This document shows positions 1 to 64,000 of a DNA stretch of 64,000 nt, in pieces; the stretch's first letter is position 1, and each line of letters opens with the position of its first letter. The position numbers and the translations under genes are program-made. This DNA comes from an uncultured Caulobacterales bacterium (lineage in GTDB: Bacteria > Pseudomonadota > Alphaproteobacteria > Caulobacterales > Caulobacteraceae), in contig CAIOYC010000009.1 of NCBI GenBank assembly GCA_903862425.1, forward strand, positions 186,001 to 250,000, written 5' to 3'. The notes beneath the pieces were generated by a model that saw nothing but the letters and a program-made list of their open reading frames with translations, did no database searches and had not been told where the DNA came from.

Positions 1-927
1 GCGCGCCGTATAGCCCTGGATCGACCCGTCCGCGATGATCTTCACCCCGCCGAGGCGAAGGCGATCGGTGCTGAGCGCGCGATAGCGCAGCGCGTCGGCA
101 ATGAGCTCCGGCGTCGGGCGCGAATGGGCCATCAGCATGGTCGCGAGACGGATCGGGCAGTCGTCTGCGGCGGTAAAGCGCAACAGCTCGTCGACGTCGG
201 CATCGGCGAGGCTGCGCCCGAGGTCGGCGATGGTGGTCACGCCGGTGAGCCGTGCGGCCTCACCATAAGTCCTGTGCGTGAGCGGTCGGTCCGCGGCGCC
301 CTCGATGTCGATGCGGAGCTTGCGGAAGACCGGCATCATGGCGGCAAACTCCTGCAACTCGCCGTTCGGCTCGCCGTCCGAGCGTTTGAGCACGCCCTTG
401 GCTTCAGCAGAGGCGTCGAACCCAACCGCAGCGAGGGTGGCGGAATTGACGGTCAGGAGATGGCCATTGGAGTGGAAGATAGCGATGGGCCGCGTACTCG
501 ATACGGTGTCGAGCTCCCAGCGGCTGAGCCTATCCCCTGGCAGAAACAAAGGGTCGAGACCCCAAGCGATCAGCGGCTCGTCCGCCCCCAGCCCGCCCTG
601 CGCCTCGCTGAGCCGTGCCAGAAGTTCGGGGGTGGAGAGCGCAGCCTTCCACAGCCGACCCTTCGGATCGGTGCGGTCCATGTGCCCTACATAGGTGTAG
701 CGCCAAATGCCGCCGGTCATCATGTGGGCGTGACCCTCCACGAAGCCGGGCGTCAGGATGTGATCCCTGAATCGGCGGTCGAGGGTATAGCCGCCCCAGC
801 CGGCCACATCGTCCAACGAGCCAACGCCCAGAATCTTCCCATCGCGCACCGCGACGTGGGTCGCGGAGAGGCGGCGTCGATCCAGGGTCAGAATTTCTCG
901 AGCTTCAAATACGACGGTGTCTGGCAT
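1..927 (-). CDS. YtcJ-like amidohydrolase, C-terminus outside window (partial)
   Basis: Reading from an ATG at 927 toward the window edge, the frame stays open for 309 codons, so the gene is cut at its 3' end. The N-terminus has the small beta-sandwich start of metal-dependent amidohydrolases, followed by the metal-binding motif G-H-A-H-M (His66 and His68). A later stretch V-K-I-I-A-D-G-S at the edge matches the YtcJ-type Amidohydro_3 family. No signal peptide is visible, so a cytoplasmic hydrolase is likely. The substrate cannot be read from the sequence. It is divergent from the MFS transporter at 1063 across a 135-bp gap, which suggests shared regulation. The family is sure; the specific reaction is not. 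Confidence 0.85.
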   Translation of the reverse strand, partial: MPDTVVFEAREILTLDRRRLSATHVAVRDGKILGVGSLDDVAGWGGYTLDRRFRDHILTPGFVEGHAHMMTGGIWRYTYVGHMDRTDPKGRLWKAALSTPELLARLSEAQGGLGADEPLIAWGLDPLFLPGDRLSRWELDTVSSTRPIAIFHSNGHLLTVNSATLAAVGFDASAEAKGVLKRSDGEPNGELQEFAAMMPVFRKLRIDIEGAADRPLTHRTYGEAARLTGVTTIADLGRSLADADVDELLRFTAADDCPIRLATMLMAHSRPTPELIADALRYRALSTDRLRLGGVKIIADGSIQGYTAR

Positions 928-1062
928 GGCGCAGCTCCTTAGCGCCATTGAAGACGACGCCGGAAGTCCTGCGTGGTCCACGCTGCTGAAAACGGATGGT
1001 CCAGTCGTCCAGGGTGCATCGGGACATGTAGATTGATCTGCGTTGAGGGGTGAGGAGCGCGT

Positions 1063-2340
1063 ATGCCGAAGCTATTTCCGGGTTGGGCGGTTGTGGGCGC
1101 CACGGCCTTCGCGCTCATCGTGTCAGGCACAACCTTCGCCGCGGCGACCTTCGGCCTCCTGACCGCTCATCTTGGCGCGGCATTCCACTGGAGCCAGGCG
1201 GAAATGTCGCCCGGCCTTTCCATCTTCCTAATCTCTGCCACCGTCGCCGTGCCCTTCGTCGGTAGGCTTTCCGACAGGTTCGGTTCGCGAAAGGTGGCGC
1301 TGGCGGGCCTTATCTCCATGGCGGCGGCGGTGGCGTCGGGCGCGCTAATGAACCACTCGATCCTGTCGCTCTATGCCTTCTATGTAGCGGTCGGACTGAC
1401 CGGCGCCTTCACCAATCCGGTCGCCTATATGCGAGCCATCTCGCTGTGGTTCGACCGGAAGCGGGGGCTCGCCATCGGCCTTGCTGTGGCGGGGCAGGGG
1501 ATCGGCGGCACGATCCTGCCGGTGGTGATCCAGGAACTTGCGGCCAGCATCGGCTGGCGCGGCGCGCTTCTGGCCATCGCCGCCTTCATGGTTCTGGCCG
1601 TGGCCCCGGTCGTGTTCCTGTTCGTTAGGGATGACCCCGCCCAGGACGGACAGGTGGCCGACGGCGTCCTGCCGGGCGAGGGGGTCGCCATCGACGACGC
1701 CACCTCGGGCCTGACCATGGCCGAGGCTCTGCGGCGGCCGGTGTTCTGGCTCATCCTGCTCGCGCTCGGTCTGTTCGGCTTCACCATGTACGCCATGACC
1801 GGCAACCTCGTTTACGTGCTGGTCCACGCCCAGGGTCTGTCGCTGCGACAGGTGGCGATCCTTCAGTCGATTTCAGGCTTGGCGCTATTGGTGGGACGCA
1901 TCATCTTCGGATGGTTCATGGATCGCTTCCACGCGCCTGTGGTGGGGGCCTTCGGTGTGCTCCTGGCCACGGCTGGCATGATCATGCTGCTCACGGTTTC
2001 AGGTTTCGGCTCCTTCGCTATCCTGCGCTCGGTAATGCTGGGCGCCGCTGGAGGGGCCGAGACCGATCTGTTGACCCTTCTGGTTGGTCGCTACTTCGGC
2101 AAGAAGGCGTTGGCGGAAATCTACAGTTGGCACAATGTGGCCTTCCTGGTCGGAGCCGCAGCGGGCCCTCCGATCTTCGGCGCGGTGATGGCGCTCACCG
2201 GCGGGCTACTGATCCCGATCCTGGCGATCGCCGCGCTCACCGTGCTGGCGGCTGGCGTCCTTCTCCTGCTCGGCCCCTATCCGCGCTTCTCGGCGCACGA
2301 GCCGGCCCATCTCGAAGAAGCGGCGCTCGCTCCCGTCTAG
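1063..2340 (+). CDS. MFS transporter, monocarboxylate/oxalate-formate type
   Basis: This 425-residue inner-membrane protein has about 12 hydrophobic segments in two halves, with a charged loop near residues 190-220. The MFS loop 2-3 signature appears as G-R-L-S-D-R-F-G-S-R-K near residues 67-77. The N-terminal pattern (F-P-G-W-A-V-V, then an S-L-W-F-D-R-K-R-G-L-A loop) resembles the MCT/OFA branch, which moves organic acids. A GAGGAG Shine-Dalgarno sequence about 6 nt upstream supports the ATG. It sits between the amidohydrolase and a TonB-dependent receptor, so uptake of the cluster's substrate or export of a product is plausible. The substrate is unknown. Confidence 0.88.
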   Translation: MPKLFPGWAVVGATAFALIVSGTTFAAATFGLLTAHLGAAFHWSQAEMSPGLSIFLISATVAVPFVGRLSDRFGSRKVALAGLISMAAAVASGALMNHSILSLYAFYVAVGLTGAFTNPVAYMRAISLWFDRKRGLAIGLAVAGQGIGGTILPVVIQELAASIGWRGALLAIAAFMVLAVAPVVFLFVRDDPAQDGQVADGVLPGEGVAIDDATSGLTMAEALRRPVFWLILLALGLFGFTMYAMTGNLVYVLVHAQGLSLRQVAILQSISGLALLVGRIIFGWFMDRFHAPVVGAFGVLLATAGMIMLLTVSGFGSFAILRSVMLGAAGGAETDLLTLLVGRYFGKKALAEIYSWHNVAFLVGAAAGPPIFGAVMALTGGLLIPILAIAALTVLAAGVLLLLGPYPRFSAHEPAHLEEAALAPV

Positions 2341-2506
2341 GGCTGGCTCTAAACTTTGCCCCCTGCTGGACCAAGACCTCCGGGGGCGGACGAATAAGTC
2401 TGCAATAGCTCCAAGCAAGGGCAGCGCGCGACGAAGATCGCGGCATGGGGAAGAGAGACGCTCGAGGGCTCGTCAAAACAAGGCGCAAAGCGCCAGGGGA
2501 TCGAGC

Positions 2507-4729
2507 ATGAAAGCGGTTGAAGCAACGGCTACCCGACGCCCTATCCGATCGGCGCTCCTGATGACGACGGCCGCCGTGGGCCTCATGGCCAGTGGGATGG
2601 GCGCCCAGGCTGCCGAGGCAGACGACAGCGGCATCCAGCAGGTCGTAGTCACAGCGCAGAAGCGGGTCGAAAACGCCCAGGACGTGCCGATCTCGATTCA
2701 GACCGTCAGCGCCAAGACCCTGGCTACGCTCGGCGTCACCAAGCTGCAGGACGTGGAGTTCGCCGCACCCTCAGTCAGCTTCGGCGACGGCAGCGAACAG
2801 GGCCGTTACGGCATCCGCGGCGTCGTCGATTACTCCCGTAGCGCCGGTTACGACTCCCGTGTGGGCGTCTATATCGACGGCGTTTATCTCGGTCGTTCCT
2901 ACCTGAACAACCAGACCCTGCTCGGTGTGCAGCAAGTGGACATCCTGCGCGGGCCGCAGGGTACCCTGTTCGGCAAGAACACCGACGCCGGCGTGATCAG
3001 TATTACGACCCTCAAGCCGCCGAAGGACTTCCAGGCTTCTATCGAAGGCGACGTCGGCAACTTCGGCTACTACCGCGTTGCGGGCTTGGTCGGTGGTCCC
3101 ATCGCCGACAAACTGGACGGCCAGTTCGCCATCACCAAGACCGCCAGCGACGGCTACTACAAGAACTTGACGCTGCACGACCGCAACATGGGCACGGACA
3201 GCATCGCCGCGCGTGGTCAAATCCGCTGGCGTCCCAACGACCAGCTCGACGTCAATGTCACCTTGGACGATCTGCACGACCGCAACACGACCCTGCACTA
3301 CACCTACGTGCCGACGGCGGGGAGCAACCCCTACCTGATCAATTCATACGATCAGGACTACGCCAAGCGCGATAGCTGGGGCGCCGCTGTCCATGCGGAC
3401 TACAACCTTGGCAGCGGCTACACCCTGACATCCATCAGCGCCCTGCGCGGCGGGGCCCAGTGGCTTTACTTCAACAACGAAACCGGGGCGCTCAACTTTC
3501 TCACACCGGTGTTCCACGAGCAAACCCACCAGTTCTCAGAGGAATTCCGTATCGCCTCGCCCAAGACCGGCAGGTTCGATTATGTGGCCGGGCTCTACTA
3601 TTTCAACCAGTTGAACGACGAGAACACACGCTCGCAATTCGGGCCGGCCATGGCCTTTCTGCCGGCGCCCTATCCAGCTTATGCCGGGGTGGCGACGACT
3701 TACGGCGCCAAGGTGGAGACAAACTCCTATGCCGGCTTCGTAAACGGCGCCTATCGCTTCACAGACTGGGCCGAGTTGATCGGCGGCCTGCGCTATACTT
3801 ATGAGACCAAGGATCTGCGCGGCTTCTATGCCCACGATCCTCTGGGCCTGATCGGCGGCAACTTCAGTGGCAAGACCGACAGCCAATCCACCTCGCGAGT
3901 GAGCCCCAAGGTCGGGATCAACATCCGCCCGATGAAGCACATCCTGCTGTTCGCCGACGTCTCCACTGGCTTCAAAAGTGGCGGCTGGAACGTGGACGCC
4001 ACCAGCCCCACGGCCCTCGCCGCCGGTATCCGCGTGCGGCCCGAGACCGTGACCAGCTATGAGGGCGGCGTGAAGGCCGACTTCTGGGACGGCAAGGCGC
4101 GGATCAACGCCACCTTGTTCGACGCCAAGTACAAGGACTTCCAGGTCTTCACCTTCGTCCCGGTCACGGTCGGCACACAGACCTATCAGGTCACCAGCTT
4201 GACCAATGCCGGCGAGGTGACTTCCAAGGGGCTTGAGCTCGAGGGCGAACTGGCCCCCATCTCCGGCCTGACCCTCTCGGCGACCTACACCTACGATCAG
4301 AGCGAATTCGACGTCTATAACGGTGGTGGCGGCACGGTTGGCACGGCGGTTATCAACGCGGCCGGCGTGCAGACGCCTTATGCCCCGCGTAACAAGGCCT
4401 ATTTCGCCGCCGACTATCAGACGCCGCTCTTACCCTTCGCAGATGGTTTCGCGCACGTCGGCTACAGCGTTCAGTCGAGCGAGAACTTCGATCCCAAGGT
4501 CTCCAACCCGACCTACGGCTCCGCCTACTTCATTCCCGGCTACGACCTGATCGACGCCCGCATCGGCCTCAGCGCCATCAACGGACGTTGGCAGCTGTCG
4601 CTATGGGGCAAGAACCTCGGCGACGACCAATACATCAAGTTCGCCAACCGGACCGCGCTGCTGGTCAATCGCGCTGTTCTCTACGGCGCACCCCGCACCT
4701 TCGGCCTGACCCTGAAGGTCAAATACTAG
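2507..4729 (+). CDS. TonB-dependent receptor (accessory cluster)
   Basis: A 740-residue outer-membrane receptor. A signal peptide with an Ala-rich end near residue 35 is followed by a TonB-box-like stretch (Q-Q-V-V-V-T-A-Q-K). The plug domain spans roughly residues 50-170 and carries Y-I-D-G-V-Y-L-G and V-D-I-L-R-G-P-Q-G-T-L-F-G. A long beta-barrel follows and ends in an aromatic/basic tail (L-K-V-K-Y). Such receptors in Caulobacterales and sphingomonads import siderophores, but also oligosaccharides and aromatic compounds. It lies between the MFS transporter and the aminotransferase, all on the same strand, so it probably takes up the compound the cluster metabolises. The ligand is not determinable. 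Confidence 0.92.
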   Translation: MKAVEATATRRPIRSALLMTTAAVGLMASGMGAQAAEADDSGIQQVVVTAQKRVENAQDVPISIQTVSAKTLATLGVTKLQDVEFAAPSVSFGDGSEQGRYGIRGVVDYSRSAGYDSRVGVYIDGVYLGRSYLNNQTLLGVQQVDILRGPQGTLFGKNTDAGVISITTLKPPKDFQASIEGDVGNFGYYRVAGLVGGPIADKLDGQFAITKTASDGYYKNLTLHDRNMGTDSIAARGQIRWRPNDQLDVNVTLDDLHDRNTTLHYTYVPTAGSNPYLINSYDQDYAKRDSWGAAVHADYNLGSGYTLTSISALRGGAQWLYFNNETGALNFLTPVFHEQTHQFSEEFRIASPKTGRFDYVAGLYYFNQLNDENTRSQFGPAMAFLPAPYPAYAGVATTYGAKVETNSYAGFVNGAYRFTDWAELIGGLRYTYETKDLRGFYAHDPLGLIGGNFSGKTDSQSTSRVSPKVGINIRPMKHILLFADVSTGFKSGGWNVDATSPTALAAGIRVRPETVTSYEGGVKADFWDGKARINATLFDAKYKDFQVFTFVPVTVGTQTYQVTSLTNAGEVTSKGLELEGELAPISGLTLSATYTYDQSEFDVYNGGGGTVGTAVINAAGVQTPYAPRNKAYFAADYQTPLLPFADGFAHVGYSVQSSENFDPKVSNPTYGSAYFIPGYDLIDARIGLSAINGRWQLSLWGKNLGDDQYIKFANRTALLVNRAVLYGAPRTFGLTLKVKY

Positions 4730-4745
4730 GACTGAAATGGCCCTG

Positions 4746-4769
4746 GCCGCCCCGCGCTATCGGGGCGGC
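4746..4769 (+). promoter_or_regulatory. GC-rich hairpin between receptor and aminotransferase genes
   Basis: A perfect 9-bp inverted repeat (arms GCCGCCCCG and CGGGGCGGC, loop of 6) lies 16 bp after the receptor stop and 30 bp before the aminotransferase start. There is no T-run after it, so it is more likely an mRNA-stabilising or attenuating stem than an intrinsic terminator. It argues against starting the aminotransferase at the ATG at 4737, just before the stem. Confidence 0.6.
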
Positions 4770-4799
4770 AGGAGAAGGCCCGACATAGGAGAGTTTGGC

Positions 4800-6176
4800 G
4801 TGAACCGTTCCCCCCTGCACGAGATGGATCATCGTTCGCTGGTCCATCAGCAATCCGATCTCGACGATTTCGACCGCAACGGCGCCATACTGATGGAGCG
4901 CGGCGAAGGTGTCAGGGTCTGGGATCTGGAGGGGCGCGAATATATCGAGGCCATGGCGGGGCTGTGGTCCGCCAGTCTCGGCTTCAGCGAAACGCGCCTT
5001 GCGGATGCGGCCTACCAGCAAATGCTGAAGCTGCCGTTCTACCATACCTTCTTCAACAAGGGTCACGGCCCTGCGGTGGAGTTGGCGGACAAGCTCTTAT
5101 CGCTCTCGCCTGTCCCCATGTCCCGCGTGCTGCTCCAGTGCAGCGGCTCGGAGGCCAATGACGCGGCGATCAAGCTGGTCTGGTACTATAACGCGCTCCG
5201 AGGCAAGCCCGAGAAGCGCAAGATCATCGGCCGGGTACGGGGCTACCACGGCAACACCATCGCCACCGCCAGTCTGTCCGGCCAGCCGCATATGTATGCC
5301 GGTTTCGGACTGCCGCTGCCGGGCTTCATCCATGCCGACAATCCGAACTATTACCGCTTCGGCCTAGAAGGCGAGACCGAGGAGGCCTTCTCCGACCGGA
5401 TGGCGACCAACCTCGAAGCTTTGATCCTGACGGAGGGGCCGGACACCATCGGCGCCATGTTCGTGGAGCCCGTGCAGGCCGGCGGCGGCGCCATCACCCC
5501 GCCCAAGGGCTATTTTGACAAGATCCAGCCGATCCTGAAGAAGTACGACATCCTGCTCAGCGTCGATGAGGTTGTCTGCGGCTTCGGCCGTACCGGCAAT
5601 TTCTGGGGCTCGCAGACCTACGGCATCAAGCCGGATATGCTGGCCTGCGCCAAGCAGCTCTCGGCCGCCTACCAGCCCATCTCGGCCCTGCTCATTTCCG
5701 AGACCATCCATCAGGCCCTGCTGGAAGGCAGTCGCCAGAACGGCAGCTTCGGCCATGGCTACACCTATGGCGGCCACCCGGTCCCCTGCGCCGTTGCGCT
5801 GGAGACTCTCAAGATCTACGAGGAACGCGACATCGTCGGCCACGTGCGCGCCATGTCGCCGACCTTTCTGGCCGAGTTGGAAGCCTGTCGCGCCCATCCC
5901 CTGGTAGGCGACGTGCGCGGCGTCGGTCTGATCGCCGGGGTCGAGCTGGTGCAGGACAAGGCCACCAAGGCGCCCTTCGCCGCCAGCGTTAAGGCGGGCC
6001 CAACGGTCGAGCGCGCCTGTCTCGAGCATGGCCTGATCGTCCGCGCCATTGGCGACCGGATCGCCTTCACCCCGCCCCTGATCATCGATACAGGCGAGAT
6101 CGTCGAAATGGTGCGCCGGTTCCGCGCCGGCCTTGATCTCGCCGAGCAGCGCATTTCCGGCGCCATAGCCGCCTGA
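4800..6176 (+). CDS. Class III PLP-dependent aminotransferase (omega-transaminase type)
   Basis: A GTG start at 4800 is preferred because AGGAGA lies about 8 nt upstream; the longer frame from the ATG at 4737 runs through a hairpin. The product is 458 residues, normal for class III. Visible motifs are the cofactor-binding C-S-G-S-E-A-N-D-A-A near 115-123, D-E-V-V-C-G-F-G-R-T-G with Asp256 for the pyridine nitrogen, and Lys285 in A-C-A-K-Q-L as the Schiff-base lysine. It transfers an amino group from an amine or omega-amino acid to a keto acid such as pyruvate. A MocR regulator lies 0.9 kb away; such regulators often control aminotransferases. The substrate is unknown. Confidence 0.9.
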   Translation: MNRSPLHEMDHRSLVHQQSDLDDFDRNGAILMERGEGVRVWDLEGREYIEAMAGLWSASLGFSETRLADAAYQQMLKLPFYHTFFNKGHGPAVELADKLLSLSPVPMSRVLLQCSGSEANDAAIKLVWYYNALRGKPEKRKIIGRVRGYHGNTIATASLSGQPHMYAGFGLPLPGFIHADNPNYYRFGLEGETEEAFSDRMATNLEALILTEGPDTIGAMFVEPVQAGGGAITPPKGYFDKIQPILKKYDILLSVDEVVCGFGRTGNFWGSQTYGIKPDMLACAKQLSAAYQPISALLISETIHQALLEGSRQNGSFGHGYTYGGHPVPCAVALETLKIYEERDIVGHVRAMSPTFLAELEACRAHPLVGDVRGVGLIAGVELVQDKATKAPFAASVKAGPTVERACLEHGLIVRAIGDRIAFTPPLIIDTGEIVEMVRRFRAGLDLAEQRISGAIAA

Positions 6177-6256
6177 CCCGTGATCGTTCCAGTTAATGTC
6201 GCCATGTCCGGCTTCGGCCGAGCTCCGGCTCATTCAAGATTTTTAAGGCCGAGCCC

Positions 6257-6997
6257 CTATCTGACGGCGGCGATCACAGTCACCACGCCGAGCACAGCCA
6301 GGGCGATAAGAGCCACGCGTCGGTGGGTCTCAGCCGTCGTGCGGTTGAAGAGCGTCGAGCCGATCGCCATGCCCCCAGCGAGCGCGAGACCGGCCGGTAG
6401 TAGGGGCAGGATCATGCCCGTGTGCAGCTTGCCCAGCAGGGCGAAGGGCGCGAGTGCGAAAAGGGCGGCGAGGAAGACGAAAACCAGCAGCGTGGCGCGC
6501 ACCTGGCGCGGCTCGGAGTGTGTGCCAAGGAGCAGCGCCACCGCCGGCGGTCCGGACATACCTGCAAGGCCGTTCATGATGCCCGAAGCCAGGCCTGCGC
6601 CCACGCCGGCGGCGCGCTCGTGCTGAGCGTGCAGCTTGAGACCCGAGGCGATCAATCCGCTCGCCGCCAGCACGGTGAGACCGACCAGCAGGTGACCAAT
6701 CTTCGGAGTTACAAGCGTGATGATCCAGAACCCGAGCGGGCTACCGATAGCGGCCCCGACGCTTAGCCAGCCGAGTAGGCGCCATCGGCAGGCCCCAACC
6801 GCGCCGGGCAGGCCGACAATGCCCATGAGCGCCTGCAGCACCATCGCGTAGGGCAGGGTCTCGAGCGGGGAAAGGAACAGGCCCGTGAGCGGCACGGCCA
6901 CCATGGCGAAGCCGAACCCGGCAAATCCCTGCAGCAGCCCTCCGGCGAAGGCGCCGATCACCACCGGGCCTACGACCTGCATGTCCAAACTCAGCAT
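6257..6997 (-). CDS. TauE/SafE family membrane permease
   Basis: A 246-residue, almost wholly hydrophobic protein with about 7-8 membrane segments. It has the two-fold TauE/SafE pattern: G-A-F-A-G-G-L-L-Q-G-F-A-G-F-G near residues 15-29, and a matching second repeat with G-I-M-N-G-L-A-G-M-S-G-P-P-A near 139-152. The family includes exporters of sulfite, sulfonates and related organic anions. It lies downstream of the MocR gene on the same strand with 66 bp between them, so co-transcription is likely, and it converges with the aminotransferase. Transport of a sulfur compound is a family-based guess only. Confidence 0.85.
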   Translation of the reverse strand: MLSLDMQVVGPVVIGAFAGGLLQGFAGFGFAMVAVPLTGLFLSPLETLPYAMVLQALMGIVGLPGAVGACRWRLLGWLSVGAAIGSPLGFWIITLVTPKIGHLLVGLTVLAASGLIASGLKLHAQHERAAGVGAGLASGIMNGLAGMSGPPAVALLLGTHSEPRQVRATLLVFVFLAALFALAPFALLGKLHTGMILPLLPAGLALAGGMAIGSTLFNRTTAETHRRVALIALAVLGVVTVIAAVR

Positions 6998-7063
6998 GCG
7001 CCAGAGGTAGCAGCGGCGTGGCCGGGGTGGAGAGCCAGCCCGCCGCCATGTCAGGAGCCAGGA

Positions 7064-8551
7064 TCAGCTGACGGCTTCGAGCGCATCGGCCAGGCGTTCG
7101 AGGCCCGGCCGGATTTTGTCCTGGGCGATGGCCGAAAGGCCCAGCCGCATGAAGGGCGCCGGTTGCCCCTCCGAGAAGAAGGGATCTCCGCGCTCGAACA
7201 GCACGCCGCGCACGCGCGCCGCCTCGTCCAGAGCGGCCAGATCGATATTGGCCGGACACCGCGCCCAGAGCGCCGAACCCCGGTCCCCGCTGGGCGCATC
7301 GAGCCCCGGCAGCACCTTGGTGAACTGGTTGCGGGCCTCCGCCAAACGGATCTGGATTTCGCTGCGGAGCTGACGCACCAGACCCTGATAATGGCCCTCG
7401 ACCATGAACATGGCGGCCAGCCGCTGGGTATTCAGCGGCGCACTGCGATGGATCAACCGACGCAGGGCGCGCGCCTCGGCGATCAACGGGGCGGGACCTA
7501 CCATGTAGCCCAGCCGCACACCGGGAGCGATGACTTTGGAGAAGGTGCCCAGATAGATGACCCGCCCGCCGCGATCCGCACTCTTCAGTGCGGTCAGGCT
7601 ATCGTCGGCGGCCATCTCGCCTTCATAGTCATCCTCGATGATAAGGGCGTCGGTGCTGGCGCTCCAGTCGAGCAGCCATTGGCGGCGCTCTGGAGAGAGA
7701 GAGACGCCGGTAGGACAGTGACAGCCGGGGGTGAGCACCGCGAGGCTCAGCCCTTCGAAGTCAGGTCCCGCACGCACGCCCTGGGCATCGACGGGCAGGT
7801 CGCGCAGCGTGCCGGGGCTGAGGCTGAAGATGTGGCGGGCGTCGGTATAGCCGGGGTTCTCCACCCCGATCTGGTCGCCATGGCGAACCAGCAGACGCGA
7901 CAGCAGGTAAAGACCCTCCTGTGCGCCGAGGGTGATCAGCACCTCGTCGGGCCGGGCGAAGATACCCCGCCGGGGCAATACATGGCGGCGAATCTGCTCG
8001 ATCAGCAGCGGGTCGTCTTCGTTCGCATTATCCGCAGCCCACCAGTTCACCGCCGCCCGACCGAGCGCATCGCGTGAGGCGCTGCGCCACGCCGCCAAGG
8101 GAAACAGGTTCGGATCGACCTGGCCGTAGATGAAGGGATAGGTGTAGCTCTGCCAGTCGATGGGCTTGGAGATGTGGCGTAGGGATGAAATCTGGGTAGT
8201 CAGGCGCTCGGACCAGACCAGGGTGTGGCCTTCCTCGTGGTCGTCTTCCTCGGTTTTGGGCTCGTGCCTGGTGTCGCCGGCGACGAAGAAGCCCTTGCGC
8301 TCCACCGAGACCAGATAGCCGCGCGTGGCAAGCTCTTCGTAGACCGCCGTCACCGTGTTGCGGGCGATGCCGAGTTGCTGGGCGAGCAGGCGCGAGGGCG
8401 GCATCTGCTGGCGCGACTGCAGGCGTTGCGCGGTGATGGCGGCCACGATGGCGCGGCGCAGGCCCGATTGGAGATTGCTCCCGCCCGCAATCAGGGCTGA
8501 CCGGCTGATCCCCCAGGCCGTGTCCGAAATGTCGAGCTGGCGTTCGAGCAT
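7064..8551 (-). CDS. MocR-type GntR/aminotransferase-fusion transcriptional regulator
   Basis: This 495-residue protein has a GntR winged-helix domain at about 25-90 (P-P-S-R-L-L-A-Q-Q-L-G-I-A-R-N-T-V), then an acidic linker near 100-110. A fold-type I aminotransferase-like domain follows from about 125 to the end. The PLP lysine is visible in Y-L-G-T-F-S-K (Lys339), with the ring-nitrogen Asp at about 308 (I-I-E-D-D-Y-E-G-E). MocR proteins sense PLP or an amine bound to it and regulate neighbouring genes; GabR, PdxR and TauR are examples. It probably regulates the aminotransferase and TauE/SafE genes and itself. The ATG at 8551 is the natural start. Confidence 0.92.
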   Translation of the reverse strand: MLERQLDISDTAWGISRSALIAGGSNLQSGLRRAIVAAITAQRLQSRQQMPPSRLLAQQLGIARNTVTAVYEELATRGYLVSVERKGFFVAGDTRHEPKTEEDDHEEGHTLVWSERLTTQISSLRHISKPIDWQSYTYPFIYGQVDPNLFPLAAWRSASRDALGRAAVNWWAADNANEDDPLLIEQIRRHVLPRRGIFARPDEVLITLGAQEGLYLLSRLLVRHGDQIGVENPGYTDARHIFSLSPGTLRDLPVDAQGVRAGPDFEGLSLAVLTPGCHCPTGVSLSPERRQWLLDWSASTDALIIEDDYEGEMAADDSLTALKSADRGGRVIYLGTFSKVIAPGVRLGYMVGPAPLIAEARALRRLIHRSAPLNTQRLAAMFMVEGHYQGLVRQLRSEIQIRLAEARNQFTKVLPGLDAPSGDRGSALWARCPANIDLAALDEAARVRGVLFERGDPFFSEGQPAPFMRLGLSAIAQDKIRPGLERLADALEAVS

Positions 8552-8604
8552 GGCGCCGAGGATGTTGCGGATTTTTGATGGTTGGAAGCGGCAAGCACGC
8601 TTGG

Positions 8605-8616
8605 GCCTGATCAGGC
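8605..8616. promoter_or_regulatory. 12-bp perfect palindrome upstream of mocR gene
   Basis: GCCTGATCAGGC is a perfect palindrome 54 bp upstream of the MocR start codon, inside the 260-bp gap shared with the exported protein at 8812. It could be an operator for autoregulation or part of the divergent promoter. MocR sites are more often direct repeats, so the assignment is tentative. Nothing else in this gap is clear enough to annotate. Confidence 0.3.
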
Positions 8617-8811
8617 GCGGGATAGCCTAGTATTGCGGCAGGCGGCGCGCATAACTGGTCGGGCTGTGTTGATGGACCGCGCGGTCGCCCAACCGCGCTG
8701 GTGGCGCGTTCTTGACATAAAGACGGGCTAGGCAGGCTTGGCCTTGCGGCGGACCTTGAGGGCGCGCCGGACTTGGGGCTTTCGTCACCATTCTGCGTCA
8801 AGACCTGCGAG

Positions 8812-11310
8812 ATGAGCATAGTCCGCCTGATTTGCCTGCTGGCTCTGCTCGCCCTGCCCATCGCGGCTGCGGCGCAAACCGCGCCGTTCGACCTCGTCGG
8901 GCCGCGCCTGACTGTGCGGGTGACGCACGCCGGCAAGACCTTGCCGATCGCGCAGACACCTAACCTTTCGGAGGGCGACGAGCTTTGGATCAAGGCCGAC
9001 CTGCCGTCCGGCCAATCCGTTCATTATCTGATGGTGGCCGCTTTCCTGCGCGGCGCCACCAACCCGCCACCGGAGGACTGGTTCTTCCGCTCCGACACCT
9101 GGGCGCGCCGCGCCGCAGACGGGCTGAAGATCACCGTGCCCAAGGGCGCGCAGCAGGCGCTGGTCTTCCTGGCGCCACAGACGGGCGGAGATTTCTCCAC
9201 CATCATCAGCGCTGTGCGCGGCAAGCCGGGCGCCTTCATGCGCGCCTCGCAGGACCTCAACCAGGCTTCGTTGGATCGTTCGCGCCTGGACGCCTTCCTG
9301 GCGGCGGTACGTCGCAATGACGGGGCTGACCAGGAGCATCTGAAGCTGATCTCCCCGCTCCTGGCGCGGAGCCTGTCGATCAAGCTGAATGCTGAGTGCC
9401 TCAACAAGACGCCCGACCTGCAGGCGCCCTGCCTGATGGAAAACCGCGACTCCATGGTGCTGAGCGATGGGCACAGCGCCTCCATGGTGCAGACCCTCAC
9501 CTCCGGAGTACCTGCCGACCTGATCCAGCAGCTTAGCGTCACGCCCAAGGCGGGATACGGATATTACAGCCCGTATATCGGCGTGGTGATGGACTTCGCC
9601 CGGCTGATGGACTCGTTCCAGACGGCGCAGTTCCAGTATATCCCTGCCCTGACCGTGGCGGCTGGAGAGCAGCTGTCCCTGGTGCTGAACACCGCGCCGT
9701 CTTTTCACAACCCCATGTCGGTGATCGTCACCGCCCTGCCGCCGGTCGAGCCGCCCCAACCGCCTCCGCTGAAGCCTGTGGACGCCAGGGCCACCTATTG
9801 CGCCGCCGATCCGCATCTGGTGCTGCCCGTTGAGGGGGCGCCGCTGGCCTTCTCCACCGTCTACGCCCACGACATGAAGCTGCGCCTGAAGCGCAAGGGC
9901 GGCGGCGATCCGGTGGAGGCGCCGGTGATCGCCAATGCGGAGAAGGGCGGGTTTGTCGCCGACATGTCGAAGGTGGACCTCGCCGAACTGGACGACACCG
10001 ACGACGGTATGCTGGTGGGCCAGTGGGGCTTCGCTGGCTTCGACGGGCCGAAGTTCAGGCTGCAACTCGCCAACACCGAGCCCTGGACCCTGGCCGACGA
10101 CCAGAACACGCTTCTGATCGGCCACGACAACACCGTGCACCTGCAGTCGCCGCGCACCGCCTGCATCGAAAGCATCAGCCTGCGCATGGCTTCGGGCGAG
10201 ACCGAGAAGGCCACGTGGAAAGCGGCCGATGGCGACCAAGTCGCGGCCACCGTGCCGCTGAAGGAGGTCGAGCCAGGTCCGGTCAAGCTCGTCATCCGCC
10301 AGTTCGGCGCGCACGAACCGGTTGAGGTAGTGCTGCAGGCGGCGATCCAGACCGGGCGGCTGGACACTTTCACTTACCATGCTGGCGACGCCTCGGGCGT
10401 TCTTCAAGGCGCACGGCTGGAGGATGTGGCGCGCCTGACCCTGCGCGACGCCGTGTTTCAGCCCGGGACAGTGAAAGCCGGTGATAAGGAAGAGATGCAA
10501 ATGGCCGCCGCCAACCCTGACCTTGCGCGCCACCTTGCGCCCGGCGACGCGATCCTGGCCCGCGTGGCGCTGAAGAACGGTAAGACGCTGAAGCTGCGGG
10601 TGACCGTCGCGCCGACCCGGCCCGGTGTCGAGTTGATCAGTAAGACCGTACAGCCCGGCGCGGTTCAACCTCCGAATGGGGTTCTGGGGACGATCCAGCT
10701 CATGGGCGGCGATGAGTTGCAGCGCGGCGACAGGCTGGTCTTTTCCCTGCGCGCCAAGGCTCCGCTGAAGTTCACCGGCCAGGAGAAGCTTGAGATCGCC
10801 GGCGTGGAGGACACCCCCGTCGTCGCCCTCGACGCCCAGCACGGGCTGGAGCGACAGGATGCCGAGGTGCTGGTGGCTAGCCTCGACACCAACGCCGCCT
10901 CGGTATCATCCGTCTTCGGCCCGCTGCGCTTCCGCCTGGTGCAGAACGGCGCCGCCAGCGAGTGGCTACCGCTGACCACACTGGTGCGCCTTCCGGCCCT
11001 TCGCGAGTTCAAATGCCCGCCGGGACATACGCCCACCTGCGAGCTCAACGGTTCGTCCCTGTTCCTGATTGAGTCGGTGGCGGCCACTGCGCGCTTCGAC
11101 AAGCCCATGCCGGCGCCCACGGGCTTTACCGGCGACAGCCTTCGCGTACCTCGCCCCATCAGCGGCCGGCTCTATGTGAAGCTCCGCGACGACCCTGGCG
11201 TGATCAACGAGATCTTGATTCCTCTTCGCGAGGCCGAGCGCCTGTCACGGGCCGGCGCCGCGCGGCCGCCTGCGCGCGGCTCTACCGAACCAGCGCGTCC
11301 GCAACGCTAA
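8812..11310 (+). CDS. Large exported protein of unknown function
   Basis: The ATG at 8812 is chosen because it starts a classic signal peptide (M-S-I-V-R, hydrophobic core, A-A-A-A-Q-T near residue 22); an upstream TTG at 8773 would put 13 residues ahead of it. The mature part is about 810 residues without further membrane segments. It looks rich in beta structure, with a proline-rich linker (P-P-V-E-P-P-Q-P-P-P-L-K-P) near residue 325 separating two halves. Cysteines are few but recur (near 200, 210, 342, 457, 730 and 738), which would allow disulfides in the periplasm. I do not recognise a family. Its C-terminus is basic and disordered (A-R-P-P-A-R-G). It appears monocistronic. Confidence 0.75.
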   Translation: MSIVRLICLLALLALPIAAAAQTAPFDLVGPRLTVRVTHAGKTLPIAQTPNLSEGDELWIKADLPSGQSVHYLMVAAFLRGATNPPPEDWFFRSDTWARRAADGLKITVPKGAQQALVFLAPQTGGDFSTIISAVRGKPGAFMRASQDLNQASLDRSRLDAFLAAVRRNDGADQEHLKLISPLLARSLSIKLNAECLNKTPDLQAPCLMENRDSMVLSDGHSASMVQTLTSGVPADLIQQLSVTPKAGYGYYSPYIGVVMDFARLMDSFQTAQFQYIPALTVAAGEQLSLVLNTAPSFHNPMSVIVTALPPVEPPQPPPLKPVDARATYCAADPHLVLPVEGAPLAFSTVYAHDMKLRLKRKGGGDPVEAPVIANAEKGGFVADMSKVDLAELDDTDDGMLVGQWGFAGFDGPKFRLQLANTEPWTLADDQNTLLIGHDNTVHLQSPRTACIESISLRMASGETEKATWKAADGDQVAATVPLKEVEPGPVKLVIRQFGAHEPVEVVLQAAIQTGRLDTFTYHAGDASGVLQGARLEDVARLTLRDAVFQPGTVKAGDKEEMQMAAANPDLARHLAPGDAILARVALKNGKTLKLRVTVAPTRPGVELISKTVQPGAVQPPNGVLGTIQLMGGDELQRGDRLVFSLRAKAPLKFTGQEKLEIAGVEDTPVVALDAQHGLERQDAEVLVASLDTNAASVSSVFGPLRFRLVQNGAASEWLPLTTLVRLPALREFKCPPGHTPTCELNGSSLFLIESVAATARFDKPMPAPTGFTGDSLRVPRPISGRLYVKLRDDPGVINEILIPLREAERLSRAGAARPPARGSTEPARPQR

Positions 11311-11335
11311 CGCGTCGGTGGCTCCAGATGCTTGA

Positions 11336-11383
11336 CGATATGATTGCGAAAAAATATAAATATTGGCAATCGGAGAAATATCG
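11336..11383. promoter_or_regulatory. AT-rich nested inverted repeat, candidate operator of the VOC/ArsR operon
   Basis: An AT-rich island in GC-rich DNA directly precedes the VOC start codon. It holds nested inverted arms: CGATAT (11336-11341) with ATATCG (11378-11383), and GATTGC (11342-11347) with GCAATC (11366-11371). An A/T-only core lies between them. The ribosome-binding GGAG is inside the structure. This fits an operator for the ArsR repressor encoded by the next gene (inference). Confidence 0.45.
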
Positions 11384-11845
11384 ATGCCAGATATCGCCAA
11401 ACGTCCGTCAGTCGTTCCGGCCGTCGTCTACAAAGACTCCATGGCCGCTTTCGAGTGGCTGCAGGCCGCCTTCGGCTTCGAGCCCGCCATGCTGATCACC
11501 GATGAGGACGGTAAGTTAGCGCATTCGGAGATGGTGTTCGGCGACGGCTGGATCATGGTCGGCAACGAGTGGTCGGCGGATCACAAAAGCCCGGCCAATC
11601 TGGGGGGCAAGTGCACCCAGACGGTACATCTGCAAATGCACGAGGGGATCGACGCTCATTGCGAGCGCGCCCGCGCGGCCGGGGCCGAGATTCTCATGGA
11701 GCCGGAGGACCAGTTCTACGGGGACCGATCCTACCGCGCCCGCGACCTCGAGGGGCACATCTGGACCTTCGGCCAGACGGTGAAGGTGATCGCGCCAGAC
11801 GAGTGGGACAAGGATTCCGGCCTGAAGACCAAGACGTGGCCGTGA
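11384..11845 (+). CDS. VOC (glyoxalase/bleomycin-resistance fold) family protein
   Basis: A 153-residue protein beginning at the ATG at 11384 with GGAGA about 7 nt upstream; the TTG at 11363 lies inside the putative operator. The sequence starts V-V-P-A-V-V-Y-K-D-S-M-A-A-F-E-W-L and contains paired beta-alpha-beta-beta-beta modules, ending in D-L-E-G-H-I-W-T-F-G-Q, a typical VOC C-terminal metal-site strand. The type resembles PhnB-like proteins found beside ArsR and SRPBCC genes. The substrate is unknown. It is the first gene of an operon whose members overlap by GTGA. Confidence 0.85.
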   Translation: MPDIAKRPSVVPAVVYKDSMAAFEWLQAAFGFEPAMLITDEDGKLAHSEMVFGDGWIMVGNEWSADHKSPANLGGKCTQTVHLQMHEGIDAHCERARAAGAEILMEPEDQFYGDRSYRARDLEGHIWTFGQTVKVIAPDEWDKDSGLKTKTWP

Positions 11846-12210
11846 GCGACGAAGCGGCCGCGCGGCTCGACCGGACGCTGGCCGCCCTGGCCGATCCGCA
11901 GCGGCGGCGGGTGGTAGACCTGCGTGGTCAGCGCCCGCACCGCGCGGGAGAACTGGCGGACCAGCTCGGGCTCTCACCCCCCGCCATGAGCCGCCACCTT
12001 AAGACCCTGCGCTTATCAGGCCTGGTTGAGGAGCGGCACGACGGCTTTGATGCCCGCGTTCGGGTCTACCAACTGCGGCCAAAGCCGATGACCGAACTGG
12101 CGACGTGGTTGAGCACGACGGAAGCGATGTGGTCGATGCAGCTCGACGGCTTTCGCGCGCACATGCTGGACAAGGATGCCGTCGGGGATGCGGTGGGGGA
12201 GGGCGGGTGA
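11842..12210 (+). CDS. ArsR-family winged-helix repressor
   Basis: A GTG start at 11842 overlaps the VOC stop in GTGA and gives a 122-residue protein, the usual ArsR size. The helix-turn-helix reads A-G-E-L-A-D-Q-L-G-L-S-P-P-A-M-S-R-H-L-K-T-L-R, followed by a wing (L-V-E-E-R-H-D-G-F-D-A-R-V-R-V-Y). No paired cysteines of a metal-sensing ArsR site are present, so it is probably not an arsenic or metal sensor. It belongs to the branch found beside SRPBCC (AHSA1) genes. It likely represses its own operon through the AT-rich repeat upstream of the VOC gene. Confidence 0.88.
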   Translation: MSDEAAARLDRTLAALADPQRRRVVDLRGQRPHRAGELADQLGLSPPAMSRHLKTLRLSGLVEERHDGFDARVRVYQLRPKPMTELATWLSTTEAMWSMQLDGFRAHMLDKDAVGDAVGEGG

Positions 12211-12683
12211 GTTCGCGACTCCTGGTGGCCCTGCGCGTCCCGGGACCGCCCGACCGCGCCTTTCGCGTCTTCACCGAGGAGGTCGGGACCTGGTGGCGGC
12301 CCAACACGCTATTCGAGTTTACGCCACGCGGACCTGGTGTCGTGGCCTTCGAGCCGCCGGAGCATGAAAGGGCCGGGCGCTTCGTCGAGCGGCTGCCCGG
12401 CGGCAAGGTGTTCGTCATCGGCGAGGTCACGGCGTGGGAGCCGGGCCATCGCCTGGTCTTCGGCTGGCGCCAAGCCAGCTTTGCGCCGGACCAGCAGACG
12501 CGGGTGGAGGTGACATTCGAGCCGGTAGGCGACCAGACCCGCGTCACCGTGCAGCACCAAGGCTGGGACACGGTCCCGCAGGCGCATGTGGCCCGCCATG
12601 GCTTTCCCCCCATGGTCTTCAGTCAGCGGCACGGCGAATGGTGGCGCGACCTCCTCGCCTCGCTTGGGGAGCGCCTGACGTGA
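12207..12683 (+). CDS. SRPBCC (AHSA1-like) domain protein
   Basis: The GTG at 12207 overlaps the ArsR stop in GTGA. The 158-residue product has the START-like pattern of AHSA1 relatives: P-P-D-R-A-F-R-V-F-T-E-E-V-G-T-W-W near the start, G-E-V-T-A-W-E-P-G-H-R-L-V-F-G-W in the middle and a closing amphipathic helix (H-G-E-W-W-R-D-L-L-A-S-L). Such proteins bind hydrophobic ligands; the AHSA1 name comes from an Hsp90 co-chaperone, but bacterial members next to ArsR genes have no settled function. Translational coupling with ArsR is apparent. Confidence 0.85.
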   Translation: MSSRLLVALRVPGPPDRAFRVFTEEVGTWWRPNTLFEFTPRGPGVVAFEPPEHERAGRFVERLPGGKVFVIGEVTAWEPGHRLVFGWRQASFAPDQQTRVEVTFEPVGDQTRVTVQHQGWDTVPQAHVARHGFPPMVFSQRHGEWWRDLLASLGERLT

Positions 12684-13036
12684 CCGGCAGCGTCGACGAG
12701 GTGGCGGCCACCGCCCTGGCCCTGCCGGACGTGGTGCAGGCGCAACATTTCGACATACCGGACTTTCGGGTACGGGGAAAAATCTTCTGCACGGCGCGTA
12801 CCGACGAGCGACTGGCCATGGTCAAGCTGCCGCAGCCCCTGCAAACCGCCGTTACAAGTCTGTATCCGGAGGCTATAAGCCCGGCGGCGGGGGCGTGGGG
12901 CCGCCAGGGCTCGACCCTGGTGCGCACGGATCTCGTGCCTGCCGCGCTGCTGGCCGACCTCATCGTCTCGGCCTGGCGTCACGTGGCGCCCAAGTCCCTC
13001 GTGGCCGCCTACCTGGCCGATCAGGAAAGCCCGTAG
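12680..13036 (+). CDS. MmcQ/YjbR family protein
   Basis: The GTG at 12680 again overlaps the preceding stop in GTGA. The 118-residue product matches the YjbR/MmcQ fold: A-L-A-L-P-D-V-V-Q-A near the start, then F-R-V-R-G-K-I-F-C-T and a C-terminal helix with W-R-H-V-A-P-K. Family members resemble small DNA-binding or MarR-linked proteins, but their biochemical role is unknown. It is the fourth gene of the operon and is followed 3 bp later by the exporter. Confidence 0.85.
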   Translation: MTGSVDEVAATALALPDVVQAQHFDIPDFRVRGKIFCTARTDERLAMVKLPQPLQTAVTSLYPEAISPAAGAWGRQGSTLVRTDLVPAALLADLIVSAWRHVAPKSLVAAYLADQESP

Positions 13037-13039
13037 CCC

Positions 13040-14380
13040 ATGGCAGAGATCGCCGCCGAACAGCCCCCCATCACCGAAGCGCCCGTCGTCGCCCAGCCGC
13101 CGATGATCGACGCCGCCCTGCCCAAGGCCGGGCGTAGAGGCGGGCGACAGGCCGCCGTCCTGTTCGTTTATTTCAGCGCCCTGATGGATATATTCGCCCT
13201 CGGCATCATGATCCCGGTGCTGCCCAACCTGATCAAGCGCTTCGTCGGCGCCGGGTTGAGCGACGCCGCCGCCACCGCCCAGGCAGCGCACTACGCCCTG
13301 CTCTTCGCCGTCACCTGGGGTGTGATGCAGTTCTTCTGCGGCCCGGTCATGGGGATGATCTCCGACCGGTTCGGACGCCGCCCGGTGCTGCTGATCTCCA
13401 TCTTCGGGCTCGGGGTGGACTACCTCTTCATGGCTCTGGCGCCGACCCTCGCCTGGTTGTTCGTGGGCCGGGTGATCAATGGGGTGACCTCAGCCAGCTT
13501 CTCCACCGCCAACGCCTATGTGGCCGACGTCACCGCGCCACAAGATCGGGCCAAGGCGTTCGGCCTGATGGGCTCGGCGTTCGGGATCGGCTTCATCGTC
13601 GGCCCCGCCATCGGCGGCACGCTCGGCGCCATCGACCTGCGCCTGCCGTTCTTCGTTTCGGCGGGCCTGGCCCTGTGCAACTGGCTCTACGGCTTCTTCG
13701 TGCTGCCGGAGAGCCTGCCGAAGGAGCGACGTAGCCCGGCGCTGAACTGGAAGCGCGCCAACCCCATCACCGCCTTCGGTCTGTTGCTGGAGCGCCCGAC
13801 CCTGGTCGGCCTGTCGCTGGTCATGGTGCTGTTTCAACTGGCCCATAACGCCTTTCCCTCGATCTTCATCCTCTTCGTCGGCCATCGCTGGCATTGGGGG
13901 CCTCTGATCGCCGGAAACATGATGATGCTCACCGGCGTGCTGTCGCTGATCGTGCAGATCTTCGTGGTCGGCCGGGTGGTGAAGGCGGTGGGCGAGAGGG
14001 GCGCGCTCCTGATCGGCCTCGGCTGCGCCGCGGCGGCCTTCGCGGTCTATGGCCTGGCTCCGAACTGGATCGTCTTTCTGTGCGCCTCGCCGCTGGGCGC
14101 GCTGGGCGGCCTGATCGGACCGGGCGCACAGAGCCTGATGTCGCGCCGGGTGCCGGGCAACCAGCAGGGCCGGCTGCAGGGGGTGAACTCGGCCTTCATG
14201 GGGCTGTGCTCCATCATCGGGCCGGTCATCTACCTGTCGTCGCTGAGTTTCGCGGTGCAGCGCGAGCCCACCATAGTGCCGGGCCTGCCGATCCTGATCG
14301 CCGCCGGCTTCTGCCTGGCCGCCCTGATCGCCGCCTGGTTCCTGGCCAAGCCGGTGGCGGACGCCGACCCGGCGCACTGA
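13040..14380 (+). CDS. MFS drug exporter, TetA-like (TCR type)
   Basis: A 446-residue inner-membrane transporter with 12 predicted segments after a roughly 40-residue Pro/Ala-rich cytoplasmic tail. The loop 2-3 motif is I-S-D-R-F-G-R-R-P-V-L-L, as in tetracycline-type H+ antiporters, with L-M-D-I-F-A-L-G-I-M-I-P-V-L-P in helix 1. Many alphaproteobacterial members with this motif are not true tetracycline pumps. It starts 3 bp after the YjbR stop, so it is the last gene of the ArsR-controlled operon, which suggests inducible export of a small toxic molecule. The tail is longer than in classical TetA. Confidence 0.87.
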   Translation: MAEIAAEQPPITEAPVVAQPPMIDAALPKAGRRGGRQAAVLFVYFSALMDIFALGIMIPVLPNLIKRFVGAGLSDAAATAQAAHYALLFAVTWGVMQFFCGPVMGMISDRFGRRPVLLISIFGLGVDYLFMALAPTLAWLFVGRVINGVTSASFSTANAYVADVTAPQDRAKAFGLMGSAFGIGFIVGPAIGGTLGAIDLRLPFFVSAGLALCNWLYGFFVLPESLPKERRSPALNWKRANPITAFGLLLERPTLVGLSLVMVLFQLAHNAFPSIFILFVGHRWHWGPLIAGNMMMLTGVLSLIVQIFVVGRVVKAVGERGALLIGLGCAAAAFAVYGLAPNWIVFLCASPLGALGGLIGPGAQSLMSRRVPGNQQGRLQGVNSAFMGLCSIIGPVIYLSSLSFAVQREPTIVPGLPILIAAGFCLAALIAAWFLAKPVADADPAH

Positions 14381-14457
14381 TGACGCCTTCGCCTTGATAG
14401 GGCCGAAAATCTGGGGCTGATCAGGGGTTCGAACCTATAACGGACCCAAGAGACCCC

Positions 14458-15903
14458 ATGCGTCTGACGCGCCTCGTCCTTCTGCCCCTGGCCTTCCTCG
14501 CCGCCTGTTCCCAGCCCACGGGCTCGAACGCCCAAGTCTCGGGGCAGACCTCGAAGCTCGGCGCGCCGTCGCCGGGGCTGGCCGCGCCCAACCGGGCCCC
14601 GCCGCCCGACTTCACCACCATGAAGATGTCGTTCGCCCCCATCGTGAAGCGGGTCGCGCCGGCGGTGGTCAACGTCTTCAGCCAACGGGTGGTGCGCCAG
14701 CAGGTTGACCCCTTCTGGTCGCTGTTCGGCGGCATGGGCATGCCCCAGAACCGGGTGGAGGGCTCGCTCGGCTCGGGCGTGATCGTCCGCGCCGACGGAC
14801 TGATCGTCACCAACAACCACGTGGTGGAGGGCGGCCAGCAACTCAACGTGGTGCTGGCCGACCGGCGCGAATTCCCCGCCAAGCTGGTGCTGTCGGACCC
14901 GCGCTCGGACCTCGCCATCCTGCAGATCGACGCCAAGGGCGAGCGGCTGCCGGTGCTGCCCATCGCCGACCGCGACGAGGTGCAGGTGGGCGACCTGGTG
15001 CTGGCCATCGGCGACCCCTTCGGCGTGGGCCAGACGGTCACCAACGGCATCGTCTCGGCCCTGGCGCGGACGGACGTGGGGGCCTCCGACTTCTCATTCT
15101 TCATTCAGACCGACGCCTCGATCAACCCGGGCAATTCGGGCGGGCCGCTGGTCGACATGAACGGCAACCTGATCGGCATCAACACCCTGATCTATTCGCG
15201 CACGGGCTCCTCGGCCGGCATCGGCTTCGCCATCCCGGCGGCCATGGTGCGCCGAGTGGTGGAGACGGCCAGCGGCGGTGGGCGCAGCGTCACCCGGCCC
15301 TGGCTCGGCGCGCGTACTCAGACCCTGACCTCCGACGTGGCCAAGAGCCTGGGCCTCGACCGGCCGGTGGGGGCGCTGGTGGCCGACCTCTATCCGAATG
15401 GCCCGGCCGCGCGGGCGGGGCTGAAGGAGGGCGACCTGATCGTGGCCGCCGACGGCGCGCCGGTGCAGGACGAAGGGGTGCTCAACTACCGCGTCGCCAC
15501 CCACAAGCCGGGCGAGCACATCAGCCTGACCGTGCGCTCCGGGAAGGGCGAGAGGACTGTGGACGTGAAGCTCGACGCCCCGCCCGGCGCCGCCACCCGC
15601 GACGACCGCACCCTGACGGGACGTGAACCCCTGGCCGGCGCCACGGTGGTGACGCTTTCCCCGGCGGTGGCGGACGAGTACCACCTCGACCAGAACCTGA
15701 CCGGGGTGGTGATCACCAAGATCGCCGACGGCATCGCCGCCCAGCAGGGCTTCCGCCCGGGCGACATCATCCGCCGCGTCAACGGACGCGCCATCACCAG
15801 CGCCGCGGGGCTCGCCGCCGCCATGGCGACGCCGGTAGGCGGCGGCTGGCGCCTGATCGTCGAACGCGGCGGCCAGCAGATCCCGGTCGATATCGGCCAG
15901 TAG
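14458..15903 (+). CDS. DegP/DegQ-like trypsin-PDZ protease, predicted lipoprotein
   Basis: A 481-residue HtrA-type serine endoprotease. The start has a lipoprotein signal ending L-A-A-C (Cys17), so it is probably anchored to a periplasmic membrane face. The catalytic triad is His121 (T-N-N-H-V-V), Asp151 (S-D-L-A-I-L) and Ser227 (P-G-N-S-G-G-P). Two PDZ domains follow at about 275-370 and 385-478. It degrades or refolds damaged envelope proteins. It precedes rarA, an order I recall from other alphaproteobacteria. The lipobox is a variation on soluble DegP. Confidence 0.92.
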   Translation: MRLTRLVLLPLAFLAACSQPTGSNAQVSGQTSKLGAPSPGLAAPNRAPPPDFTTMKMSFAPIVKRVAPAVVNVFSQRVVRQQVDPFWSLFGGMGMPQNRVEGSLGSGVIVRADGLIVTNNHVVEGGQQLNVVLADRREFPAKLVLSDPRSDLAILQIDAKGERLPVLPIADRDEVQVGDLVLAIGDPFGVGQTVTNGIVSALARTDVGASDFSFFIQTDASINPGNSGGPLVDMNGNLIGINTLIYSRTGSSAGIGFAIPAAMVRRVVETASGGGRSVTRPWLGARTQTLTSDVAKSLGLDRPVGALVADLYPNGPAARAGLKEGDLIVAADGAPVQDEGVLNYRVATHKPGEHISLTVRSGKGERTVDVKLDAPPGAATRDDRTLTGREPLAGATVVTLSPAVADEYHLDQNLTGVVITKIADGIAAQQGFRPGDIIRRVNGRAITSAAGLAAAMATPVGGGWRLIVERGGQQIPVDIGQ

Positions 15904-15912
15904 GTTAAAGCG

Positions 15913-16040
15913 CTTCCCCCTTGAGGGGGGGAAGGGTTTGGGATGGGGGTGACACCGGTAGCGGAAGCTGGCGCCGCCTCGCCTCATCCTGAAGCGGTGC
16001 ACCCCAACCCCGACCCTTCCCCCTTCAACAGTGGGAAGGG
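15913..16040. repeat. Inverted-repeat dispersed element, copy 1 (left of rarA)
   Basis: The left end has a hairpin built from CTTCCCCC and GGGGGAAG arms, then GGGATGGGGGTG. About 50 bp later comes the mirrored end, CACCCCAACCCC with CCCTTCCCCC and GGGAAGGG. The whole is a roughly 128-bp terminal-inverted-repeat structure without coding capacity. A second copy lies at 17638-17784, so the two flank rarA. It may also terminate transcription after the protease gene. Confidence 0.7.
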
Positions 16041-16161
16041 AGCCGCGCCTTTTCCCCCACTTTTCCGCACCGGCCGCCATGCGCCACCGCCCAGCTATTT
16101 TGGCGCAAAAAGCGCCTTGCGGTGACGCTTGTTCTCCAATTCTGGACAAGCCGCGCCCGAG

Positions 16162-16261
16162 CCTGGACAGTCCAGACTGTCCAGGATTTCGCGTTTCATC
16201 AATGCCTACAGCGGCTTACGGCTGGACTCTGAGTCCAGTTCGAGTCTAACCACCCAGGTGG
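16162..16261. other. Cluster of three small inverted repeats upstream of rarA
   Basis: Three stem-forming repeats follow one another: CCTGGACAGT/ACTGTCCAGG with loop CCAG (16162-16185), CTGGACT/AGTCCAG with a 3-nt loop (16222-16238), and CCACC/GGTGG with a 2-nt loop (16250-16261). The first two share the core CTGGAC, which also appears at 16142. Together with the dispersed repeat, this accounts for most of the 426-bp non-coding gap before rarA. An operator or RNA structure is possible; no function is shown. Confidence 0.5.
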
Positions 16262-16329
16262 GCCAGATTAGGAAGCGCATCCCCTCGGAAAGGCGAGCAT
16301 CGCCCCGTCTTTCCCCTATATTCGATGGC

Positions 16330-17634
16330 ATGACCGATCTTTTCCAGGCCGCCGGATTGGAGCCGGAGGCGCCGCGCCCCCTGGCCGACCGGCTGCGTCC
16401 CAAGGCCCTCGCCGAGGTGGTGGGCCAGGCGCACCTGCTCGGCCCCGAAGGCCCCATCGGGCGGATGGCGGCGGCGCATCGGCTGTCTTCTATGATTCTG
16501 TGGGGACCGCCGGGGGTGGGCAAGACCACGATCGCGCGCCTGCTGGCTGATGCGGCGGGCTATCAGTTCCAGCAGCTTTCCGCGGTCTTCTCCGGTGTGG
16601 CCGACCTGAAGAAGGCGTTCGAGACCGCCCGCGCCCGACGCACCGCCGGTCAGGCCACCCTGCTGTTCGTGGACGAGATTCACCGCTTCAACCGCGCCCA
16701 GCAGGACGGCTTCCTGCCCTATGTGGAGGCGGGCGACGTGACCCTGGTGGGCGCCACCACCGAGAACCCCAGCTTCGAGCTCAACGGCGCGCTGCTGTCC
16801 CGCGCCCAGGTCTTCGTGCTGCGCCGGCTGGACGATGCGGCGCTGGACGAACTCCTGAAGCGCGCCGAAGCCTATGAGGGCCGCGCCCTCCCGCTGACGC
16901 AAGAGGCGCGCGAGGCCCTGACCGCTATGGCCGACGGCGACGGGCGCTATGTGCTGACCCTGGCCGAGACCCTGTTCGCCATTGAGCCGGGCGCAACGCC
17001 CCTAGATAACGCCGGTCTCGCCGCCATCCTGCAGCGCCGCGCGCCCGCCTACGACAAGGACCGGGAACAGCATTACGACATCATCTCCGCCCTGCATAAG
17101 TCGATCCGCGGCTCTGACCCGGACGCGGCCCTCTACTGGCTGGCGCGGATGCTGGAGGGCGGGGAGGAGCCCCTGTTCATCGCCCGCCGCCTGATTCGCG
17201 CGGCCATGGAGGATGTCGGCGCCGCCGACCCCACCGCCCTGATGGTCGCCGTCGCCGCCAAGGACGCCTACGACTTCCTGGGTTCGCCGGAGGGGGAGAT
17301 CGGGCTGGCCCAGACCGTGGTCCACCTCGCCACCGCGCCCAAGTCCAACGCCGTCTACAAGGCCCTCGGCGCGGCGCGGCGCGCGGCGAAAGAGACCGGC
17401 TCGCTCACGCCGCCCGCCCATATCCGCAACGCCCCGACCAAGCTGATGAAGCAGCTCGGCTATGGGGCAGGGTACGCATACGACCACGACGCGGAGGGCG
17501 GCTTTTCCGGCCAGAACTACTTCCCCGAAGACATGCCCCGCCAGCGCTTCTACACCCCCAAGGGCGACGGCCGCGAAGCCGCCATCAAGGAGCGGCTTGA
17601 GCGTTGGGCGGCGATCAGGAAGGAACGGGAATGA
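16330..17634 (+). CDS. rarA: Replication-associated recombination protein RarA (MgsA)
   Basis: The ATG at 16330 gives a 434-residue protein, normal for RarA. The frame is open upstream to 16129, but that extension crosses hairpins and looks unlike protein. Visible features are the Walker A W-G-P-P-G-V-G-K-T-T (59-67), Walker B L-L-F-V-D-E-I-H-R-F-N-R (110-120), the sensor T-T-E-N-P-S-F-E, and the C-terminal tetramerisation part ending near N-Y-F-P-E-D-M. RarA is a clamp-loader-like AAA+ ATPase acting at stalled replication forks. It is flanked on both sides by copies of the same dispersed repeat. Confidence 0.95.
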   Translation: MTDLFQAAGLEPEAPRPLADRLRPKALAEVVGQAHLLGPEGPIGRMAAAHRLSSMILWGPPGVGKTTIARLLADAAGYQFQQLSAVFSGVADLKKAFETARARRTAGQATLLFVDEIHRFNRAQQDGFLPYVEAGDVTLVGATTENPSFELNGALLSRAQVFVLRRLDDAALDELLKRAEAYEGRALPLTQEAREALTAMADGDGRYVLTLAETLFAIEPGATPLDNAGLAAILQRRAPAYDKDREQHYDIISALHKSIRGSDPDAALYWLARMLEGGEEPLFIARRLIRAAMEDVGAADPTALMVAVAAKDAYDFLGSPEGEIGLAQTVVHLATAPKSNAVYKALGAARRAAKETGSLTPPAHIRNAPTKLMKQLGYGAGYAYDHDAEGGFSGQNYFPEDMPRQRFYTPKGDGREAAIKERLERWAAIRKERE

Positions 17635-17637
17635 CTC

Positions 17638-17784
17638 CTTTCCCCCTCAAGGGGGGAAAGGCCGGGATTGGGGGTGAACGCGCTGTCCTTGCGGGAAGGG
17701 CGCGTGAGGCGCCTCCGGTTCTCTTCGCTTCAATCTTGTGCACCCACCCCCATCCCCGACCCTTCCCCCCTCGAGGGGGAAGGG
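17638..17784. repeat. Inverted-repeat dispersed element, copy 2 (right of rarA)
   Basis: It has the same architecture as the element left of rarA. The left hairpin is CCTTTCCCCC/GGGGGAAAGG followed by GGGATTGGGGGTG; the right end is CACCCCCATCCCC with CCTTCCCCC/GGGGGAAGG. The internal DNA differs from copy 1, so only the ends are conserved, as in a non-autonomous miniature element. It begins 3 bp after the rarA stop and runs almost to the next start codon. Confidence 0.7.
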
Positions 17785-17788
17785 AGTA

Positions 17789-18523
17789 GTGCGCGCGCCT
17801 ATCGCCCTCATCGCGCAGGAGATCGCCTATGCTCGATCACTGGTGATCGCTGAGGATGCGGCGATCCTGGCGCTGAACAAGCCGGCGGGGCTGTCGAGCC
17901 AGGGGGGGCGGATCAAGGCGCACACGCTGGACGACCTGCTGTGGGCCTTCGCGCGGTCGAATGGCAAGCGGCCGGAGCTGGTGCATCGGCTGGACCGGGA
18001 TACCTCGGGTGTGATCCTGGCGGCCAAGACCAAGCCGGCGGCGGGGTTCCTCGGCAAGGCCATCGCCGCGCGCAGGGTAAAGAAGACCTACCTCGCCCTC
18101 ATCGCCGCTCCGCCGGACCCGCCAGCGGGAATGATCGCCACGCCCTTGCGACGCGAGGAGGTCGGGCGCGAGGCCTATATGCGCACCTGCGCGCCCGATC
18201 ACCCGGACGCCCAGGCCTGCGAGAGCCGCTATCGCACCCTGGCGAGCGGGCATGGCGCGGCGCTGGTGGAGCTCATCCCGCACACCGGGCGGATGCACCA
18301 GCTTCGGGTTCACCTCGCCTCCATCGGCCGTCCCATCCTCGGCGACGTGCGCTATGGCGGCGCGCTCGTGGCGGGCGGCGTGGCCGTGCCGCGTCTGATG
18401 CTCCATGCCTCCAGGCTGGACTTTCCCCATCCGGAGGGCGGATCGCGCACCATCGAAGCGCCGTCGCCGGAGGATTTCGTCGGGGTCGCGCACGCCGCCG
18501 GGCTTGCTATAAGCGGCGGATGA
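17789..18523 (+). CDS. RluA-family pseudouridine synthase without S4 domain
   Basis: The catalytic motif H-R-L-D-R-D-T-S-G-V-I-L is clear, with Asp69 as the nucleophile counted from the GTG at 17789. It isomerises uridine to pseudouridine in rRNA or tRNA. No N-terminal S4 RNA-binding domain is present, so at 244 residues it resembles RluA or TruC rather than RluC/D. The start is uncertain: the open frame begins at 17738 inside the dispersed repeat, and GTG at 17789 is the first start after it, though AGGGAG lies very close. The next gene, crcB, overlaps its stop by ATGA. Confidence 0.85.
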   Translation: MRAPIALIAQEIAYARSLVIAEDAAILALNKPAGLSSQGGRIKAHTLDDLLWAFARSNGKRPELVHRLDRDTSGVILAAKTKPAAGFLGKAIAARRVKKTYLALIAAPPDPPAGMIATPLRREEVGREAYMRTCAPDHPDAQACESRYRTLASGHGAALVELIPHTGRMHQLRVHLASIGRPILGDVRYGGALVAGGVAVPRLMLHASRLDFPHPEGGSRTIEAPSPEDFVGVAHAAGLAISGG

Positions 18524-18915
18524 ACCTCGGACTGCCCAACATCCTCCTGGTCTTCCTTGGCGGCGGCTTTGGCGCCGTGCTGCGCTATCTGGTGGGCGTG
18601 ACCTGGGTGCGGACCATGGGCGCCGAGCGGCCCTGGATGGCCACCGCCATCATCAATGTCACCGGCAGCCTGCTGATGGGCCTGCTGATCGGCGCCCTGG
18701 CCCGCGCGACCGGGGCGAGCGACCGTTGGCGGCTGCTGCTCGGGGTCGGGGTGCTGGGCGGCTACACCACCTTCTCGTCGTTCTCGCTCGAGGCGGTGAT
18801 GATGATCGAGCGTAAGGCCTATGGCGTGGCCGCCGCCTACATCCTCGGTTCGGTGGTGTGCGGCGTGCTCGGCCTGATGCTCGGCCTCTTCATCATGCGC
18901 CGCCTGCCCGTATGA
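18520..18915 (+). CDS. crcB: Fluoride channel CrcB/FluC
   Basis: A 131-residue protein with four membrane segments. The Fluc signatures are all visible: G-G-G-F-G-A-V-L-R-Y near the start, N-V-T-G-S-L-L-M-G in helix 2, and G-G-Y-T-T-F-S-S-F-S-L-E in helix 3. It forms a dual-topology dimer that exports fluoride passively. Its ATG overlaps the preceding pseudouridine synthase stop, and its own stop overlaps the rluC ATG, so it is translationally coupled on both sides. No fluoride riboswitch could be recognised upstream, and the tight overlap leaves no room for one. Confidence 0.95.
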   Translation: MNLGLPNILLVFLGGGFGAVLRYLVGVTWVRTMGAERPWMATAIINVTGSLLMGLLIGALARATGASDRWRLLLGVGVLGGYTTFSSFSLEAVMMIERKAYGVAAAYILGSVVCGVLGLMLGLFIMRRLPV

Positions 18916-19901
18916 AGGAGGTTCGCACCCTGATCGTCAGCGCGGGCGAGGACGGGGTCCGGCTCGACAAGTGGTTCAAGCGTCGCTGGCCGCACCTGAA
19001 CCACATCATGATCCAGAAGCTGGCGCGCTCGGGCCAGATTCGCGTCGACGGCGCCCGGGCCAAGCCCGACACCCGCCTCGCCGCCGGATCGAGCGTGCGC
19101 GTGCCGCCCCTGCCCGACGCTGAGGAGGCCGCCGAGAAGCGCGAAGGGTTGAACCCGCGCGACGTGGCCTACGCCAAGTCGCTCGTCCTTTACGAGGACG
19201 AGGAGGTGCTGGCTCTGAACAAGCCTTCCGGCCTCGCCGTGCAGGGCGGCACCAAGACCGTCAAGCATGTGGATCGCCTGTTGAGCGCCTGGGGAGAAGG
19301 TGTGGACAGACCGCGCTTGGTCCACCGGCTGGACCGCGATACCTCTGGCGTGCTGCTGCTCGGCAAGACGCCCAATGCGGCGGCGCGGCTGGCGGGATCG
19401 TTCGCGCGGCGCAAGGCCAAGAAGATCTATTGGGCCATCGTTGTGGGCAATCCCAAACCCGTGGCCGGCCACATCGACATGCCCCTGATCAAGAAGGGCG
19501 TCGGCGACCGCGAGATGGTGATCCCCGCCGAGCCGAAGGAGATCGGCGCCGATCCGGCGGAGACCGACTATGTCACCCTCGGCCGCGCCGCGCACCGGGT
19601 GGCTTGGATGGCGCTGCAGCCGCTCACCGGTCGCACCCACCAGCTGCGCGCCCACATGCGGGCCATTGGCCACTCCATCCTCGGCGACCCCAAATATGGC
19701 GACGAGGCCTCCGCCGCGGTGTCCGAGGGGTTGAAGCTGCAACTGCACGCCCGGCGCTTGATCCTGCCCCACCCCTCCGCCGGCATGCTGGTGATCGAGG
19801 CGCCGCTGAGCGCTGAGATGCGGGCCGGATTCGAACGCTTCGGCTTCGACGAGCATGAGGCCCCCGCCGACCCCTTCGAACATGGAGTTCGCCGTCGATG
19901 A
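18912..19901 (+). CDS. rluC: RluC/RluD-type pseudouridine synthase with S4 domain
   Basis: This 329-residue protein starts at the ATG overlapping the crcB stop. An S4 RNA-binding domain lies at about 15-65 (V-R-L-D-K-W-F-K-R-R and G-Q-I-R-V-D-G). The synthase domain carries H-R-L-D-R-D-T-S-G-V-L-L with Asp141 as nucleophile and G-R-T-H-Q-L-R-A-H later. RluC modifies 23S rRNA uridines. An insertion rich in charged residues sits near 70-85. The next gene starts within its stop (ATGA). RluC versus RluD cannot be settled by reading; RluC is favoured by the crcB linkage I recall in other alphaproteobacteria. Confidence 0.85.
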   Translation: MKEVRTLIVSAGEDGVRLDKWFKRRWPHLNHIMIQKLARSGQIRVDGARAKPDTRLAAGSSVRVPPLPDAEEAAEKREGLNPRDVAYAKSLVLYEDEEVLALNKPSGLAVQGGTKTVKHVDRLLSAWGEGVDRPRLVHRLDRDTSGVLLLGKTPNAAARLAGSFARRKAKKIYWAIVVGNPKPVAGHIDMPLIKKGVGDREMVIPAEPKEIGADPAETDYVTLGRAAHRVAWMALQPLTGRTHQLRAHMRAIGHSILGDPKYGDEASAAVSEGLKLQLHARRLILPHPSAGMLVIEAPLSAEMRAGFERFGFDEHEAPADPFEHGVRRR

Positions 19902-21730
19902 CGCCCCCAATGACGGCGCAAGAGATACAGACGGCCCTCGACACGGCCGCCGCACGCCTGCGCGGCGGGCGGACCCACGATGCGGTGGCCCTGCTTCAGC
20001 GAACGGTGGAGCAGGCCCCCAAGGTGGCCGATGCGCACCGCCTGCTCGGCCTCGGTCGCAAGGCGTTGCGCGACTATCCCGGCGCCGAGTCGGCCCTGCA
20101 GGAAGCGGTCGCGCTCGATCGCCGGAATATCGAATCTCTAACGGCCCTGGCCGATGTGCAGGTGCTGCTCGGTCAAGGCGAAGCGGCGGAAAGGTCCTAC
20201 CGCGCGGCGCTGGCGCTGAACCGCCGGCACGTGCCGGCTGCGGTGGGGCTGGGCGAACTGTTGCAGTGGTTCGGCCGCGCTGCCGAGGCGCTGCAGCTTA
20301 CCACGCCGCTCGTTGAGGGTTCCACGGACGGCCGGCTTTTGTCGCAGCATGGGGCGGCGTTGAAGGCGACCGGTCGCCACGAGGAGGCGCTCGCCATCTA
20401 CCAGCGCGCGGCGGAGGCGGCGCCGGGGCCGATCGCCGAGCATAATGTCGCCGCTGTCCTGGCCGACCTGCGTCGTCATCCCGAGGCGGAAGCGGCGGCT
20501 CGTCGCGCCCTGGCCAGGGGGCTGCGCGCGCCCGAGGGCTATCTGGTGCTCGCCCACGCCCTGCAGGGTCAGGACAAGCTCGACGAGGCGGAGGAGAATT
20601 ACCGCACCGCCATCCGCCTGCGGCCAGATATCGAGGCGATCAAGGATCTCGCCGACCTGATCTGGACCCGCACAGCCGACGTGGGCGCGGCTACCGAAAT
20701 GCTGGACGGTTTCATCGCCGGTCAGCCCGACGCCGCCACTCCGCTGATGGTGATCCGCGCCCAGGTGCTGGAGCATGCGGGGCGAAGCGAGGCCTCCTAT
20801 GAGGCGCTGGACCTCGCCGCCAAGCGTTATCCCGCCGATGCGGGATTGGCCCTGGCCGCCTCGCAACAGGCGGCGCGGGTACGGCGCCCGGCCGAGGCGC
20901 TGGTGCATGCGGAGCAGGCCGTGAAGCTGGCGCCGGGCGATTTTCGCGCCCTCAACACACTGGTTGAGGCGCAGCTGGCCGCCGGCCAAATCGACAAGGC
21001 GGCGGCCGGCGCGGTGGAGCTTCGCCGGATGCAGCCGGACGACCAGCACGCCCTGGCTCTGCAGGCCACCGCCTGGCGGTTGCTGGGCGACATCCGCTAC
21101 CAGGCGCTCTACGATTACGACAGCTTGGTGCGGCCCTACGTCATCGACACGCCGGAGGGCTGGCCCGATCTGTCCGCCTACCTTGCCGACCTGGCGCAGG
21201 GTCTACGCGAGATGCACGTCACCCGCACTCATCCGGTCGGGCAGTCCCTGCGCCACGGCAGCCAGACCAATCAGAGCCTGCTGAACGCCGCCCACCCGGC
21301 GGTTAAGGCCTTCACCCAGGCCGTCGACGGGCCCATCCGCCGCCATATCGAGGCGATCGGCCAGGGGGGGAAGCATCCCGTGCGGATGCGCAACCGGGGC
21401 GGCTATGCGGTGGCGGGCATCTGGTCGGTGCGCCTGCGGCCCGGCGGCTTCCACATCGACCATGTGCATCCGGAGGGCTGGCTGTCCTCCGCCTGCTATA
21501 TCGAGCTTCCTAGAGCCGTTGAGGGCGAAGGCCGCCAGGGCTGGATCCAGTTCGGTCAGCCGGGCATCGCCACCGAACCGCCGCTGCCGGCCGAACATTG
21601 GGTGAAGCCCGAGCCGGGTATGCTGGTCCTGTTCCCCTCCTACATGTGGCACGGCACCGTGCCGTTCGAGGGCGAGGAGCCGCGCCTGACCGTGGCTTTC
21701 GACCTCGTGCCGGACAGGCCGGGGCGATAG
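19898..21730 (+). CDS. TPR-repeat protein fused to a 2-oxoglutarate/Fe(II) oxygenase domain
   Basis: A 610-residue protein. Residues 10-390 are a run of tetratricopeptide repeats (repeated A-L-Q-E-A-V-A-L-D type helices with spacing near 34). The C-terminal part (about 420-610) resembles a putative 2OG-Fe(II) oxygenase domain: His519-x-Asp521, His522 and His524 in F-H-I-D-H-V-H, distal His585 in M-W-H-G-T, and Arg596 in E-P-R-L-T-V to bind 2-oxoglutarate. It probably hydroxylates a protein or amino-acid target held by the repeats; the target is unknown. Its ATG overlaps the rluC stop, so it shares the operon. Confidence 0.88.
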   Translation: MTPPMTAQEIQTALDTAAARLRGGRTHDAVALLQRTVEQAPKVADAHRLLGLGRKALRDYPGAESALQEAVALDRRNIESLTALADVQVLLGQGEAAERSYRAALALNRRHVPAAVGLGELLQWFGRAAEALQLTTPLVEGSTDGRLLSQHGAALKATGRHEEALAIYQRAAEAAPGPIAEHNVAAVLADLRRHPEAEAAARRALARGLRAPEGYLVLAHALQGQDKLDEAEENYRTAIRLRPDIEAIKDLADLIWTRTADVGAATEMLDGFIAGQPDAATPLMVIRAQVLEHAGRSEASYEALDLAAKRYPADAGLALAASQQAARVRRPAEALVHAEQAVKLAPGDFRALNTLVEAQLAAGQIDKAAAGAVELRRMQPDDQHALALQATAWRLLGDIRYQALYDYDSLVRPYVIDTPEGWPDLSAYLADLAQGLREMHVTRTHPVGQSLRHGSQTNQSLLNAAHPAVKAFTQAVDGPIRRHIEAIGQGGKHPVRMRNRGGYAVAGIWSVRLRPGGFHIDHVHPEGWLSSACYIELPRAVEGEGRQGWIQFGQPGIATEPPLPAEHWVKPEPGMLVLFPSYMWHGTVPFEGEEPRLTVAFDLVPDRPGR

Positions 21731-21750
21731 GGAATTACCTACGGACCTAG

Positions 21751-21830
21751 TCATCCTCGGGCTTGACCCGAGGACGAGGCAGCTGTGCGCGTGGAACTGC
21801 CTTGTGGCCGGGTCAAGCCCGGCCATGACT
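21751..21830. repeat. 80-bp composite palindromic repeat, copy 1
   Basis: Two related palindromes face each other: CCTCGGGCTTGACCCGAGG at the left and GGCCGGGTCAAGCCCGGCC at the right, separated by a spacer containing GAGGCAG and CTGCCT. The reverse complement recurs at 28606-28689 with about six differences by my alignment. It fills the gap between two convergent genes and could act as a two-way terminator. Confidence 0.75.
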
Positions 21831-21855
21831 TACGAATTGGGAGCGAAAGCGTCTT

Positions 21856-23055
21856 TTAAGCGATAAGGCCCTGCACCGGCTGGGCTTCGGCGCTGTTGGG
21901 GAAGACCACCGTGTCCAGCCGCCGCCGGTCGATGCCCATGTGGTCGGCGAGCACGCCCTTGAACACGGAGCGTACGTCGAGGGTGGGGGCCAGGTCGCGG
22001 TTCTCGAACAGCTTGGCCTGCTGCAGGGTCGGCCAGTCGCCGACGATGCCGCCGGCCTTCAGCGCCCCGCCCGCCAGCACCATGCACGAGGCGGTGCCGT
22101 GGTCCGTGCCCTTGGTGCCGTTGATGCGGGCGGTGCGGCCGAACTCGGTGGCCATGACCACCACCGTGTCCTTCCACTGCTCGCCCATGCCGCTCTGCAA
22201 TCCGGCGATGACGTTGTCGACCAGCGACAGGCGTCCCGCCAGCTGGCCGTTGTCATTGCCCTGGTTGGCGTGAGTGTCGAACCCATCGAGCGACAGCACG
22301 GCGATGGAGGGGCCGCCAGGCGCGACGAGGAACTTGGCGGCGGTGACGGCGAAGGCCTGCACATCCGCCCCGTTCAAGGGCTTGCCGCCGTTGATCACAT
22401 CCGCCTGGGCCTCGGTCTGCAGGCCGGTGGCGAGGGCCGGGCCGAGGAGGGGATCGCCCGCATAGAGGTCCATCAGGGCGTTGGCCACGCGGTTGGTCTG
22501 GCCGTTCATCCGTCCGCCCGGCGACCAGGACTGGGCCTGGACCGGCCCACGCAGGATCAAGGGCTCCTGCGCGCCGATGGAGAGGGCGGCGATGGTGCGC
22601 CCGGGCTGGGCCGCCTGCAGGGTACGGTTCAGCCAGCCGGTGGTGGAGGTGTAGAGTTGCGCTCCGCCGGTCTCGAGCAGGTCCTGCGCCTCGAAGTGCG
22701 AACGGATGCGCTGGGGAATGGCCACGGCGGGGGCGATGCGCGCCTGGCCGGACTGAACCAGGCCGTGCAGCTTGACGAGCTTGGGGTGCAGGCCGAACTG
22801 GCTGTCCAGCATCAGCACCTTGTCGTTCGGAATGGCGATCTCGCCGCGCAGGGGGATGTAGTCCGGATCGCCCACGGGTGGAGCGAGGGACAGGCCGTCG
22901 CAGGCGCCGCGCTGGATGATCACCACCAGCTTCTTGGCGGCGAAATCCGCCGCCGCCGCGCCGTTGGCCACGCCGAGGAAGGTCGCGCCAACGCCAGCGG
23001 CGAGGGCCGAGGCGATGATGCTGCGGCGGGAGGGGGAGGGGGCAGGTTGCGTCAT
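21856..23055 (-). CDS. DUF1501 family exported protein (sulfatase-like fold)
   Basis: A 399-residue protein beginning with a Tat-like signal (S-R-R-S-I-I-A-S-A-L-A-A-G-V-G near residue 10). The DUF1501 pattern is present: V-I-I-Q-R-G-A-C-D-G-L-S near 50, T-E-F-G-R-T-A-R-I-N-G-T-K-G-T-D-H-G-T-A near 300 and D-V-R-S-V-F-K-G-V-L near 360. DUF1501 proteins are related to alkaline phosphatase/sulfatase folds and almost always sit next to DUF1800 genes, as here (start overlaps the DUF1800 stop in ATGA). Their function is unknown; a periplasmic or surface role is inferred from the Tat signal. Confidence 0.9.
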   Translation of the reverse strand: MTQPAPSPSRRSIIASALAAGVGATFLGVANGAAAADFAAKKLVVIIQRGACDGLSLAPPVGDPDYIPLRGEIAIPNDKVLMLDSQFGLHPKLVKLHGLVQSGQARIAPAVAIPQRIRSHFEAQDLLETGGAQLYTSTTGWLNRTLQAAQPGRTIAALSIGAQEPLILRGPVQAQSWSPGGRMNGQTNRVANALMDLYAGDPLLGPALATGLQTEAQADVINGGKPLNGADVQAFAVTAAKFLVAPGGPSIAVLSLDGFDTHANQGNDNGQLAGRLSLVDNVIAGLQSGMGEQWKDTVVVMATEFGRTARINGTKGTDHGTASCMVLAGGALKAGGIVGDWPTLQQAKLFENRDLAPTLDVRSVFKGVLADHMGIDRRRLDTVVFPNSAEAQPVQGLIA

Positions 23056-24644
23056 CGGCGTTGGAACTCCGGAGACATGAGAAGGAGCGCAAAGGCCTCG
23101 GGTCGGCTTTCGGCGCGGGAAACGGCGAGTTCTGTCTTGGGGGTCAGGCGCGCGCCGAGCACAGCCTTGGCCTCGTCCACCGGCGCGGTCTGAGGCGCGT
23201 TGGCGTTGGCGAAGCCCTGCACCCAGGTGAGGCGCTTGACGATGGCATCGGGCGCGGCCCAGTCCACCGAGACGTCCGACCAGCCGTTGGGCTGCGGCGC
23301 GCCGAACGGACGCATGCCGAGGGAGTTAAGCGGCCCCACCACGTCCCGCGCCGGGTTGGCGGGGGTGAAGTTGGCGGCGCGCCAGCTCGACACCATGAAG
23401 TCATAGGGCGTCTTCAGCTTGCGCGGGGTCGGGTCATAGGCGTCGCGGGAGGTCACAAGGGCCTCGGCCACCTTGCCCAGGTCGCCGTTGGTGCGCGTCC
23501 ACACGTTTTCGAGGCGGGCGACGAGGGCGGGCGGCGGATCGTCGGCGACGAAATGCATGGCGATCTTGTGCGCCATGCGCCGGGCGGTCTGGGGTTTCTG
23601 CGCCAGATCGAGGATCACCTGCGCCGCCTGTTTGCCGCCGTCGTCATTATATTTCTTGCCCATGACCGTGCGTGGGCCCGGCTCGTGGAAGGTGTCGCGA
23701 TAAAGGAAGGCGCCGCCGGGGGCGGGGTCGTTGGGGTTGTTGGCCACAGACCAGCCGGTGAGGGCGCGGGCGAACTCGGTCACGTCGGCCTGGGTATAGC
23801 CCGCATCGGCGCCGACGCTGTGCAGCTCCATGATCTCGCGGCCGAGATTCTCGTTCAGGCCCACCCCGCCCCTGCGACGCGCCGCCGCCTGGCTGTTCGG
23901 TCCGATGGACTGTTGCTGGTCCAGATAGAGGATCATGCCGGGGTGCATGGAAGAGGCCAGGATCAGCTCGGCGAAGCTCTTGAACACATGGGGGCGGATG
24001 GCCTCGCGCTCGAACGGACCGACCGAGACCATGACGTCCTGGTTCTTGGCCGCCACGGTGAAGTGGTTGCACCAGAACAAGGCCCAGCGCTCACGAAACC
24101 CATCGGCGGTCGTGGACGCCAGGCGGGCGCGGGCCAGGGCTTCCTCCGCCGCCAGTTCGTTGATGGGGATGGCCGCGTCGCGTCGCGACATATCGTTGGC
24201 CTTGGCTTCGCGCACGGCCACGCGGTACTCCTGAAAGGTCTTCCAGGACTCCTCCATGCTGGGCAGGGGCCTGCCCGAGCCGAAGTCGGTCTTCGGCGGG
24301 ATCGGCCCCGTGGGCGCGGGGGGCGCCACGGATGCGCCGGCCATGGTTGACGACATACCGGCCTGCGCCATTTGCATCTGGGCATTGGCGACGGCGCCGG
24401 CCGGAACCTGACCCGCGGCGATGGCCGCGCCCGCCATGACCGGGGTGGGCGTCGGCGGCTTGGGCGGGGCGGGCGGCGGCGTGGCGGGAAGCGGAACGGT
24501 GACGGGTTCATCCGCGCCTTCGCGGCGGATCTGCGCCACCAGCCACCCGGCCGGATCGTGGCTCGCCGTATCGATTTCGCCGGGATGGGCGCCGAGGCCG
24601 AACCGCGTCACCGCAATCGCCGCCATAAGGGCCGTGTCGGCCAT
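23052..24644 (-). CDS. DUF1800 family protein
   Basis: The ATG at 24644 has GAGGAG just upstream and gives 530 residues; a longer frame to 24755 lacks support. After an N-terminal segment (V-T-R-F-G-L-G-A-H-P-G-E) comes a Pro/Ala/Met-rich low-complexity stretch at about 50-115. The conserved DUF1800 body follows: F-W-C-N-H-F-T-V, N-E-N-L-G-R-E-I-M-E-L-H-S-V-G, Y-T-Q-A-D-V-T-E-F-A-R-A-L-T-G-W and H-K-I-A-M-H-F-V-A-D-D-P-P. It is the upstream member of a two-gene operon with DUF1501. No clear signal peptide is seen. The function is unknown. Confidence 0.9.
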   Translation of the reverse strand: MADTALMAAIAVTRFGLGAHPGEIDTASHDPAGWLVAQIRREGADEPVTVPLPATPPPAPPKPPTPTPVMAGAAIAAGQVPAGAVANAQMQMAQAGMSSTMAGASVAPPAPTGPIPPKTDFGSGRPLPSMEESWKTFQEYRVAVREAKANDMSRRDAAIPINELAAEEALARARLASTTADGFRERWALFWCNHFTVAAKNQDVMVSVGPFEREAIRPHVFKSFAELILASSMHPGMILYLDQQQSIGPNSQAAARRRGGVGLNENLGREIMELHSVGADAGYTQADVTEFARALTGWSVANNPNDPAPGGAFLYRDTFHEPGPRTVMGKKYNDDGGKQAAQVILDLAQKPQTARRMAHKIAMHFVADDPPPALVARLENVWTRTNGDLGKVAEALVTSRDAYDPTPRKLKTPYDFMVSSWRAANFTPANPARDVVGPLNSLGMRPFGAPQPNGWSDVSVDWAAPDAIVKRLTWVQGFANANAPQTAPVDEAKAVLGARLTPKTELAVSRAESRPEAFALLLMSPEFQRR

Positions 24645-24732
24645 GGTTTGCTCCTCGCCTCGTCGCCCGACCGCCCTTACATAACGCGCTCGGCCCCCTC
24701 TTCCGTCGCAACCGGGATACAAAGTTTCAAAC

Positions 24733-25458
24733 ATGGCGCTTACGGACGCAGACAAGCTGATGCGGGTCCGCCGCTTCTATAAGGCGGCGGCGGCAGGCCC
24801 GGTGGAGGGTGGCCACGCCATCCTGCTCGATGGCCGGCCGGCCAAGACGGCCGGCGGCGGCAAGCTGATCACACCCACGTCGGACCTGGCCGAGGTGCTG
24901 ACGGGTGAGTGGGCCGCCCAGGCCGAGTTCATCGATTTCTCCTACATGCCCGCCACGCGCCTCGCCTTTACCGCCATCGACCGGGGCGGAGAGGCGCATG
25001 CCGGGCTGGCCAAGGAAGCGGCGCGCTATGCCGGGTCGGACACGCTCTGCTATCCCGCGATCTCGCCCACGCCCCTGCTGCGCCGCCAGGACGCCCTTTG
25101 GACGCCGTGGCGCGACTGGGCGGAGCGCGAGCTTGGGCTGAGGTTTCAGACCGCCGGAGAGGCGCTGCATGTCAGCCAGCCGCCCGAGACGCTGGCGGGG
25201 GTGGAGCGGATCTCCGACGCCTTGGACGACTTCTCCCTCGCCGGCCTCGTCTTGGCCTGTGGTCTCTATGGCTCGGCCATCCTGGCCCTTGCGGTGCAGC
25301 GGCGCGCCCTGGACGCCGTCGAGGCCTTCGACCTGTCGCGGCTGGAGGAGGCGTTTCAGGCCGAGCAGTGGGGTCTCGACGCCGAGGCGGAGGCCCGCAC
25401 CGAAGCCCTGCGCGAGGAAGCCGCCATGCTGGAACGATGGTTCGCGGCCCTGGCTTGA
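24733..25458 (+). CDS. ATP12-family F1-ATPase assembly chaperone
   Basis: A 241-residue protein matching the ATP12 family of alphaproteobacteria and mitochondria: R-F-Y-K-A-A near residue 13, L-D-G-R-P-A-K-T near 35, E-W-A-A-Q near 60, T-R-L-A-F-T-A-I-D near 78 and the C-terminal W-G-L-D-A-E-A-E. ATP12 binds the F1 alpha subunit during ATP synthase assembly. The ATG at 24733 fits the family's N-terminus. It is divergent from the DUF1800 operon and lies in a block I recall as crcB-rluC-(HAD)-ATP12-pccB in other alphaproteobacteria. Confidence 0.9.
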   Translation: MALTDADKLMRVRRFYKAAAAGPVEGGHAILLDGRPAKTAGGGKLITPTSDLAEVLTGEWAAQAEFIDFSYMPATRLAFTAIDRGGEAHAGLAKEAARYAGSDTLCYPAISPTPLLRRQDALWTPWRDWAERELGLRFQTAGEALHVSQPPETLAGVERISDALDDFSLAGLVLACGLYGSAILALAVQRRALDAVEAFDLSRLEEAFQAEQWGLDAEAEARTEALREEAAMLERWFAALA

Positions 25459-25463
25459 GCTAG

Positions 25464-25482
25464 ACTTTCCAAACAGGAAAGT
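25464..25482. promoter_or_regulatory. Tandem palindromic operator, site 1
   Basis: ACTTTCC-N5-GGAAAGT, perfect 7-bp arms with a 5-nt spacer (19 bp). It is the first and best of three sites upstream of the membrane-protein/winged-helix gene pair. Confidence 0.7.
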
Positions 25483-25486
25483 TATC

Positions 25487-25505
25487 ACTTGCCGTTCTGG
25501 AAAGT
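25487..25505. promoter_or_regulatory. Tandem palindromic operator, site 2
   Basis: ACTTGCC-N5-GGAAAGT, the same 19-bp architecture with one mismatch in the left arm. Its start is 23 bp from the start of site 1. Confidence 0.6.
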
Positions 25506-25512
25506 CGTGATA

Positions 25513-25531
25513 GCTTTCCAATATGGAAAGT
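25513..25531. promoter_or_regulatory. Tandem palindromic operator, site 3
   Basis: GCTTTCC-N5-GGAAAGT, differing from site 1 only in the outermost base. It starts 26 bp after site 2 and ends directly before the GGAG ribosome-binding site of the membrane-protein gene, so binding here would block promoter and translation start. Confidence 0.68.
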
Positions 25532-25542
25532 GGAGATCGGCC

Positions 25543-26187
25543 ATGAGCGATCATTATGAATTCAACCCCTCGGACGCCCTCAGCGCCGTCCATGGCGCGC
25601 GCGCCGATCTCGCGGCGCGGCTGGACGAGGGGTCATGGAGCTATGACCTGATCTATTCGGCCCTCGCGGGGGTAATCGTCGGCGGCCAGGCCCTGCCCTG
25701 GGGTTGGAACCTTGCGGCCTCGCTCGGCGGCGCTGCGGCCCTGGGGCTGCTGGCGCGGGACTGGTCGCGGCGCAAGGGCGTTTGGGTCTGCGGGGTGACG
25801 CCGAGGCGCGCGCGCTGGGTCTCCCTCGGGCTCGGTGTGGGGATCGCCGCCGTTTCGGGCGTGGTCTTCCTCATGACCTACAATGGCGGATCGCGCTGGA
25901 TCGCTTTGCCGGCGGCGCTGGCGGCGGCCATAATCGCCCTCATCGGCTCACGCCTGTGGCGGCGGGTGTTCAAGCTCGACCTGGCGGAGGATTTCGGCCC
26001 GTCGTCCATATCCTACGGACTGGTCCTGCTGCTGGGCGCGGCCGGACTCGCCGGGTCGGGTCTCGCGCACCTCATGGGCGCTCAGGAAATGCTGGTGGCA
26101 TGGCTGCTCGGCGCGGGGCTGGGTATAAGCGCGGTGGCGGGGGCGATGATGCTGCGCCGAGCCTTGCGGGCTGGAGCGGCGCATTGA
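25543..26187 (+). CDS. Multi-pass membrane protein paired with a winged-helix regulator
   Basis: The ATG at 25543 follows GGAG at 25532-25535; an earlier start at 25489 would lie within the operators. The 214-residue product has a soluble N-terminus (about 40 residues, Asp/Ala-rich) and about six hydrophobic segments in three pairs (near 45-75, 95-135 and 160-205). No catalytic motif is recognisable. Such proteins often accompany a small winged-helix repressor. Its stop overlaps the regulator's TTG start (TTGA). It may be a membrane sensor or stress protein; I cannot say which. Confidence 0.75.
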   Translation: MSDHYEFNPSDALSAVHGARADLAARLDEGSWSYDLIYSALAGVIVGGQALPWGWNLAASLGGAAALGLLARDWSRRKGVWVCGVTPRRARWVSLGLGVGIAAVSGVVFLMTYNGGSRWIALPAALAAAIIALIGSRLWRRVFKLDLAEDFGPSSISYGLVLLLGAAGLAGSGLAHLMGAQEMLVAWLLGAGLGISAVAGAMMLRRALRAGAAH

Positions 26188-26489
26188 TCGCCGTCCCGCA
26201 GTTCGACGCGGCGATCCACGCCCCCGGTCGGCTGCAGATCTGCGCCCTGCTGTCCGCGTCCGACCAGGTGGAGTTCGCCACCCTGCGCGAGGCGATCGGC
26301 GTGTCCGACTCGGTGCTCTCCAAGCATCTCAAGCTCTTGGAAGAGGCGGGCTATGTGCGGCCGCGCAAGGCCACGTCCGAGGGACGTCAGCGCACCTGGC
26401 TCAGCCTGACCACCGAGGGGCGGCGCGCCTTCGCCGCCCACGTGGCGGAGTTGACGCGCCTGGCCGGCCTGACGCGGGCAGCGGAATAG
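26184..26489 (+). CDS. Small winged-helix (MarR/ArsR-like) regulator
   Basis: A TTG start at 26184 overlaps the membrane-protein stop. The 101-residue protein reads L-Q-I-C-A-L-L-S-A-S near residue 17, then a helix-turn-helix (F-A-T-L-R-E-A-I-G-V-S-D-S-V-L-S-K-H-L-K) and a wing (R-P-R-K-A-T-S-E-G-R-Q-R-T-W-L). It matches the compact winged-helix DNA-binding type (HTH_34-like) that dimerises through its C-terminal helix. The three palindromes at 25464-25531 are its likely binding sites, giving autoregulation (inference). It ends back-to-back with the stop of the gene on the other strand (TAGCTA). Confidence 0.85.
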   Translation: MIAVPQFDAAIHAPGRLQICALLSASDQVEFATLREAIGVSDSVLSKHLKLLEEAGYVRPRKATSEGRQRTWLSLTTEGRRAFAAHVAELTRLAGLTRAAE

Positions 26490-26936
26490 CTAGGCCGCGA
26501 CCGGGTTGAACCACAGGGTCTGAATCTTGCCGGCGGGGCCGAAGCCGATCATCAGGTCGGCCTGACCGTTGGCGAACTGGCCGCGGTACTTCCACACGCC
26601 AGCAGGCGTATAGCCGCGATATTCCAGGCTCTTCAGCGCCCCGAGGCCGTTCAGCGTGCCGGCGACCACATCGCTCTTGGCCTTCACCGCATCGACGATG
26701 GCGCCTTCCATGTCGTCATAATTGGGCTTGCCCGACTCGAAGGCGGCGATGGTGGTGGTGAGAGCGGTTTCCGCCTTCTGCTCCTCGCCCGCAGGAGGGA
26801 CGGGCATCTGCACCACATCGCCGGGCTTGGGGCCGACGGCGGGGTTCACGCCCCGCGGCGGCGTGGTTTGTGCGGCGGCGGTAGTCAAAGGCGCAAGGCT
26901 CAGGACGGCGGCGGCGATGAGGGTATGGACTTTCAT
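26490..26936 (-). CDS. Small exported protein of unknown function
   Basis: A 148-residue protein with a clear Sec signal peptide (M-K-V-H-T-L-I, Ala-rich core, cleavage after T-A-A-A-Q near 23). The mature part has a Pro-rich segment (P-P-R-G-V-N-P-A-V-G-P-K-P-G-D), a helical middle near 55-95, and a beta-rich C-terminus with Y-R-G-Y-T-P-A-G-V-W-K-Y-R-G-Q-F-A-N-G. The C-terminal pattern resembles small periplasmic lumenal domains related to DUF3887-type proteins, but I am not certain. It stands alone, converging with the regulator gene. Confidence 0.7.
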   Translation of the reverse strand: MKVHTLIAAAVLSLAPLTTAAAQTTPPRGVNPAVGPKPGDVVQMPVPPAGEEQKAETALTTTIAAFESGKPNYDDMEGAIVDAVKAKSDVVAGTLNGLGALKSLEYRGYTPAGVWKYRGQFANGQADLMIGFGPAGKIQTLWFNPVAA

Positions 26937-27048
26937 GTGAGGTCTCCCCGACAGACGACAACAGGGCGCACCGGCGTGCGGCGCGGAAACTTGCCAGTTA
27001 CAGCTTCGCCTTCTACCACGACCTCAGTGACTTTTCCGTGAGGACAGA

Positions 27049-28581
27049 GTGCAGCAGATACTCGAAGAACTCGAACGCCGCAGAGCCCATGCCCGCGCGG
27101 GCGGCGGGGAGAAGCGTACCCAGTCCCAGCACGCCAAGGGCAAGCTGACCGCGCGCGAACGGATCGCGCTCTTGATGGACGAAGGCTCGTTCGAGGAGTT
27201 CGACATGTTCGTCGAGCACCGCAGTCACGAGTTCGGCATGGAGACCCAGCGGGTGCCGGGCGACGGCGTCGTTACCGGCTGGGGCACCATCAACGGCCGG
27301 GTCATCTACGTCTTCTCCAAGGACTTCACCGTGTTCGGCGGCTCGCTCTCGGGCGCCCACGCGGCCAAGATCGTCAAGGTGCAGGAGCAGGCCATGAAGG
27401 TCGGCGCGCCGATCATCGGCCTGTTCGACGCGGGCGGCGCGCGCATCCAGGAGGGGGTGGAGAGCCTGGCCGGCTATGCGGACATCTTCCTGCAGAACGT
27501 GATGGCCTCCGGCGTCATCCCGCAGATCAGCGTCATCATGGGCCCGTGCGCGGGCGGCGACGTCTATTCCCCCGCCATGACCGACTTCATCTTCATGGTG
27601 CGCGACACCAGCTACATGTTCGTCACCGGGCCGGACGTGGTGAAGACCGTCACCAATGAGGTGGTCACCGCCGAGGAGCTCGGCGGCGCGCGCGTGCACG
27701 CCGGCAAGTCGGGCGTGGCGGAAGGCGCCTTCGACAACGACCTCGAGGCCCTGACCCAGGTGCGCCGCCTGGTGGACTTCCTGCCCCTGTCCAACCGCGA
27801 GAAGCCGCCGACGCGCGAGAGTTTCGACGAGGCGGATCGGGCGGAGAAATCCCTCGACACTCTCGTGCCATCCAACCCGAACAAGCCCTACGACATGAAG
27901 GAGCTGATCAACAAGGTCGTGGACGAGGCGGATTTCTTCGAGATTTCCGCCGACTGGGCCAAGAACATCATCACCGGCTTCGCCCGCCTGGACGGCCAGC
28001 CCATCGGCATCGTCGCCAACCAGCCGCAGGTGCTGGCGGGGGTGCTCGACATCGACTCCTCGCGCAAGGCGGCGCGGTTCGTGCGCTTTTGCGACGCCTT
28101 CAACATCCCGATCCTGACTTTCGTGGACGTGCCGGGCTTCATGCCGGGGACCAAGCAGGAGTATGGCGGCCTGATCAAGCACGGCGCCAAGCTCCTGTTC
28201 GCCTATGCCGAGGCCACCGTGCCCAAGATCACCGTCATCACGCGCAAGGCCTATGGCGGCGCCTATGACGTGATGAGCTCAAAGCACCTGCGCGGCGATT
28301 TCAACTATGCCTGGCCCACCGCCGAGATCGCGGTGATGGGCGCCAAGGGGGCGGTGGAGATCATCTTCCGCGCCGAAGCCAAGGACCCCGAAGCGCTGGC
28401 CGCCCGCGAAGCCGAATACAAGGCGAGGTTCGCCAACCCCTTCGTCGCCGCCGGCCTCGGCTACATCGACGATGTGATCATGCCGAGCGAGACCCGCCGC
28501 CGAGTGACCCGCGCGCTGAAGTCGCTCAAGGGCAAGGTGCTGGAGAACCCCTGGAAGAAGCACGATAATATTCCGTTGTAG
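27049..28581 (+). CDS. pccB: Acyl-CoA carboxylase carboxyltransferase (propionyl-CoA carboxylase beta)
   Basis: A 510-residue biotin-dependent carboxyltransferase. It has the N-terminal signature [13 protein letters not shown] near 25, the oxyanion-hole loops [12 protein letters not shown] and [12 protein letters not shown], and the C-terminal half with [14 protein letters not shown] and [10 protein letters not shown]. It transfers CO2 from carboxybiotin to propionyl-CoA to make methylmalonyl-CoA. The GTG start has GAGGAC upstream. The biotin carboxylase (pccA) is not in the window. The end of the gene is followed by an 80-bp palindromic repeat. Confidence 0.93.
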
Positions 28582-28605
28582 TGTAAGGGGTTCCTCCATC
28601 TGATG

Positions 28606-28689
28606 AGTCATGGCCGGGCTTGACCCGGCCACAAGGCAGCTCCACGCGATACGCTGCCTCGTCCTCGGGTCAAGCCCGAGGATAACTCA
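28606..28689. repeat. 80-bp composite palindromic repeat, copy 2 (inverted relative to copy 1)
   Basis: It begins with GGCCGGGCTTGACCCGGCC and ends with CCTCGGGTCAAGCCCGAGG. Read on the minus strand it matches 21751-21830 with about six differences by my alignment, mainly in the short spacer. Like copy 1 it sits between two convergent genes. Confidence 0.75.
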
Positions 28690-28708
28690 ATGGGAGAGCT
28701 AAGGCGGG

Positions 28709-29014
28709 CTAAACCTCGCCGTACCAACCGTCAGATAGGTCGCGCCATTCCGGGTTGAGCGCTTCGATGAGGGCCAGCTTCCAGGCCCGCGGCCAGTGCT
28801 TGATAGCGCGCTCGCGGCGGATGGCTTCAGCCATCTCGCCATGCACTTCGAACCACACGAGACGTGCACAGCCTCTCTCTTTCGAGAAGCCCGGAAACGC
28901 CCCTTGCTTGTGCTGAACTACGCGGGATTCCAAATCGCTGGTCGAGCCGGTGTAGATCGCGGCGTTGCGGCCGCTGGCCATGATATAGACGGCGATACAG
29001 TCATATTGCGCCAC
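28709..29014 (-). CDS. Single-domain GIY-YIG family protein
   Basis: A 101-residue protein of the small stand-alone GIY-YIG type. The motif appears as V-Y-I-M near residue 9, followed by I-Y-T-G-S-T-S-D-L with S-D-L-E-S-R-V-V-Q-H-K. The catalytic Glu-like region is E-R-A-I-K-H-W near 70. These are presumed nucleases of unknown role, common in proteobacteria and often near repeats. The start is a GTG at 29014. It is flanked by the composite repeat on one side and a half-repeat on the other. Confidence 0.85.
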   Translation of the reverse strand: MAQYDCIAVYIMASGRNAAIYTGSTSDLESRVVQHKQGAFPGFSKERGCARLVWFEVHGEMAEAIRRERAIKHWPRAWKLALIEALNPEWRDLSDGWYGEV

Positions 29015-29036
29015 ATGTTCAGGTTGCGCGGCCTGG

Positions 29037-29057
29037 CCCTCGGGTCAAGCCCGAGGG
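29037..29057. repeat. Orphan half of the composite repeat
   Basis: CCCTCGGG-TCAAG-CCCGAGGG is a perfect palindrome except for its 5-nt centre. It corresponds to the CCTC-type half of the 80-bp repeat, found here without its partner, between the GIY-YIG and HAD genes. Confidence 0.65.
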
Positions 29058-29071
29058 TGGCTCCGGAGGGA

Positions 29072-29731
29072 TTAGGCGACCAGCCCAAACCCCACCGCCC
29101 GCTCCAGATCCGCCAGCAGCTGCGCTTCGCCGCTTACCTTGATCGCGTGCATCCCCAGCGCGGCGGCGGGTTTGCAGTTGATGCCGAGGTCGTCGAGGTA
29201 GATGCAGGCGCTGGCGGGGATGCCGATGGCGTCGATCATCATCTGGTAGATGCGCGGGTCGGGCTTGCGCACGCCGGCCTTGGAGCTTTCGATCAACACA
29301 TCGAACTGCGCCATGATATCGGCCACCACCGCGGCCTTCTCCATGGACGACGCCATTCCCGCGCCCGAGCCGGTCTTCACGTTGTTGGTGATGCAGCCGA
29401 CCTTCAGCCCCCTGGCCTTGCAGGCCTTCAACGCCGCGACCACCTTCGGCCGCACATCGCCGGAGAGCAGGGGCAGGACGTCCGCGCCCGGCACGTCGTG
29501 GCCGAGAGCGAGCGCCTCTTCGCGGAACAGGCGGTCGAAGTCGGCCGTGGTGATCTCGGCCCGCTCGAACAGGGCCCAGGCATTGTGGTCGGGGCGTGTG
29601 GCGTTGACCGTGCGGATGAAGTCGTGCGGCAGCCCGCGCGCCTTCTCATAGCGGTTGAACGCCTCGAACGGCGAGGTGGTGAAAACCCCGCCGAAATCCC
29701 AGATCACCGCCTCGATCTTCGTCTCAACCAC
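29072..29731 (-). CDS. HAD-superfamily hydrolase (subclass IA)
   Basis: The GTG at 29731 has a strong GGAGGT just upstream; the longer frame to 29857 has no support. The 219-residue protein starts with V-I-W-D-F-G-G-V-F (motif I, nucleophile Asp). It also has C-I-T-N-N as motif II, K-P-D-P-R-I-Y as motif III and Y-L-D-D-L-G-I-N as motif IV. The second motif I Asp is replaced by Gly, as in HAD members related to haloacid dehalogenases and the N-terminal domain of soluble epoxide hydrolase, so phosphatase activity is not assured. The substrate is unknown. Confidence 0.88.
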   Translation of the reverse strand: MVETKIEAVIWDFGGVFTTSPFEAFNRYEKARGLPHDFIRTVNATRPDHNAWALFERAEITTADFDRLFREEALALGHDVPGADVLPLLSGDVRPKVVAALKACKARGLKVGCITNNVKTGSGAGMASSMEKAAVVADIMAQFDVLIESSKAGVRKPDPRIYQMMIDAIGIPASACIYLDDLGINCKPAAALGMHAIKVSGEAQLLADLERAVGFGLVA

Positions 29732-29890
29732 ACCCGCACCTCCGGTTTCACGACTGGCTAAGGCCGACGGGCCTGGATGTCCATGAGGCCGCAGCCGGGC
29801 AGGCGTGTTGGTCCGGGGTTTGCTCGCCTGTCGAGCGAACGAAGCGGGGCGAACCAAAACGGGACGCCCAGCCGACCAGAGGGCTTATCG

Positions 29891-30847
29891 ATGCGTACTC
29901 AAATCCTGCTGACCACCGCCGCGCTCCTGCTGTCCGCGCCGTTGGCGGCCTGCGCGAGCGAGGGCGCCTATCATGCGCCGGCCGCCAACGGATACGGAGC
30001 CGCTTATGGTGGAAACGTCACGGCGGTGAGTAATGCGGTGGCCGCCGACGACGGCCTGCTGCCCGAACCGCCGGCCAACGCCCATGCCGGCCAATGCTTC
30101 GCCAAGGTGGTGGTCCCCGGCCAGCCGGTCTATGGTCCGCCGAGCCTGCAGCCGCACATGCGTTGGGTGCAAACCCCGCCTCAGCAGGGCACCATCGGCC
30201 CGGTGTGGTGCCAGGTTTGGGAGCAGGGTTATCAGCCCACCGTCAGCTTCACGCCGGAACGCTATGGCTGGATCCGCGTGATCTGCGACAAGGACGCCAC
30301 GAAGGACAAGATCGGCCACATCCAGCACCGCCTGCACGATTGGGGTTACTACCAAGGCGGCTACGAGGGCCAGTACGACGCCGCCACCGCCGAAGCCGTG
30401 AAGCGCTTCCAAGCCGAGCGCCACGTCGAGCACGGCGGCTATCTCAGCTACAAGACCATGGAGATGCTGGACACTGCGCCGCCCGCGCCCGTGATCGCGC
30501 CGCCGGTCGGCTATGCCCAAGGGTATCAAGGCGGTGGTTACGCCGCCGGCGGTTATGCCTTCCAGCAACAGCAGACCTTTGTGGCCCCGCCGGTTTACCA
30601 GCAGCCGATCTATGCGCCGCCGCCGGTCGCCTACGCGCCGCAACAGGTGTTCGCGCCGCAGCAGCCGTGCACTCAATGCCAACCACCCGCTCCGCCGCCC
30701 TGCGGTCCGGCCCCCTGCCAGGGCGGCTATCAGCAAGCGGGCTACGGTCAGGGCTACGGTCAGGCCGCCTATGGTCAGAGCGTTCCGGGCCGTGGCTATG
30801 GCGTCCAGCGCCAGTGGCTGAGCTGGTCCGGCAAGTCGGGCTACTGA
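29891..30847 (+). CDS. Lipoprotein with peptidoglycan-binding domain and Tyr/Gln/Pro-rich tail
   Basis: The ATG at 29891 begins a lipoprotein signal with lipobox L-A-A-C (Cys21). The 318-residue protein has a peptidoglycan_binding_1-like domain at about 140-195 (I-Q-H-R-L-H-D-W-G-Y-Y-Q-G-G-Y, D-A-A-T-A-E-A-V-K-R-F-Q-A-E-R). A long low-complexity tail of Tyr, Gln, Pro and Gly repeats follows from about 205. It probably links the outer membrane to the cell wall, with a disordered tail. The gene has its own promoter region of about 115 bp after the divergent HAD gene. Confidence 0.82.
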   Translation: MRTQILLTTAALLLSAPLAACASEGAYHAPAANGYGAAYGGNVTAVSNAVAADDGLLPEPPANAHAGQCFAKVVVPGQPVYGPPSLQPHMRWVQTPPQQGTIGPVWCQVWEQGYQPTVSFTPERYGWIRVICDKDATKDKIGHIQHRLHDWGYYQGGYEGQYDAATAEAVKRFQAERHVEHGGYLSYKTMEMLDTAPPAPVIAPPVGYAQGYQGGGYAAGGYAFQQQQTFVAPPVYQQPIYAPPPVAYAPQQVFAPQQPCTQCQPPAPPPCGPAPCQGGYQQAGYGQGYGQAAYGQSVPGRGYGVQRQWLSWSGKSGY

Positions 30848-30865
30848 TCCGGCGACGAGGGGAGC

Positions 30866-31648
30866 CTAGCTCCCCTTGAACGCCGGCTTCCGCTTGGCGA
30901 CGAAGGCGTCCATGCCTTCCTTCTGGTCGTCGAAGGCGAAGAGCGAGTGGAACAGGCGCCGCTCCAGCGCCACGCCCTGGGTCAGGGTCGTGTCGTAGGC
31001 GGCGTTGACCATTTCCTTGTTCATCATCACGGCGAGGGGCGACTGGGCGGCGATCTTCCTCGCCACCGCCAGGGCTTCGGCGATCAGGTCGGCGGCGGGG
31101 ACGATGCGGCTGACCAACCCCGCGCGTTCGGCCTCGGCGGCGTCCATCATGCGGCCGGTGAGCACCATCTCCATGGCCTTGGACTTGCCGACGAAGCGGG
31201 TCAGGCGCTGAGTCCCGCCGATGCCGGGGGCGACGCCGAGATTGATCTCCGGCTGGCCGAACTTCGCGTTGTCCGCCGCCAGGATGAAGTCGCAGATCAT
31301 GGCCAGCTCGCACCCGCCGCCCAGCGCATAGCCGGCGACGGCGGCGATGATCGGCTTTCTGAACCGCTCGATGGCGCGGGCCTGGGCGGTGAAGAAGTCC
31401 TCCTTGAACATCTGCGCATAAGTCTTGGTCGACATCTCCTTGATGTCCGCACCGGCGGCGAAGGCGCGCTCCGAGCCGGTCAGCACCACGCAGCCGATGG
31501 CGTCGTCGCCCTCGATCTCGCCCAGCAGCGCAGCAAGTTCGCCGAGCAGGGTGGAGTTCAGCGCGTTCAGCGCTTCGGGCCGGTTCAGCCGCACCAGCGC
31601 CACACCGTCCGCGCGCTCCACCAGCAGGGTTTCATAGGTGTCGGCCAT
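30866..31648 (-). CDS. Enoyl-CoA hydratase (crotonase family)
   Basis: A 260-residue crotonase typical of the short-chain enoyl-CoA hydratases: A-F-A-A-G-A-D-I-K-E-M near 65 (first oxyanion loop), G-Y-A-L-G-G-G-C-E-L-A near 107 and P-E-I-N-L-G-V-A-P-G-I-G-G-T-Q-R-L near 131. It hydrates trans-2-enoyl-CoA in beta-oxidation. It is encoded before mutM, ubiE and ubiB, an arrangement I recall in other alphaproteobacteria. A second, more divergent crotonase is at 53485. Confidence 0.93.
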   Translation of the reverse strand: MADTYETLLVERADGVALVRLNRPEALNALNSTLLGELAALLGEIEGDDAIGCVVLTGSERAFAAGADIKEMSTKTYAQMFKEDFFTAQARAIERFRKPIIAAVAGYALGGGCELAMICDFILAADNAKFGQPEINLGVAPGIGGTQRLTRFVGKSKAMEMVLTGRMMDAAEAERAGLVSRIVPAADLIAEALAVARKIAAQSPLAVMMNKEMVNAAYDTTLTQGVALERRLFHSLFAFDDQKEGMDAFVAKRKPAFKGS

Positions 31649-31685
31649 GGGGGGTCCTTCGCGTTTGCACGCCTTGTAAAACGTC

Positions 31686-31779
31686 CGCCCATCCCCGCGA
31701 AGGCGGGGACCCAGGCTTTTTTTATTCAGACCGGGCGCGACTGCTCAACCTGGATCCCCGCTTGCGCGGGGATGAGCGG
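31686..31779. repeat. Paired palindromic repeat (CCCCGC family) downstream of mutM
   Basis: Two palindromes lie tail to tail: CCCATCCCCGCG-A-AGGCGGGGACCC followed by CAGG, and CCTGG with ATCCCCGCTTGCGCGGGGAT followed by GAGCGG. Between them is a T-run (seven Ts), so the first palindrome plus T-run would terminate transcription on the plus strand. A different family from the other repeats in this window, of the short dispersed intergenic type. Confidence 0.65.
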
Positions 31780-31781
31780 CA

Positions 31782-32630
31782 TTAATGCTGGCAGTCCGGG
31801 CAGAAGAAGGTGGAGCGGCCGCCCTGGACGATGCGGCGTATCTCGCCCTTGCACGGCGGGGGGCACGGTTCGCCCTCGCGGCCATAGACCCGGAACCGGT
31901 GCTGGAAATAGCCGAGTTCGCCATCGGCGGCGCGAAAATCGCGCAGGGTGGAGCCGCCCGCTTCGATGGCGTCGGCCAGCACCGCCTTCACTGCTTCGAC
32001 CAGACGCTTCAGTTCCGCCGGCTTGAGCGATCCGGCCGGTCGTTCCGGATGGATGCGGGCGCGGAACAGGGCTTCGGAAACGTAGATGTTACCCAGGCCC
32101 GCAACGATCCGCTGATCCAGCAGCGTGACCTTGATGTTCTGCTTCTTGCCCTTGAGCGCCGCCCCGAGCGCCTTGGCGTTGAAGTCCTCGCCGAGCGGCT
32201 CCGGGCCCAGACCCTTGAAGTATGGGTGTTCCGACAGCGCATCGGTGCGGATCAGGTCCATGTAGCCGAACCGGCGCGCGTCGTTGAAGGCGATCCGCGC
32301 CCCGCGATCCGTCTCGAACACGATGTGGGTGTGCTTGGGATCGTCGCCGGCCTGGTGGTGGAACTGGCCGGGCTTGCGCTCGCCGACCAGAAAACGGCCC
32401 GTCATGCCGAGGTGAGCCACCAGGGTCTCGCCCGTATCGAGCTCGGCCACCAGATACTTGGCCCGCCGGTCGAGACGCCTGATCGTCGCCCCTTCCAGCC
32501 GGTGGACAAAATCGTCGGGCAGGGGAAAGCGCAGGTCGGGCCGGTTCTGCACCACCCGTGTCAGTTTGGCGCCCTCCAGATGGGGCTGCAGCCCCCGGCG
32601 CACGGTCTCGACCTCGGGTAATTCGGGCAT
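31782..32630 (-). CDS. mutM: Formamidopyrimidine-DNA glycosylase (Fpg/MutM)
   Basis: A 282-residue DNA repair enzyme that removes 8-oxoguanine and nicks the abasic site. The N-terminal catalytic sequence M-P-E-L-P-E-V-E-T-V has Pro1 (after Met removal) and Glu2 as active residues. The helix-two-turn-helix is near 145-190 (G-L-G-N-I-Y-V-S-E-A-L). A C-terminal zinc finger ends the protein (C-P-P-P-C at about 257-261 and C-P-D-C near the end). It is on the same strand as the enoyl-CoA hydratase and divergent from the SGNH hydrolase. Confidence 0.96.
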   Translation of the reverse strand: MPELPEVETVRRGLQPHLEGAKLTRVVQNRPDLRFPLPDDFVHRLEGATIRRLDRRAKYLVAELDTGETLVAHLGMTGRFLVGERKPGQFHHQAGDDPKHTHIVFETDRGARIAFNDARRFGYMDLIRTDALSEHPYFKGLGPEPLGEDFNAKALGAALKGKKQNIKVTLLDQRIVAGLGNIYVSEALFRARIHPERPAGSLKPAELKRLVEAVKAVLADAIEAGGSTLRDFRAADGELGYFQHRFRVYGREGEPCPPPCKGEIRRIVQGGRSTFFCPDCQH

Positions 32631-32690
32631 GGCGTCGTCCTAACCGCCTCGTGATAAAGCTTCCAGCCCGTTGAGTCCGTCGAGGTCCCC

Positions 32691-33593
32691 ATGCGTCCGT
32701 TGTCGATCGTCCGCCCGGTCCTGGCCGCCCTGGCCCTGGCCATCGGCGCCCCGGTGGCGGGCCACGCTCAAACATCAGCGCCGCCCCCGCCCTCGTCCCC
32801 GCCTGCGGTCGGGATGGTCCAACAGCCCTGTGCGCCGGGTGCGTCCGGCCGCTCACCCGCCATGGAGACCTTCGCCCGAGCCATGGTGCAGGATGGTCCG
32901 ATCGACCCCACCGCCATGAGGGGCTACGCCAGGGAGGCCGCCGAGAACGGCAAGGCGGACGAGGTCCGGCTCAAGAACGACTGGGCCGACCTGTGCCGCT
33001 ATCGCGCCGCCAACGAGGCGCTGAAACCTGGCGAAGCCAAGGTGGTCTTCATCGGCAACTCCATCACCGAACTGTGGCGCGCGGCCGATCCGGAGCTGTT
33101 CACCAACGGCGTCGTCGATCGCGGCGTCAGCGGTCAGACCAGCGGCCAGACCCTGTTGCGCTTCTATCCGGACGTGGTGGCCCTGCATCCCCGCGTGGTC
33201 CACATCATGGTCGGCACCAACGACGTTGCGGGCAATAATGGCCCCAGCCGGCCCGAGGACCTGAAGAACAACGTCCGCGCCATGGTCGATATCGCCAAGG
33301 CGCACCACATCGCCGTGATCCTCGCCTCGATCACGCCCGCTTCCAGCTTTTCGTGGCGCAAGGAACTGCATCCTGCGGCGCAGATCGTCGCCCTGAATGC
33401 CTGGCTGTCGGATTTCGCCCGTCAGGAAGGGCTGACCTATGCGGACTATTACCGCGTCCTCGTCGGCCCCGACGGCGGCATGATGCCGGGCAAGAGCCGC
33501 GACGGCGTGCATCCGCTGGTCTCCGGCTACGCGCTGATGAAACCTCTGGCGCAGGCGGCCATCGCCAAGTCCATGGCCGCGTCGAAGCGATAG
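32691..33593 (+). CDS. Exported SGNH/GDSL-family hydrolase
   Basis: A 300-residue protein with a Sec signal peptide ending near A-G-H-A-Q and a short Pro-rich linker. SGNH blocks are visible: I-G-N-S-I-T with Ser124, G-V-S-G-Q-T-S (Gly block), M-V-G-T-N-D with Asn177, and D-G-V-H-P-L near 278 supplying Asp/His. This is a periplasmic esterase or acylhydrolase; the substrate could be a polysaccharide acetyl group or a lipid. It lies between mutM and ubiE, which I recall as adjacent in many related genomes. Confidence 0.88.
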   Translation: MRPLSIVRPVLAALALAIGAPVAGHAQTSAPPPPSSPPAVGMVQQPCAPGASGRSPAMETFARAMVQDGPIDPTAMRGYAREAAENGKADEVRLKNDWADLCRYRAANEALKPGEAKVVFIGNSITELWRAADPELFTNGVVDRGVSGQTSGQTLLRFYPDVVALHPRVVHIMVGTNDVAGNNGPSRPEDLKNNVRAMVDIAKAHHIAVILASITPASSFSWRKELHPAAQIVALNAWLSDFARQEGLTYADYYRVLVGPDGGMMPGKSRDGVHPLVSGYALMKPLAQAAIAKSMAASKR

Positions 33594-33626
33594 GCGCGGC
33601 GTGACTTTTCCTCTAATCACCAGCGC

Positions 33627-34394
33627 ATGAGCGAAGCCTCCACCGCCAAGGCCACCTTCGGGTTCAAGGATGTCGACGCCGCCGAAAAGGCGGGCCTGGT
33701 GCGCGGCGTATTCGACAAGGTCGCCGGCAAGTACGACCTGATGAACGACCTGATGAGCGCGGGCGTGCATCGGCTGTGGAAGGACATGACCGCCGCGCGG
33801 CTGAACCCTCAGCCCGGCGAGACCATCATCGACTGCGCGGGCGGCACCGGCGACATCGCCCGTCGCCTGGCCAAGCTGGCGCGGCAAGCGAAGAAGCGGC
33901 GCGGCGGTCGCGATGCACGCATCTTCATCATCGACTACAATGCCGAGATGGTCGCCGCCGGGCGCGAGAAGGGCCTCGATCCGGAGATCGCGGCCTGTGT
34001 CGGCGACGCCCAGCGCCTGCCGCTGCCCGACGCCAGCGCCGACGCCTATGTGATCGGCTTCGGCATCCGCAACGTCACCGATATTCCGACGGCGCTGCGC
34101 GAGGCGCGGCGAGTGCTGAAGCCGGGCGGTCGCTTCCTGTGCCTGGAGTTCTCGCGGCCCCGCGCCATGCCGCTGCGCACGGCCTATGACGCCTATTCCT
34201 TCAGCGTCATCCCCCGCATCGGCGAAATGGTGATGAACGACAAGGACAGCTACCAGTACCTGGTGGAGTCCATCCGGCGCTTCCCTAACCAGGATGACTT
34301 CGCCCGCATGATCCGCGAGGCCGGCTTCAGCAATGTCGGCTACACCAATTTCACCGGCGGCGTCGCGGCGCTGCACCACGGCTGGGCGATCTAG
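33627..34394 (+). CDS. ubiE: Ubiquinone/menaquinone methyltransferase UbiE
   Basis: A 255-residue class I SAM methyltransferase. The start F-G-F-K-D-V-D and the segment [19 protein letters not shown] are diagnostic. The SAM motif [12 protein letters not shown] is at 69-80. A short Lys/Arg-rich insertion lies near 90-97. It methylates the benzoquinone ring carbon during ubiquinone synthesis. The downstream ubiB starts 3 bp after its stop, so the two are one operon. Confidence 0.96.
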
Positions 34395-34397
34395 CCG

Positions 34398-35912
34398 GTG
34401 GCAGGCGGCCTAGCCTCATTCTTCAGACTGGTCGGATCGGCTTGGGTGCTAGCCCGGCATGACGCGCTGATCCCGCGCGAGATCGAGCCGGCTCTGCCGC
34501 CGAGCCTGAGATTCGCCGGACGGGCTGTTCGCCTTTTCGCCGGGGGCGAGGCCAACAAGGGCCGCCCGGGACAGCGTCTGGCGCACGCCTTTCAGCAGCT
34601 CGGTCCGGTGGCGATCAAGCTCGGCCAACTGCTTTCCACCCGCGCCGACATCTTCGGGACCGAGTTCGCCGAGGATCTCGGCCACCTGAAGGATCGCCTG
34701 CCGGCCTTCCCGGTGGAGCAGGCGCGCGCCATTGTCGAACTGGCCCTCGACAAGAAGATCGAGCAGTTGTTCTCCAGTTTCGAACCGGCCATCGCCGCCG
34801 CCTCGATCGCCCAGGCCCATCCCGCGGTCCTGCTCGACGGGCGGAAGGTGGCGGTGAAGGTGCTGCGCCCCGGCATCGAGCGGCGCGTGGCCGTCGATGT
34901 GGGCGCCATGCGCATGGCGGCCGGCCTGGCCTATCGGTTCGCCGTCGAGGCGCGGCGGCTGGAGACGATCCAGCTGGTCGAGACCGTGGCCCGGTCGCTT
35001 GAGCTTGAGCTGGACCTTCGCCTCGAAGCTTCCGCCGCTTCAGAACTCGGTGAGGTCATGGCCAAGGACGGCTTCATGTCCGCACCGGCCGTGGTGTGGG
35101 AGGGGGTCGCGCGCCGGGTCCTGATCCTCGAATGGGTCAAGGGCCACGCCCTGTCCAAGCCTGAGACGCTGGACCTACCGGGCCTCAACCGGCACGCCCT
35201 GGCCGACAAGGTGGTGCAGGCCTTCCTCAGCCAGGCGCTGAACCACGGCGTCTTTCATGCGGATATCCACGAGGGCAACCTGTTCGTGGATGCGCCGTCC
35301 GGCCTCTATGCCGTGGATTTCGGCATCGTCGGACGGCTCGGCCCGGTGGAGCGGCGCTTCCTGGCCGAGATCCTTTGGGGCTTCCTGCAACGCGACTACC
35401 AGCGCGTGGCCCAGGTTCATTTCGATGCCGGCTATGTCCCCGCGCGCCACAGCGTGGCCGACTTCGCCCAGGCCCTGCGCGCCGTGGGCGAACCGGTGGC
35501 GGGGCGCAAGGCCTCGGACGTGTCGATGGGTCGGCTGCTCGAGCTCCTGTTCGAGATCACCGCCATCTTCGACATGCACCTGCGACCGGAACTCGTCTTG
35601 CTGCAGAAGACCATGACCACGGTCGAGGGCGTCGCGCGCCGGCTGGAGAAGGATCACGATCTGTGGTCTGCGGCGCGCCCCATCGTCCAGACCTGGATCG
35701 CTCGTGAACTCTCCCCCATAGCCCGCGCGCAGCGGCTGGCCGAGCAGGGGACGCGGATCGTGGAAGGGTTGGCCCGCTGGGCGGAGAACCCCCATCCGGC
35801 GCCGGTTGTCATCGAGCCTCAACGGAGCAGCGGTTGGTGGACGGGGCTCTCGGTCGGCCTTTCCGTCGGCGCACTCGTGATCGCGCTCCTGGCCTTGCTC
35901 CATCGCGTCTAG
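34398..35912 (+). CDS. ubiB: Ubiquinone biosynthesis kinase-like protein UbiB
   Basis: A 504-residue membrane-anchored atypical kinase/ATPase. It has the KxGQ motif (K-L-G-Q at 74-77), the Ala-rich loop (A-A-A-S-I-A-Q-A-H), H-A-D-I-H-E-G-N-L-F-V as the catalytic loop and D-F-G-I-V-G-R-L. A C-terminal membrane segment ends the protein (G-L-S-V-G-L-S-V-G-A-L-V). UbiB supports late ubiquinone synthesis with UbiE nearby. The start is GTG at 34398. Its TAG is shared, in CTAG, with the stop of ogt on the other strand. Confidence 0.95.
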   Translation: MAGGLASFFRLVGSAWVLARHDALIPREIEPALPPSLRFAGRAVRLFAGGEANKGRPGQRLAHAFQQLGPVAIKLGQLLSTRADIFGTEFAEDLGHLKDRLPAFPVEQARAIVELALDKKIEQLFSSFEPAIAAASIAQAHPAVLLDGRKVAVKVLRPGIERRVAVDVGAMRMAAGLAYRFAVEARRLETIQLVETVARSLELELDLRLEASAASELGEVMAKDGFMSAPAVVWEGVARRVLILEWVKGHALSKPETLDLPGLNRHALADKVVQAFLSQALNHGVFHADIHEGNLFVDAPSGLYAVDFGIVGRLGPVERRFLAEILWGFLQRDYQRVAQVHFDAGYVPARHSVADFAQALRAVGEPVAGRKASDVSMGRLLELLFEITAIFDMHLRPELVLLQKTMTTVEGVARRLEKDHDLWSAARPIVQTWIARELSPIARAQRLAEQGTRIVEGLARWAENPHPAPVVIEPQRSSGWWTGLSVGLSVGALVIALLALLHRV

Positions 35913-36475
35913 CCGCGCCGGACCTCCAGCGGCAGGTCTCCGAACAGCAGGGGCTCACGCGAAGTGGCGGCGCGCTCGATGTTGCGCAATTTCAGCTTGG
36001 TCGAGACGCCCCCGGGAGCGGAAAAGCCGCCGGTCTTGCCGTCGGCGGCCACCACTCTATGGCAGGGCACGATGATCGGAATGGGATTGGCCCCCAACGC
36101 CTGGCCCACCGCGCGTGACAGGCTTACGTCCCCGAGGCGGCGAGCGATGTCGCCATAGGTCAGCGTCTGACCGAAGGGGATGGCGTGGGTAATGTTCCAC
36201 ACCTGCCGTTCCAGCTCCGAGCAGCCGTCCTGATCGAGCGGGATGTCGCTCAGATCCACCGCCTCGCCGCGGGTCAGCGCCCTGATCCTCCCGGCGGCCT
36301 GCAGAATGAAGGCAGGCGGGTCACGCACCTCGGCGTGTGGTCGGCGCCGTTTGAGGCGCACCAGCGTGGCCTCGGCGGTCGGTTCGGGCAGGGCGGCGCC
36401 CGTAAGGCCATGCTCGCTCCAGGCCAAACCGCAGGGGCCGATGGCAGTGTCGAAGATGTATAGGCCCTGGACCAT
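35909..36475 (-). CDS. ogt: Methylated-DNA--protein-cysteine methyltransferase
   Basis: A 188-residue O6-alkylguanine-DNA alkyltransferase. The suicide Cys138 is in I-P-I-I-V-P-C-H-R-V. The winged helix-turn-helix recognition part (G-D-I-A-R-R-L-G, R-A-V-G-Q-A-L-G-A-N-P) precedes it. The protein repairs alkylated guanine by irreversible transfer. It is of the Ogt type without an AraC-like Ada domain. The gene converges on ubiB with the two stop codons overlapping in CTAG. Confidence 0.93.
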   Translation of the reverse strand: MVQGLYIFDTAIGPCGLAWSEHGLTGAALPEPTAEATLVRLKRRRPHAEVRDPPAFILQAAGRIRALTRGEAVDLSDIPLDQDGCSELERQVWNITHAIPFGQTLTYGDIARRLGDVSLSRAVGQALGANPIPIIVPCHRVVAADGKTGGFSAPGGVSTKLKLRNIERAATSREPLLFGDLPLEVRRG

Positions 36476-36521
36476 GCCCGGACTTTACGCCTGGACGGTT
36501 TCTGCGACGACCCGGTTCTTG

Positions 36522-36905
36522 CTAGCCCGCTATGATCTTCTGCAGCACGGTTGTGATGTCGGCGGCGGTGAATGGCTTTTGTAGCGTCGGGCGCCCCTTC
36601 CAGGCGTCTGGAAGTCCGCCCGCGCCATAACCGGTAGCGAAGGCGAAGGGGACCCCACGCTTGGCCAGGGCTTCGGCCACGGCGAAGACGGGTTCGCCGG
36701 CGAGGTTCACGTCGAGAATGGCGATGTCGAACTCGACCGAAAGGTCTGAGGCCTTTTCCACCGCTTCGCCCACGCGGGTCGCCGTGGCGACGACCACGCA
36801 GCCTTCGTCGGCCAGCATGTCCTCCACCAGCATGGCGACCAGCGCCTCGTCCTCGACCAGCAGGACGCGCTTACCGTTCAACGCGGTATCGTCACTCAAA
36901 CTCAA
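36522..36905 (-). CDS. Orphan response-regulator receiver domain protein
   Basis: A 127-residue single-domain receiver. The acidic pocket (V-E-D-E at 17-20), phospho-acceptor Asp65 in I-L-D-V-N-L and Lys110 in L-Q-K-P-F are present. No output domain is attached, so it likely acts in a phosphorelay or by protein contact, as with CpdR/DivK-like receivers. It is not DivK: the sequence lacks the DivK-type start. No cognate kinase lies alongside. It lies 46 bp beyond ogt on the same strand. Confidence 0.9.
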   Translation of the reverse strand: MSLSDDTALNGKRVLLVEDEALVAMLVEDMLADEGCVVVATATRVGEAVEKASDLSVEFDIAILDVNLAGEPVFAVAEALAKRGVPFAFATGYGAGGLPDAWKGRPTLQKPFTAADITTVLQKIIAG

Positions 36906-36953
36906 CGCCCCGTTCCGCCGTTGCCGGCATAAGTAGACTTATCACGCTATGTT

Positions 36954-37967
36954 TCACGCCGCCGTGGCGGCCACAACAGAATTCAGAGCTTGGCCATTAC
37001 GTTCCTTCAAGCGCCGCAAGATTTCGTCCGCCAGTCGGTCGGTCTCCAACAGGGGCGGGTAAGTCCAGGCGGCGTAATCTCCGGTAAAGGGGCGGATGAT
37101 CCCGCGCGCGGTGAGGTCGGCGTGGAAGAGACGCTTGCGGCGCTGGGCGCCATCGACCGCGGCGATGAAGATGGGTTTGCCCGTCGAGGCCGCCTCTGCG
37201 ACCATATTTACCGAGTCCTCGGTGACCACGAAGGCGTCGGCGGCGGCCATGAAGGCGAAATAGGGGTTCTCGCCATCACCGTTCCAGATCAGTCCGGGCA
37301 GGGGCGACAGCTTTTCGGTCAGGATCGCGCGGGCTGCGTCGGGCGTGCGACGCGAGAAGGTCACCAGCAGCGATCCGCCGGACTGGCTCACCATCCGCTC
37401 CAGCTTGTCGGCCAACTCCGCTGCGCAGGCGGTCGAGATGTCGAAGGCTTTGGACTTACCGCCAACCAGGACTGCGATGCGCGGATGGGGCAGGGGATCG
37501 ATCCGGGCACGAAAATCCGCGACATCCTGTGCGAGCCGTTCCGGCGTAACCCGATGGGGCGAGCCGGTAATGGCAAAGATGCCTTCGCCCTGAATCTCGT
37601 CGTGGCGCGGTGGGGCCACAAGGTCGAAAAGGGCGGCTGGGAGGCGCGGATCCTGTACCTGCACCACGAACGTTCGGCCGCCCGAGCGTCGCCGCATGCG
37701 GATGGACAGCGGCAGGCTGGCCCGCCCGGCCGCGATCCACAGGTCAGGAAAGGGCGCAGAGAAGTCGCTCGAACGCGACGACATGCCCCAGGGCGGCGCC
37801 GGGTTCAGCCAGGGTGGCAACGGATCGAGATAGCCTTTCCAGCCCACCCGCTTGCGCACGATCTGCGCCGAAATGCGCCGCGCCACGGCTTCGGCCAGAC
37901 CGAGTACCTGATTGTCGATGCCGGCCCGGCCATCGCCGACGGCCCAGATGGAAAGCGGCGTCACCAA
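36954..37967 (-). CDS. ELM1-like (mitochondrial fission ELM1 family) putative glycosyltransferase
   Basis: A 337-residue protein of the family found in alphaproteobacteria and plants: I-W-A-V-G-D-G-R-A-G-I-D-N-Q near the start, V-V-Q-V-Q-D-P-R-L-P near 104, A-V-L-V-G-G-K-S-K near 164 and V-T-E-D-S-V-N-M-V-A-E-A-A near 248. The two-domain GT-B-like fold suggests nucleotide-sugar chemistry in the envelope, but no reaction is established. The start is TTG at 37967 or GTG at 37964, only about 10 bp after greA, so the two are probably co-transcribed. Confidence 0.82.
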   Translation of the reverse strand: MVTPLSIWAVGDGRAGIDNQVLGLAEAVARRISAQIVRKRVGWKGYLDPLPPWLNPAPPWGMSSRSSDFSAPFPDLWIAAGRASLPLSIRMRRRSGGRTFVVQVQDPRLPAALFDLVAPPRHDEIQGEGIFAITGSPHRVTPERLAQDVADFRARIDPLPHPRIAVLVGGKSKAFDISTACAAELADKLERMVSQSGGSLLVTFSRRTPDAARAILTEKLSPLPGLIWNGDGENPYFAFMAAADAFVVTEDSVNMVAEAASTGKPIFIAAVDGAQRRKRLFHADLTARGIIRPFTGDYAAWTYPPLLETDRLADEILRRLKERNGQALNSVVAATAA

Positions 37968-37977
37968 GATGGGCCGG

Positions 37978-38451
37978 TCAGGCCCACTCGATCTTCAGGA
38001 TCTCATAGGCCTTGACGCCCGAGGGGGTGGAGACCTCGACCATGTCGCCTTTTTCCTTGCCCATCATGCTTCGGGCGAGGGGCGAGGTGAGCGACAGGCG
38101 CCCGGCCTTCACATCGGCCTCGTGCTCGCCGACGATCTGATAGCGGGCTTCGTCCTCGGTGTCCTCGTCGACCACGGTCACGGTGGCGCCGAACTTGACC
38201 TGCTTGCCCGACAGCCGCGAGACGTCGATGACCTGGGCGCGGGCCATCTTGTCCTCGATCTCGGCGATGCGGCCTTCGATCCAGCCCTGGCGCTCCTTGG
38301 CGGCATGATACTCGGCGTTCTCCGAGAGATCGCCATGCGATCGCGCTTCGGCGATCGAGGCGATCACGCTCGGCCGTTCCTGCGTCTTCAAACGCTTCAG
38401 CTCTTCGTCGAGGACGCGATAGCCCTCGCCGGTCATCGGCACTTTTTCCAT
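37978..38451 (-). CDS. greA: Transcription elongation factor GreA
   Basis: At 157 residues from the ATG at 38451, this has the normal GreA length; an upstream open frame to 38589 is not used. Typical features are M-T-G-E-G-Y, the coiled-coil hairpin with [11 protein letters not shown] (the conserved acidic tip near 41-44) and the C-terminal [10 protein letters not shown]. GreA stimulates cleavage of backtracked RNA by RNA polymerase. It is transcribed together with the ELM1-like gene. Confidence 0.96.
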
Positions 38452-38563
38452 ATGGGATAAGTCGCTCGTCGCCCTTTGGGGAGGTCTTGAATCAGAAAAT
38501 CCGGCCGCGGGCGGAAACGTCCGGGGGCTAAGAGGATAGAGAAGCCTGTCGGTTAATTCAAGA

Positions 38564-39454
38564 TCATGGGTTATTCCACAACGTCGCAATGCGGGCGGCT
38601 TCGCGCTGGCCTTGTTCGTAGCCGGCGCGGGCGATGGCGGCGCGGTCCTTGGCCTCCATCATGTTCATGCCAAAAACATCCAGGCTGGCATCGTCCGGCG
38701 TGATCAGCAGGGCCTCACCTTCGGGCGCGAGTTTGGCCATTTCGGTTTCCACGCGCCCTATCTGCATCTCCCGTCCCAGGCGGCCGACCACGGCGATCGC
38801 CACCACGCGCCGCGCGCCCTTGACCAGGTCGATGCAGGTGGCCGAGCGCACGCCGCCGTCCACGTAGCGCCGGCCCTCGATGGTGATCGGCGGGAAGATG
38901 CCAGGCACCGAACAGGACGAGGCAACGGCGGCGGCGAGGGACACGCCGTCGGTCTTGTCCCAGACCCGGAAGGCGCCGGTTAGGGCGTCCACGGCGGTGC
39001 AGGCAAAGCTGTCCGGCCAGGGTAGATCCGCGAGGGTGCGGCCGAAGCCCTCGATGAAGGCTTGCTCGGGAATGGTTTCGCTGCGCAGTGCCAGGGCCCC
39101 CATTTCGCGGCGGCGATCCTCGGCGGTCTCGCCCTCGGCCAGCGGCTTCATGAACAGGGCGATGAGAGGAGTCAGATCGGGCTTGGGCATACGCTCGGCG
39201 CTGGCCGGCTTGCCCGCCGCGCGTTCGGCGACGTCCTTTTCGCCTAGGGCGATCTGGGCTTCGTAGAGGGTCTTGGCGGGACGTCCGGACGCCACCTGCG
39301 CGCCGACGAAGGAGCCTGCGGAGGTGCCGAGCACCCGATCCGCTTGGCCTAGGTGTACGCCCTCGGCCTCCAGACCTGCGGCCAGTCCGGCTTCCCAGGC
39401 GATGCCCACCGGGCCGCCGCCGCCGAGCACCAGGGCGCGGTCAAGCATAGGCAT
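38564..39454 (-). CDS. Patatin-like phospholipase
   Basis: A 296-residue protein from the ATG at 39454, which has GGTGGA upstream and overlaps the end of the GST gene. The patatin features are G-G-G-G-P-V-G as oxyanion loop, nucleophile Ser in G-T-S-A-G near residue 46, and Asp in Y-V-D-G-G-V near 210. It is a lipid acyl hydrolase or esterase of the RssA/YjjU type. No signal peptide is seen, so it acts in the cytoplasm or at the inner membrane. It probably forms an operon with the GST gene. Confidence 0.88.
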
Positions 39455-40106
39455 AGGGTCCACCCTTCTCCAGCGCCCGTTGATAGGCGGCGCGGCCGTG
39501 GATGCGCTTCAGGAAGGCCTGCAGGCGGGGATAGCGCTTATCCAGACCACCGCGGCTCGCGGCGGCCTCCACGGGAAAGCTCATCATGATGTCGGCGGCG
39601 GTCATCTCCTGCCCGGCGAACCAGGGCGTCTTGTCGAGCACGCCTTCCCAATAGCCGATGTGCAGATCGAGCTGTGGCTGGATGAAACTTTTCATGGCCG
39701 TGGCGGTGATGCCCTTGACGATCGGCTTGACGAAGAAGGGCGCCCGCTCGGGCAGAACACCGAATACCAGGGACAGAAGGAGCGGCGGCATGGCGGACCC
39801 CTCGGCGTAGTGCAGCCAGTAATCGAGGGAGAGGCGCTCGGGCGTCCCGTCCTGCGGCGTCAGGCGACCGGCGGCGTAATGGGTGAGGATGTAGTCGATG
39901 ATGGCGCCGGTCTCGGCGAGCACCTTGCCGTCGTCGGTCACCACCGGCGACTTGCCGAGGGGATGAATCGCCTTCAGCTCCGGCGGGGCCAGCATGGTCT
40001 TGGGATCGCGCTGGTAGTGCTTGATCTCGTAGGGCAGCTCCAGCTCCTCCAGGAGCCACAGGATGCGCTGGGAGCGGGAATTGTTAAGGTGATGGACGGT
40101 CAGCAT
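39441..40106 (-). CDS. Glutathione S-transferase family protein
   Basis: A 221-residue GST. The thioredoxin-like N-terminal domain shows S-Q-R-I-L-W-L-L-E-E-L near 12 and, at about 53, S-P-V-V-T-D-D-G-K-V-L-A-E-T-G-A with the glutathione-binding Glu-Thr/Ser-x-Ala. The helical C-terminal domain contains W-F-A-G-Q-E-M-T-A-A-D-I-M-M-S-F, the N-capping box. Its 3' end overlaps the patatin gene. It is likely a detoxification or stress enzyme; the substrate is unknown. Confidence 0.92.
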   Translation of the reverse strand: MLTVHHLNNSRSQRILWLLEELELPYEIKHYQRDPKTMLAPPELKAIHPLGKSPVVTDDGKVLAETGAIIDYILTHYAAGRLTPQDGTPERLSLDYWLHYAEGSAMPPLLLSLVFGVLPERAPFFVKPIVKGITATAMKSFIQPQLDLHIGYWEGVLDKTPWFAGQEMTAADIMMSFPVEAAASRGGLDKRYPRLQAFLKRIHGRAAYQRALEKGGPYAYA

Positions 40107-40115
40107 CCGCCGACC

Positions 40116-40973
40116 TTAGCGCGACTTCTCCGCCTTCGCGAGCAGGGCGTCGGGACGGACCAGGCGGAAGGCGTGGCTCTCCTCGGCGAAGGTGTTCAGG
40201 AAATAGCCGTGACCCGCGCCGTAGAAGACAAGGATGCGCTCGTCAGGCCTGGCGTTCAGGCGCACCAGATTGGTGAAGATCTTGAGGTTGCGGCCATACC
40301 AGCCGCCCACCCAGTTGGCGCCGACATTGTTCTCCGGCGTACCCATCATGGCGATGTCGTAATAGGCGCGGTGCATGTCGAGCAGGCTGGCGGGCCGATT
40401 GAGCACGCGCAGGAAGCCGGCGACAGTGTGGGTGCGGATCAGCTCGGTCTCTTCCTCATCGACCTTTGGGTCGCGCAACGCGTCATAGCGCGCCTCTTCA
40501 TGGGCGGCCTTGGCCCCGGCTGGCCAGTCATAGTCCTCGTCCTTGCCGGGAAAGTTCTCGTTCCAGTCCACGGCGTCGACGCGGGGCAGGTCCAGCTTGG
40601 CGGCGAGGCGCAGGGCCAACTGGTCGCGCTCGTTGGCGGTGAGCTTCAGCCTGCCCGCGCGATAGTCGGCATAGCGCTTGTCGAGGCCGGCCTGGTCGCT
40701 GTGCGGCCACTCGACGGCGATATGGGTCGGCTTCCAGGTGGCGAGGATATCGACCAGGCGCACGATCTCGGCCTGGCGCTTCGGGGCCAGCACATCATCG
40801 ACCTGGGCATTGTGGACGTCGCGATTGGGATTGGCCAGGTGGACCATGCCGAGCACCATAATCTGCGGTCGCTCCACCAGCGGACGCTTGCCGAGCAGCG
40901 GCGAGGGCGGGCCGGCCAGGGCGGCGGGCGCGGCGAGGATCAGCGTCAGGGCGAAGAGAAGGGGGCGCAGCAT
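40116..40973 (-). CDS. DUF5694 family exported protein
   Basis: The ATG at 40973 begins a Sec signal (M-L-R-P-L-L-F-A-L-T-L-I-L, A-A-L-A near 20), giving 285 residues. The body has L-G-M-V-H-L-A-N near 42, A-V-E-W-P near 84, F-Y-G-A-G-H-G-Y-F-L near 257 and scattered conserved Asp/Glu, resembling the EreA/TraB-type fold of DUF5694. That fold may be a metal-dependent hydrolase, but no activity is known. It sits between a GST and a membrane-protein gene, both on the same strand. Confidence 0.8.
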   Translation of the reverse strand: MLRPLLFALTLILAAPAALAGPPSPLLGKRPLVERPQIMVLGMVHLANPNRDVHNAQVDDVLAPKRQAEIVRLVDILATWKPTHIAVEWPHSDQAGLDKRYADYRAGRLKLTANERDQLALRLAAKLDLPRVDAVDWNENFPGKDEDYDWPAGAKAAHEEARYDALRDPKVDEEETELIRTHTVAGFLRVLNRPASLLDMHRAYYDIAMMGTPENNVGANWVGGWYGRNLKIFTNLVRLNARPDERILVFYGAGHGYFLNTFAEESHAFRLVRPDALLAKAEKSR

Positions 40974-41005
40974 GGGCTGACCGTGCCACCGGGCCTGGCC
41001 GCGAC

Positions 41006-41545
41006 TCAAGTTACCGATTGGTCAGTCGGCGGCGCATTAGCCAGGGGCGCCATCCAGGTGACGAGGTCCCAGGCGTTGCGGACGGCGATCAGCAGCAGGG
41101 CCAGCAGGCACAACGCCACCCCGTTGCAGGCCAGGTCGCGGATCATGTCGGTGGCCAGGATGGCGCTCTCCAGCGCCAGATAGATCAACGGCGGGATGAT
41201 GCCGTAGCACCAGACGTCGGACAGATAGGTGGTCGACTTGGTCTCGCGCCACAGTTGGGCGGCCTGCCAGCCGATGACCAGCGCGTAGCCGAGCCCGTAT
41301 GCCCCGCCGAGCGCCATCACCGCCTCGTGCACGCCGGGCGTGAGCTTGGGCGTCAGCGCCACGGCGCTCAGCGTCAGCACCGCGGGGAGGTTGAACACGG
41401 TGGGCGTCATGAACAGGCGCTGGCCGCGCTCAACCTTGCTGCGGTCGCGGCCACGGGTCAGCGTCGTCACCACGAACATCAGCCCGATCAGCGACGCGCT
41501 CGCCGAGCCCAGCAGGAAGTAGAAATTGCCCCAGCCTTCGAACAT
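41006..41545 (-). CDS. Membrane protein of unknown function
   Basis: A 179-residue protein with about five hydrophobic segments (near 7-27, 45-65, 75-95, 112-132 and 140-160) and no recognisable motif. The N-terminus F-Y-F-L-L-G-S-A-S-A-S-L-I-G-L-M-F-V recurs in small integral membrane proteins of proteobacteria. It lies between carB and the DUF5694 gene, all on the same strand, with 17 bp to carB. I do not assign a function. Confidence 0.7.
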   Translation of the reverse strand: MFEGWGNFYFLLGSASASLIGLMFVVTTLTRGRDRSKVERGQRLFMTPTVFNLPAVLTLSAVALTPKLTPGVHEAVMALGGAYGLGYALVIGWQAAQLWRETKSTTYLSDVWCYGIIPPLIYLALESAILATDMIRDLACNGVALCLLALLLIAVRNAWDLVTWMAPLANAPPTDQSVT

Positions 41546-41562
41546 GGGGCCACCCTATCAGA

Positions 41563-44500
41563 TCACTGGTAGCTCTGCAGCGGGCGGACCTCGAGGTCGC
41601 CATCGGCAAGGGCGCGGATGGCCTGGGCTGCCGCCAGGGCTCCTGCCGTGGTTGTGTAATATGGAATCTTCATCATCAGGGCCGTGCGGCGCAGGGAAAA
41701 GCTATCCTCCACCGACTGCTTGCCCTCCGTGGTGTTGAAGACGAGCTGGATGTCGCCGTTCTTCATGGCGTCGACCACGTTGGGGCGGCCCTCCAGCACC
41801 TTCTTGATCCGTTCCACCGGGATGCCCTTCGACTCCAGGTAGCCGGCGGTGCCGGCGGTGGCGATGACCTTGATGCCGTGCTCCACGAGGTGGCGGGCGG
41901 GGGCCTCGATCCAGGCCTTGTCGGCGTCCTTGACCGAGACAAAGGCCGCGCCGGACTGAGGCAGAACGGTCCCGCCGCCGAGCTGGCTCTTGGCGAAGGC
42001 GCGGGCGAAGGCGGCGCTGCGATGCTCGCCGGGACGCACCCAGTCCAGGCCCATCACTTCGCCGGTGGAGCGCATTTCCGGGCCGAGCAGGGTATCGACG
42101 CCGGGGAAACGGGCGAAGGGGAAGACCGCCTCCTTCACCGCGATGTGGTCTTTCGCGATCTCCTTCAGACCGAAGTCTGCCAGGCGCTCGCCGGCCATCA
42201 CCTTGGCGGCGATGGAGGCCACGGGCGCGCCGATGGCCTTGGCCACGAAGGGCACGGTGCGGCTGGCGCGGGGGTTTACCTCCAGCACATAGATGCGCGG
42301 GGCGGCCGAGTGGGGCTCCTCGATGGCGAACTGCACGTTCATCAGGCCCTTGACGTTCAGGGCCTTGGCCATGGCCTCGGTCTGGCGTTTCAACTCGGCG
42401 ATGGTCTCGACGGTGAGCGAGAAGGGCGGGAGCGAACAGGCGCTGTCGCCGGAGTGCACCCCCGCCTCCTCAATATGCTCCATCACCCCAGCCACGAACA
42501 CGGTTTCGCCATCAGCGATGGCGTCCACGTCCACCTCGGTGGCGCGCGACAGGTAGTGGTCGAGCAGGATGGGGTGATCGGCGTCAATCTCGCCGGCATT
42601 GGCGATGTAGCGCTCAAGGTGCGCCGGATCGCGGATGATCTCCATGCCGCGCCCGCCGAGCACGTAGGATGGGCGCATGACAAAGGGGTAGCCCAGGGTC
42701 TCGCCCTTGCTGCGCGCCTCGTCCCAGCTGCGGGCCGTGGCGTTCTCGGGTTGCATCAGGCCGATCTGGTGCAGCATCTGCTGGAAGCGTTCGCGGTCTT
42801 CGGCGAGGTCGATGGCGTCCGGCGTGGTGCCCAGGATGGGGACGCCCGCCTGCTCTAGCGCATGGGCCAGCTTCAGCGGGGTCTGCCCGCCGAACTGGAC
42901 GATCACCCCCGCCAGCGTGCCCTTGGACTGCTCCACATGGATCAGCTCCAGCACATCCTCGGCCGTGAGGGGTTCGAAATAGAGCCGGTCGGAGGTGTCG
43001 TAGTCGGTGGAGACGGTCTCGGGGTTGCAGTTGACCATGATGGATTCGATGCCGAGGTCCGCCAGGGCGAAGGCAGCATGGCAGCAGCAGTAGTCGAACT
43101 CGATCCCTTGGCCGATCCGGTTGGGACCGCCGCCGAGGATGATGGCCTTCTTGCGGTCCGTCGGCTGGCTTTCGCACTCGGCGGGTTGGCCGAAGGCGCC
43201 GGTCTCGTAAGTGGAGTACATGTAGGGCGTCTTCGCCTCGAACTCGGCGGCGCAACTGTCGACCCGCTTGAAGACGGGGCGGACGTTGAGGCTGTGCCGG
43301 AACGCGGTAACGTCCGCCTCCTTGCCGTGGGTCAACTTGGCGAGCCGTGCGTCGGAAAAGCCCATGGCCTTCAGCTTGCGTAGCTCGGCTGCGTCCCGCG
43401 GCAGGCCGCCTGCGCGTACCCGGCCCTCGGCCTGAACGATCTCGGCGATCTGGCGCAGGAACCAGGGTTCATAGGAACAGGCGGCGGCGATTTCCTCCAC
43501 CGTCAGCCCGTGGCGGAAGGCCTGGGCGATCACCAGGAGGCGGTCGGGCGCGGGAACGCCAAGGCGGCGAACGACGGCGGCCTTTTCGTTGTCGAAGTCC
43601 GCAACGCCCTCGATGGATACCTCGTCGAAGCCGGTCAGGCCGGTCTCCAAGCCGCGCAGGGCCTTCTGCACGCTCTCCTTGAAGGTGCGGCCCATGGCCA
43701 TCACCTCGCCGACGCTTTTCATGGAGGTGGTGAGGGTGGCCTCGGCGCCCGGATACTTCTCGAAGGCGAAGCGCGGGATCTTGGTGACCACATAGTCGAT
43801 GGTCGGCTCGAACGCGGCGGGGGTGGCGCCGGTGATGTCGTTCATCAGTTCGTCGAGGGTGTAGCCGACCGCCAGCCGCGCCGCGACCTTGGCGATGGGG
43901 AAGCCGGTAGCCTTGGAGGCGAGGGCTGACGAGCGCGATACGCGCGGGTTCATCTCGATCACCACCATGCGCCCGTCGCGCGGGTTCACCGCGAACTGCA
44001 CATTGGAGCCGCCAGTCTCAACACCGATCTCGCGCAGCACGTCTATGCTGGCGCGGCGCATCCACTGATACTCTTTATCCGTGAGGGTGAGGGCCGGAGC
44101 GACGGTGATGGAGTCGCCCGTATGCACGCCCATCGGATCGATGTTTTCGATGGAGCAGATGATGATGCAGTTGTCCGCCTTGTCGCGGACCACCTCCATC
44201 TCGTACTCCTTCCAGCCGAGCACGCTCTCTTCCACCAGCACCTCGGTGGTGGGGGACAGGTCGAGGCCGCGCTCCACGATCTCGCGCACCTCCTCCATAT
44301 TGTAGGCGATGCCGCCGCCGGTGCCCGCCAGGGTGAAGGAGGGGCGGATGATGGCGGGCAGGCCGACGAACTCCACCGCATCGGCGGCCTCGTCGATATG
44401 GTGGATGGCGCGGGACTTCGGCGATTCCAAGCCCAGCTTGTCCATGGCGTCGCGGAACTTCTGCCGATCCTCGGCCTTGTCGATGACCTCGGCCTTGGCC

Positions 44501-44865
44501 CCGATCATCTCCACATCATACTTGGCGAGGGCGCCCATGCTCTCCAGCGCCAGGGCGCAATTCAGCGCCGTCTGACCGCCCATCGTCGGTAGCAGGGCGA
44601 AGCCCTTGGAGCGGTCGCCGCGCTCCTTTTCGATCACCTTGGCGACCATTTCGGGCGTGATCGGCTCCACATAGGTGGCGTCCGCCACCTCCGGGTCGGT
44701 CATGATCGTGGCCGGGTTCGAATTGACCAGCACGATTCGGTAGCCCTCGGCCCGGAGCGCCTTGCAGGCCTGCACACCGGAATAGTCGAACTCGCACGCC
44801 TGGCCGATGACGATCGGGCCGGCGCCGATGATCAGGATGGTGTGAAGGTCCGTGCGTTTGGGCAT
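41563..44865 (-). CDS. carB: Carbamoyl-phosphate synthase large subunit
   Basis: A 1100-residue enzyme from the ATG at 44865 (upstream in-frame codons are not needed). The N-terminus [20 protein letters not shown] is diagnostic. Two ATP-grasp halves follow, each with a preATP motif (first I-I-G-A-G-P-I near 11, second G-G-G-P-N-R-I-G near 586). A C-terminal MGS-like allosteric domain holds the control site. It makes carbamoyl phosphate for arginine and pyrimidine synthesis. The small subunit carA is 3.6 kb away with an opposing receptor gene between them. Confidence 0.97.
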
Positions 44866-45190
44866 CGTGGTCTCGCGCGCGTAGGCGGACGCGCGTCGAG
44901 CGCCCTGGCCGGCTGACATGCAGGTTAAGCCGCTCGTCTAGAGACGGGAGGAGGGCGGCGCAACCCCGCAGGAGTCTCGGCCGCGCGATCAGCTTCCCGG
45001 CCTGCCCGATCGTGGCCAATTGAGGCTGATATGTGTTGCGTTGATGCCACCGACGTCAAAATGTGACCGTCCAGCGGCTGGTTAGCGACAGTCTTGCGAA
45101 TTTAGCGTGGACGGAGCGCCCAAATGTGTCCTTAAACCGAAATCTGTAACGCGGCCGGGGAAGCCTGGCGCGCCAAGAGGGGATATTTGT
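44866..45190. other. 325-bp intergenic region between divergent carB and TonB receptor genes
   Basis: No protein or RNA gene is visible. The one structured site is CGTCT-AG-AGACG (44935-44946), a 12-bp palindrome about 70 bp upstream of carB. Promoters for both genes must be here, but no clear -35/-10 pair could be called. The receptor start has an AGAGGGG ribosome-binding site. Confidence 0.5.
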
Positions 45191-48100
45191 ATGCGCCGTA
45201 ACGTTCTTTTGTGCTCGACCGTCCTTGCGGGCGTGATGATGAGCGCTCCTGCCTTCGCCCAATCGACAAGCGATACGGCGGGTGACAAGGCGAATGCGCC
45301 GACCGACGTGGTCGTCACCGGTTCGCGCATCAAGCGCGACTCTTTCACCGCGCCCGACCCGATCCAGGTCATCACCGCCGAGCAGGCCACCCTGTCCGGC
45401 TACGCCGACACGGCCTCGCTGCTGCAGCAGTCGTCGATCGCCACCGGCACGTTCCAGACGGGCGACCAGCTGACCGGCTACGTCACCACCGGTGGCGCCG
45501 GCAACAAGACCCTGGCCCTCAGCCGCCTCGGCTCGCAACGCACCATCATCCTCCTCGATGGCAAGCGCCTCGGCCCGGCCGGCGTCAGCGGCACGGTCGG
45601 CCCCGTGAGCCTTGACGTTATTCCTGAATTCAACATCGACCGCATCGAGGTGCTGCGCGATGGGGCTTCGTCGATCTACGGTTCGGACGCCGTGGCCGGT
45701 GTGGTGAACATCATCACCAAGAAGAATCACGACGGCGGTTCGCTGTCGGCCTATACCAGCCAAGCCGAAGGCGCCGGCGGTAACGCGTATTCGATCAGCG
45801 GTGAGTTCGGTAAGACCTTCGACAAAGGCTATATCGACATCGGTGGCGAATACTACGAGCAGGAACGCGTTTCGCGTGGCCAGCGCGACTATACCAGCTG
45901 TGCCGAAGACTACGTCTTCAATCCCACCACCGGCGCGCGCCAGGATATCCTCGCAGGCGGTACGCCGAACGACGGGCACTTCTACAAGTGCTTCAACCAG
46001 TCCAACAACGATATCTCGGTTCAATACCGAGCCGCAAACCCCGTCACGGGCGTTGTGAGCACCCAGAGCGCCACGCTGCAGTATCTGAAGCCGGGCGTGG
46101 TTTATCCGAACGCTGCGGGCGGTAACGACGTCCCGGCCTCAATCGCCGGTCTGTTTGCGCGTCAGGCGCGCGCGGGCTTCCTCGGCACCTACCCCTACGC
46201 CAACTACACCAGCGCCGCGGTGGACCGGGCCTCGGTCATCAGCCCGGACAAGCACTACGATCTGACGATCAATGGCGGTTACGATATAAATGCGACGAAC
46301 CACATCTATGGATCGTTCCTGTTTAACGATCGTATCTCGACCCAGATGGGCGTTCGCCAGTACTTCCCAGGCAGCGGCGCGGCGGGGAACGCTCTGAACG
46401 CAGCCTTCACGGGGGGCAACCCGAACAATATCTTCATCGGCACCGGCGTCACCCCGATCTACCCGATCATCTCGCTGCCCTATGACTCCAAGCAGGACGT
46501 TAAGTACTACCGCGGCGTGATAGGCATGAAGGGCGATTTCACCAACATGGGTTGGTTCAATCGCTTCAGCTATGACGTGTCCGGCACCTATTCGCGTTCG
46601 GACGCGTCCTACTCGGTCGATCAGATCTATCTGGACCGCACCGACGCGCTGACCAACTCGGCCGCCGGCTGTACGACGGTGGGGATCGTCAACGTCTCGA
46701 ATTACAGCTGCTCGGCCCTGCCCAACGGCATCCCGCTGTTCAGCCAGCGCGTGCTTGCCGGCAACTTCACCCAGGCGGAAAAGGACTTCCTGTTCTTTAA
46801 GGCGCACGGCAGCACGACCTACGACCAGTATATCCTGGAAGGCACGATCACCGGCGACCTGTTCGAACTGCCGGCCGGTCCGGTGGGCATGGCGCTCGGC
46901 GTCTCCTACCGTCACGACCACATCGACGACACCCCCGATCCGCAGGTTCAGGCCGGCAACTCCTGGGGCTTTTCGGCTGCGGGTCATACGGTCGGTTCGG
47001 ACGCGGTGAAGGAGGTCTACGGCGAACTCACCGTTCCGGTGCTGAAGAACCTTCCGGGCATCCAGAGCCTGAATTTTGACATCTCCGGTCGCTACTCGGA
47101 CTATGACAGCTACGGCTCGACCTCGACCTACAAGATCGCGGGCAACTGGACCGTGATCCCAGACCTGCGCTTCCGCGCTTCGGTCGGCACTTCGTTCCGC
47201 GCCCCGGCGCTGTACGAGCTTTACCTGGCTCACCAGACAAGCTTCTCCGGTCAGAGCGCCGTCGACCCCTGCTACAACTACGGTACGAACAACCCGCTTC
47301 AGAAAATCCAGCAGGCCTGTGCTGCGCTGGGCATTCCCAATAACTACGTGGGTACGCAGAACCCCGGCGGCGGCTCTAGCGCGACCATCTCGACCGGCGG
47401 CGGTATCGGCAACCTTCAGGCCGAAACCTCGCAGGCCAAGAGCATTGGCGTGATCATCTCGCCGAAGCACTTCGGGATCGACCGTTGGGCGAACCTGCAG
47501 GTGTCGCTCGACTACACCGACATCCAGGTCCACAACGAGGTATCGACGTTCGGCGCCTATAACATCATCTCTCAGTGCTTGCAGGGCCAAACCGCCTTCT
47601 GCTCGCTTTTCACGCGGGATATGAACCCGACCTCTGCGACCTATTTCAACATCATCTCGGTCAACAACAACTACGTGAACGTGGCCAAGCAAGGGGTCCG
47701 TTTCCTCGATGCCAACGTCCACATGGACCACAACTTCGGGAAGTACGGCAAGCTTGGCATCGAAGCCAAGATGACCTGGACGTTCTCCGACAAGACCAAG
47801 CTGCTGGGCAGTTCGGCTCCGACGAACTATAACGGCGGCACCTACAACTACGACGCGCCGGACGTGAGCGGCGATATCAACATCCAGTACGACCTGCGCG
47901 ATTGGACGGTGTTCTGGCGTGTGAGCGGCGTCGGCAAGGGTTCGGATACCGAGTTCATCGGCTACGACACCACCACCAGCACCCGTTACGCGACGATCAA
48001 CCCGACGACTGGCGTTGTTTCGGGCGTGCCGACCAAGTTCAAGTACGATACGGAGGCCACGATCTATCACACGGTCTCGGTGCGTAAGCGCCTGCCGGAA

Positions 48101-48259
48101 TGGAACGCGGAAGTCACAATGGGTATCAGCAACGTGTTTGACGAGCCGCCACCCATCGAATCGACCGGCGAGTTCCGGATCGGCGACGCGGCCATTGGCT
48201 ACGCTGACGCATTGATGATCGGACGCTCTTACTTCGCCCGCATCACCAAGAAGTGGTAG
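45191..48259 (+). CDS. Large TonB-dependent receptor
   Basis: A 1022-residue outer-membrane receptor from the ATG at 45191. The signal peptide ends near A-F-A-Q; a TonB-box-like V-V-V-T-G-S-R-I follows. The plug domain spans about 40-185, with L-L-D-G-K-R-L near 122 and V-L-R-D-G-A-S-S-I-Y-G-S-D-A-V-A-G-V-V-N at 155-174. The barrel ends in R-I-T-K-K-W, the usual terminal aromatic residue. It is much longer than the receptor at 2507, as in the branch of oligosaccharide or vitamin B12-type importers. Several Cys pairs (S-C-A-E-D, C-F-N) occur in loops. The ligand is unknown. Confidence 0.93.
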   Translation: MRRNVLLCSTVLAGVMMSAPAFAQSTSDTAGDKANAPTDVVVTGSRIKRDSFTAPDPIQVITAEQATLSGYADTASLLQQSSIATGTFQTGDQLTGYVTTGGAGNKTLALSRLGSQRTIILLDGKRLGPAGVSGTVGPVSLDVIPEFNIDRIEVLRDGASSIYGSDAVAGVVNIITKKNHDGGSLSAYTSQAEGAGGNAYSISGEFGKTFDKGYIDIGGEYYEQERVSRGQRDYTSCAEDYVFNPTTGARQDILAGGTPNDGHFYKCFNQSNNDISVQYRAANPVTGVVSTQSATLQYLKPGVVYPNAAGGNDVPASIAGLFARQARAGFLGTYPYANYTSAAVDRASVISPDKHYDLTINGGYDINATNHIYGSFLFNDRISTQMGVRQYFPGSGAAGNALNAAFTGGNPNNIFIGTGVTPIYPIISLPYDSKQDVKYYRGVIGMKGDFTNMGWFNRFSYDVSGTYSRSDASYSVDQIYLDRTDALTNSAAGCTTVGIVNVSNYSCSALPNGIPLFSQRVLAGNFTQAEKDFLFFKAHGSTTYDQYILEGTITGDLFELPAGPVGMALGVSYRHDHIDDTPDPQVQAGNSWGFSAAGHTVGSDAVKEVYGELTVPVLKNLPGIQSLNFDISGRYSDYDSYGSTSTYKIAGNWTVIPDLRFRASVGTSFRAPALYELYLAHQTSFSGQSAVDPCYNYGTNNPLQKIQQACAALGIPNNYVGTQNPGGGSSATISTGGGIGNLQAETSQAKSIGVIISPKHFGIDRWANLQVSLDYTDIQVHNEVSTFGAYNIISQCLQGQTAFCSLFTRDMNPTSATYFNIISVNNNYVNVAKQGVRFLDANVHMDHNFGKYGKLGIEAKMTWTFSDKTKLLGSSAPTNYNGGTYNYDAPDVSGDINIQYDLRDWTVFWRVSGVGKGSDTEFIGYDTTTSTRYATINPTTGVVSGVPTKFKYDTEATIYHTVSVRKRLPEWNAEVTMGISNVFDEPPPIESTGEFRIGDAAIGYADALMIGRSYFARITKKW

Positions 48260-48295
48260 TCGCCCTCTAGGGTTTGGTATGACCTGAAATGGATC

Positions 48296-48325
48296 AGGGG
48301 CGGCCTTCGGGTCGCCCCTCTTTCT
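48296..48325 (+). terminator. Intrinsic terminator of the TonB receptor gene
   Basis: The stem AGGGGCGGCC/GGTCGCCCCT (one G-U pair) with the stable tetraloop TTCG is followed by the T-rich CTTTCTTTG. It begins 36 bp after the receptor stop. Confidence 0.85.
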
Positions 48326-48426
48326 TTGCGAGCAGTTCTGCGCATCAAAGCATCGGACGCGGCTGAGCGCCGGCGTCGATGGTTTCCCGCCTTTCTAGAA
48401 CGTGGCGAAAGCGCCTGCAGCCGTGC

Positions 48427-49593
48427 TTAGCGGGCGGCGTCCATCAGCTTGGCGAAGCGGTCGAACAGGTAGAGGCTGTCCGTCGGACCGGGCGAAGCTT
48501 CCGGGTGATGCTGGACGCTGAAGACGGGCCGGTCGGTCATGGCGATGCCGGCGTTGGTGCCGTCGAACAGGCTCACATGGGTTTCGCGCACCGGCGCGGG
48601 CAGGGTGGCGCGATCGACGGTGAAGCCGTGGTTCATGGAGACGATCTCCACCTTGCCGGTATCGAGGTCCTTCACCGGGTGGTTGGCGCCGTGGTGACCC
48701 TGCTCCATCTTCACGGTCTTGGCGCCGAGGGCCAAGGCCAGCATCTGATGTCCGAGGCAGATGCCGAACACCGGCACACCGCTGTCCACCAGCTTGCGGA
48801 TCTCCGGCGCCGCGTATTCGCCTGTGGCGGCCGGGTCGCCGGGTCCGTTGGAGAGCAGGATGCCGTCGGGCTTCCTCGCCAGGACCTGTTCGGCCGTCGT
48901 TGCCGCCGGCAACACCGTGGCGCGGGCGCCGATCGAAGTGAGGCCTCGCAGGATGTTGCGCTTGATGCCGTAGTCCAGCACGGCCACTTCGTATTTGGGC
49001 GCCGGGGCAGGCTGGGCGTAGCCGTCGGGCCAAGCCCACAGGCCTTCCTCGAAAGTGAAGCTCTGCAAGGTGGTGGCGTCCTTGGCCAGGTCGAGCCCTT
49101 CTAGGCCGCTCCAGGCGCGTGCCTCGGCCACAAGGGCGTCGATGTCGAAGCGGCCATCCGGGTCGTGGGCGATCACGCCATGCGGCATGCCCTGCTCGCG
49201 GATCAGGCGAGTGAGGGCGCGGGTGTCCACCCCAGAGAGCCCGACCACACCGCGCGACTTCATCCAGGCGTCGAGGCCGCCCTTGGCGCGCCAGTTGGCC
49301 TCATCTGTCGGGGCGTCGCGGAAGATCGCGCCGCGTGCGGTCGTGCGGGCGCCTTCGCCAAACTGCTCGGTGTCCTCGAAGTTCACCCCCACATTGCCAA
49401 TGTGCGGGAAGGTAAAGGTGACGATCTGCGCCATATAGGACGGATCGGTCAGGATCTCCTGATAGCCGGTCATGGCGGTGTTGAAGCAGACCTCGCCCAC
49501 GGCCTTGCCTGCATGGCCACAGCCGATGCCCGGCAGCACCAGCCCATTGGCCAGCACCAGCACACCCGTGGCTCCGCTCGGCAGACTGGTCAT
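48427..49593 (-). CDS. carA: Carbamoyl-phosphate synthase small subunit
   Basis: A 388-residue glutaminase subunit. The N-terminal domain begins [11 protein letters not shown]; the class I glutamine amidotransferase domain carries the catalytic Cys in [10 protein letters not shown] near 280 and His/Glu in H-H-P-E-A-S-P-G near 365. It supplies ammonia to CarB. It is on the same strand as carB, but the receptor gene at 45191 runs the other way between them, so the two subunits need separate promoters here. Confidence 0.97.
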
Positions 49594-49842
49594 GGCGAAT
49601 CCTTTAAGTGAGGCGTGCCGGGACGAACGGCGGGCAAACGGCGGCGTGTGTACGGACCGCTGTCCTTAGGGTCAATCCTGGCGAGAAGCGAGCAATGCGA
49701 CGCGACGTCAGGACAAATGCTTATGAACCATATGAATGGTCTTGAGCAAACCTAACCATAGGGGCCACGCTCGTGGAACCGGTGTCGCATGTCGCCGTTT
49801 GCAAAACTGAACCGGCAGCACGGCCGGAGGGACAGCCAACTC

Positions 49843-50337
49843 ATGAAAACCCTTGCGATGACCGTCGCCGCCGGACTTGCGGCCCTCAGTTTCGGCGCCG
49901 GATCGGTGTCGGCCGCCATCCAGACCGCCCCCATCGTGGTGCGCAGCGCCGACGTCCTGCCCGCTGGTCCGTTCGCGGACGGCTTCAATCCGGCTCTCCT
50001 GCAGAAGGCTCAATGGGCGTGGGGTGGACGCAGCTATTGCTGGTATGACGGCTGGCATGGCCCGGGCTATTATTGGTGCGGTTACGGTTTCCGCCGCGGC
50101 TATGGCTGGGGCGGGCCGGTAGGCTGGCACGGCTGGAATGGCGGCGGCTATCGCGGTGGGCGCGGTGGTTATGTGGGCGGCGGCTATCATGGCGGTGGCG
50201 GCTACCACGGTGGCGGCTATCACGGCGGGGGAGGTGGCTACCACGGCGGCGGCGGCCATGGTGGCGGTGGTCATGAAGGCGGCGGTCACCGTGGCGGTGG
50301 CCACGGGGGTGGCGAACATGGTGGTGGACACCACTAA
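49843..50337 (+). CDS. Exported Gly/His/Tyr-rich repeat protein
   Basis: From the ATG at 49843 a signal peptide (M-K-T-L-A-M-T-V-A, ending V-S-A-A) gives a 164-residue secreted protein. Residues 60-95 contain an aromatic core with two Cys (Y-C-W-Y-D-G-W-H-G-P-G-Y-Y-W-C-G). The C-terminal half is a run of G-Y-H-G-G-G and G-H-G-G-G-type units ending in H-H. The His spacing would suit metal binding. The aromatic-Cys core recurs in small exported proteins of alphaproteobacteria, as I remember them; the function is unknown. The region has a strong strand bias of GGC/GGT codons. Confidence 0.85.
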   Translation: MKTLAMTVAAGLAALSFGAGSVSAAIQTAPIVVRSADVLPAGPFADGFNPALLQKAQWAWGGRSYCWYDGWHGPGYYWCGYGFRRGYGWGGPVGWHGWNGGGYRGGRGGYVGGGYHGGGGYHGGGYHGGGGGYHGGGGHGGGGHEGGGHRGGGHGGGEHGGGHH

Positions 50338-50367
50338 GCCCTCACGCCTGTCTCGAATTCGGTTGCA

Positions 50368-50396
50368 GCCGCCCATCTCCCCAGGAGGTGGGCGGC
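50368..50396 (+). terminator. Strong hairpin after the Gly/His-rich gene
   Basis: Stem GCCGCCCATCTCC/GGAGGTGGGCGGC (one G-U pair) with loop CCA lies 30 bp after the stop codon. No T-run follows, so termination may need Rho, or the stem may protect the mRNA end. Confidence 0.6.
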
Positions 50397-50506
50397 TAAC
50401 TTACAATGGCGCTCGGCGCATGGCGTGCGAGATCGATAGCGGTGCGACAGGTCGGCATCCTCTCATCCTAAGTCGGGCGTCGGACGAGAAAATGCGCGGC
50501 ATGGGT

Positions 50507-50980
50507 TTAGTGCGTGAAGCTGATCTGTTGGGTATTGGAGCCTGGTTTCAGCGCGAACGACACTTCCGAGAAGGTCGGCACATGGCCAGGATCGGACATG
50601 GTGACATGATTGGAGAAGCCTAGGACATCGACGTCGGGGTCATAGGCGTTGTTGCCGTCGACGTCGTAAATGGCCTTCACGGCATAGCGTCCTGGCGTCA
50701 ATCCGCCGAAGGTCACTTCGCCCGCAGCGGCCGTGGCTTCGAAGGTGTTTGAGTTACTCGACTTCGAAGCGTCGTAGGACTGCTCACTGTCGAAAACCAT
50801 GATCACGACCTTGCCCTTGCCGGCCTTCATGCCCCGTACTTTGACGGTCAGGGTGTTTCCCTCGGCGGCAGGCGCCGTGGCGGCGGTCGCGGCCGGAGCC
50901 GTCTGCGCTTGCGCCAGGGTCTGGACGCCGGCGAGCACCAGCGCCGAGGCGGCCGCGAAGGTGAGAATGGAACGCTTCAT
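50507..50980 (-). CDS. DUF2141 family exported protein
   Basis: A 157-residue protein with a signal peptide (M-K-R-S-I-L-T, A-Q-A near 25) and an Ala/Pro-rich linker. The DUF2141 domain is at 45-150: V-R-G-M-K-A-G-K-G-K-V-V-I-M-V-F, G-G-L-T-P-G-R-Y-A-V near 95, then the conserved D-V-D-G-N-N-A-Y-D-P-D-V-D-V-L-G-F-S-N. The fold is a periplasmic beta-sandwich that could bind calcium through the Asp-rich loop. Function unknown. The gene lies 24 bp before the end of the GMC oxidoreductase gene on the same strand. Confidence 0.88.
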   Translation of the reverse strand: MKRSILTFAAASALVLAGVQTLAQAQTAPAATAATAPAAEGNTLTVKVRGMKAGKGKVVIMVFDSEQSYDASKSSNSNTFEATAAAGEVTFGGLTPGRYAVKAIYDVDGNNAYDPDVDVLGFSNHVTMSDPGHVPTFSEVSFALKPGSNTQQISFTH

Positions 50981-51004
50981 GGGATGCTCCGTCTGGAGGG
51001 AGGG

Positions 51005-52675
51005 TCAGGCGGCCACGGCGGCGACCTTACCGAGGATCATATCGGACGCCTTCTCGGCTATCATGATCGTCGGCGCGTTGGTATTTCCGGATACCAACCT
51101 CGGCATGACTGAGGCGTCGATGACGCGAAGTCGTTCAACGCCGCGCACTCGCAGCTGCGGATCGACCACCGCCATGGCGTCGTGACCCATCTTGCAGGTG
51201 CCGACGGGGTGATAGATCGTCGTGCCGGCGCCCTGAGCATAGGCCAGCAGCATCTCGTCGGACTGGAAGTCCGGACCGGGGTTCATCTCATGGTCGATAT
51301 AGGGGGCGAGCGCGGCCTGTTCGGCGATCTTGCGACCCCATTTCAGGCTGGCGACCACCACCTCCTGGTCGAGAGGATCGGCCAGATAGTTGGGCACGAT
51401 GGACGGATAGACGGTCGCATCCGTCGATTTGATGCGGATCGTGCCCCGGCTCTCCGGACGTAGCTGACAGGGGGCGATGGTGAGGCCGGGCTGGTTCTCG
51501 AGCACCATCTTCTGCTCCACCGACAGCTTCTGCGCATCCATGGTCGCAGGCAGGATGTGAAACTGGATGTCAGGCCCCATCAGATCGGGCCGCGACTTGC
51601 AGAACACCGCGATGTGGGCGGCGGAAAGGGTCAGAAGGCCCTTTCTCTGAGTGATGTATTTGATCGTTTCACCGACCATCCGCAGCCCCTTGGAGAGTTC
51701 GTTCACGGAGACGACCTCGGGCTTCAGCCGGTACTGGATGGCCATCACGTAGTGGTCCTGCAAGTTCTCGCCGACGCCGGCCAGGTCGCTCACCACGGGG
51801 ATGCCGTGCTCGGCCAGGAGCGCGCCGGGGCCGATGCCGGAAAGCTGCAGCAACTGGGGCGAGTTGATCGCGCCCCCGGCCAGGATCACCTCGGCCTTCG
51901 CCCTGGCGACGCGTCTCCTGCCGTTCTGGATGAACTCGACACCGACCGCCGTCTTGCCCTCGAACAGCACGCGGCTGGCCAGGGCGCGGGTCTCGACGCG
52001 CAGGTTCGGCCGCCCCATGGCGGGGTGCAGATAGGCTACGGCGGCGGAGCAACGCTGACCGTTTTTCACGGTGAGCTGGTAATAGGCCACGCCCTCCTGC
52101 TCGCCGCCATTGGGGTCGCGGTGGGGCAGGCCCGCTTCCACGCACGCGTCGATCACCGCGTCGGACACTTCATGGGATTCGGTGACGTCTGAGACGTTCA
52201 GTGGGCCCCCTGTGGCGTGATGCTCGTCCGCACCGCGCTCCTGGTGTTCGGAGCGACGGAAATAGGGGAGCACGTCGTCCCAGCCCCAGCCCTCGCAGCC
52301 AAGCTGGCGCCAGCCGTCGTAATCCGCCTGCTGGCCGCGGATATAGAGCAGGCCGTTGATGGAGGAGGAGCCGCCCAGCACCTTGCCGCGTGGCCAAACA
52401 TGGCTGCGGCCTGCCGCGTCGGGGTCGGTGGAATAGAGCCAGTTGACCTTGGGATCCTTGAGCGTCTGGGCATAGCCCACCGGCACGTGGATCATCAGGT
52501 TGGACATGAACTGGCTGGGCTCCTTGGTCGGACGATCATCGCCACCGGCTTCCAGGAGCAGCACCTTTGTTACGCCGTCCGCCGACAGCCGGTTAGCCAG
52601 CACGCAGCCCGCCGAGCCCGCGCCCACGATCACATAGTCGACGTCCAGATCCGCTTCGGCCACCGCATCCTCCAT
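51005..52675 (-). CDS. GMC-family flavin oxidoreductase (choline-dehydrogenase-like)
   Basis: A 556-residue FAD enzyme. The dinucleotide motif V-I-V-G-A-G-S-A-G is near 15-23, the GMC signature G-K-V-L-G-G-S-S-S-I-N-G is near 80-90, and the catalytic His/Asn end has Y-H-P-V-G-T-C near 485 with S-G-N-T-N-A-P-T near 525. It oxidises an alcohol to an aldehyde or acid. The absence of a signal peptide indicates a cytosolic enzyme. Choline dehydrogenase is one possibility; other alcohols are equally possible. DUF2141 follows downstream on the same strand. Confidence 0.92.
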   Translation of the reverse strand: MEDAVAEADLDVDYVIVGAGSAGCVLANRLSADGVTKVLLLEAGGDDRPTKEPSQFMSNLMIHVPVGYAQTLKDPKVNWLYSTDPDAAGRSHVWPRGKVLGGSSSINGLLYIRGQQADYDGWRQLGCEGWGWDDVLPYFRRSEHQERGADEHHATGGPLNVSDVTESHEVSDAVIDACVEAGLPHRDPNGGEQEGVAYYQLTVKNGQRCSAAVAYLHPAMGRPNLRVETRALASRVLFEGKTAVGVEFIQNGRRRVARAKAEVILAGGAINSPQLLQLSGIGPGALLAEHGIPVVSDLAGVGENLQDHYVMAIQYRLKPEVVSVNELSKGLRMVGETIKYITQRKGLLTLSAAHIAVFCKSRPDLMGPDIQFHILPATMDAQKLSVEQKMVLENQPGLTIAPCQLRPESRGTIRIKSTDATVYPSIVPNYLADPLDQEVVVASLKWGRKIAEQAALAPYIDHEMNPGPDFQSDEMLLAYAQGAGTTIYHPVGTCKMGHDAMAVVDPQLRVRGVERLRVIDASVMPRLVSGNTNAPTIMIAEKASDMILGKVAAVAA

Positions 52676-52798
52676 GTCCCCATCAAGGGAGACTTATCGT
52701 TGTTCAGCTAGCCGACTATCGCGCGTAGCGCGGCGGCGGCAAGACCCAAACCGCGACAGCGGGGGCGGCGATGGCGCGAAGCGTCCGAAATGGAGCGA

Positions 52799-53323
52799 CT
52801 ACCGTCCGAAATACGGAGCGAGGCCCGCGAGGAAGTCCTGCTTGCCCATGTCCACACCGTTGTGGCGCAGGATGGCGTAGGTGGTGGTGGCGTGGAAATA
52901 GAAGTTCGGGATCACGAACTCGAACAGATAAACCTTGGCCGGAAAGGTCATGTCGTTCGGCCCCACCTTCATGGTGATGCTGCGATCCTCGGCGCCGTCG
53001 AACTTCGACTTGTCGATGGACTGCAGGAAGGCGATGGTTTTGTCGATGCGGGCCTTAAGCTCCTCGATGGTCGTCTCGGTGTCGGGGTAGGACGGCACAT
53101 CCACGCCGGCCAAGCGCGCGGCGCCGCCTTTCACACCGTCCGTGGCGATCTGGATCTGGCGCGACAGAGGAAACATGTCCGCCGCCAGGCGATCATTCAC
53201 CAGCACCGACGGGTCTATCTTTTTGGCCTCGGCGTACTTGGCGGCCTTGTCGAGGATGGCCGACAGGGATTTCAGCATATTGACGAAGGCGGGGACGGAG
53301 GCGTCGTACATCGAGGGGGACAT
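52799..53323 (-). CDS. DUF1993 family protein
   Basis: From the ATG at 53323 the protein has 174 residues, typical for DUF1993. Recognisable stretches are S-M-Y-D-A-S-V-P-A-F near the start, V-N-D-R-L-A-A-D-M-F-P-L-S-R-Q near 42 and F-Y-F-H-A-T-T-T-Y-A-I-L-R-H-N-G near 142, which suggests the DinB-like four-helix fold with conserved His. Function unknown. It is divergent from the crotonase at 53485 across 161 bp. Confidence 0.88.
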   Translation of the reverse strand: MSPSMYDASVPAFVNMLKSLSAILDKAAKYAEAKKIDPSVLVNDRLAADMFPLSRQIQIATDGVKGGAARLAGVDVPSYPDTETTIEELKARIDKTIAFLQSIDKSKFDGAEDRSITMKVGPNDMTFPAKVYLFEFVIPNFYFHATTTYAILRHNGVDMGKQDFLAGLAPYFGR

Positions 53324-53484
53324 GCATTTCCTTGGATTTATGTGGTTGGCCGCCCGGCGAACCGGGCCTGTGGCTGGTATAAACCGACGCGCCGCAATAG
53401 CCACGCTCACCGCCTGTGGCTTGCGCGCTTGCCTTGCGTACCGTCATTTCCAATAAGAGAGGAAAAACCCACGGAGGACTGAAG

Positions 53485-54369
53485 ATGGCCGCGCCGACGT
53501 TCGAGACCCTGCTCTATGCGGTGGAGGATGGGATCGCCACCATCACCCTGCACCGTCCGGAGAAGATGAACGCCTTCACTTCGCGCATGATGCTCGATCT
53601 GATCGAGGCTTTTGACCACACCGACGCGGACGATGAGGTAAAGGCCGTGATCGTCACTGGCTCGGGCCGCGCCTTTTGCGCCGGAGCGGACCTGTCCAGC
53701 GGCGGCGGCACCTTCGACTACAAGGCGCGGGGCGAAAGCGCCCGCGAGGAGGCCAAGGTCGGCGATATCTATCGCGATGGCGGCGGGCGCGTGACGATGC
53801 GGATCTATGAGAGCCTCAAGCCGGTCATCTGCGCGGTGAACGGCGCGGCGGTGGGTATCGGCGCCACGATGCAGCTGGCGATGGACATCCGCTTGGCGTC
53901 GACAGAAGCCAAGTTTGGCTTCGTCTTCGCCCGGCGCGGCATCACGCCCGAAGCGGGCTCGTCCTGGTTCCTGTCCAAGACTGTTGGCATCTCCACCGCG
54001 CTTGAATGGTGCTACACCGGCCGGGTATTCCCGGCTCAGGAAGCCAAGGATCGTGGCCTCGTACGTTCGCTGCATGCCCCGGAAGAGTTGCTGCCCGCCG
54101 CCCGTGCTCTGGCTCGGGAGATCGCCGACAATACCGCACCTGTCTCCGTAGCTTTAACCCGCCAGATGATGTGGCGCATGGCGGGCGCCGACCAGCCCAT
54201 GGAAGCGCACAAGGTGGATAGTCGCGCCATCCAGTCGCGCGGCGCCTCCGCGGACGCCAAGGAAGGCGTCAGCTCCTTCCTTGAAAAACGCCCTGCCACC
54301 TATCCCAACAAGGTCTCCACCGACCTTCCCGACATCTGGCCGGAGTGGGAGAAGAAAGAATTCCGCTAA
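53485..54369 (+). CDS. Enoyl-CoA hydratase/isomerase (crotonase family), second copy
   Basis: The ATG at 53485 is preceded by CGGAGG, giving 294 residues. Crotonase motifs: F-C-A-G-A-D-L-S near 71, V-N-G-A-A-V-G-I-G-A-T near 116 and F-A-R-R-G-I-T-P-E-A-G-S-S-W near 150. An insertion of about 25 residues (G-G-G-T-F-D-Y-K-A-R-G-E-S-A-R) after the first oxyanion loop is unlike the copy at 30866. It probably handles a different acyl-CoA. Its stop overlaps that of the flavin reductase gene on the other strand (CTAA). Confidence 0.9.
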   Translation: MAAPTFETLLYAVEDGIATITLHRPEKMNAFTSRMMLDLIEAFDHTDADDEVKAVIVTGSGRAFCAGADLSSGGGTFDYKARGESAREEAKVGDIYRDGGGRVTMRIYESLKPVICAVNGAAVGIGATMQLAMDIRLASTEAKFGFVFARRGITPEAGSSWFLSKTVGISTALEWCYTGRVFPAQEAKDRGLVRSLHAPEELLPAARALAREIADNTAPVSVALTRQMMWRMAGADQPMEAHKVDSRAIQSRGASADAKEGVSSFLEKRPATYPNKVSTDLPDIWPEWEKKEFR

Positions 54370-54935
54370 ACCAGCGTAGCGCGGGCGACTTCGAGCTCAC
54401 CGAACGCCTGCCGAAGCTCGGCCAGGTGTCCGGCGAATTCGATCGCCGGCTCGATATCGCCGGTATTCGCCTCGATACGTTCGCGGGGGAGTTTCATCCG
54501 CGGCTGGGTGGCGATGAGGTTCATGTGCAACGCCTCGCAGACCTGCCGTAGCTGATCCGCGCACTTGCCGCCGCCATGGCCGCCATAGCTGACGATCATG
54601 GCCGGCTTACCCGCCCACTCGCTGTAGAGATGGTCGAGGGCGTTCTTCAATGCGGCGGGATAGCCCCAGTTGTACTGCGGCGTGACGAAGACCAAGGCTC
54701 CAGCCTCGGCGATCTTGCGACTCCAGACCCGTGTGTGATCGCAAGCATAAGCGCCGGTCGCCGGTATGCCTGGCTCGTCGTCCATCGGCAGATGCCAATC
54801 CTTCAGATCGACGACCTCAAGGGTCCTGTCCATCACTTCGCGGCCTATCTCAGAGACCCATTGCGCGATCTGCAGTGCAATGCGCTTGGGCCGCACGCTT
54901 CCGGCAATGACGAGGATGGGGGATGTGTGTATCAT
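54366..54935 (-). CDS. NADPH-dependent FMN reductase-like flavoprotein
   Basis: A 189-residue protein from the ATG at 54935 (another ATG is at 54941). The flavodoxin-like P-loop reads A-G-S-V-R-P-K-R-I near 11-19, and the ring-binding loop P-Q-Y-N-W-G-Y-P-A-A-L-K-N-A-L-D is near 83-98. It reduces FMN or small quinones. It is divergent from a MarR regulator with only 37 bp between the starts, a typical arrangement for a stress-inducible quinone or flavin reductase. Confidence 0.9.
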   Translation of the reverse strand: MIHTSPILVIAGSVRPKRIALQIAQWVSEIGREVMDRTLEVVDLKDWHLPMDDEPGIPATGAYACDHTRVWSRKIAEAGALVFVTPQYNWGYPAALKNALDHLYSEWAGKPAMIVSYGGHGGGKCADQLRQVCEALHMNLIATQPRMKLPRERIEANTGDIEPAIEFAGHLAELRQAFGELEVARATLV

Positions 54936-54940
54936 GCACA
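54926..54940. promoter_or_regulatory. Imperfect palindrome between flavin reductase and MarR genes
   Basis: TGTGTATCATGCACA is a 15-bp imperfect palindrome (TGTG and CACA arms) that overlaps the flavin reductase start codon. Its length and position suit a MarR-type operator controlling the divergent pair; this is inference from sequence only. Confidence 0.4.
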
Positions 54941-54972
54941 TATAATGCCACCATCTATCCAGAGGGTAAAGA

Positions 54973-55437
54973 GTGCAAAACGCACGTAATGTGGACGAGA
55001 TTGGCACCGCTCTGGTAGATATGGTGGGATTCTTTGCCAGCCCGCAGGGGGATGAAGCCCTGCTGAGGGAAGCCGATGTCGATATTGATAGAGCCCTGTT
55101 TCCCCTGCTCATCCGGCTTGCGCGAGCCGGGCGGCTCAATGTCGCCGACTTGGCGGCGCAGGTGGGCCGCGACTACACCACCGTCAGCCGCCAGCTCGCC
55201 AAGCTCGAAAGTTTGCACCTGATTTCGCGCGAGGATGGGGCTGGAGACCGGCGGACGCGATTGGCCAGCCTCACCGCAGCCGGGGAGGCGGCTGTCCGGG
55301 CAATCATCGCTGCGCGGCGACGGCTATTGTCTAAGGTTTTGATCTGTTGGAGCGCCGCGGACCTTGCCGCCCTGGCCAAACTGACGTTGCGTTTCGCGGA
55401 CGAGCTGCATCTTCAGGCAAAGCGCGGCAGAGGGTGA
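54973..55437 (+). CDS. MarR-family transcriptional regulator
   Basis: A 154-residue winged-helix regulator starting at GTG 54973. The MarR recognition region reads V-A-D-L-A-A-Q-V-G-R-D-Y-T-T-V-S-R-Q-L-A-K-L near 58-79 and the wing contains D-R-R-T-R-L-A-S-L-T near 92-101. There are long dimerisation helices at both ends. It is divergent from the flavin reductase and likely represses it. The inducer is unknown. Confidence 0.9.
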   Translation: MQNARNVDEIGTALVDMVGFFASPQGDEALLREADVDIDRALFPLLIRLARAGRLNVADLAAQVGRDYTTVSRQLAKLESLHLISREDGAGDRRTRLASLTAAGEAAVRAIIAARRRLLSKVLICWSAADLAALAKLTLRFADELHLQAKRGRG

Positions 55438-55515
55438 CGATGCGTTGAAGGCCAGCGCGCTTGACGGCTGGTTAACCGGCGCCCGGCACACTAGGGCGTT
55501 CTGTCGAGAGCCGCC

Positions 55516-56733
55516 GTGATCGATCCCGCCTTCAGCACCGAAGATCGCGCCCCGCCCCAGCCGACCGGCCGTGCGCGTCGGGCGCTGGTCAAGCGGCTGG
55601 CCGATGTGGTCTGCCTGCCCTCAAGCCGGGTCAACGCCTTCGAACGCGCCATGACCGCCGACCTCCTTGTGGAGATGCTGCGGGATGGGGAACCGGAAGA
55701 TCGCGCCCGCGCCGCGCGTCGTCTGGCGGGCCTGACAGAGATACCTACCTCGATCCTACGCCTCCTTCTGCGCGACGAAATCGAGGTGGCCGCGCCGCTG
55801 CTGGATGATGGAACGACGATCTCCGATCCCGAGCTCATCCTCTGTGTGCGCGACGCCACCATCGAGCATCGCCGCCTCATCGCCGCTCGCCGGGACATTT
55901 CCGAGGTTGTGGTCGAGGCCATGGTGGACCAGGGCGAGCCAAGCGTCATCGAACACCTGCTGCGCAATCCCGGCGCCCGCTTCTCGGCCACGGCTTTGGA
56001 GCGCGTGGTCGCCGCCTCGCGCGATCACAAAGGCTATCTGGCGGGCCTGCTACGTCGGACGGAGCTGCGACCGAGCCACGCCTATGTACTCTTCTGGTGG
56101 TCCGATCCAGAGGCGCGGCGCACCGTGCTGCAGCGCTTCGCCGTCTCGCGCGAAGTGCTGCAGGATGCCTCCGGCGACATCTTCCCCATGGCGACCGCCG
56201 AGGGCTGGCAGGACCCTCTGGTTCGCAAGGCGCTGCAGTTCATCGAGCGGCGTCAGCGCAACCGCGCCGCCATCGACAAAAGTCCCTATGACAGCCTCGA
56301 TGCGGCCATCGCCGCGGCTGCTGACGGGATGACTCGTGATCTGGCCTCGGAAATCGCCTATCTGGCGGGCATCAAGCCGACCACCGGGGCCAAGATTTTC
56401 ACGGATCCCTACGGCGAACCCCTCGCCATCCTGTGCAAGGCGACGGGATTGCCGAAGAGTGCGGTGCGCGCCTTGTGGCGTGGCCTGCGCCGCCCCGAGA
56501 CGGACTCCGCTGGCAGGACTACCGCAGCCTTGGACCGCAGTCTGGTCACCTACGATATGATGGCCGTCGATCGCGCGCAAACCGTGCTGCGCTATTGGAA
56601 CTGGTCTTTGTCGTCGGCCCTCACGCCGGCTCTCATGCGCGCCATTCGCGAGGGAGACGAAGACGCAGTTGATGAATACTCGGCGCCTCAACGCGCCGCG
56701 ATGCTGGCTCTGTCTTCGGAATTCAAAGCCTGA
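55516..56733 (+). CDS. DUF2336 family protein
   Basis: A 405-residue, mostly helical protein from the GTG at 55516. The DUF2336 pattern has repeated short helices, including L-V-E-M-L-R-D-G-E-P-E-D-R-A-R-A-A-R-R near 50-68 and D-L-A-S-E-I-A-Y-L-A-G near 275. In alphaproteobacteria this family is seen near regulatory genes, but its function is unknown. It may be a HEAT-like helical scaffold. It lies upstream of mucR with 196 bp between. Confidence 0.85.
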   Translation: MIDPAFSTEDRAPPQPTGRARRALVKRLADVVCLPSSRVNAFERAMTADLLVEMLRDGEPEDRARAARRLAGLTEIPTSILRLLLRDEIEVAAPLLDDGTTISDPELILCVRDATIEHRRLIAARRDISEVVVEAMVDQGEPSVIEHLLRNPGARFSATALERVVAASRDHKGYLAGLLRRTELRPSHAYVLFWWSDPEARRTVLQRFAVSREVLQDASGDIFPMATAEGWQDPLVRKALQFIERRQRNRAAIDKSPYDSLDAAIAAAADGMTRDLASEIAYLAGIKPTTGAKIFTDPYGEPLAILCKATGLPKSAVRALWRGLRRPETDSAGRTTAALDRSLVTYDMMAVDRAQTVLRYWNWSLSSALTPALMRAIREGDEDAVDEYSAPQRAAMLALSSEFKA

Positions 56734-56929
56734 TTGTCAAAAGGCCCCGGTCTGCTTGGGTTTCGCTCTCGGGCCTGCAGCGAACATCTATATTTCACTT
56801 CCGAAATGGCTAACGAAAACGTCAATACCCGTTGTGCCGCGCGGCGAAGCTCTGTAGAGCAGATAAAGAGGAGTTGGTTTCCTCGAATACCATCAATTCG
56901 CCCTCGAGCGATCGCGAGCCAAGAAGATC

Positions 56930-57337
56930 ATGGACGATACAGCTGAAATCATAGAGATGACAACGGATATCGTGTCCGCTTATGTGGGCAACAACTCGGT
57001 CTCCGCCACCGATCTTCCAGCGCTCATCCAGAGCGTTCACAAGGCCCTCTCCAACGTCGGCGGCCCTGTTGAGCCGGTGGAAGCGGCTCCCAAAGAGCCG
57101 GCCGTCTCGCTGAAGAAGTCTATCACCCCGGATTATCTGATTTGTCTCGAAGATGGCCGTAAGTTCAAATCTCTGAAGCGGCACCTGCGGACCAAGTACA
57201 ATATGAGCCCGGAAGACTATCGGGCGAAGTGGGGCTTGGCGAAGGACTACCCAATGGTGGCGCCCAACTACGCGCGCGCGCGTTCTGACCTTGCCAAGCA
57301 GATGGGTCTTGGCCAGGGTGGCCGTAAAGGTCGCTAG
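56930..57337 (+). CDS. mucR: MucR/Ros family transcriptional regulator
   Basis: A 135-residue protein matching the Ros/MucR family: an N-terminal oligomerisation helix (I-E-M-T-T-D-I-V-S-A-Y-V near 8-19), a Pro/Glu linker at 45-60, and the finger L-I-C-L-E-D-G-R-K-F-K-S-L-K-R-H-L-R-T. The usual zinc ligands are only partly kept: Cys72 and His85 are present, but the second Cys is Asp75 and the last His position is Tyr90. Relatives with this variation still bind DNA as nucleoid-like proteins. MucR in Caulobacter controls cell-cycle and swarmer genes. An intrinsic terminator follows. Confidence 0.92.
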   Translation: MDDTAEIIEMTTDIVSAYVGNNSVSATDLPALIQSVHKALSNVGGPVEPVEAAPKEPAVSLKKSITPDYLICLEDGRKFKSLKRHLRTKYNMSPEDYRAKWGLAKDYPMVAPNYARARSDLAKQMGLGQGGRKGR

Positions 57338-57363
57338 TCAGCTCTCCAGTTTTCTATGCGAAG

Positions 57364-57390
57364 CGCCCACCTCGCGGTGGGCGTTTCGTT
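57364..57390 (+). terminator. Intrinsic terminator of mucR
   Basis: The stem CGCCCACC/GGTGGGCG with loop TCGC is followed by TTTCGTT. It starts 27 bp after the mucR stop codon. Confidence 0.85.
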
Positions 57391-57530
57391 ATTGGAATGA
57401 GTCTTTCGCGCAACAGGTGAGTCGCCTGCGACATCGCCGCCTTAAAAACTCCTGAATTGCGCTTGCCGCCTTCACAGGGTTAACCGATAGTAAGCGTCAC
57501 GATTCCAAGGGTTTGAGGGGGAATCTGAAG

Positions 57531-58037
57531 ATGCTTTCGCAACGGGAGGGTTCCGCCTCCGCTGTCCGTGCCCACGAAGAGCTTTTCGCCTATTGGGCGT
57601 CTCGCCGCGAGCTCGGCCGTCTGCCAAGTCGCCGCCAGATCGATCCCACCGACTTCAAGCGCCACCTGCCGACAGTCAGCCTGATCGATGTCCTGGCTTC
57701 GCCGTCGGAAGGCTTGCTGTGCGACTACCGCCTGCGCCTCGCGGGGACGGGGCTTTACGAAGTCTACAAAGGCGAAATCACCGGCAAGAGCCTGCGGGAG
57801 GTCTATGACGAGTCGGCCGCCGCCTATTGGCGCGGTGAACTCGACAAAGTGGTCGAGGGGCGTCGGCCCGGCGTGGGCTCGCATTCGCTGGCTTGGCGCG
57901 GTGCGCCGCATCTGTCGATCCTGTGGTTGCGACTGCCTCTCGCGTCAGACGGCCGCAGGGTGGATATGATCCTCGGCTACGACGTGGTCGTGGGCGCCCA
58001 AGGAGAGTTTTCCCGCAGCGGTATCCGTGCGGCCTGA
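57531..58037 (+). CDS. PAS_5-type sensory domain protein
   Basis: A 168-residue protein from the ATG at 57531. The single domain resembles PAS_5 proteins of alphaproteobacteria: F-A-Y-W-A-S-R-R near 20, L-P-S-R-R-Q-I-D-P near 31-39, D-Y-R-L-R-L-A-G-T-G near 65 and L-R-L-P-L-A-S-D-G-R near 132-141. It has no attached kinase or output module, so it may signal by partner binding. It sits between mucR and hdaB, separated from hdaB by a structured 126-bp gap. Confidence 0.85.
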   Translation: MLSQREGSASAVRAHEELFAYWASRRELGRLPSRRQIDPTDFKRHLPTVSLIDVLASPSEGLLCDYRLRLAGTGLYEVYKGEITGKSLREVYDESAAAYWRGELDKVVEGRRPGVGSHSLAWRGAPHLSILWLRLPLASDGRRVDMILGYDVVVGAQGEFSRSGIRAA

Positions 58038-58052
58038 CGAAAAAGCCCGTTG

Positions 58053-58128
58053 CAATAGGCGCAATATCCTATTGATCTTGGAAAAATAGGAAAGTAATCC
58101 TCATCACTATCCCATCGGGCATGATGGG
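58053..58128. promoter_or_regulatory. Inverted repeats in the hdaB upstream region
   Basis: Two short inverted repeats lie before hdaB: CAATAGG/CCTATTG with an 8-nt gap (58053-58074), with a further AATAGG half-site at 58085, and CCCATC/GATGGG with a 6-nt loop (58111-58128). They could be regulator sites or a 5' leader structure. The region is AT-richer than its surroundings. Confidence 0.4.
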
Positions 58129-58163
58129 CCCGGTCCGGAATTCGTCCGGGCGGAGAGGATTGT

Positions 58164-58544
58164 ATGTCATCGCTCGAAGACTCCTGTGTGGCGACACCCG
58201 CCAGCCTCGCTCCAGGCGAGACGCCGCAAGCTCGCAGCGCCGCCGCCTTTGTCACCCAGCTCGTGGCCATGGCCATGGATATCACCCCGCAGGACATCGC
58301 GGCGCGAAGCCGCAAGAACAATCGGGCGGCGCGGGCAAGGCACCTGGCCATCTACCTTACTTATGCCGGTTACGGCTGGCCGTTGGCCAAGGTTGCTCTC
58401 GCTTTCAGCCGCGACCGCTCCACCGTCACCTTGGCCTGCGAGAAGATCGAAACCCTGCGCGACCAGGACCCTAAGCTCGATGCGGTGCTCGAGGCTTGCG
58501 AGGCGGCGATCCGGGCTGCGCCTCGTCAAGGCGCTCTGACATGA
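58164..58544 (+). CDS. hdaB: HdaB-like DnaA domain IV paralogue
   Basis: A 126-residue protein made almost only of a DnaA-C-terminal-like helix-turn-helix: R-H-L-A-I-Y-L-T-Y-A-G near 59-69 and the signature D-R-S-T-V-T-L-A-C-E-K-I-E at 84-96, parallel to the D-H-T-T-V-L-H-A-x-x-K-I of DnaA. No AAA+ ATPase is attached. HdaB, described in Caulobacter, is such a protein and promotes replication initiation by interfering with Hda-dependent DnaA inactivation. The call by name rests on domain, size and lineage. Its stop overlaps the next start (ATGA). Confidence 0.75.
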   Translation: MSSLEDSCVATPASLAPGETPQARSAAAFVTQLVAMAMDITPQDIAARSRKNNRAARARHLAIYLTYAGYGWPLAKVALAFSRDRSTVTLACEKIETLRDQDPKLDAVLEACEAAIRAAPRQGALT

Positions 58545-59266
58545 GGGAGACTGAGGAAAGCGTCATCCGTCTAGCGGAGCGGGCGGCGGGGAATCTGGCC
58601 CGACCCGAGGCCTATCTCGAACAGGCGGGCGGCGGATACGTCGTCCGGCGCGGTCCGGATCGCCGCCTGCGACCCGCCATGCGGCTCGACGAGGCGGCGT
58701 TCCGCGAACTGGTGCTGGGTCCGGGCTTGAAGCCGCGTCCCGGCGGCGGATGGAGCTTGGCGAGCCGGGCCCAATCGCCTTCGCCGCCAGCCGGACTACC
58801 GGGGATCATCGAAGGCGAACGGCTGGTGGTCGAAGCTGCGCGTCTGGTGAGGAAGCGCGCCAATCTCGGCGAGTCGCCCCTCGCCTGGCTCGCTCGGCGC
58901 AAGGACAGCGACGGCATGGCCTGGCTCTCCGCGCGCGAGCTTGCGGCGGGTGAGAAGCTGCGGGTGGATTTCTACCGCTCGGGGCTGATCGGGCGAATGA
59001 CAATGGACTGGAGTGGCCAGCCGCGAGGCTCAGGCGGGCGCGGCCGCGGCGGCGATCCGGCCGAGCGGGCGGTGGCGGCCAAAACCCGCGTGCAAAAAGC
59101 ACTGGAGGCGGTCGGACCCGAACTCAGCCCCATGCTCGAGCGCATCTGCTTCCTCGGCAGCGCCTTGGAGGCGGCCGAACGCGATCTTGGCATACCCCGC
59201 CGCACGGGCAAGGTGGTGTTGAAACTCGCCCTGCAGCGCCTCGCGGCCCACTACCGGATTAGCTAG
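58541..59266 (+). CDS. DUF6456 domain protein
   Basis: A 241-residue protein from the ATG that overlaps the hdaB stop. The C-terminal half is the DUF6456 pattern: S-P-L-A-W-L-A-R-R-K-D near 108-118, A-G-E-K-L-R-V-D-F-Y-R-S near 135-146, and L-E-R-I-C-F-L-G-S-A-L-E-A-A-E-R near 203-218. It reads like a helix-turn-helix DNA-binding or sigma-like protein with a Gly/Arg-rich loop (G-G-R-G-R-G-G-D). Translational coupling with hdaB suggests a joint role. Function unknown. Its stop overlaps the sufE stop in CTAG. Confidence 0.8.
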   Translation: MRETEESVIRLAERAAGNLARPEAYLEQAGGGYVVRRGPDRRLRPAMRLDEAAFRELVLGPGLKPRPGGGWSLASRAQSPSPPAGLPGIIEGERLVVEAARLVRKRANLGESPLAWLARRKDSDGMAWLSARELAAGEKLRVDFYRSGLIGRMTMDWSGQPRGSGGRGRGGDPAERAVAAKTRVQKALEAVGPELSPMLERICFLGSALEAAERDLGIPRRTGKVVLKLALQRLAAHYRIS

Positions 59267-59688
59267 AGCATCGCCTCGGCGTCACGGCGAACGCGCTGAA
59301 CCATGGAGAAGAAGCCGTTCGAACGTTGGGAGGAAATCGCGCTCTCAAACCCCAGCCGGGCGAAGGCGGCCTTAATGTCGAAGGCGAGGATCGCCTCGGG
59401 CGCGCGGCCGCTGAACAGAGTGACCAATACGGCCACCAGTCCACGCACGATGTCCGAATCGGAGTCGCCACGGAAGATCAGGCGTCCGTCGCGCGGTTCA
59501 GTGACGAGCCACACTTGACTGGCGCAGCCCCGGACCTTGTTGGCCTCGGTCCGCTCCTCGTTGCTCAAGGGATCAAGGCCGTGGCCGAGATCCATCAGGT
59601 GGCGATAGCGTTCCGGGTCCATGGGGTCGCCCAGCATGTCGAACTCGTCGGCAAGGGCGTCGAGTTCGGCGGCTATGTCATCTGTCAT
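59263..59688 (-). CDS. sufE: SufE family cysteine desulfurase activator
   Basis: A 141-residue protein from the ATG at 59688. The SufE motif V-R-G-C-A-S-Q-V-W contains the sulfur-accepting Cys55, preceded by N-K and followed by the loop that inserts into SufS. It passes persulfide sulfur from SufS to the SufBCD scaffold for Fe-S cluster assembly. It stands apart from a suf operon here. It converges with DUF6456 and lies 32 bp after the histidine kinase stop on the same strand. Confidence 0.94.
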   Translation of the reverse strand: MTDDIAAELDALADEFDMLGDPMDPERYRHLMDLGHGLDPLSNEERTEANKVRGCASQVWLVTEPRDGRLIFRGDSDSDIVRGLVAVLVTLFSGRAPEAILAFDIKAAFARLGFESAISSQRSNGFFSMVQRVRRDAEAML

Positions 59689-59720
59689 AGGGAGCCAGTT
59701 AGGCCGCCCCAGCCCCTGGC

Positions 59721-60503
59721 TCAAGTCCGTGCGTGTGCGATCGGCATATGGACGGAGGCGCACAGACCGTGGCCCGGCTCGCAGTGCAGGCGAAGCTTGC
59801 CGCCCATGGCCTCGACCAGCAGCCGGGCGATGGGTAGGCCGAGGCCGGCGCCTTGGCTTTGCCGGGTGAGCGCTTCCCCAGCCTGCTCGAAGGGACGCAG
59901 GATGCGCTGCATGTCCCGAATTGGTACGCCAGGGCCCTCATCGGCGATGTCGAAGGCGACGCTATCCCGAGTTTGGCGCAGGGACATCCGCACTACTCCG
60001 CCCGTCGGAGAGGCGGCGATGGCGTTCAGAACGAGTTGGGTCAGGGCCGTCCTGAGGGCTCGGCTATCCGCCTCCACTGCGGCGACCTCGGCTGGCTCCA
60101 CCGCCAACGTCACTTCCCGAGCCTGGGCTTCGCCGGTAAGCGAGGCGGTGAGCGACTCGAGAATGGCCAGCGGTTCCTCCGGGTGCGGGTCGAGGTCGAT
60201 CACCCCCGATTCGAGCCGGGCCAATTCGATCATGTCGTTGACGAGCTTGAGTAATTTCAATCCACTGTCGCGCACGATCTCCGCGTGCTCGCGGTAGCGA
60301 GGCTCGTTCAAGGGTCCATAGAGTTCGCGGGCGATAATCTCTGAAAAGCCGATGATCGAGTTGAGAGGCGTGCGCAGTTCGTGCGAAGCCAACCGCAGAA
60401 ACGAGCGGCGACCGGCCTCTTCGGCGACGGTGCGGGCTTGAACGCGGGCGGCGCGGCGATCGTGCGGCGACGGCGCTTGGCTCTGGCCTCTAAACGCGGA
60501 CAT
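59721..60503 (-). CDS. Soluble sensor histidine kinase (HisKA/HATPase)
   Basis: A 260-residue kinase core from the ATG at 60503. The H-box R-L-A-S-H-E-L-R-T-P-L has phospho-acceptor His41, the N-box is L-V-L-N-A-I-A-A near 161, and G-box segments (D-E-G-P-G-V-P near 188, G-A-G-L-G-L-P near 221) are present. No membrane or PAS region is attached. It is divergent from divJ, whose kinase core it resembles, so the pair may share a regulator or come from a duplication. Partner unknown. Confidence 0.88.
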   Translation of the reverse strand: MSAFRGQSQAPSPHDRRAARVQARTVAEEAGRRSFLRLASHELRTPLNSIIGFSEIIARELYGPLNEPRYREHAEIVRDSGLKLLKLVNDMIELARLESGVIDLDPHPEEPLAILESLTASLTGEAQAREVTLAVEPAEVAAVEADSRALRTALTQLVLNAIAASPTGGVVRMSLRQTRDSVAFDIADEGPGVPIRDMQRILRPFEQAGEALTRQSQGAGLGLPIARLLVEAMGGKLRLHCEPGHGLCASVHMPIAHART

Positions 60504-60569
60504 GGCCTTGGCAAGACAGTTGCTTGGGGCCTCACCCTGCACCATCGCGCTTACGATTCGGTTCACAGC

Positions 60570-60578
60570 TTATCCACG
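60570..60578 (+). promoter_or_regulatory. DnaA-box-like 9-mer between the two histidine kinase genes
   Basis: TTATCCACG differs from the consensus DnaA box TTATCCACA by its last base. It lies in the gap between the soluble kinase start and the divJ start, next to a GATTC (CcrM-type GANTC) site at 60555. A single near-match of this size can occur by chance. Confidence 0.3.
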
Positions 60579-60663
60579 CCGCCAGGGTCGCTCAGCGATT
60601 GTAAGGTGTGGAGACGCATGGGCCGGGAGCCTAGTCTCCGAGCGCGTCGGGTGGCGAGACGCA

Positions 60664-62592
60664 GTGGCGAGTACCAAGGTGGGTGGAGTTCTGGACGGTG
60701 GTGGGAAGGGCAGGGGCTCAAAGCCTCTCGTACCATCGCGTCCGCGCGCCCTCGCCGATCCGGCCGTGCTCTGGCAACTGGGCTGGGCGCTCTTTGCGCT
60801 TTGTTCGGCGGCCATCATTCTGGTGGCCATCGGCAAGGCCTCGATGCTGGCTCTGCTGGCGCTCCTGACCATCGCCCTGCCTGGACTGATCGGCGCCCTG
60901 TGGCGACCACGCGGCGTCGCCAAGTCGATCTATCTCGGAATCTGGGCGCTGGCCGCCGCCATGGCCGCGACCCTAGAAGGTGGCTTGGCCGGACCTCTGG
61001 CCGTCTGGTGCGTCATGCCCGCGATCGTCACTATCGTGGTGGAGGCGCCGTGGTTCTGCGGCGTCGGCCTCTCGGTCGGCGCGCTTCTCGTGGTGACGGC
61101 GATCAACGCCCTGCACATGGCCTGGCGTCTGCCGACCCATCCCCTGGCCTTCTGGCTTTCCTTCGTCGCCGTACTGACCACGGCGGCCGGCGCCGTCGGT
61201 GGTCTGGCGGTGGCGAGACAGCGCGCCAAGGTTTCCCGCCGCGAGTTAGAGGTCGAACTGGAAGGGTTCCAGACGCTCATGGGCGACCTGCCCGAGCTGG
61301 CCCTGGCTATGGATTTGAGCGGGCGAGCCCAGGCGGTATTCGGCCGTCCCCTGCAAGGGATCGATGTCCAAACCCTGCACGAAGGCCTCCTCAACGTCGC
61401 CGATCCCGCCGACCGCGAAAAGGTGCTGGCGGCGATACACGAGGCTGCGGACCACGGCCACGCCCTCATCACATTCGCCCCGGCCGCAGCCGGCGCCCCC
61501 CGGATCGCTGCAGCCTTCCAGCGCACAACGTCGGGCGGTCTGACCGCCATCCTGCGCGAAGCGCCGCCGACTCCTTTCCGTCCCACCATCCCTATGCCGG
61601 CACTCGACCCCTCGACCGACCTGACCCGGCGCCTCAAGGAAGCCGAGGCGGAACGCGACAAGGCTGAGGCGGACGCCGCCGGTCGGGCGCGCTTCCTCGC
61701 CAATATGAGCCACGAACTGCGCACACCGCTGAACGCCATCATGGGGTTCTCGGACATCATGCGCGCCAAGATGTTCGGCGACCTGCAGCCGAAATATGCG
61801 GAGTACGCCGAGCTGATCCACGAGTCGGGGCGCCACCTGCTCGACCTGATCAACGACGTGCTCGACATGTCCAAGATCGAGGCCCACCGCTACGAGCTGT
61901 CGCGCGAGGACTTCGACGTACGCGAAGCGGTGAATGCCGCGCTTCGTCTGGTGCGGTTGCAGGCCGACGATGCGGGCGTAAAGCTGCGCGGTGTTCTGCC
62001 CGCCGCACCTCTGGAGGTTGATGCCGATCGTAGGGCCATAAAGCAGATAGTGCTCAACCTCGTCTCCAACGCCCTGAAGTTCACGCCCTCGGGCGGCATG
62101 GTCACCGTGACGGTGGATAAGGCGGCCGGCGCTCTGGACCTCGTCGTCGCAGACACTGGCATGGGCATCGCGCCCGAGGATCTCAAGCGCCTTGGCCGGC
62201 CCTATGAGCAGGCGGCCAACGGACGGGCTCAAGGCACGGGCCTCGGTCTCTCCCTCGTGCGATCTTTCGCAGAGCTGCACGGCGGAACGATGAACATCGA
62301 GAGCAGGCTAGGTGAAGGCACCGCCGTCACTGTCCGCCTGCCCGTGCTGGTCGAGGCTGTGCTGAAGCCTGATGAAGCGGAGGCCTCGGCGCCAACGCGG
62401 ACGCCTGGACCCGATACAGCCATGCCCGAACCGGTTCGAGAGACGGATTCGGCGCCTATTGCCGCAAAAACTCCGCCCGCTGCGGACCATGTCCCCGCCG
62501 CGCCGGTGGCGGTCCCGATTAATGAGACGGGTAAACCGCAGCGGGAGTTACCCATCCCGAAGGTGGCGCCAGGCGGGGCGCCGGAAGCCTAG
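60664..62592 (+). CDS. divJ: DivJ-like membrane histidine kinase
   Basis: About 642 residues from the GTG at 60664; the exact start is uncertain, since the frame is open from 60502. The N-terminal part has about six membrane segments (near 35-165). A PAS-like linker (about 200-300) leads to a coiled stretch, then the kinase core: F-L-A-N-M-S-H-E-L-R-T-P-L-N-A-I-M-G-F-S with His350, the N-box I-V-L-N-L-V-S-N-A-L-K, D-T-G-M-G-I-A and G-T-G-L-G-L. The core sequence strongly resembles Caulobacter DivJ, which phosphorylates DivK at the stalked pole. A Pro-rich tail ends the protein. It shares CTAG with the next gene's stop. Confidence 0.82.
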   Translation: MASTKVGGVLDGGGKGRGSKPLVPSRPRALADPAVLWQLGWALFALCSAAIILVAIGKASMLALLALLTIALPGLIGALWRPRGVAKSIYLGIWALAAAMAATLEGGLAGPLAVWCVMPAIVTIVVEAPWFCGVGLSVGALLVVTAINALHMAWRLPTHPLAFWLSFVAVLTTAAGAVGGLAVARQRAKVSRRELEVELEGFQTLMGDLPELALAMDLSGRAQAVFGRPLQGIDVQTLHEGLLNVADPADREKVLAAIHEAADHGHALITFAPAAAGAPRIAAAFQRTTSGGLTAILREAPPTPFRPTIPMPALDPSTDLTRRLKEAEAERDKAEADAAGRARFLANMSHELRTPLNAIMGFSDIMRAKMFGDLQPKYAEYAELIHESGRHLLDLINDVLDMSKIEAHRYELSREDFDVREAVNAALRLVRLQADDAGVKLRGVLPAAPLEVDADRRAIKQIVLNLVSNALKFTPSGGMVTVTVDKAAGALDLVVADTGMGIAPEDLKRLGRPYEQAANGRAQGTGLGLSLVRSFAELHGGTMNIESRLGEGTAVTVRLPVLVEAVLKPDEAEASAPTRTPGPDTAMPEPVRETDSAPIAAKTPPAADHVPAAPVAVPINETGKPQRELPIPKVAPGGAPEA

Positions 62593-63500
62593 CGGCCCGC
62601 CATCAGGAAGGCGCGAGCGGCGGCGAAGTCGCCCACCTCGAACACCGCGCGCTGGCTTGGCAAGCCCGAATAGATGAACTCGACCGTCACCGCCTCGCGC
62701 GGGTCGAGCCCCTCCATCGCCCTGGCGGCGGCGGGGGGAAAGGTGAACATGGCTCCCGCCCCTTGGCCGCCTGGCAACAGGGAAGCCGGCGCGGCCTGAC
62801 GCGACTGAGCGAGGAAGCTACGCGTCAGGTCTCGAGGCGGGGCGTGGCCCACCAAATCGCGTCGACGCGGATCGAGGTAGGCCTGCGTCGCCTTGCTCGT
62901 GTCTCGAACGATCAATACCGCCGTCGCGGCCTGCAGCGCTGAGGGTTTGGAGATGGCCACGGTAGGGACCGAGGCGGCTGTTGTTATCCCCAAAGTAAGC
63001 TGCCCTGCACCGGCGCCGTCCCACTGGCCGGGCGCTGAAAGTTTCCAGCGCGGCCCCTCCACCGCCTTGCGATCCACGACGGGCGCGGTCGGCTCTCGGT
63101 CGGCCTGCCAGGCGGACAGATCGCCAGGAAAGCGCATGGAACTCATCCGCGCATAACCCTCGAAAGCCTTACGCACGCGGTTCGCCGCCGTGCCAAGGTC
63201 GGGCGAGTTGCAAGCCACGCTGAAGGCCGCCAGGCGAGCACGATCGGCGGCGGCGGTCAGGGCCCCGTCGTTCGCGCCCGAGCGCAGGGCGGCGCCTCGC
63301 GCCTGCAGGCTCGATGCGGCGAGGGCGGCGGAAATTTCCGGAGCGAACAGCCTGCAGCGACCGTCGGCCTCGCGCATTACCGTCCGCTCGTAGTAAAGAC
63401 CGATCGCATTCGAAGCGTGCGCAAGGCCGGGAAGTGCGACCAGGGTCGCCAGCAACAGTCCGAGCTTGCCGCCGCGAGGGCGGGCATGGGTCTTGAGCAT
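62589..63500 (-). CDS. Exported protein of unknown function
   Basis: A 303-residue protein with a Sec signal peptide (basic start, then L-L-L-A-T-L-V-A-L-P-G-L-A-H-A). The mature protein begins I-G-L-Y-Y-E-R-T-V-M and has Cys near 49 and 97, followed by helical segments, then beta-rich regions from about 150. The C-terminal half contains V-T-V-E-F-I-Y-S-G-L and F-E-V-G-D-F-A-A-A-R. I do not recognise the family. It converges with divJ; the stop codons overlap in CTAG. Confidence 0.7.
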   Translation of the reverse strand: MLKTHARPRGGKLGLLLATLVALPGLAHASNAIGLYYERTVMREADGRCRLFAPEISAALAASSLQARGAALRSGANDGALTAAADRARLAAFSVACNSPDLGTAANRVRKAFEGYARMSSMRFPGDLSAWQADREPTAPVVDRKAVEGPRWKLSAPGQWDGAGAGQLTLGITTAASVPTVAISKPSALQAATAVLIVRDTSKATQAYLDPRRRDLVGHAPPRDLTRSFLAQSRQAAPASLLPGGQGAGAMFTFPPAAARAMEGLDPREAVTVEFIYSGLPSQRAVFEVGDFAAARAFLMAGR

Positions 63501-63597
63501 TACCGTCTCGTGTCAGCCCCGGCTTGTTTCGTCCGGACATTGAACCGACCATAGGACAGCCCCGCTTTCAGTCGGGTTTAGCTTCAGGGTTAACCAT

Positions 63598-63948
63598 TTG
63601 CTCCTTTCCACCGATGTCTGGGTCGCCGCCCTGATCCGCCGCGCGCAACTCGGCGGAGCTTTCGCGACCGTTGCCATGAAGGGCGATGCGAGCGCGGGGG
63701 CTGTGCTGGTGAAGGCGTTCAACTCGCGCTCGCGGGAAGCGCGTCTCTACGCCGAAGCGACGCGGGGCGACGGCGAGCGCGTCTGGATGCAGCCCCGGCC
63801 CGGCGAGATCGAAGCCGAGCTCGACGCCTACGCCCAGCGCGCGCGCCGTATAGACCCCGACCTGTGGCTCGTGGAGGTCGAGGATACCGAAGGCCGCCAT
63901 TTCCTCACTGAATCGGTCGAGGGCGAAGGAGCGCAAGGACAAACTTAG
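63598..63948 (+). CDS. DUF1491 family protein
   Basis: A 116-residue protein, probably starting at the TTG at 63598, since DUF1491 proteins begin with a short strand like L-L-S-T-D-V-W-V-A-A-L-I-R-R-A. The conserved body has G-D-A-S-A-G-A-V-L-V-K near 29-39, and D-P-D-L-W-L-V-E-V-E-D near 86-96. This is a small alphaproteobacterial protein of unknown function, cytoplasmic by sequence. Nothing further can be seen in the last 52 bp of the window. Confidence 0.82.
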   Translation: MLLSTDVWVAALIRRAQLGGAFATVAMKGDASAGAVLVKAFNSRSREARLYAEATRGDGERVWMQPRPGEIEAELDAYAQRARRIDPDLWLVEVEDTEGRHFLTESVEGEGAQGQT

Positions 63949-64000
63949 GCCGGCTCGCTTTCAGACAGAAAGGCAGCGCAACCTTTCGCGCTGTCGAACC

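Follow-up and report, generated by a model that had tools for sequence, protein, structure and literature searches.

What controls the pair of overlapping genes that follows three tandem palindromes in the genome of an uncultured Caulobacterales bacterium? The initial annotation proposed that the small winged-helix protein encoded by the second gene binds all three sites and controls its own operon, with the membrane protein encoded by the first gene as sensor or target. We examined the locus within a 64,000-nucleotide stretch of contig CAIOYC010000009.1 (“the window”) and compared it with its counterparts in other genomes. The relevant features of the window are as follows.

24733-25458: ATP12 chaperone gene (Pfam ATP12), the upstream neighbor
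25464..25482, + strand: O1, ACTTTCC-N5-GGAAAGT with no mismatch (sequence, shuffles, family conservation)
25487..25505, + strand: O2, left arm ACTTGCC (T5 to G, one mismatch), right arm perfect (sequence, family matrices)
25489..25494, + strand: putative -35 box TTGCCG within O2 (family hexamer counts)
25511..25516, + strand: putative -10 box TAGCTT after a 16-nt spacer, overlapping the first bases of O3 (best of five spacings)
25513..25531, + strand: O3, one mismatch (A1 to G) (sequence, family matrices)
25532..25535, + strand: GGAG, the probable ribosome-binding site, adjoining the end of O3 (sequence)
25543..26187, + strand: membrane protein P0001, 214 aa, with an N-terminal helix, a conserved four-helix membrane core, and two extra helices (ATG start, alignment, model)
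26184..26489, + strand: HTH_34 winged-helix regulator P0002, 101 aa, with a TTG start overlapping the previous stop (profile, model, aligned starts)

Three palindromes precede the gene pair

The sequence bears out the three ACTTTCC-N5-GGAAAGT palindromes that had been described, each with at most one mismatch and with starts 23 and 26 bp apart. At this stringency the window contains three matches only, which are O1, O2, and O3, and none of 100 dinucleotide shuffles yielded any; at up to three mismatches, there were four matches versus 0.81 expected. Together the palindromes occupy most of the 84-nt gap between the ATP12 chaperone gene and the membrane gene and, as had also been noted, they end directly before the ribosome-binding site, with O3 closing at 25531 and the GGAG beginning at 25532. 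A chance origin of the palindromes was rejected on the basis of both the shuffles and the conservation described below.

When the host genome (G000, 3.69 Mb) was scanned with a slightly wider pattern at one mismatch or fewer, the places of O1 to O3 were recovered and no fourth. The reversed control pattern gave five and three matches in the same scan, so the weight of the argument rests on the clustering and conservation of the sites rather than on the genome count. We also considered, and rejected, a larger regulon in the host: at up to two mismatches three further places appeared, but the reversed control returned 12 matches per strand versus 6. One of these places (L005) lies near the start of an open reading frame that we take to be integrase-like. 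In the same locus (L005 3993-5655, on G000:C30), a frame with a CxxxCxxC motif, presumably a radical-SAM enzyme, is next to a short one rich in cysteine, and the two perhaps represent a modified-peptide cluster.

Two further observations concern the surroundings of the pair in the window. Downstream, a convergent 148-aa reading frame (26490-26936) has a signal-like start and no Pfam family, and no relative of it was found at E 1e-8 in the examined stretches of 81 other loci. Upstream, two overlapping reverse-strand frames (21856-24755) have the appearance of what we take to be a DUF1501/DUF1800 pair.

The sites accompany the regulator across the Caulobacteraceae

A search for the regulator in 299 genomes of the family, which coinciding named loci indicate to be Caulobacteraceae, yielded 75 orthologs scoring at least 95 bits, the next best match reaching 66 bits. 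The initial annotation had set a search for the motif upstream of homologous pairs as a refuting test; at least two sites (three or fewer mismatches each) were present upstream in all 75 ortholog loci, while among 11 paralog loci one had a single weak site. A full triple, defined as three sites of four or fewer mismatches each with O1 and O2 exactly 23 bp apart, was found in 68 of the 75. Of the remaining seven loci, which were excluded from the site matrices, six are without O1 and one is without O3. Over the 68 distinct triples, the core reads ACTTTCCR-N3-YGGAAAGT, and O1 is the most perfect site (41/68 without mismatch). The 42-nt block comprising O1 and O2 averages 78% identity between loci versus 31% for the 42 nt just upstream.

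The geometry of the sites is conserved unevenly. The O1-O2 spacing is 23 bp wherever both sites were found, even in a free search that fixed no spacing, whereas the O2-O3 spacing ranges from 25 to 32 across loci, suggesting that O1 and O2 may be the cooperative pair.

The exact palindrome occurs in 53 of the 299 family genomes and the reversed control pattern in 4, by our own reading of the table. Genomes with the ortholog carry an exact site in 52 of 75 cases, versus 1 of 224 for those without it (Fisher p 9e-39, a value that ignores shared ancestry). In the sole genome that has an exact site and no ortholog (G120), the site triple is cut by the end of the contig. In 51 of the 53 genomes, the ortholog is preceded by an exact site at a distance of 2 kb or less; the exceptions are G120 and G294. 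In the latter (L195), a lone exact site is located away from the pair, between two frames.

The operator extends to distant relatives and plasmids

Sites were present in 34 of 37 named relatives, a set that partly repeats the 299 genomes (e.g., L154 and L088) and so is not independent of them; the three loci without sites (L152, L156, and L161) have sequence that starts less than 450 nt before the regulator. The site-bearing relatives include Brevundimonas, Caulobacter, Erythrobacter, and Aurantiacibacter, as well as the actinomycetes Modestobacter, Geodermatophilus, Glycomyces, and Motilibacter, and Sphingomonadales and Actinomycetota whose regulators are 59-69% identical have the same operator. 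Among plasmids there were 29 matches to the regulator; nine of the 14 loci opened have an ACTTTCC-type site (two or fewer mismatches) and five have none. Several actinobacterial plasmid loci bear one site only, which, together with the 7 of 75 family loci lacking O1 or O3, argues that three sites are not essential. In the plasmid locus of Thermomicrobium roseum (L171), a perfect 23-bp palindrome, AGTACTTTG-N5-CAAAGTACT, stands ahead of the pair, with ABC transporter genes after it.

Across 385 genomes of the class, five have the regulator (E 1e-14), indicating that the module is patchy in its distribution; two of these lie outside the family, and both have sites.

O2 and O3 coincide with a likely promoter

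In the 68 family triples, position 5 is G in every O2 and T in every O1 and every O3. The O2 hexamer is TTGCCA in 33 triples, TTGACG in 24, TTGCCG in 8, and another sequence in 3, with TTG(A/C)C in 66 of the 68; by the sigma-70 type consensus, we take it to be a -35 promoter element. As the loss of symmetry is fixed in one arm of O2, the mismatch in the middle site is best explained as a second duty of that arm, i.e., a putative -35 box, and not as noise. A -10-like hexamer follows 16-19 nt after the -35 and, in most loci, overlaps the start of O3, although the evidence for it is weaker than for the -35, since it was selected from five spacings as the best. We infer that the promoter is placed at O2 and O3, where, with O2 over the likely -35 and O3 over the likely -10, RNA polymerase and the regulator would compete.

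The window also has an ATG inside O3, roughly at the expected transcription start, that opens a seven-codon frame (25523-25546) ending in the start of the membrane gene (ATGA). Of the 29 family loci with an ATG at this spot, 25 have it in the reading frame of the membrane gene, suggesting that leaderless starts within the operator may be usual; several actinomycete loci appear to use it as their main start.

The second gene encodes an HTH_34 winged-helix protein

The description of the second gene as a small winged-helix protein overlapping the first by TTGA holds, both in its coordinates (the overlap is at 26184) and in its profile: P0002 scores 84.5 bits against Pfam HTH_34 (PF13601; cut-off 27), with residues 16-93 aligned to positions 2-79 of 80. 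Its AlphaFold2 model (pLDDT 92) has a winged-helix fold, and its TTG start agrees with the aligned starts of its relatives. The best PDB profile match is 1ub9 (E 3.7e-5), to which the model also superimposes (Z 15.4, rmsd 2.4, 97 residues), with MarR-type repressors ranking below (Z about 12-13.6). In 22 aligned relatives, the regulator is 59-76% identical to that of the window, and V40-S41, S43-V44, and S46-K47, in and around the recognition helix, are invariant (one row of this alignment, L130, begins one residue late). An in-frame overlap of ATGA, GTGA, or TTGA joins the membrane gene to the regulator gene in 70 of the 75 loci, the others being L061, L077, L081, L082, and L094.

Some paralogs combine a different recognition helix with a related operator

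More distant HTH_34 proteins, 37-48% identical, differ in the recognition helix, where SDSVLS is replaced by TDGNLS or a close variant. Upstream of 15 of 33 such paralogs, we found ACTTT-N7-AAAGT, which is 2 bp shorter than the operator, its exact form being absent from the other 18; the seven other gap lengths (4-6 and 8-11) gave no case in the same 33 loci. A membrane gene directly precedes the paralog in 7 of 9 loci that were read and in 25 of 31 by automatic pick, and four loci without a membrane gene in front (L115-L118) have no ACTTT-N7-AAAGT upstream either. The host itself has a second HTH_34 gene (L124, G000:C25:31168-35907), likewise located after a membrane gene and with the palindrome ACTTTACATCACAAAGT (G000:C25:33454-33470) upstream. 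A longer paralog-operator pattern has one exact match in the host genome, at this paralog, and one more with a mismatch elsewhere.

Since operator and recognition helix change together, these comparisons point to the HTH_34 protein as the binder, and the paralog palindrome ties the operator to the HTH_34 regulator family. A wider reading, about which we are somewhat more doubtful than convinced, is that HTH_34 proteins and the small membrane proteins preceding them constitute a widespread, undescribed class of membrane-to-DNA switch, in which a diffusible winged-helix autorepressor would be checked by a compact four-helix sensor without an outer domain. At least two branches would make up this class, and each would have a membrane partner and an ACTTT/AAAGT palindrome of its own (either 19 bp long, with CC/GG inside, or 17 bp long, with A or G inside), consistent with recognition helix and operator having changed together.

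The membrane protein is compact and diverges rapidly

The alignment of 30 members shows a common plan of an N-terminal helix, four membrane helices, and a charged tail. The loop between helices 2 and 3 is positively charged (5.0 K+R per sequence), and no other segment of the shared part is as well conserved; on the opposite side of the membrane, the loops have about 4 residues. By the positive-inside rule, the charged loop and the tail would face the cytosol. P0001 has no outer domain of an obvious ligand-binding kind, which counts against the sensor reading, and its two extra helices (residues 151-214, 25993-26184; low model confidence) are absent from the other 29 aligned homologs.

P0001 matched no Pfam family, and its 29 homologs gave scattered weak matches, each in one or two of the 30 members. 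A PDB profile search returned matches at E 0.16 and worse only, and Foldseek against the PDB none with an E-value of 0.001 or lower. Such weak or absent matches are no proof that the fold is new. The membrane protein is directly in front of the regulator in nearly all loci inspected, although the automatic pick of its frame was wrong or shortened in some (e.g., L056, L067, L139, L145, L146, L155, L077, and L081), making the lengths there unusable. In L056 and in L067/L139, the latter two probably one genome, the membrane gene is tandemly duplicated behind one operator set. A role for P0001 as a small sensor or tether acting from the inner face is plausible, as had been supposed when it was named as sensor or target; it could equally be an output.

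A probable self-repressing switch and its alternatives

That the regulator controls its own operon, as initially proposed, is strongly supported by comparison: sites precede all 75 orthologs, the operator recurs across two phyla, and related operators precede 15 of 33 paralogs. Autorepression is the best reading of this arrangement, repression rather than activation and binding as a dimer being what we infer from it. We consider it fairly probable that the locus is a negatively autoregulated two-gene module whose repressor is held or released by the membrane protein. A P0002 dimer would bind all three palindromes; binding at O2 (-35) and O3 (-10) would shut off both genes and hold them at a low level, and O1 would increase occupancy, its distance of 23 bp upstream of O2 being constant and equal to about two helical turns. 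Translation of the regulator would be coupled to that of the membrane protein through the four-base overlap. The membrane protein, through its conserved inner face, would then hold or release the repressor, such that a change at the membrane might lift repression in the manner of SdpI and SdpR.

Four other explanations were weighed against this one. The operon may be autorepressed with the winged-helix protein itself sensing the signal, and with the membrane protein, sometimes joined by a CPBP protease, a TraB-like protein, or an ABC transporter, as the output that protects or remodels the membrane. MarR-like folds, such as that of this regulator, often bind ligands. Further, extra genes lie behind the same operator in some loci: an Rce1-like CPBP-type protein comes first in L103 (62 bits) and, by likeness only, in L110, a TraB/GumN protein comes first in L112, and in the Streptomyces locus L170 a group of genes opening with an ABC transporter ATPase and closing with the pair lies downstream of a single site. 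On a Sphingomonas plasmid, a CPBP gene is divergent from the pair, with the sites in the gap between. Such loci hint at membrane stress or immunity, and in L103, L110, and L112, where another gene is first in the operon, the membrane protein may not be the main controlled product. However, the regulators, at about 95-100 residues, contain little beyond the winged helix and one last helix, and the membrane gene nearly always precedes the regulator, extra genes being found in three loci. We regard a sensing regulator as unlikely, though more probable than the other three alternatives.

Less likely still is a toxin-antitoxin-like or immunity-like module, in which the membrane protein is harmful or protective and its winged-helix partner both represses and neutralizes it. 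Two overlapping genes, multiple operators, occurrence on plasmids, and a patchy distribution (5/385 class genomes; 75/299 family genomes) would all suit such a module, as would a membrane partner that diverges much faster than the regulator (18-39% versus 59-76% identity to the proteins of the window). Conversely, the core topology of the membrane protein is conserved, its tandem duplicates would be odd for a toxin, and two chromosomal neighbors are recurrent, ATP12 in 21 and PccB in 20 of 81 loci.

It is very improbable that P0002 activates the operon from O1. In favor of this reading, O1 matches the palindrome best of the three sites and keeps a fixed distance upstream of the promoter; against it, the likely -35 and -10 fall under O2 and O3, and loci without O1 keep O2 and O3 (six of the seven exceptions). 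Least credible is that the sites belong to another transcription factor, with P0002 merely one of its regulated genes, given the near-perfect co-occurrence of sites with the ortholog and a paralog operator that shifts in step with the recognition helix.

The switch that we favor, autorepression with the membrane protein holding or releasing the repressor, can be approached directly: its short and strict operator precedes the pair in 51 of the 53 genomes in which it occurs exactly, so binding, repression, and release are all testable. If the membrane protein does release the repressor, the pair would constitute a minimal transmembrane switch common to two phyla.

Comparison with known systems

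Autorepressed winged-helix operons are common, and the MarR and ArsR autorepressors likewise have a winged helix and palindromic operators that cover the operon's own promoter. P0002 differs from MarR in being shorter and scores below the MarR cut-offs (MarR, 18.7 of 24.6 bits; MarR_2, 25.9 of 27) and below that of the ArsR/SmtB metalloregulators (NF033788, 40.3 of 55), but it exceeds those of Pfam HTH_5 (28.7 of 22) and, narrowly, HTH_20 (28.8 of 27). Its closest structural counterpart, PH1061 of Pyrococcus horikoshii (1ub9), shares the fold; this entry is titled a regulator homologue only and gives no operator or partner.

The initial annotation knew the operator from no described system, and we likewise found no description of it among the matches listed from open-licence papers, a result that does not establish its absence from print. 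The strings ACTTTCC or GGAAAGT do occur in papers, for instance in one on IolQ of B. subtilis (PMC5504672), and the passages on CrtR have no bearing on this operator (PMC7432914). Open-licence papers gave no match to HTH_34 or PF13601, by accession or name, and the matches listed for the operator contained no account of the regulation of this family.

The nearest functional parallel is sdpRI of Bacillus subtilis, in which SdpI responds to the toxin SdpC by holding SdpR at the membrane (PMC1626106). That operon unites an autorepressor and a polytopic membrane protein in two genes, and the locus studied here would do likewise with its putative autorepressor, in agreement with the operators over its likely promoter and the gene overlap in 70 of 75 loci. 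In contrast to sdpRI, taking its order as the operon name gives it, gene order is reversed here, and no toxin gene was recognized next to the pair. By the tests made, P0002 and P0001 are not relatives of SdpR and SdpI: P0002 scores 18.1 bits against the SdpR autorepressor family (NF033789; cut-off 100), and the 20 families to which one or more of the 30 membrane proteins gave a match at E 0.1 do not include SdpI. That P0001 would release its repressor as SdpI does is an argument by analogy. Set beside these systems, the locus suggests a little-studied but orthodox self-repressing switch, ordinary in kind and new in its parts: it offers an operator code for the Pfam family HTH_34, along with a family of partner membrane proteins for which Pfam has no model.
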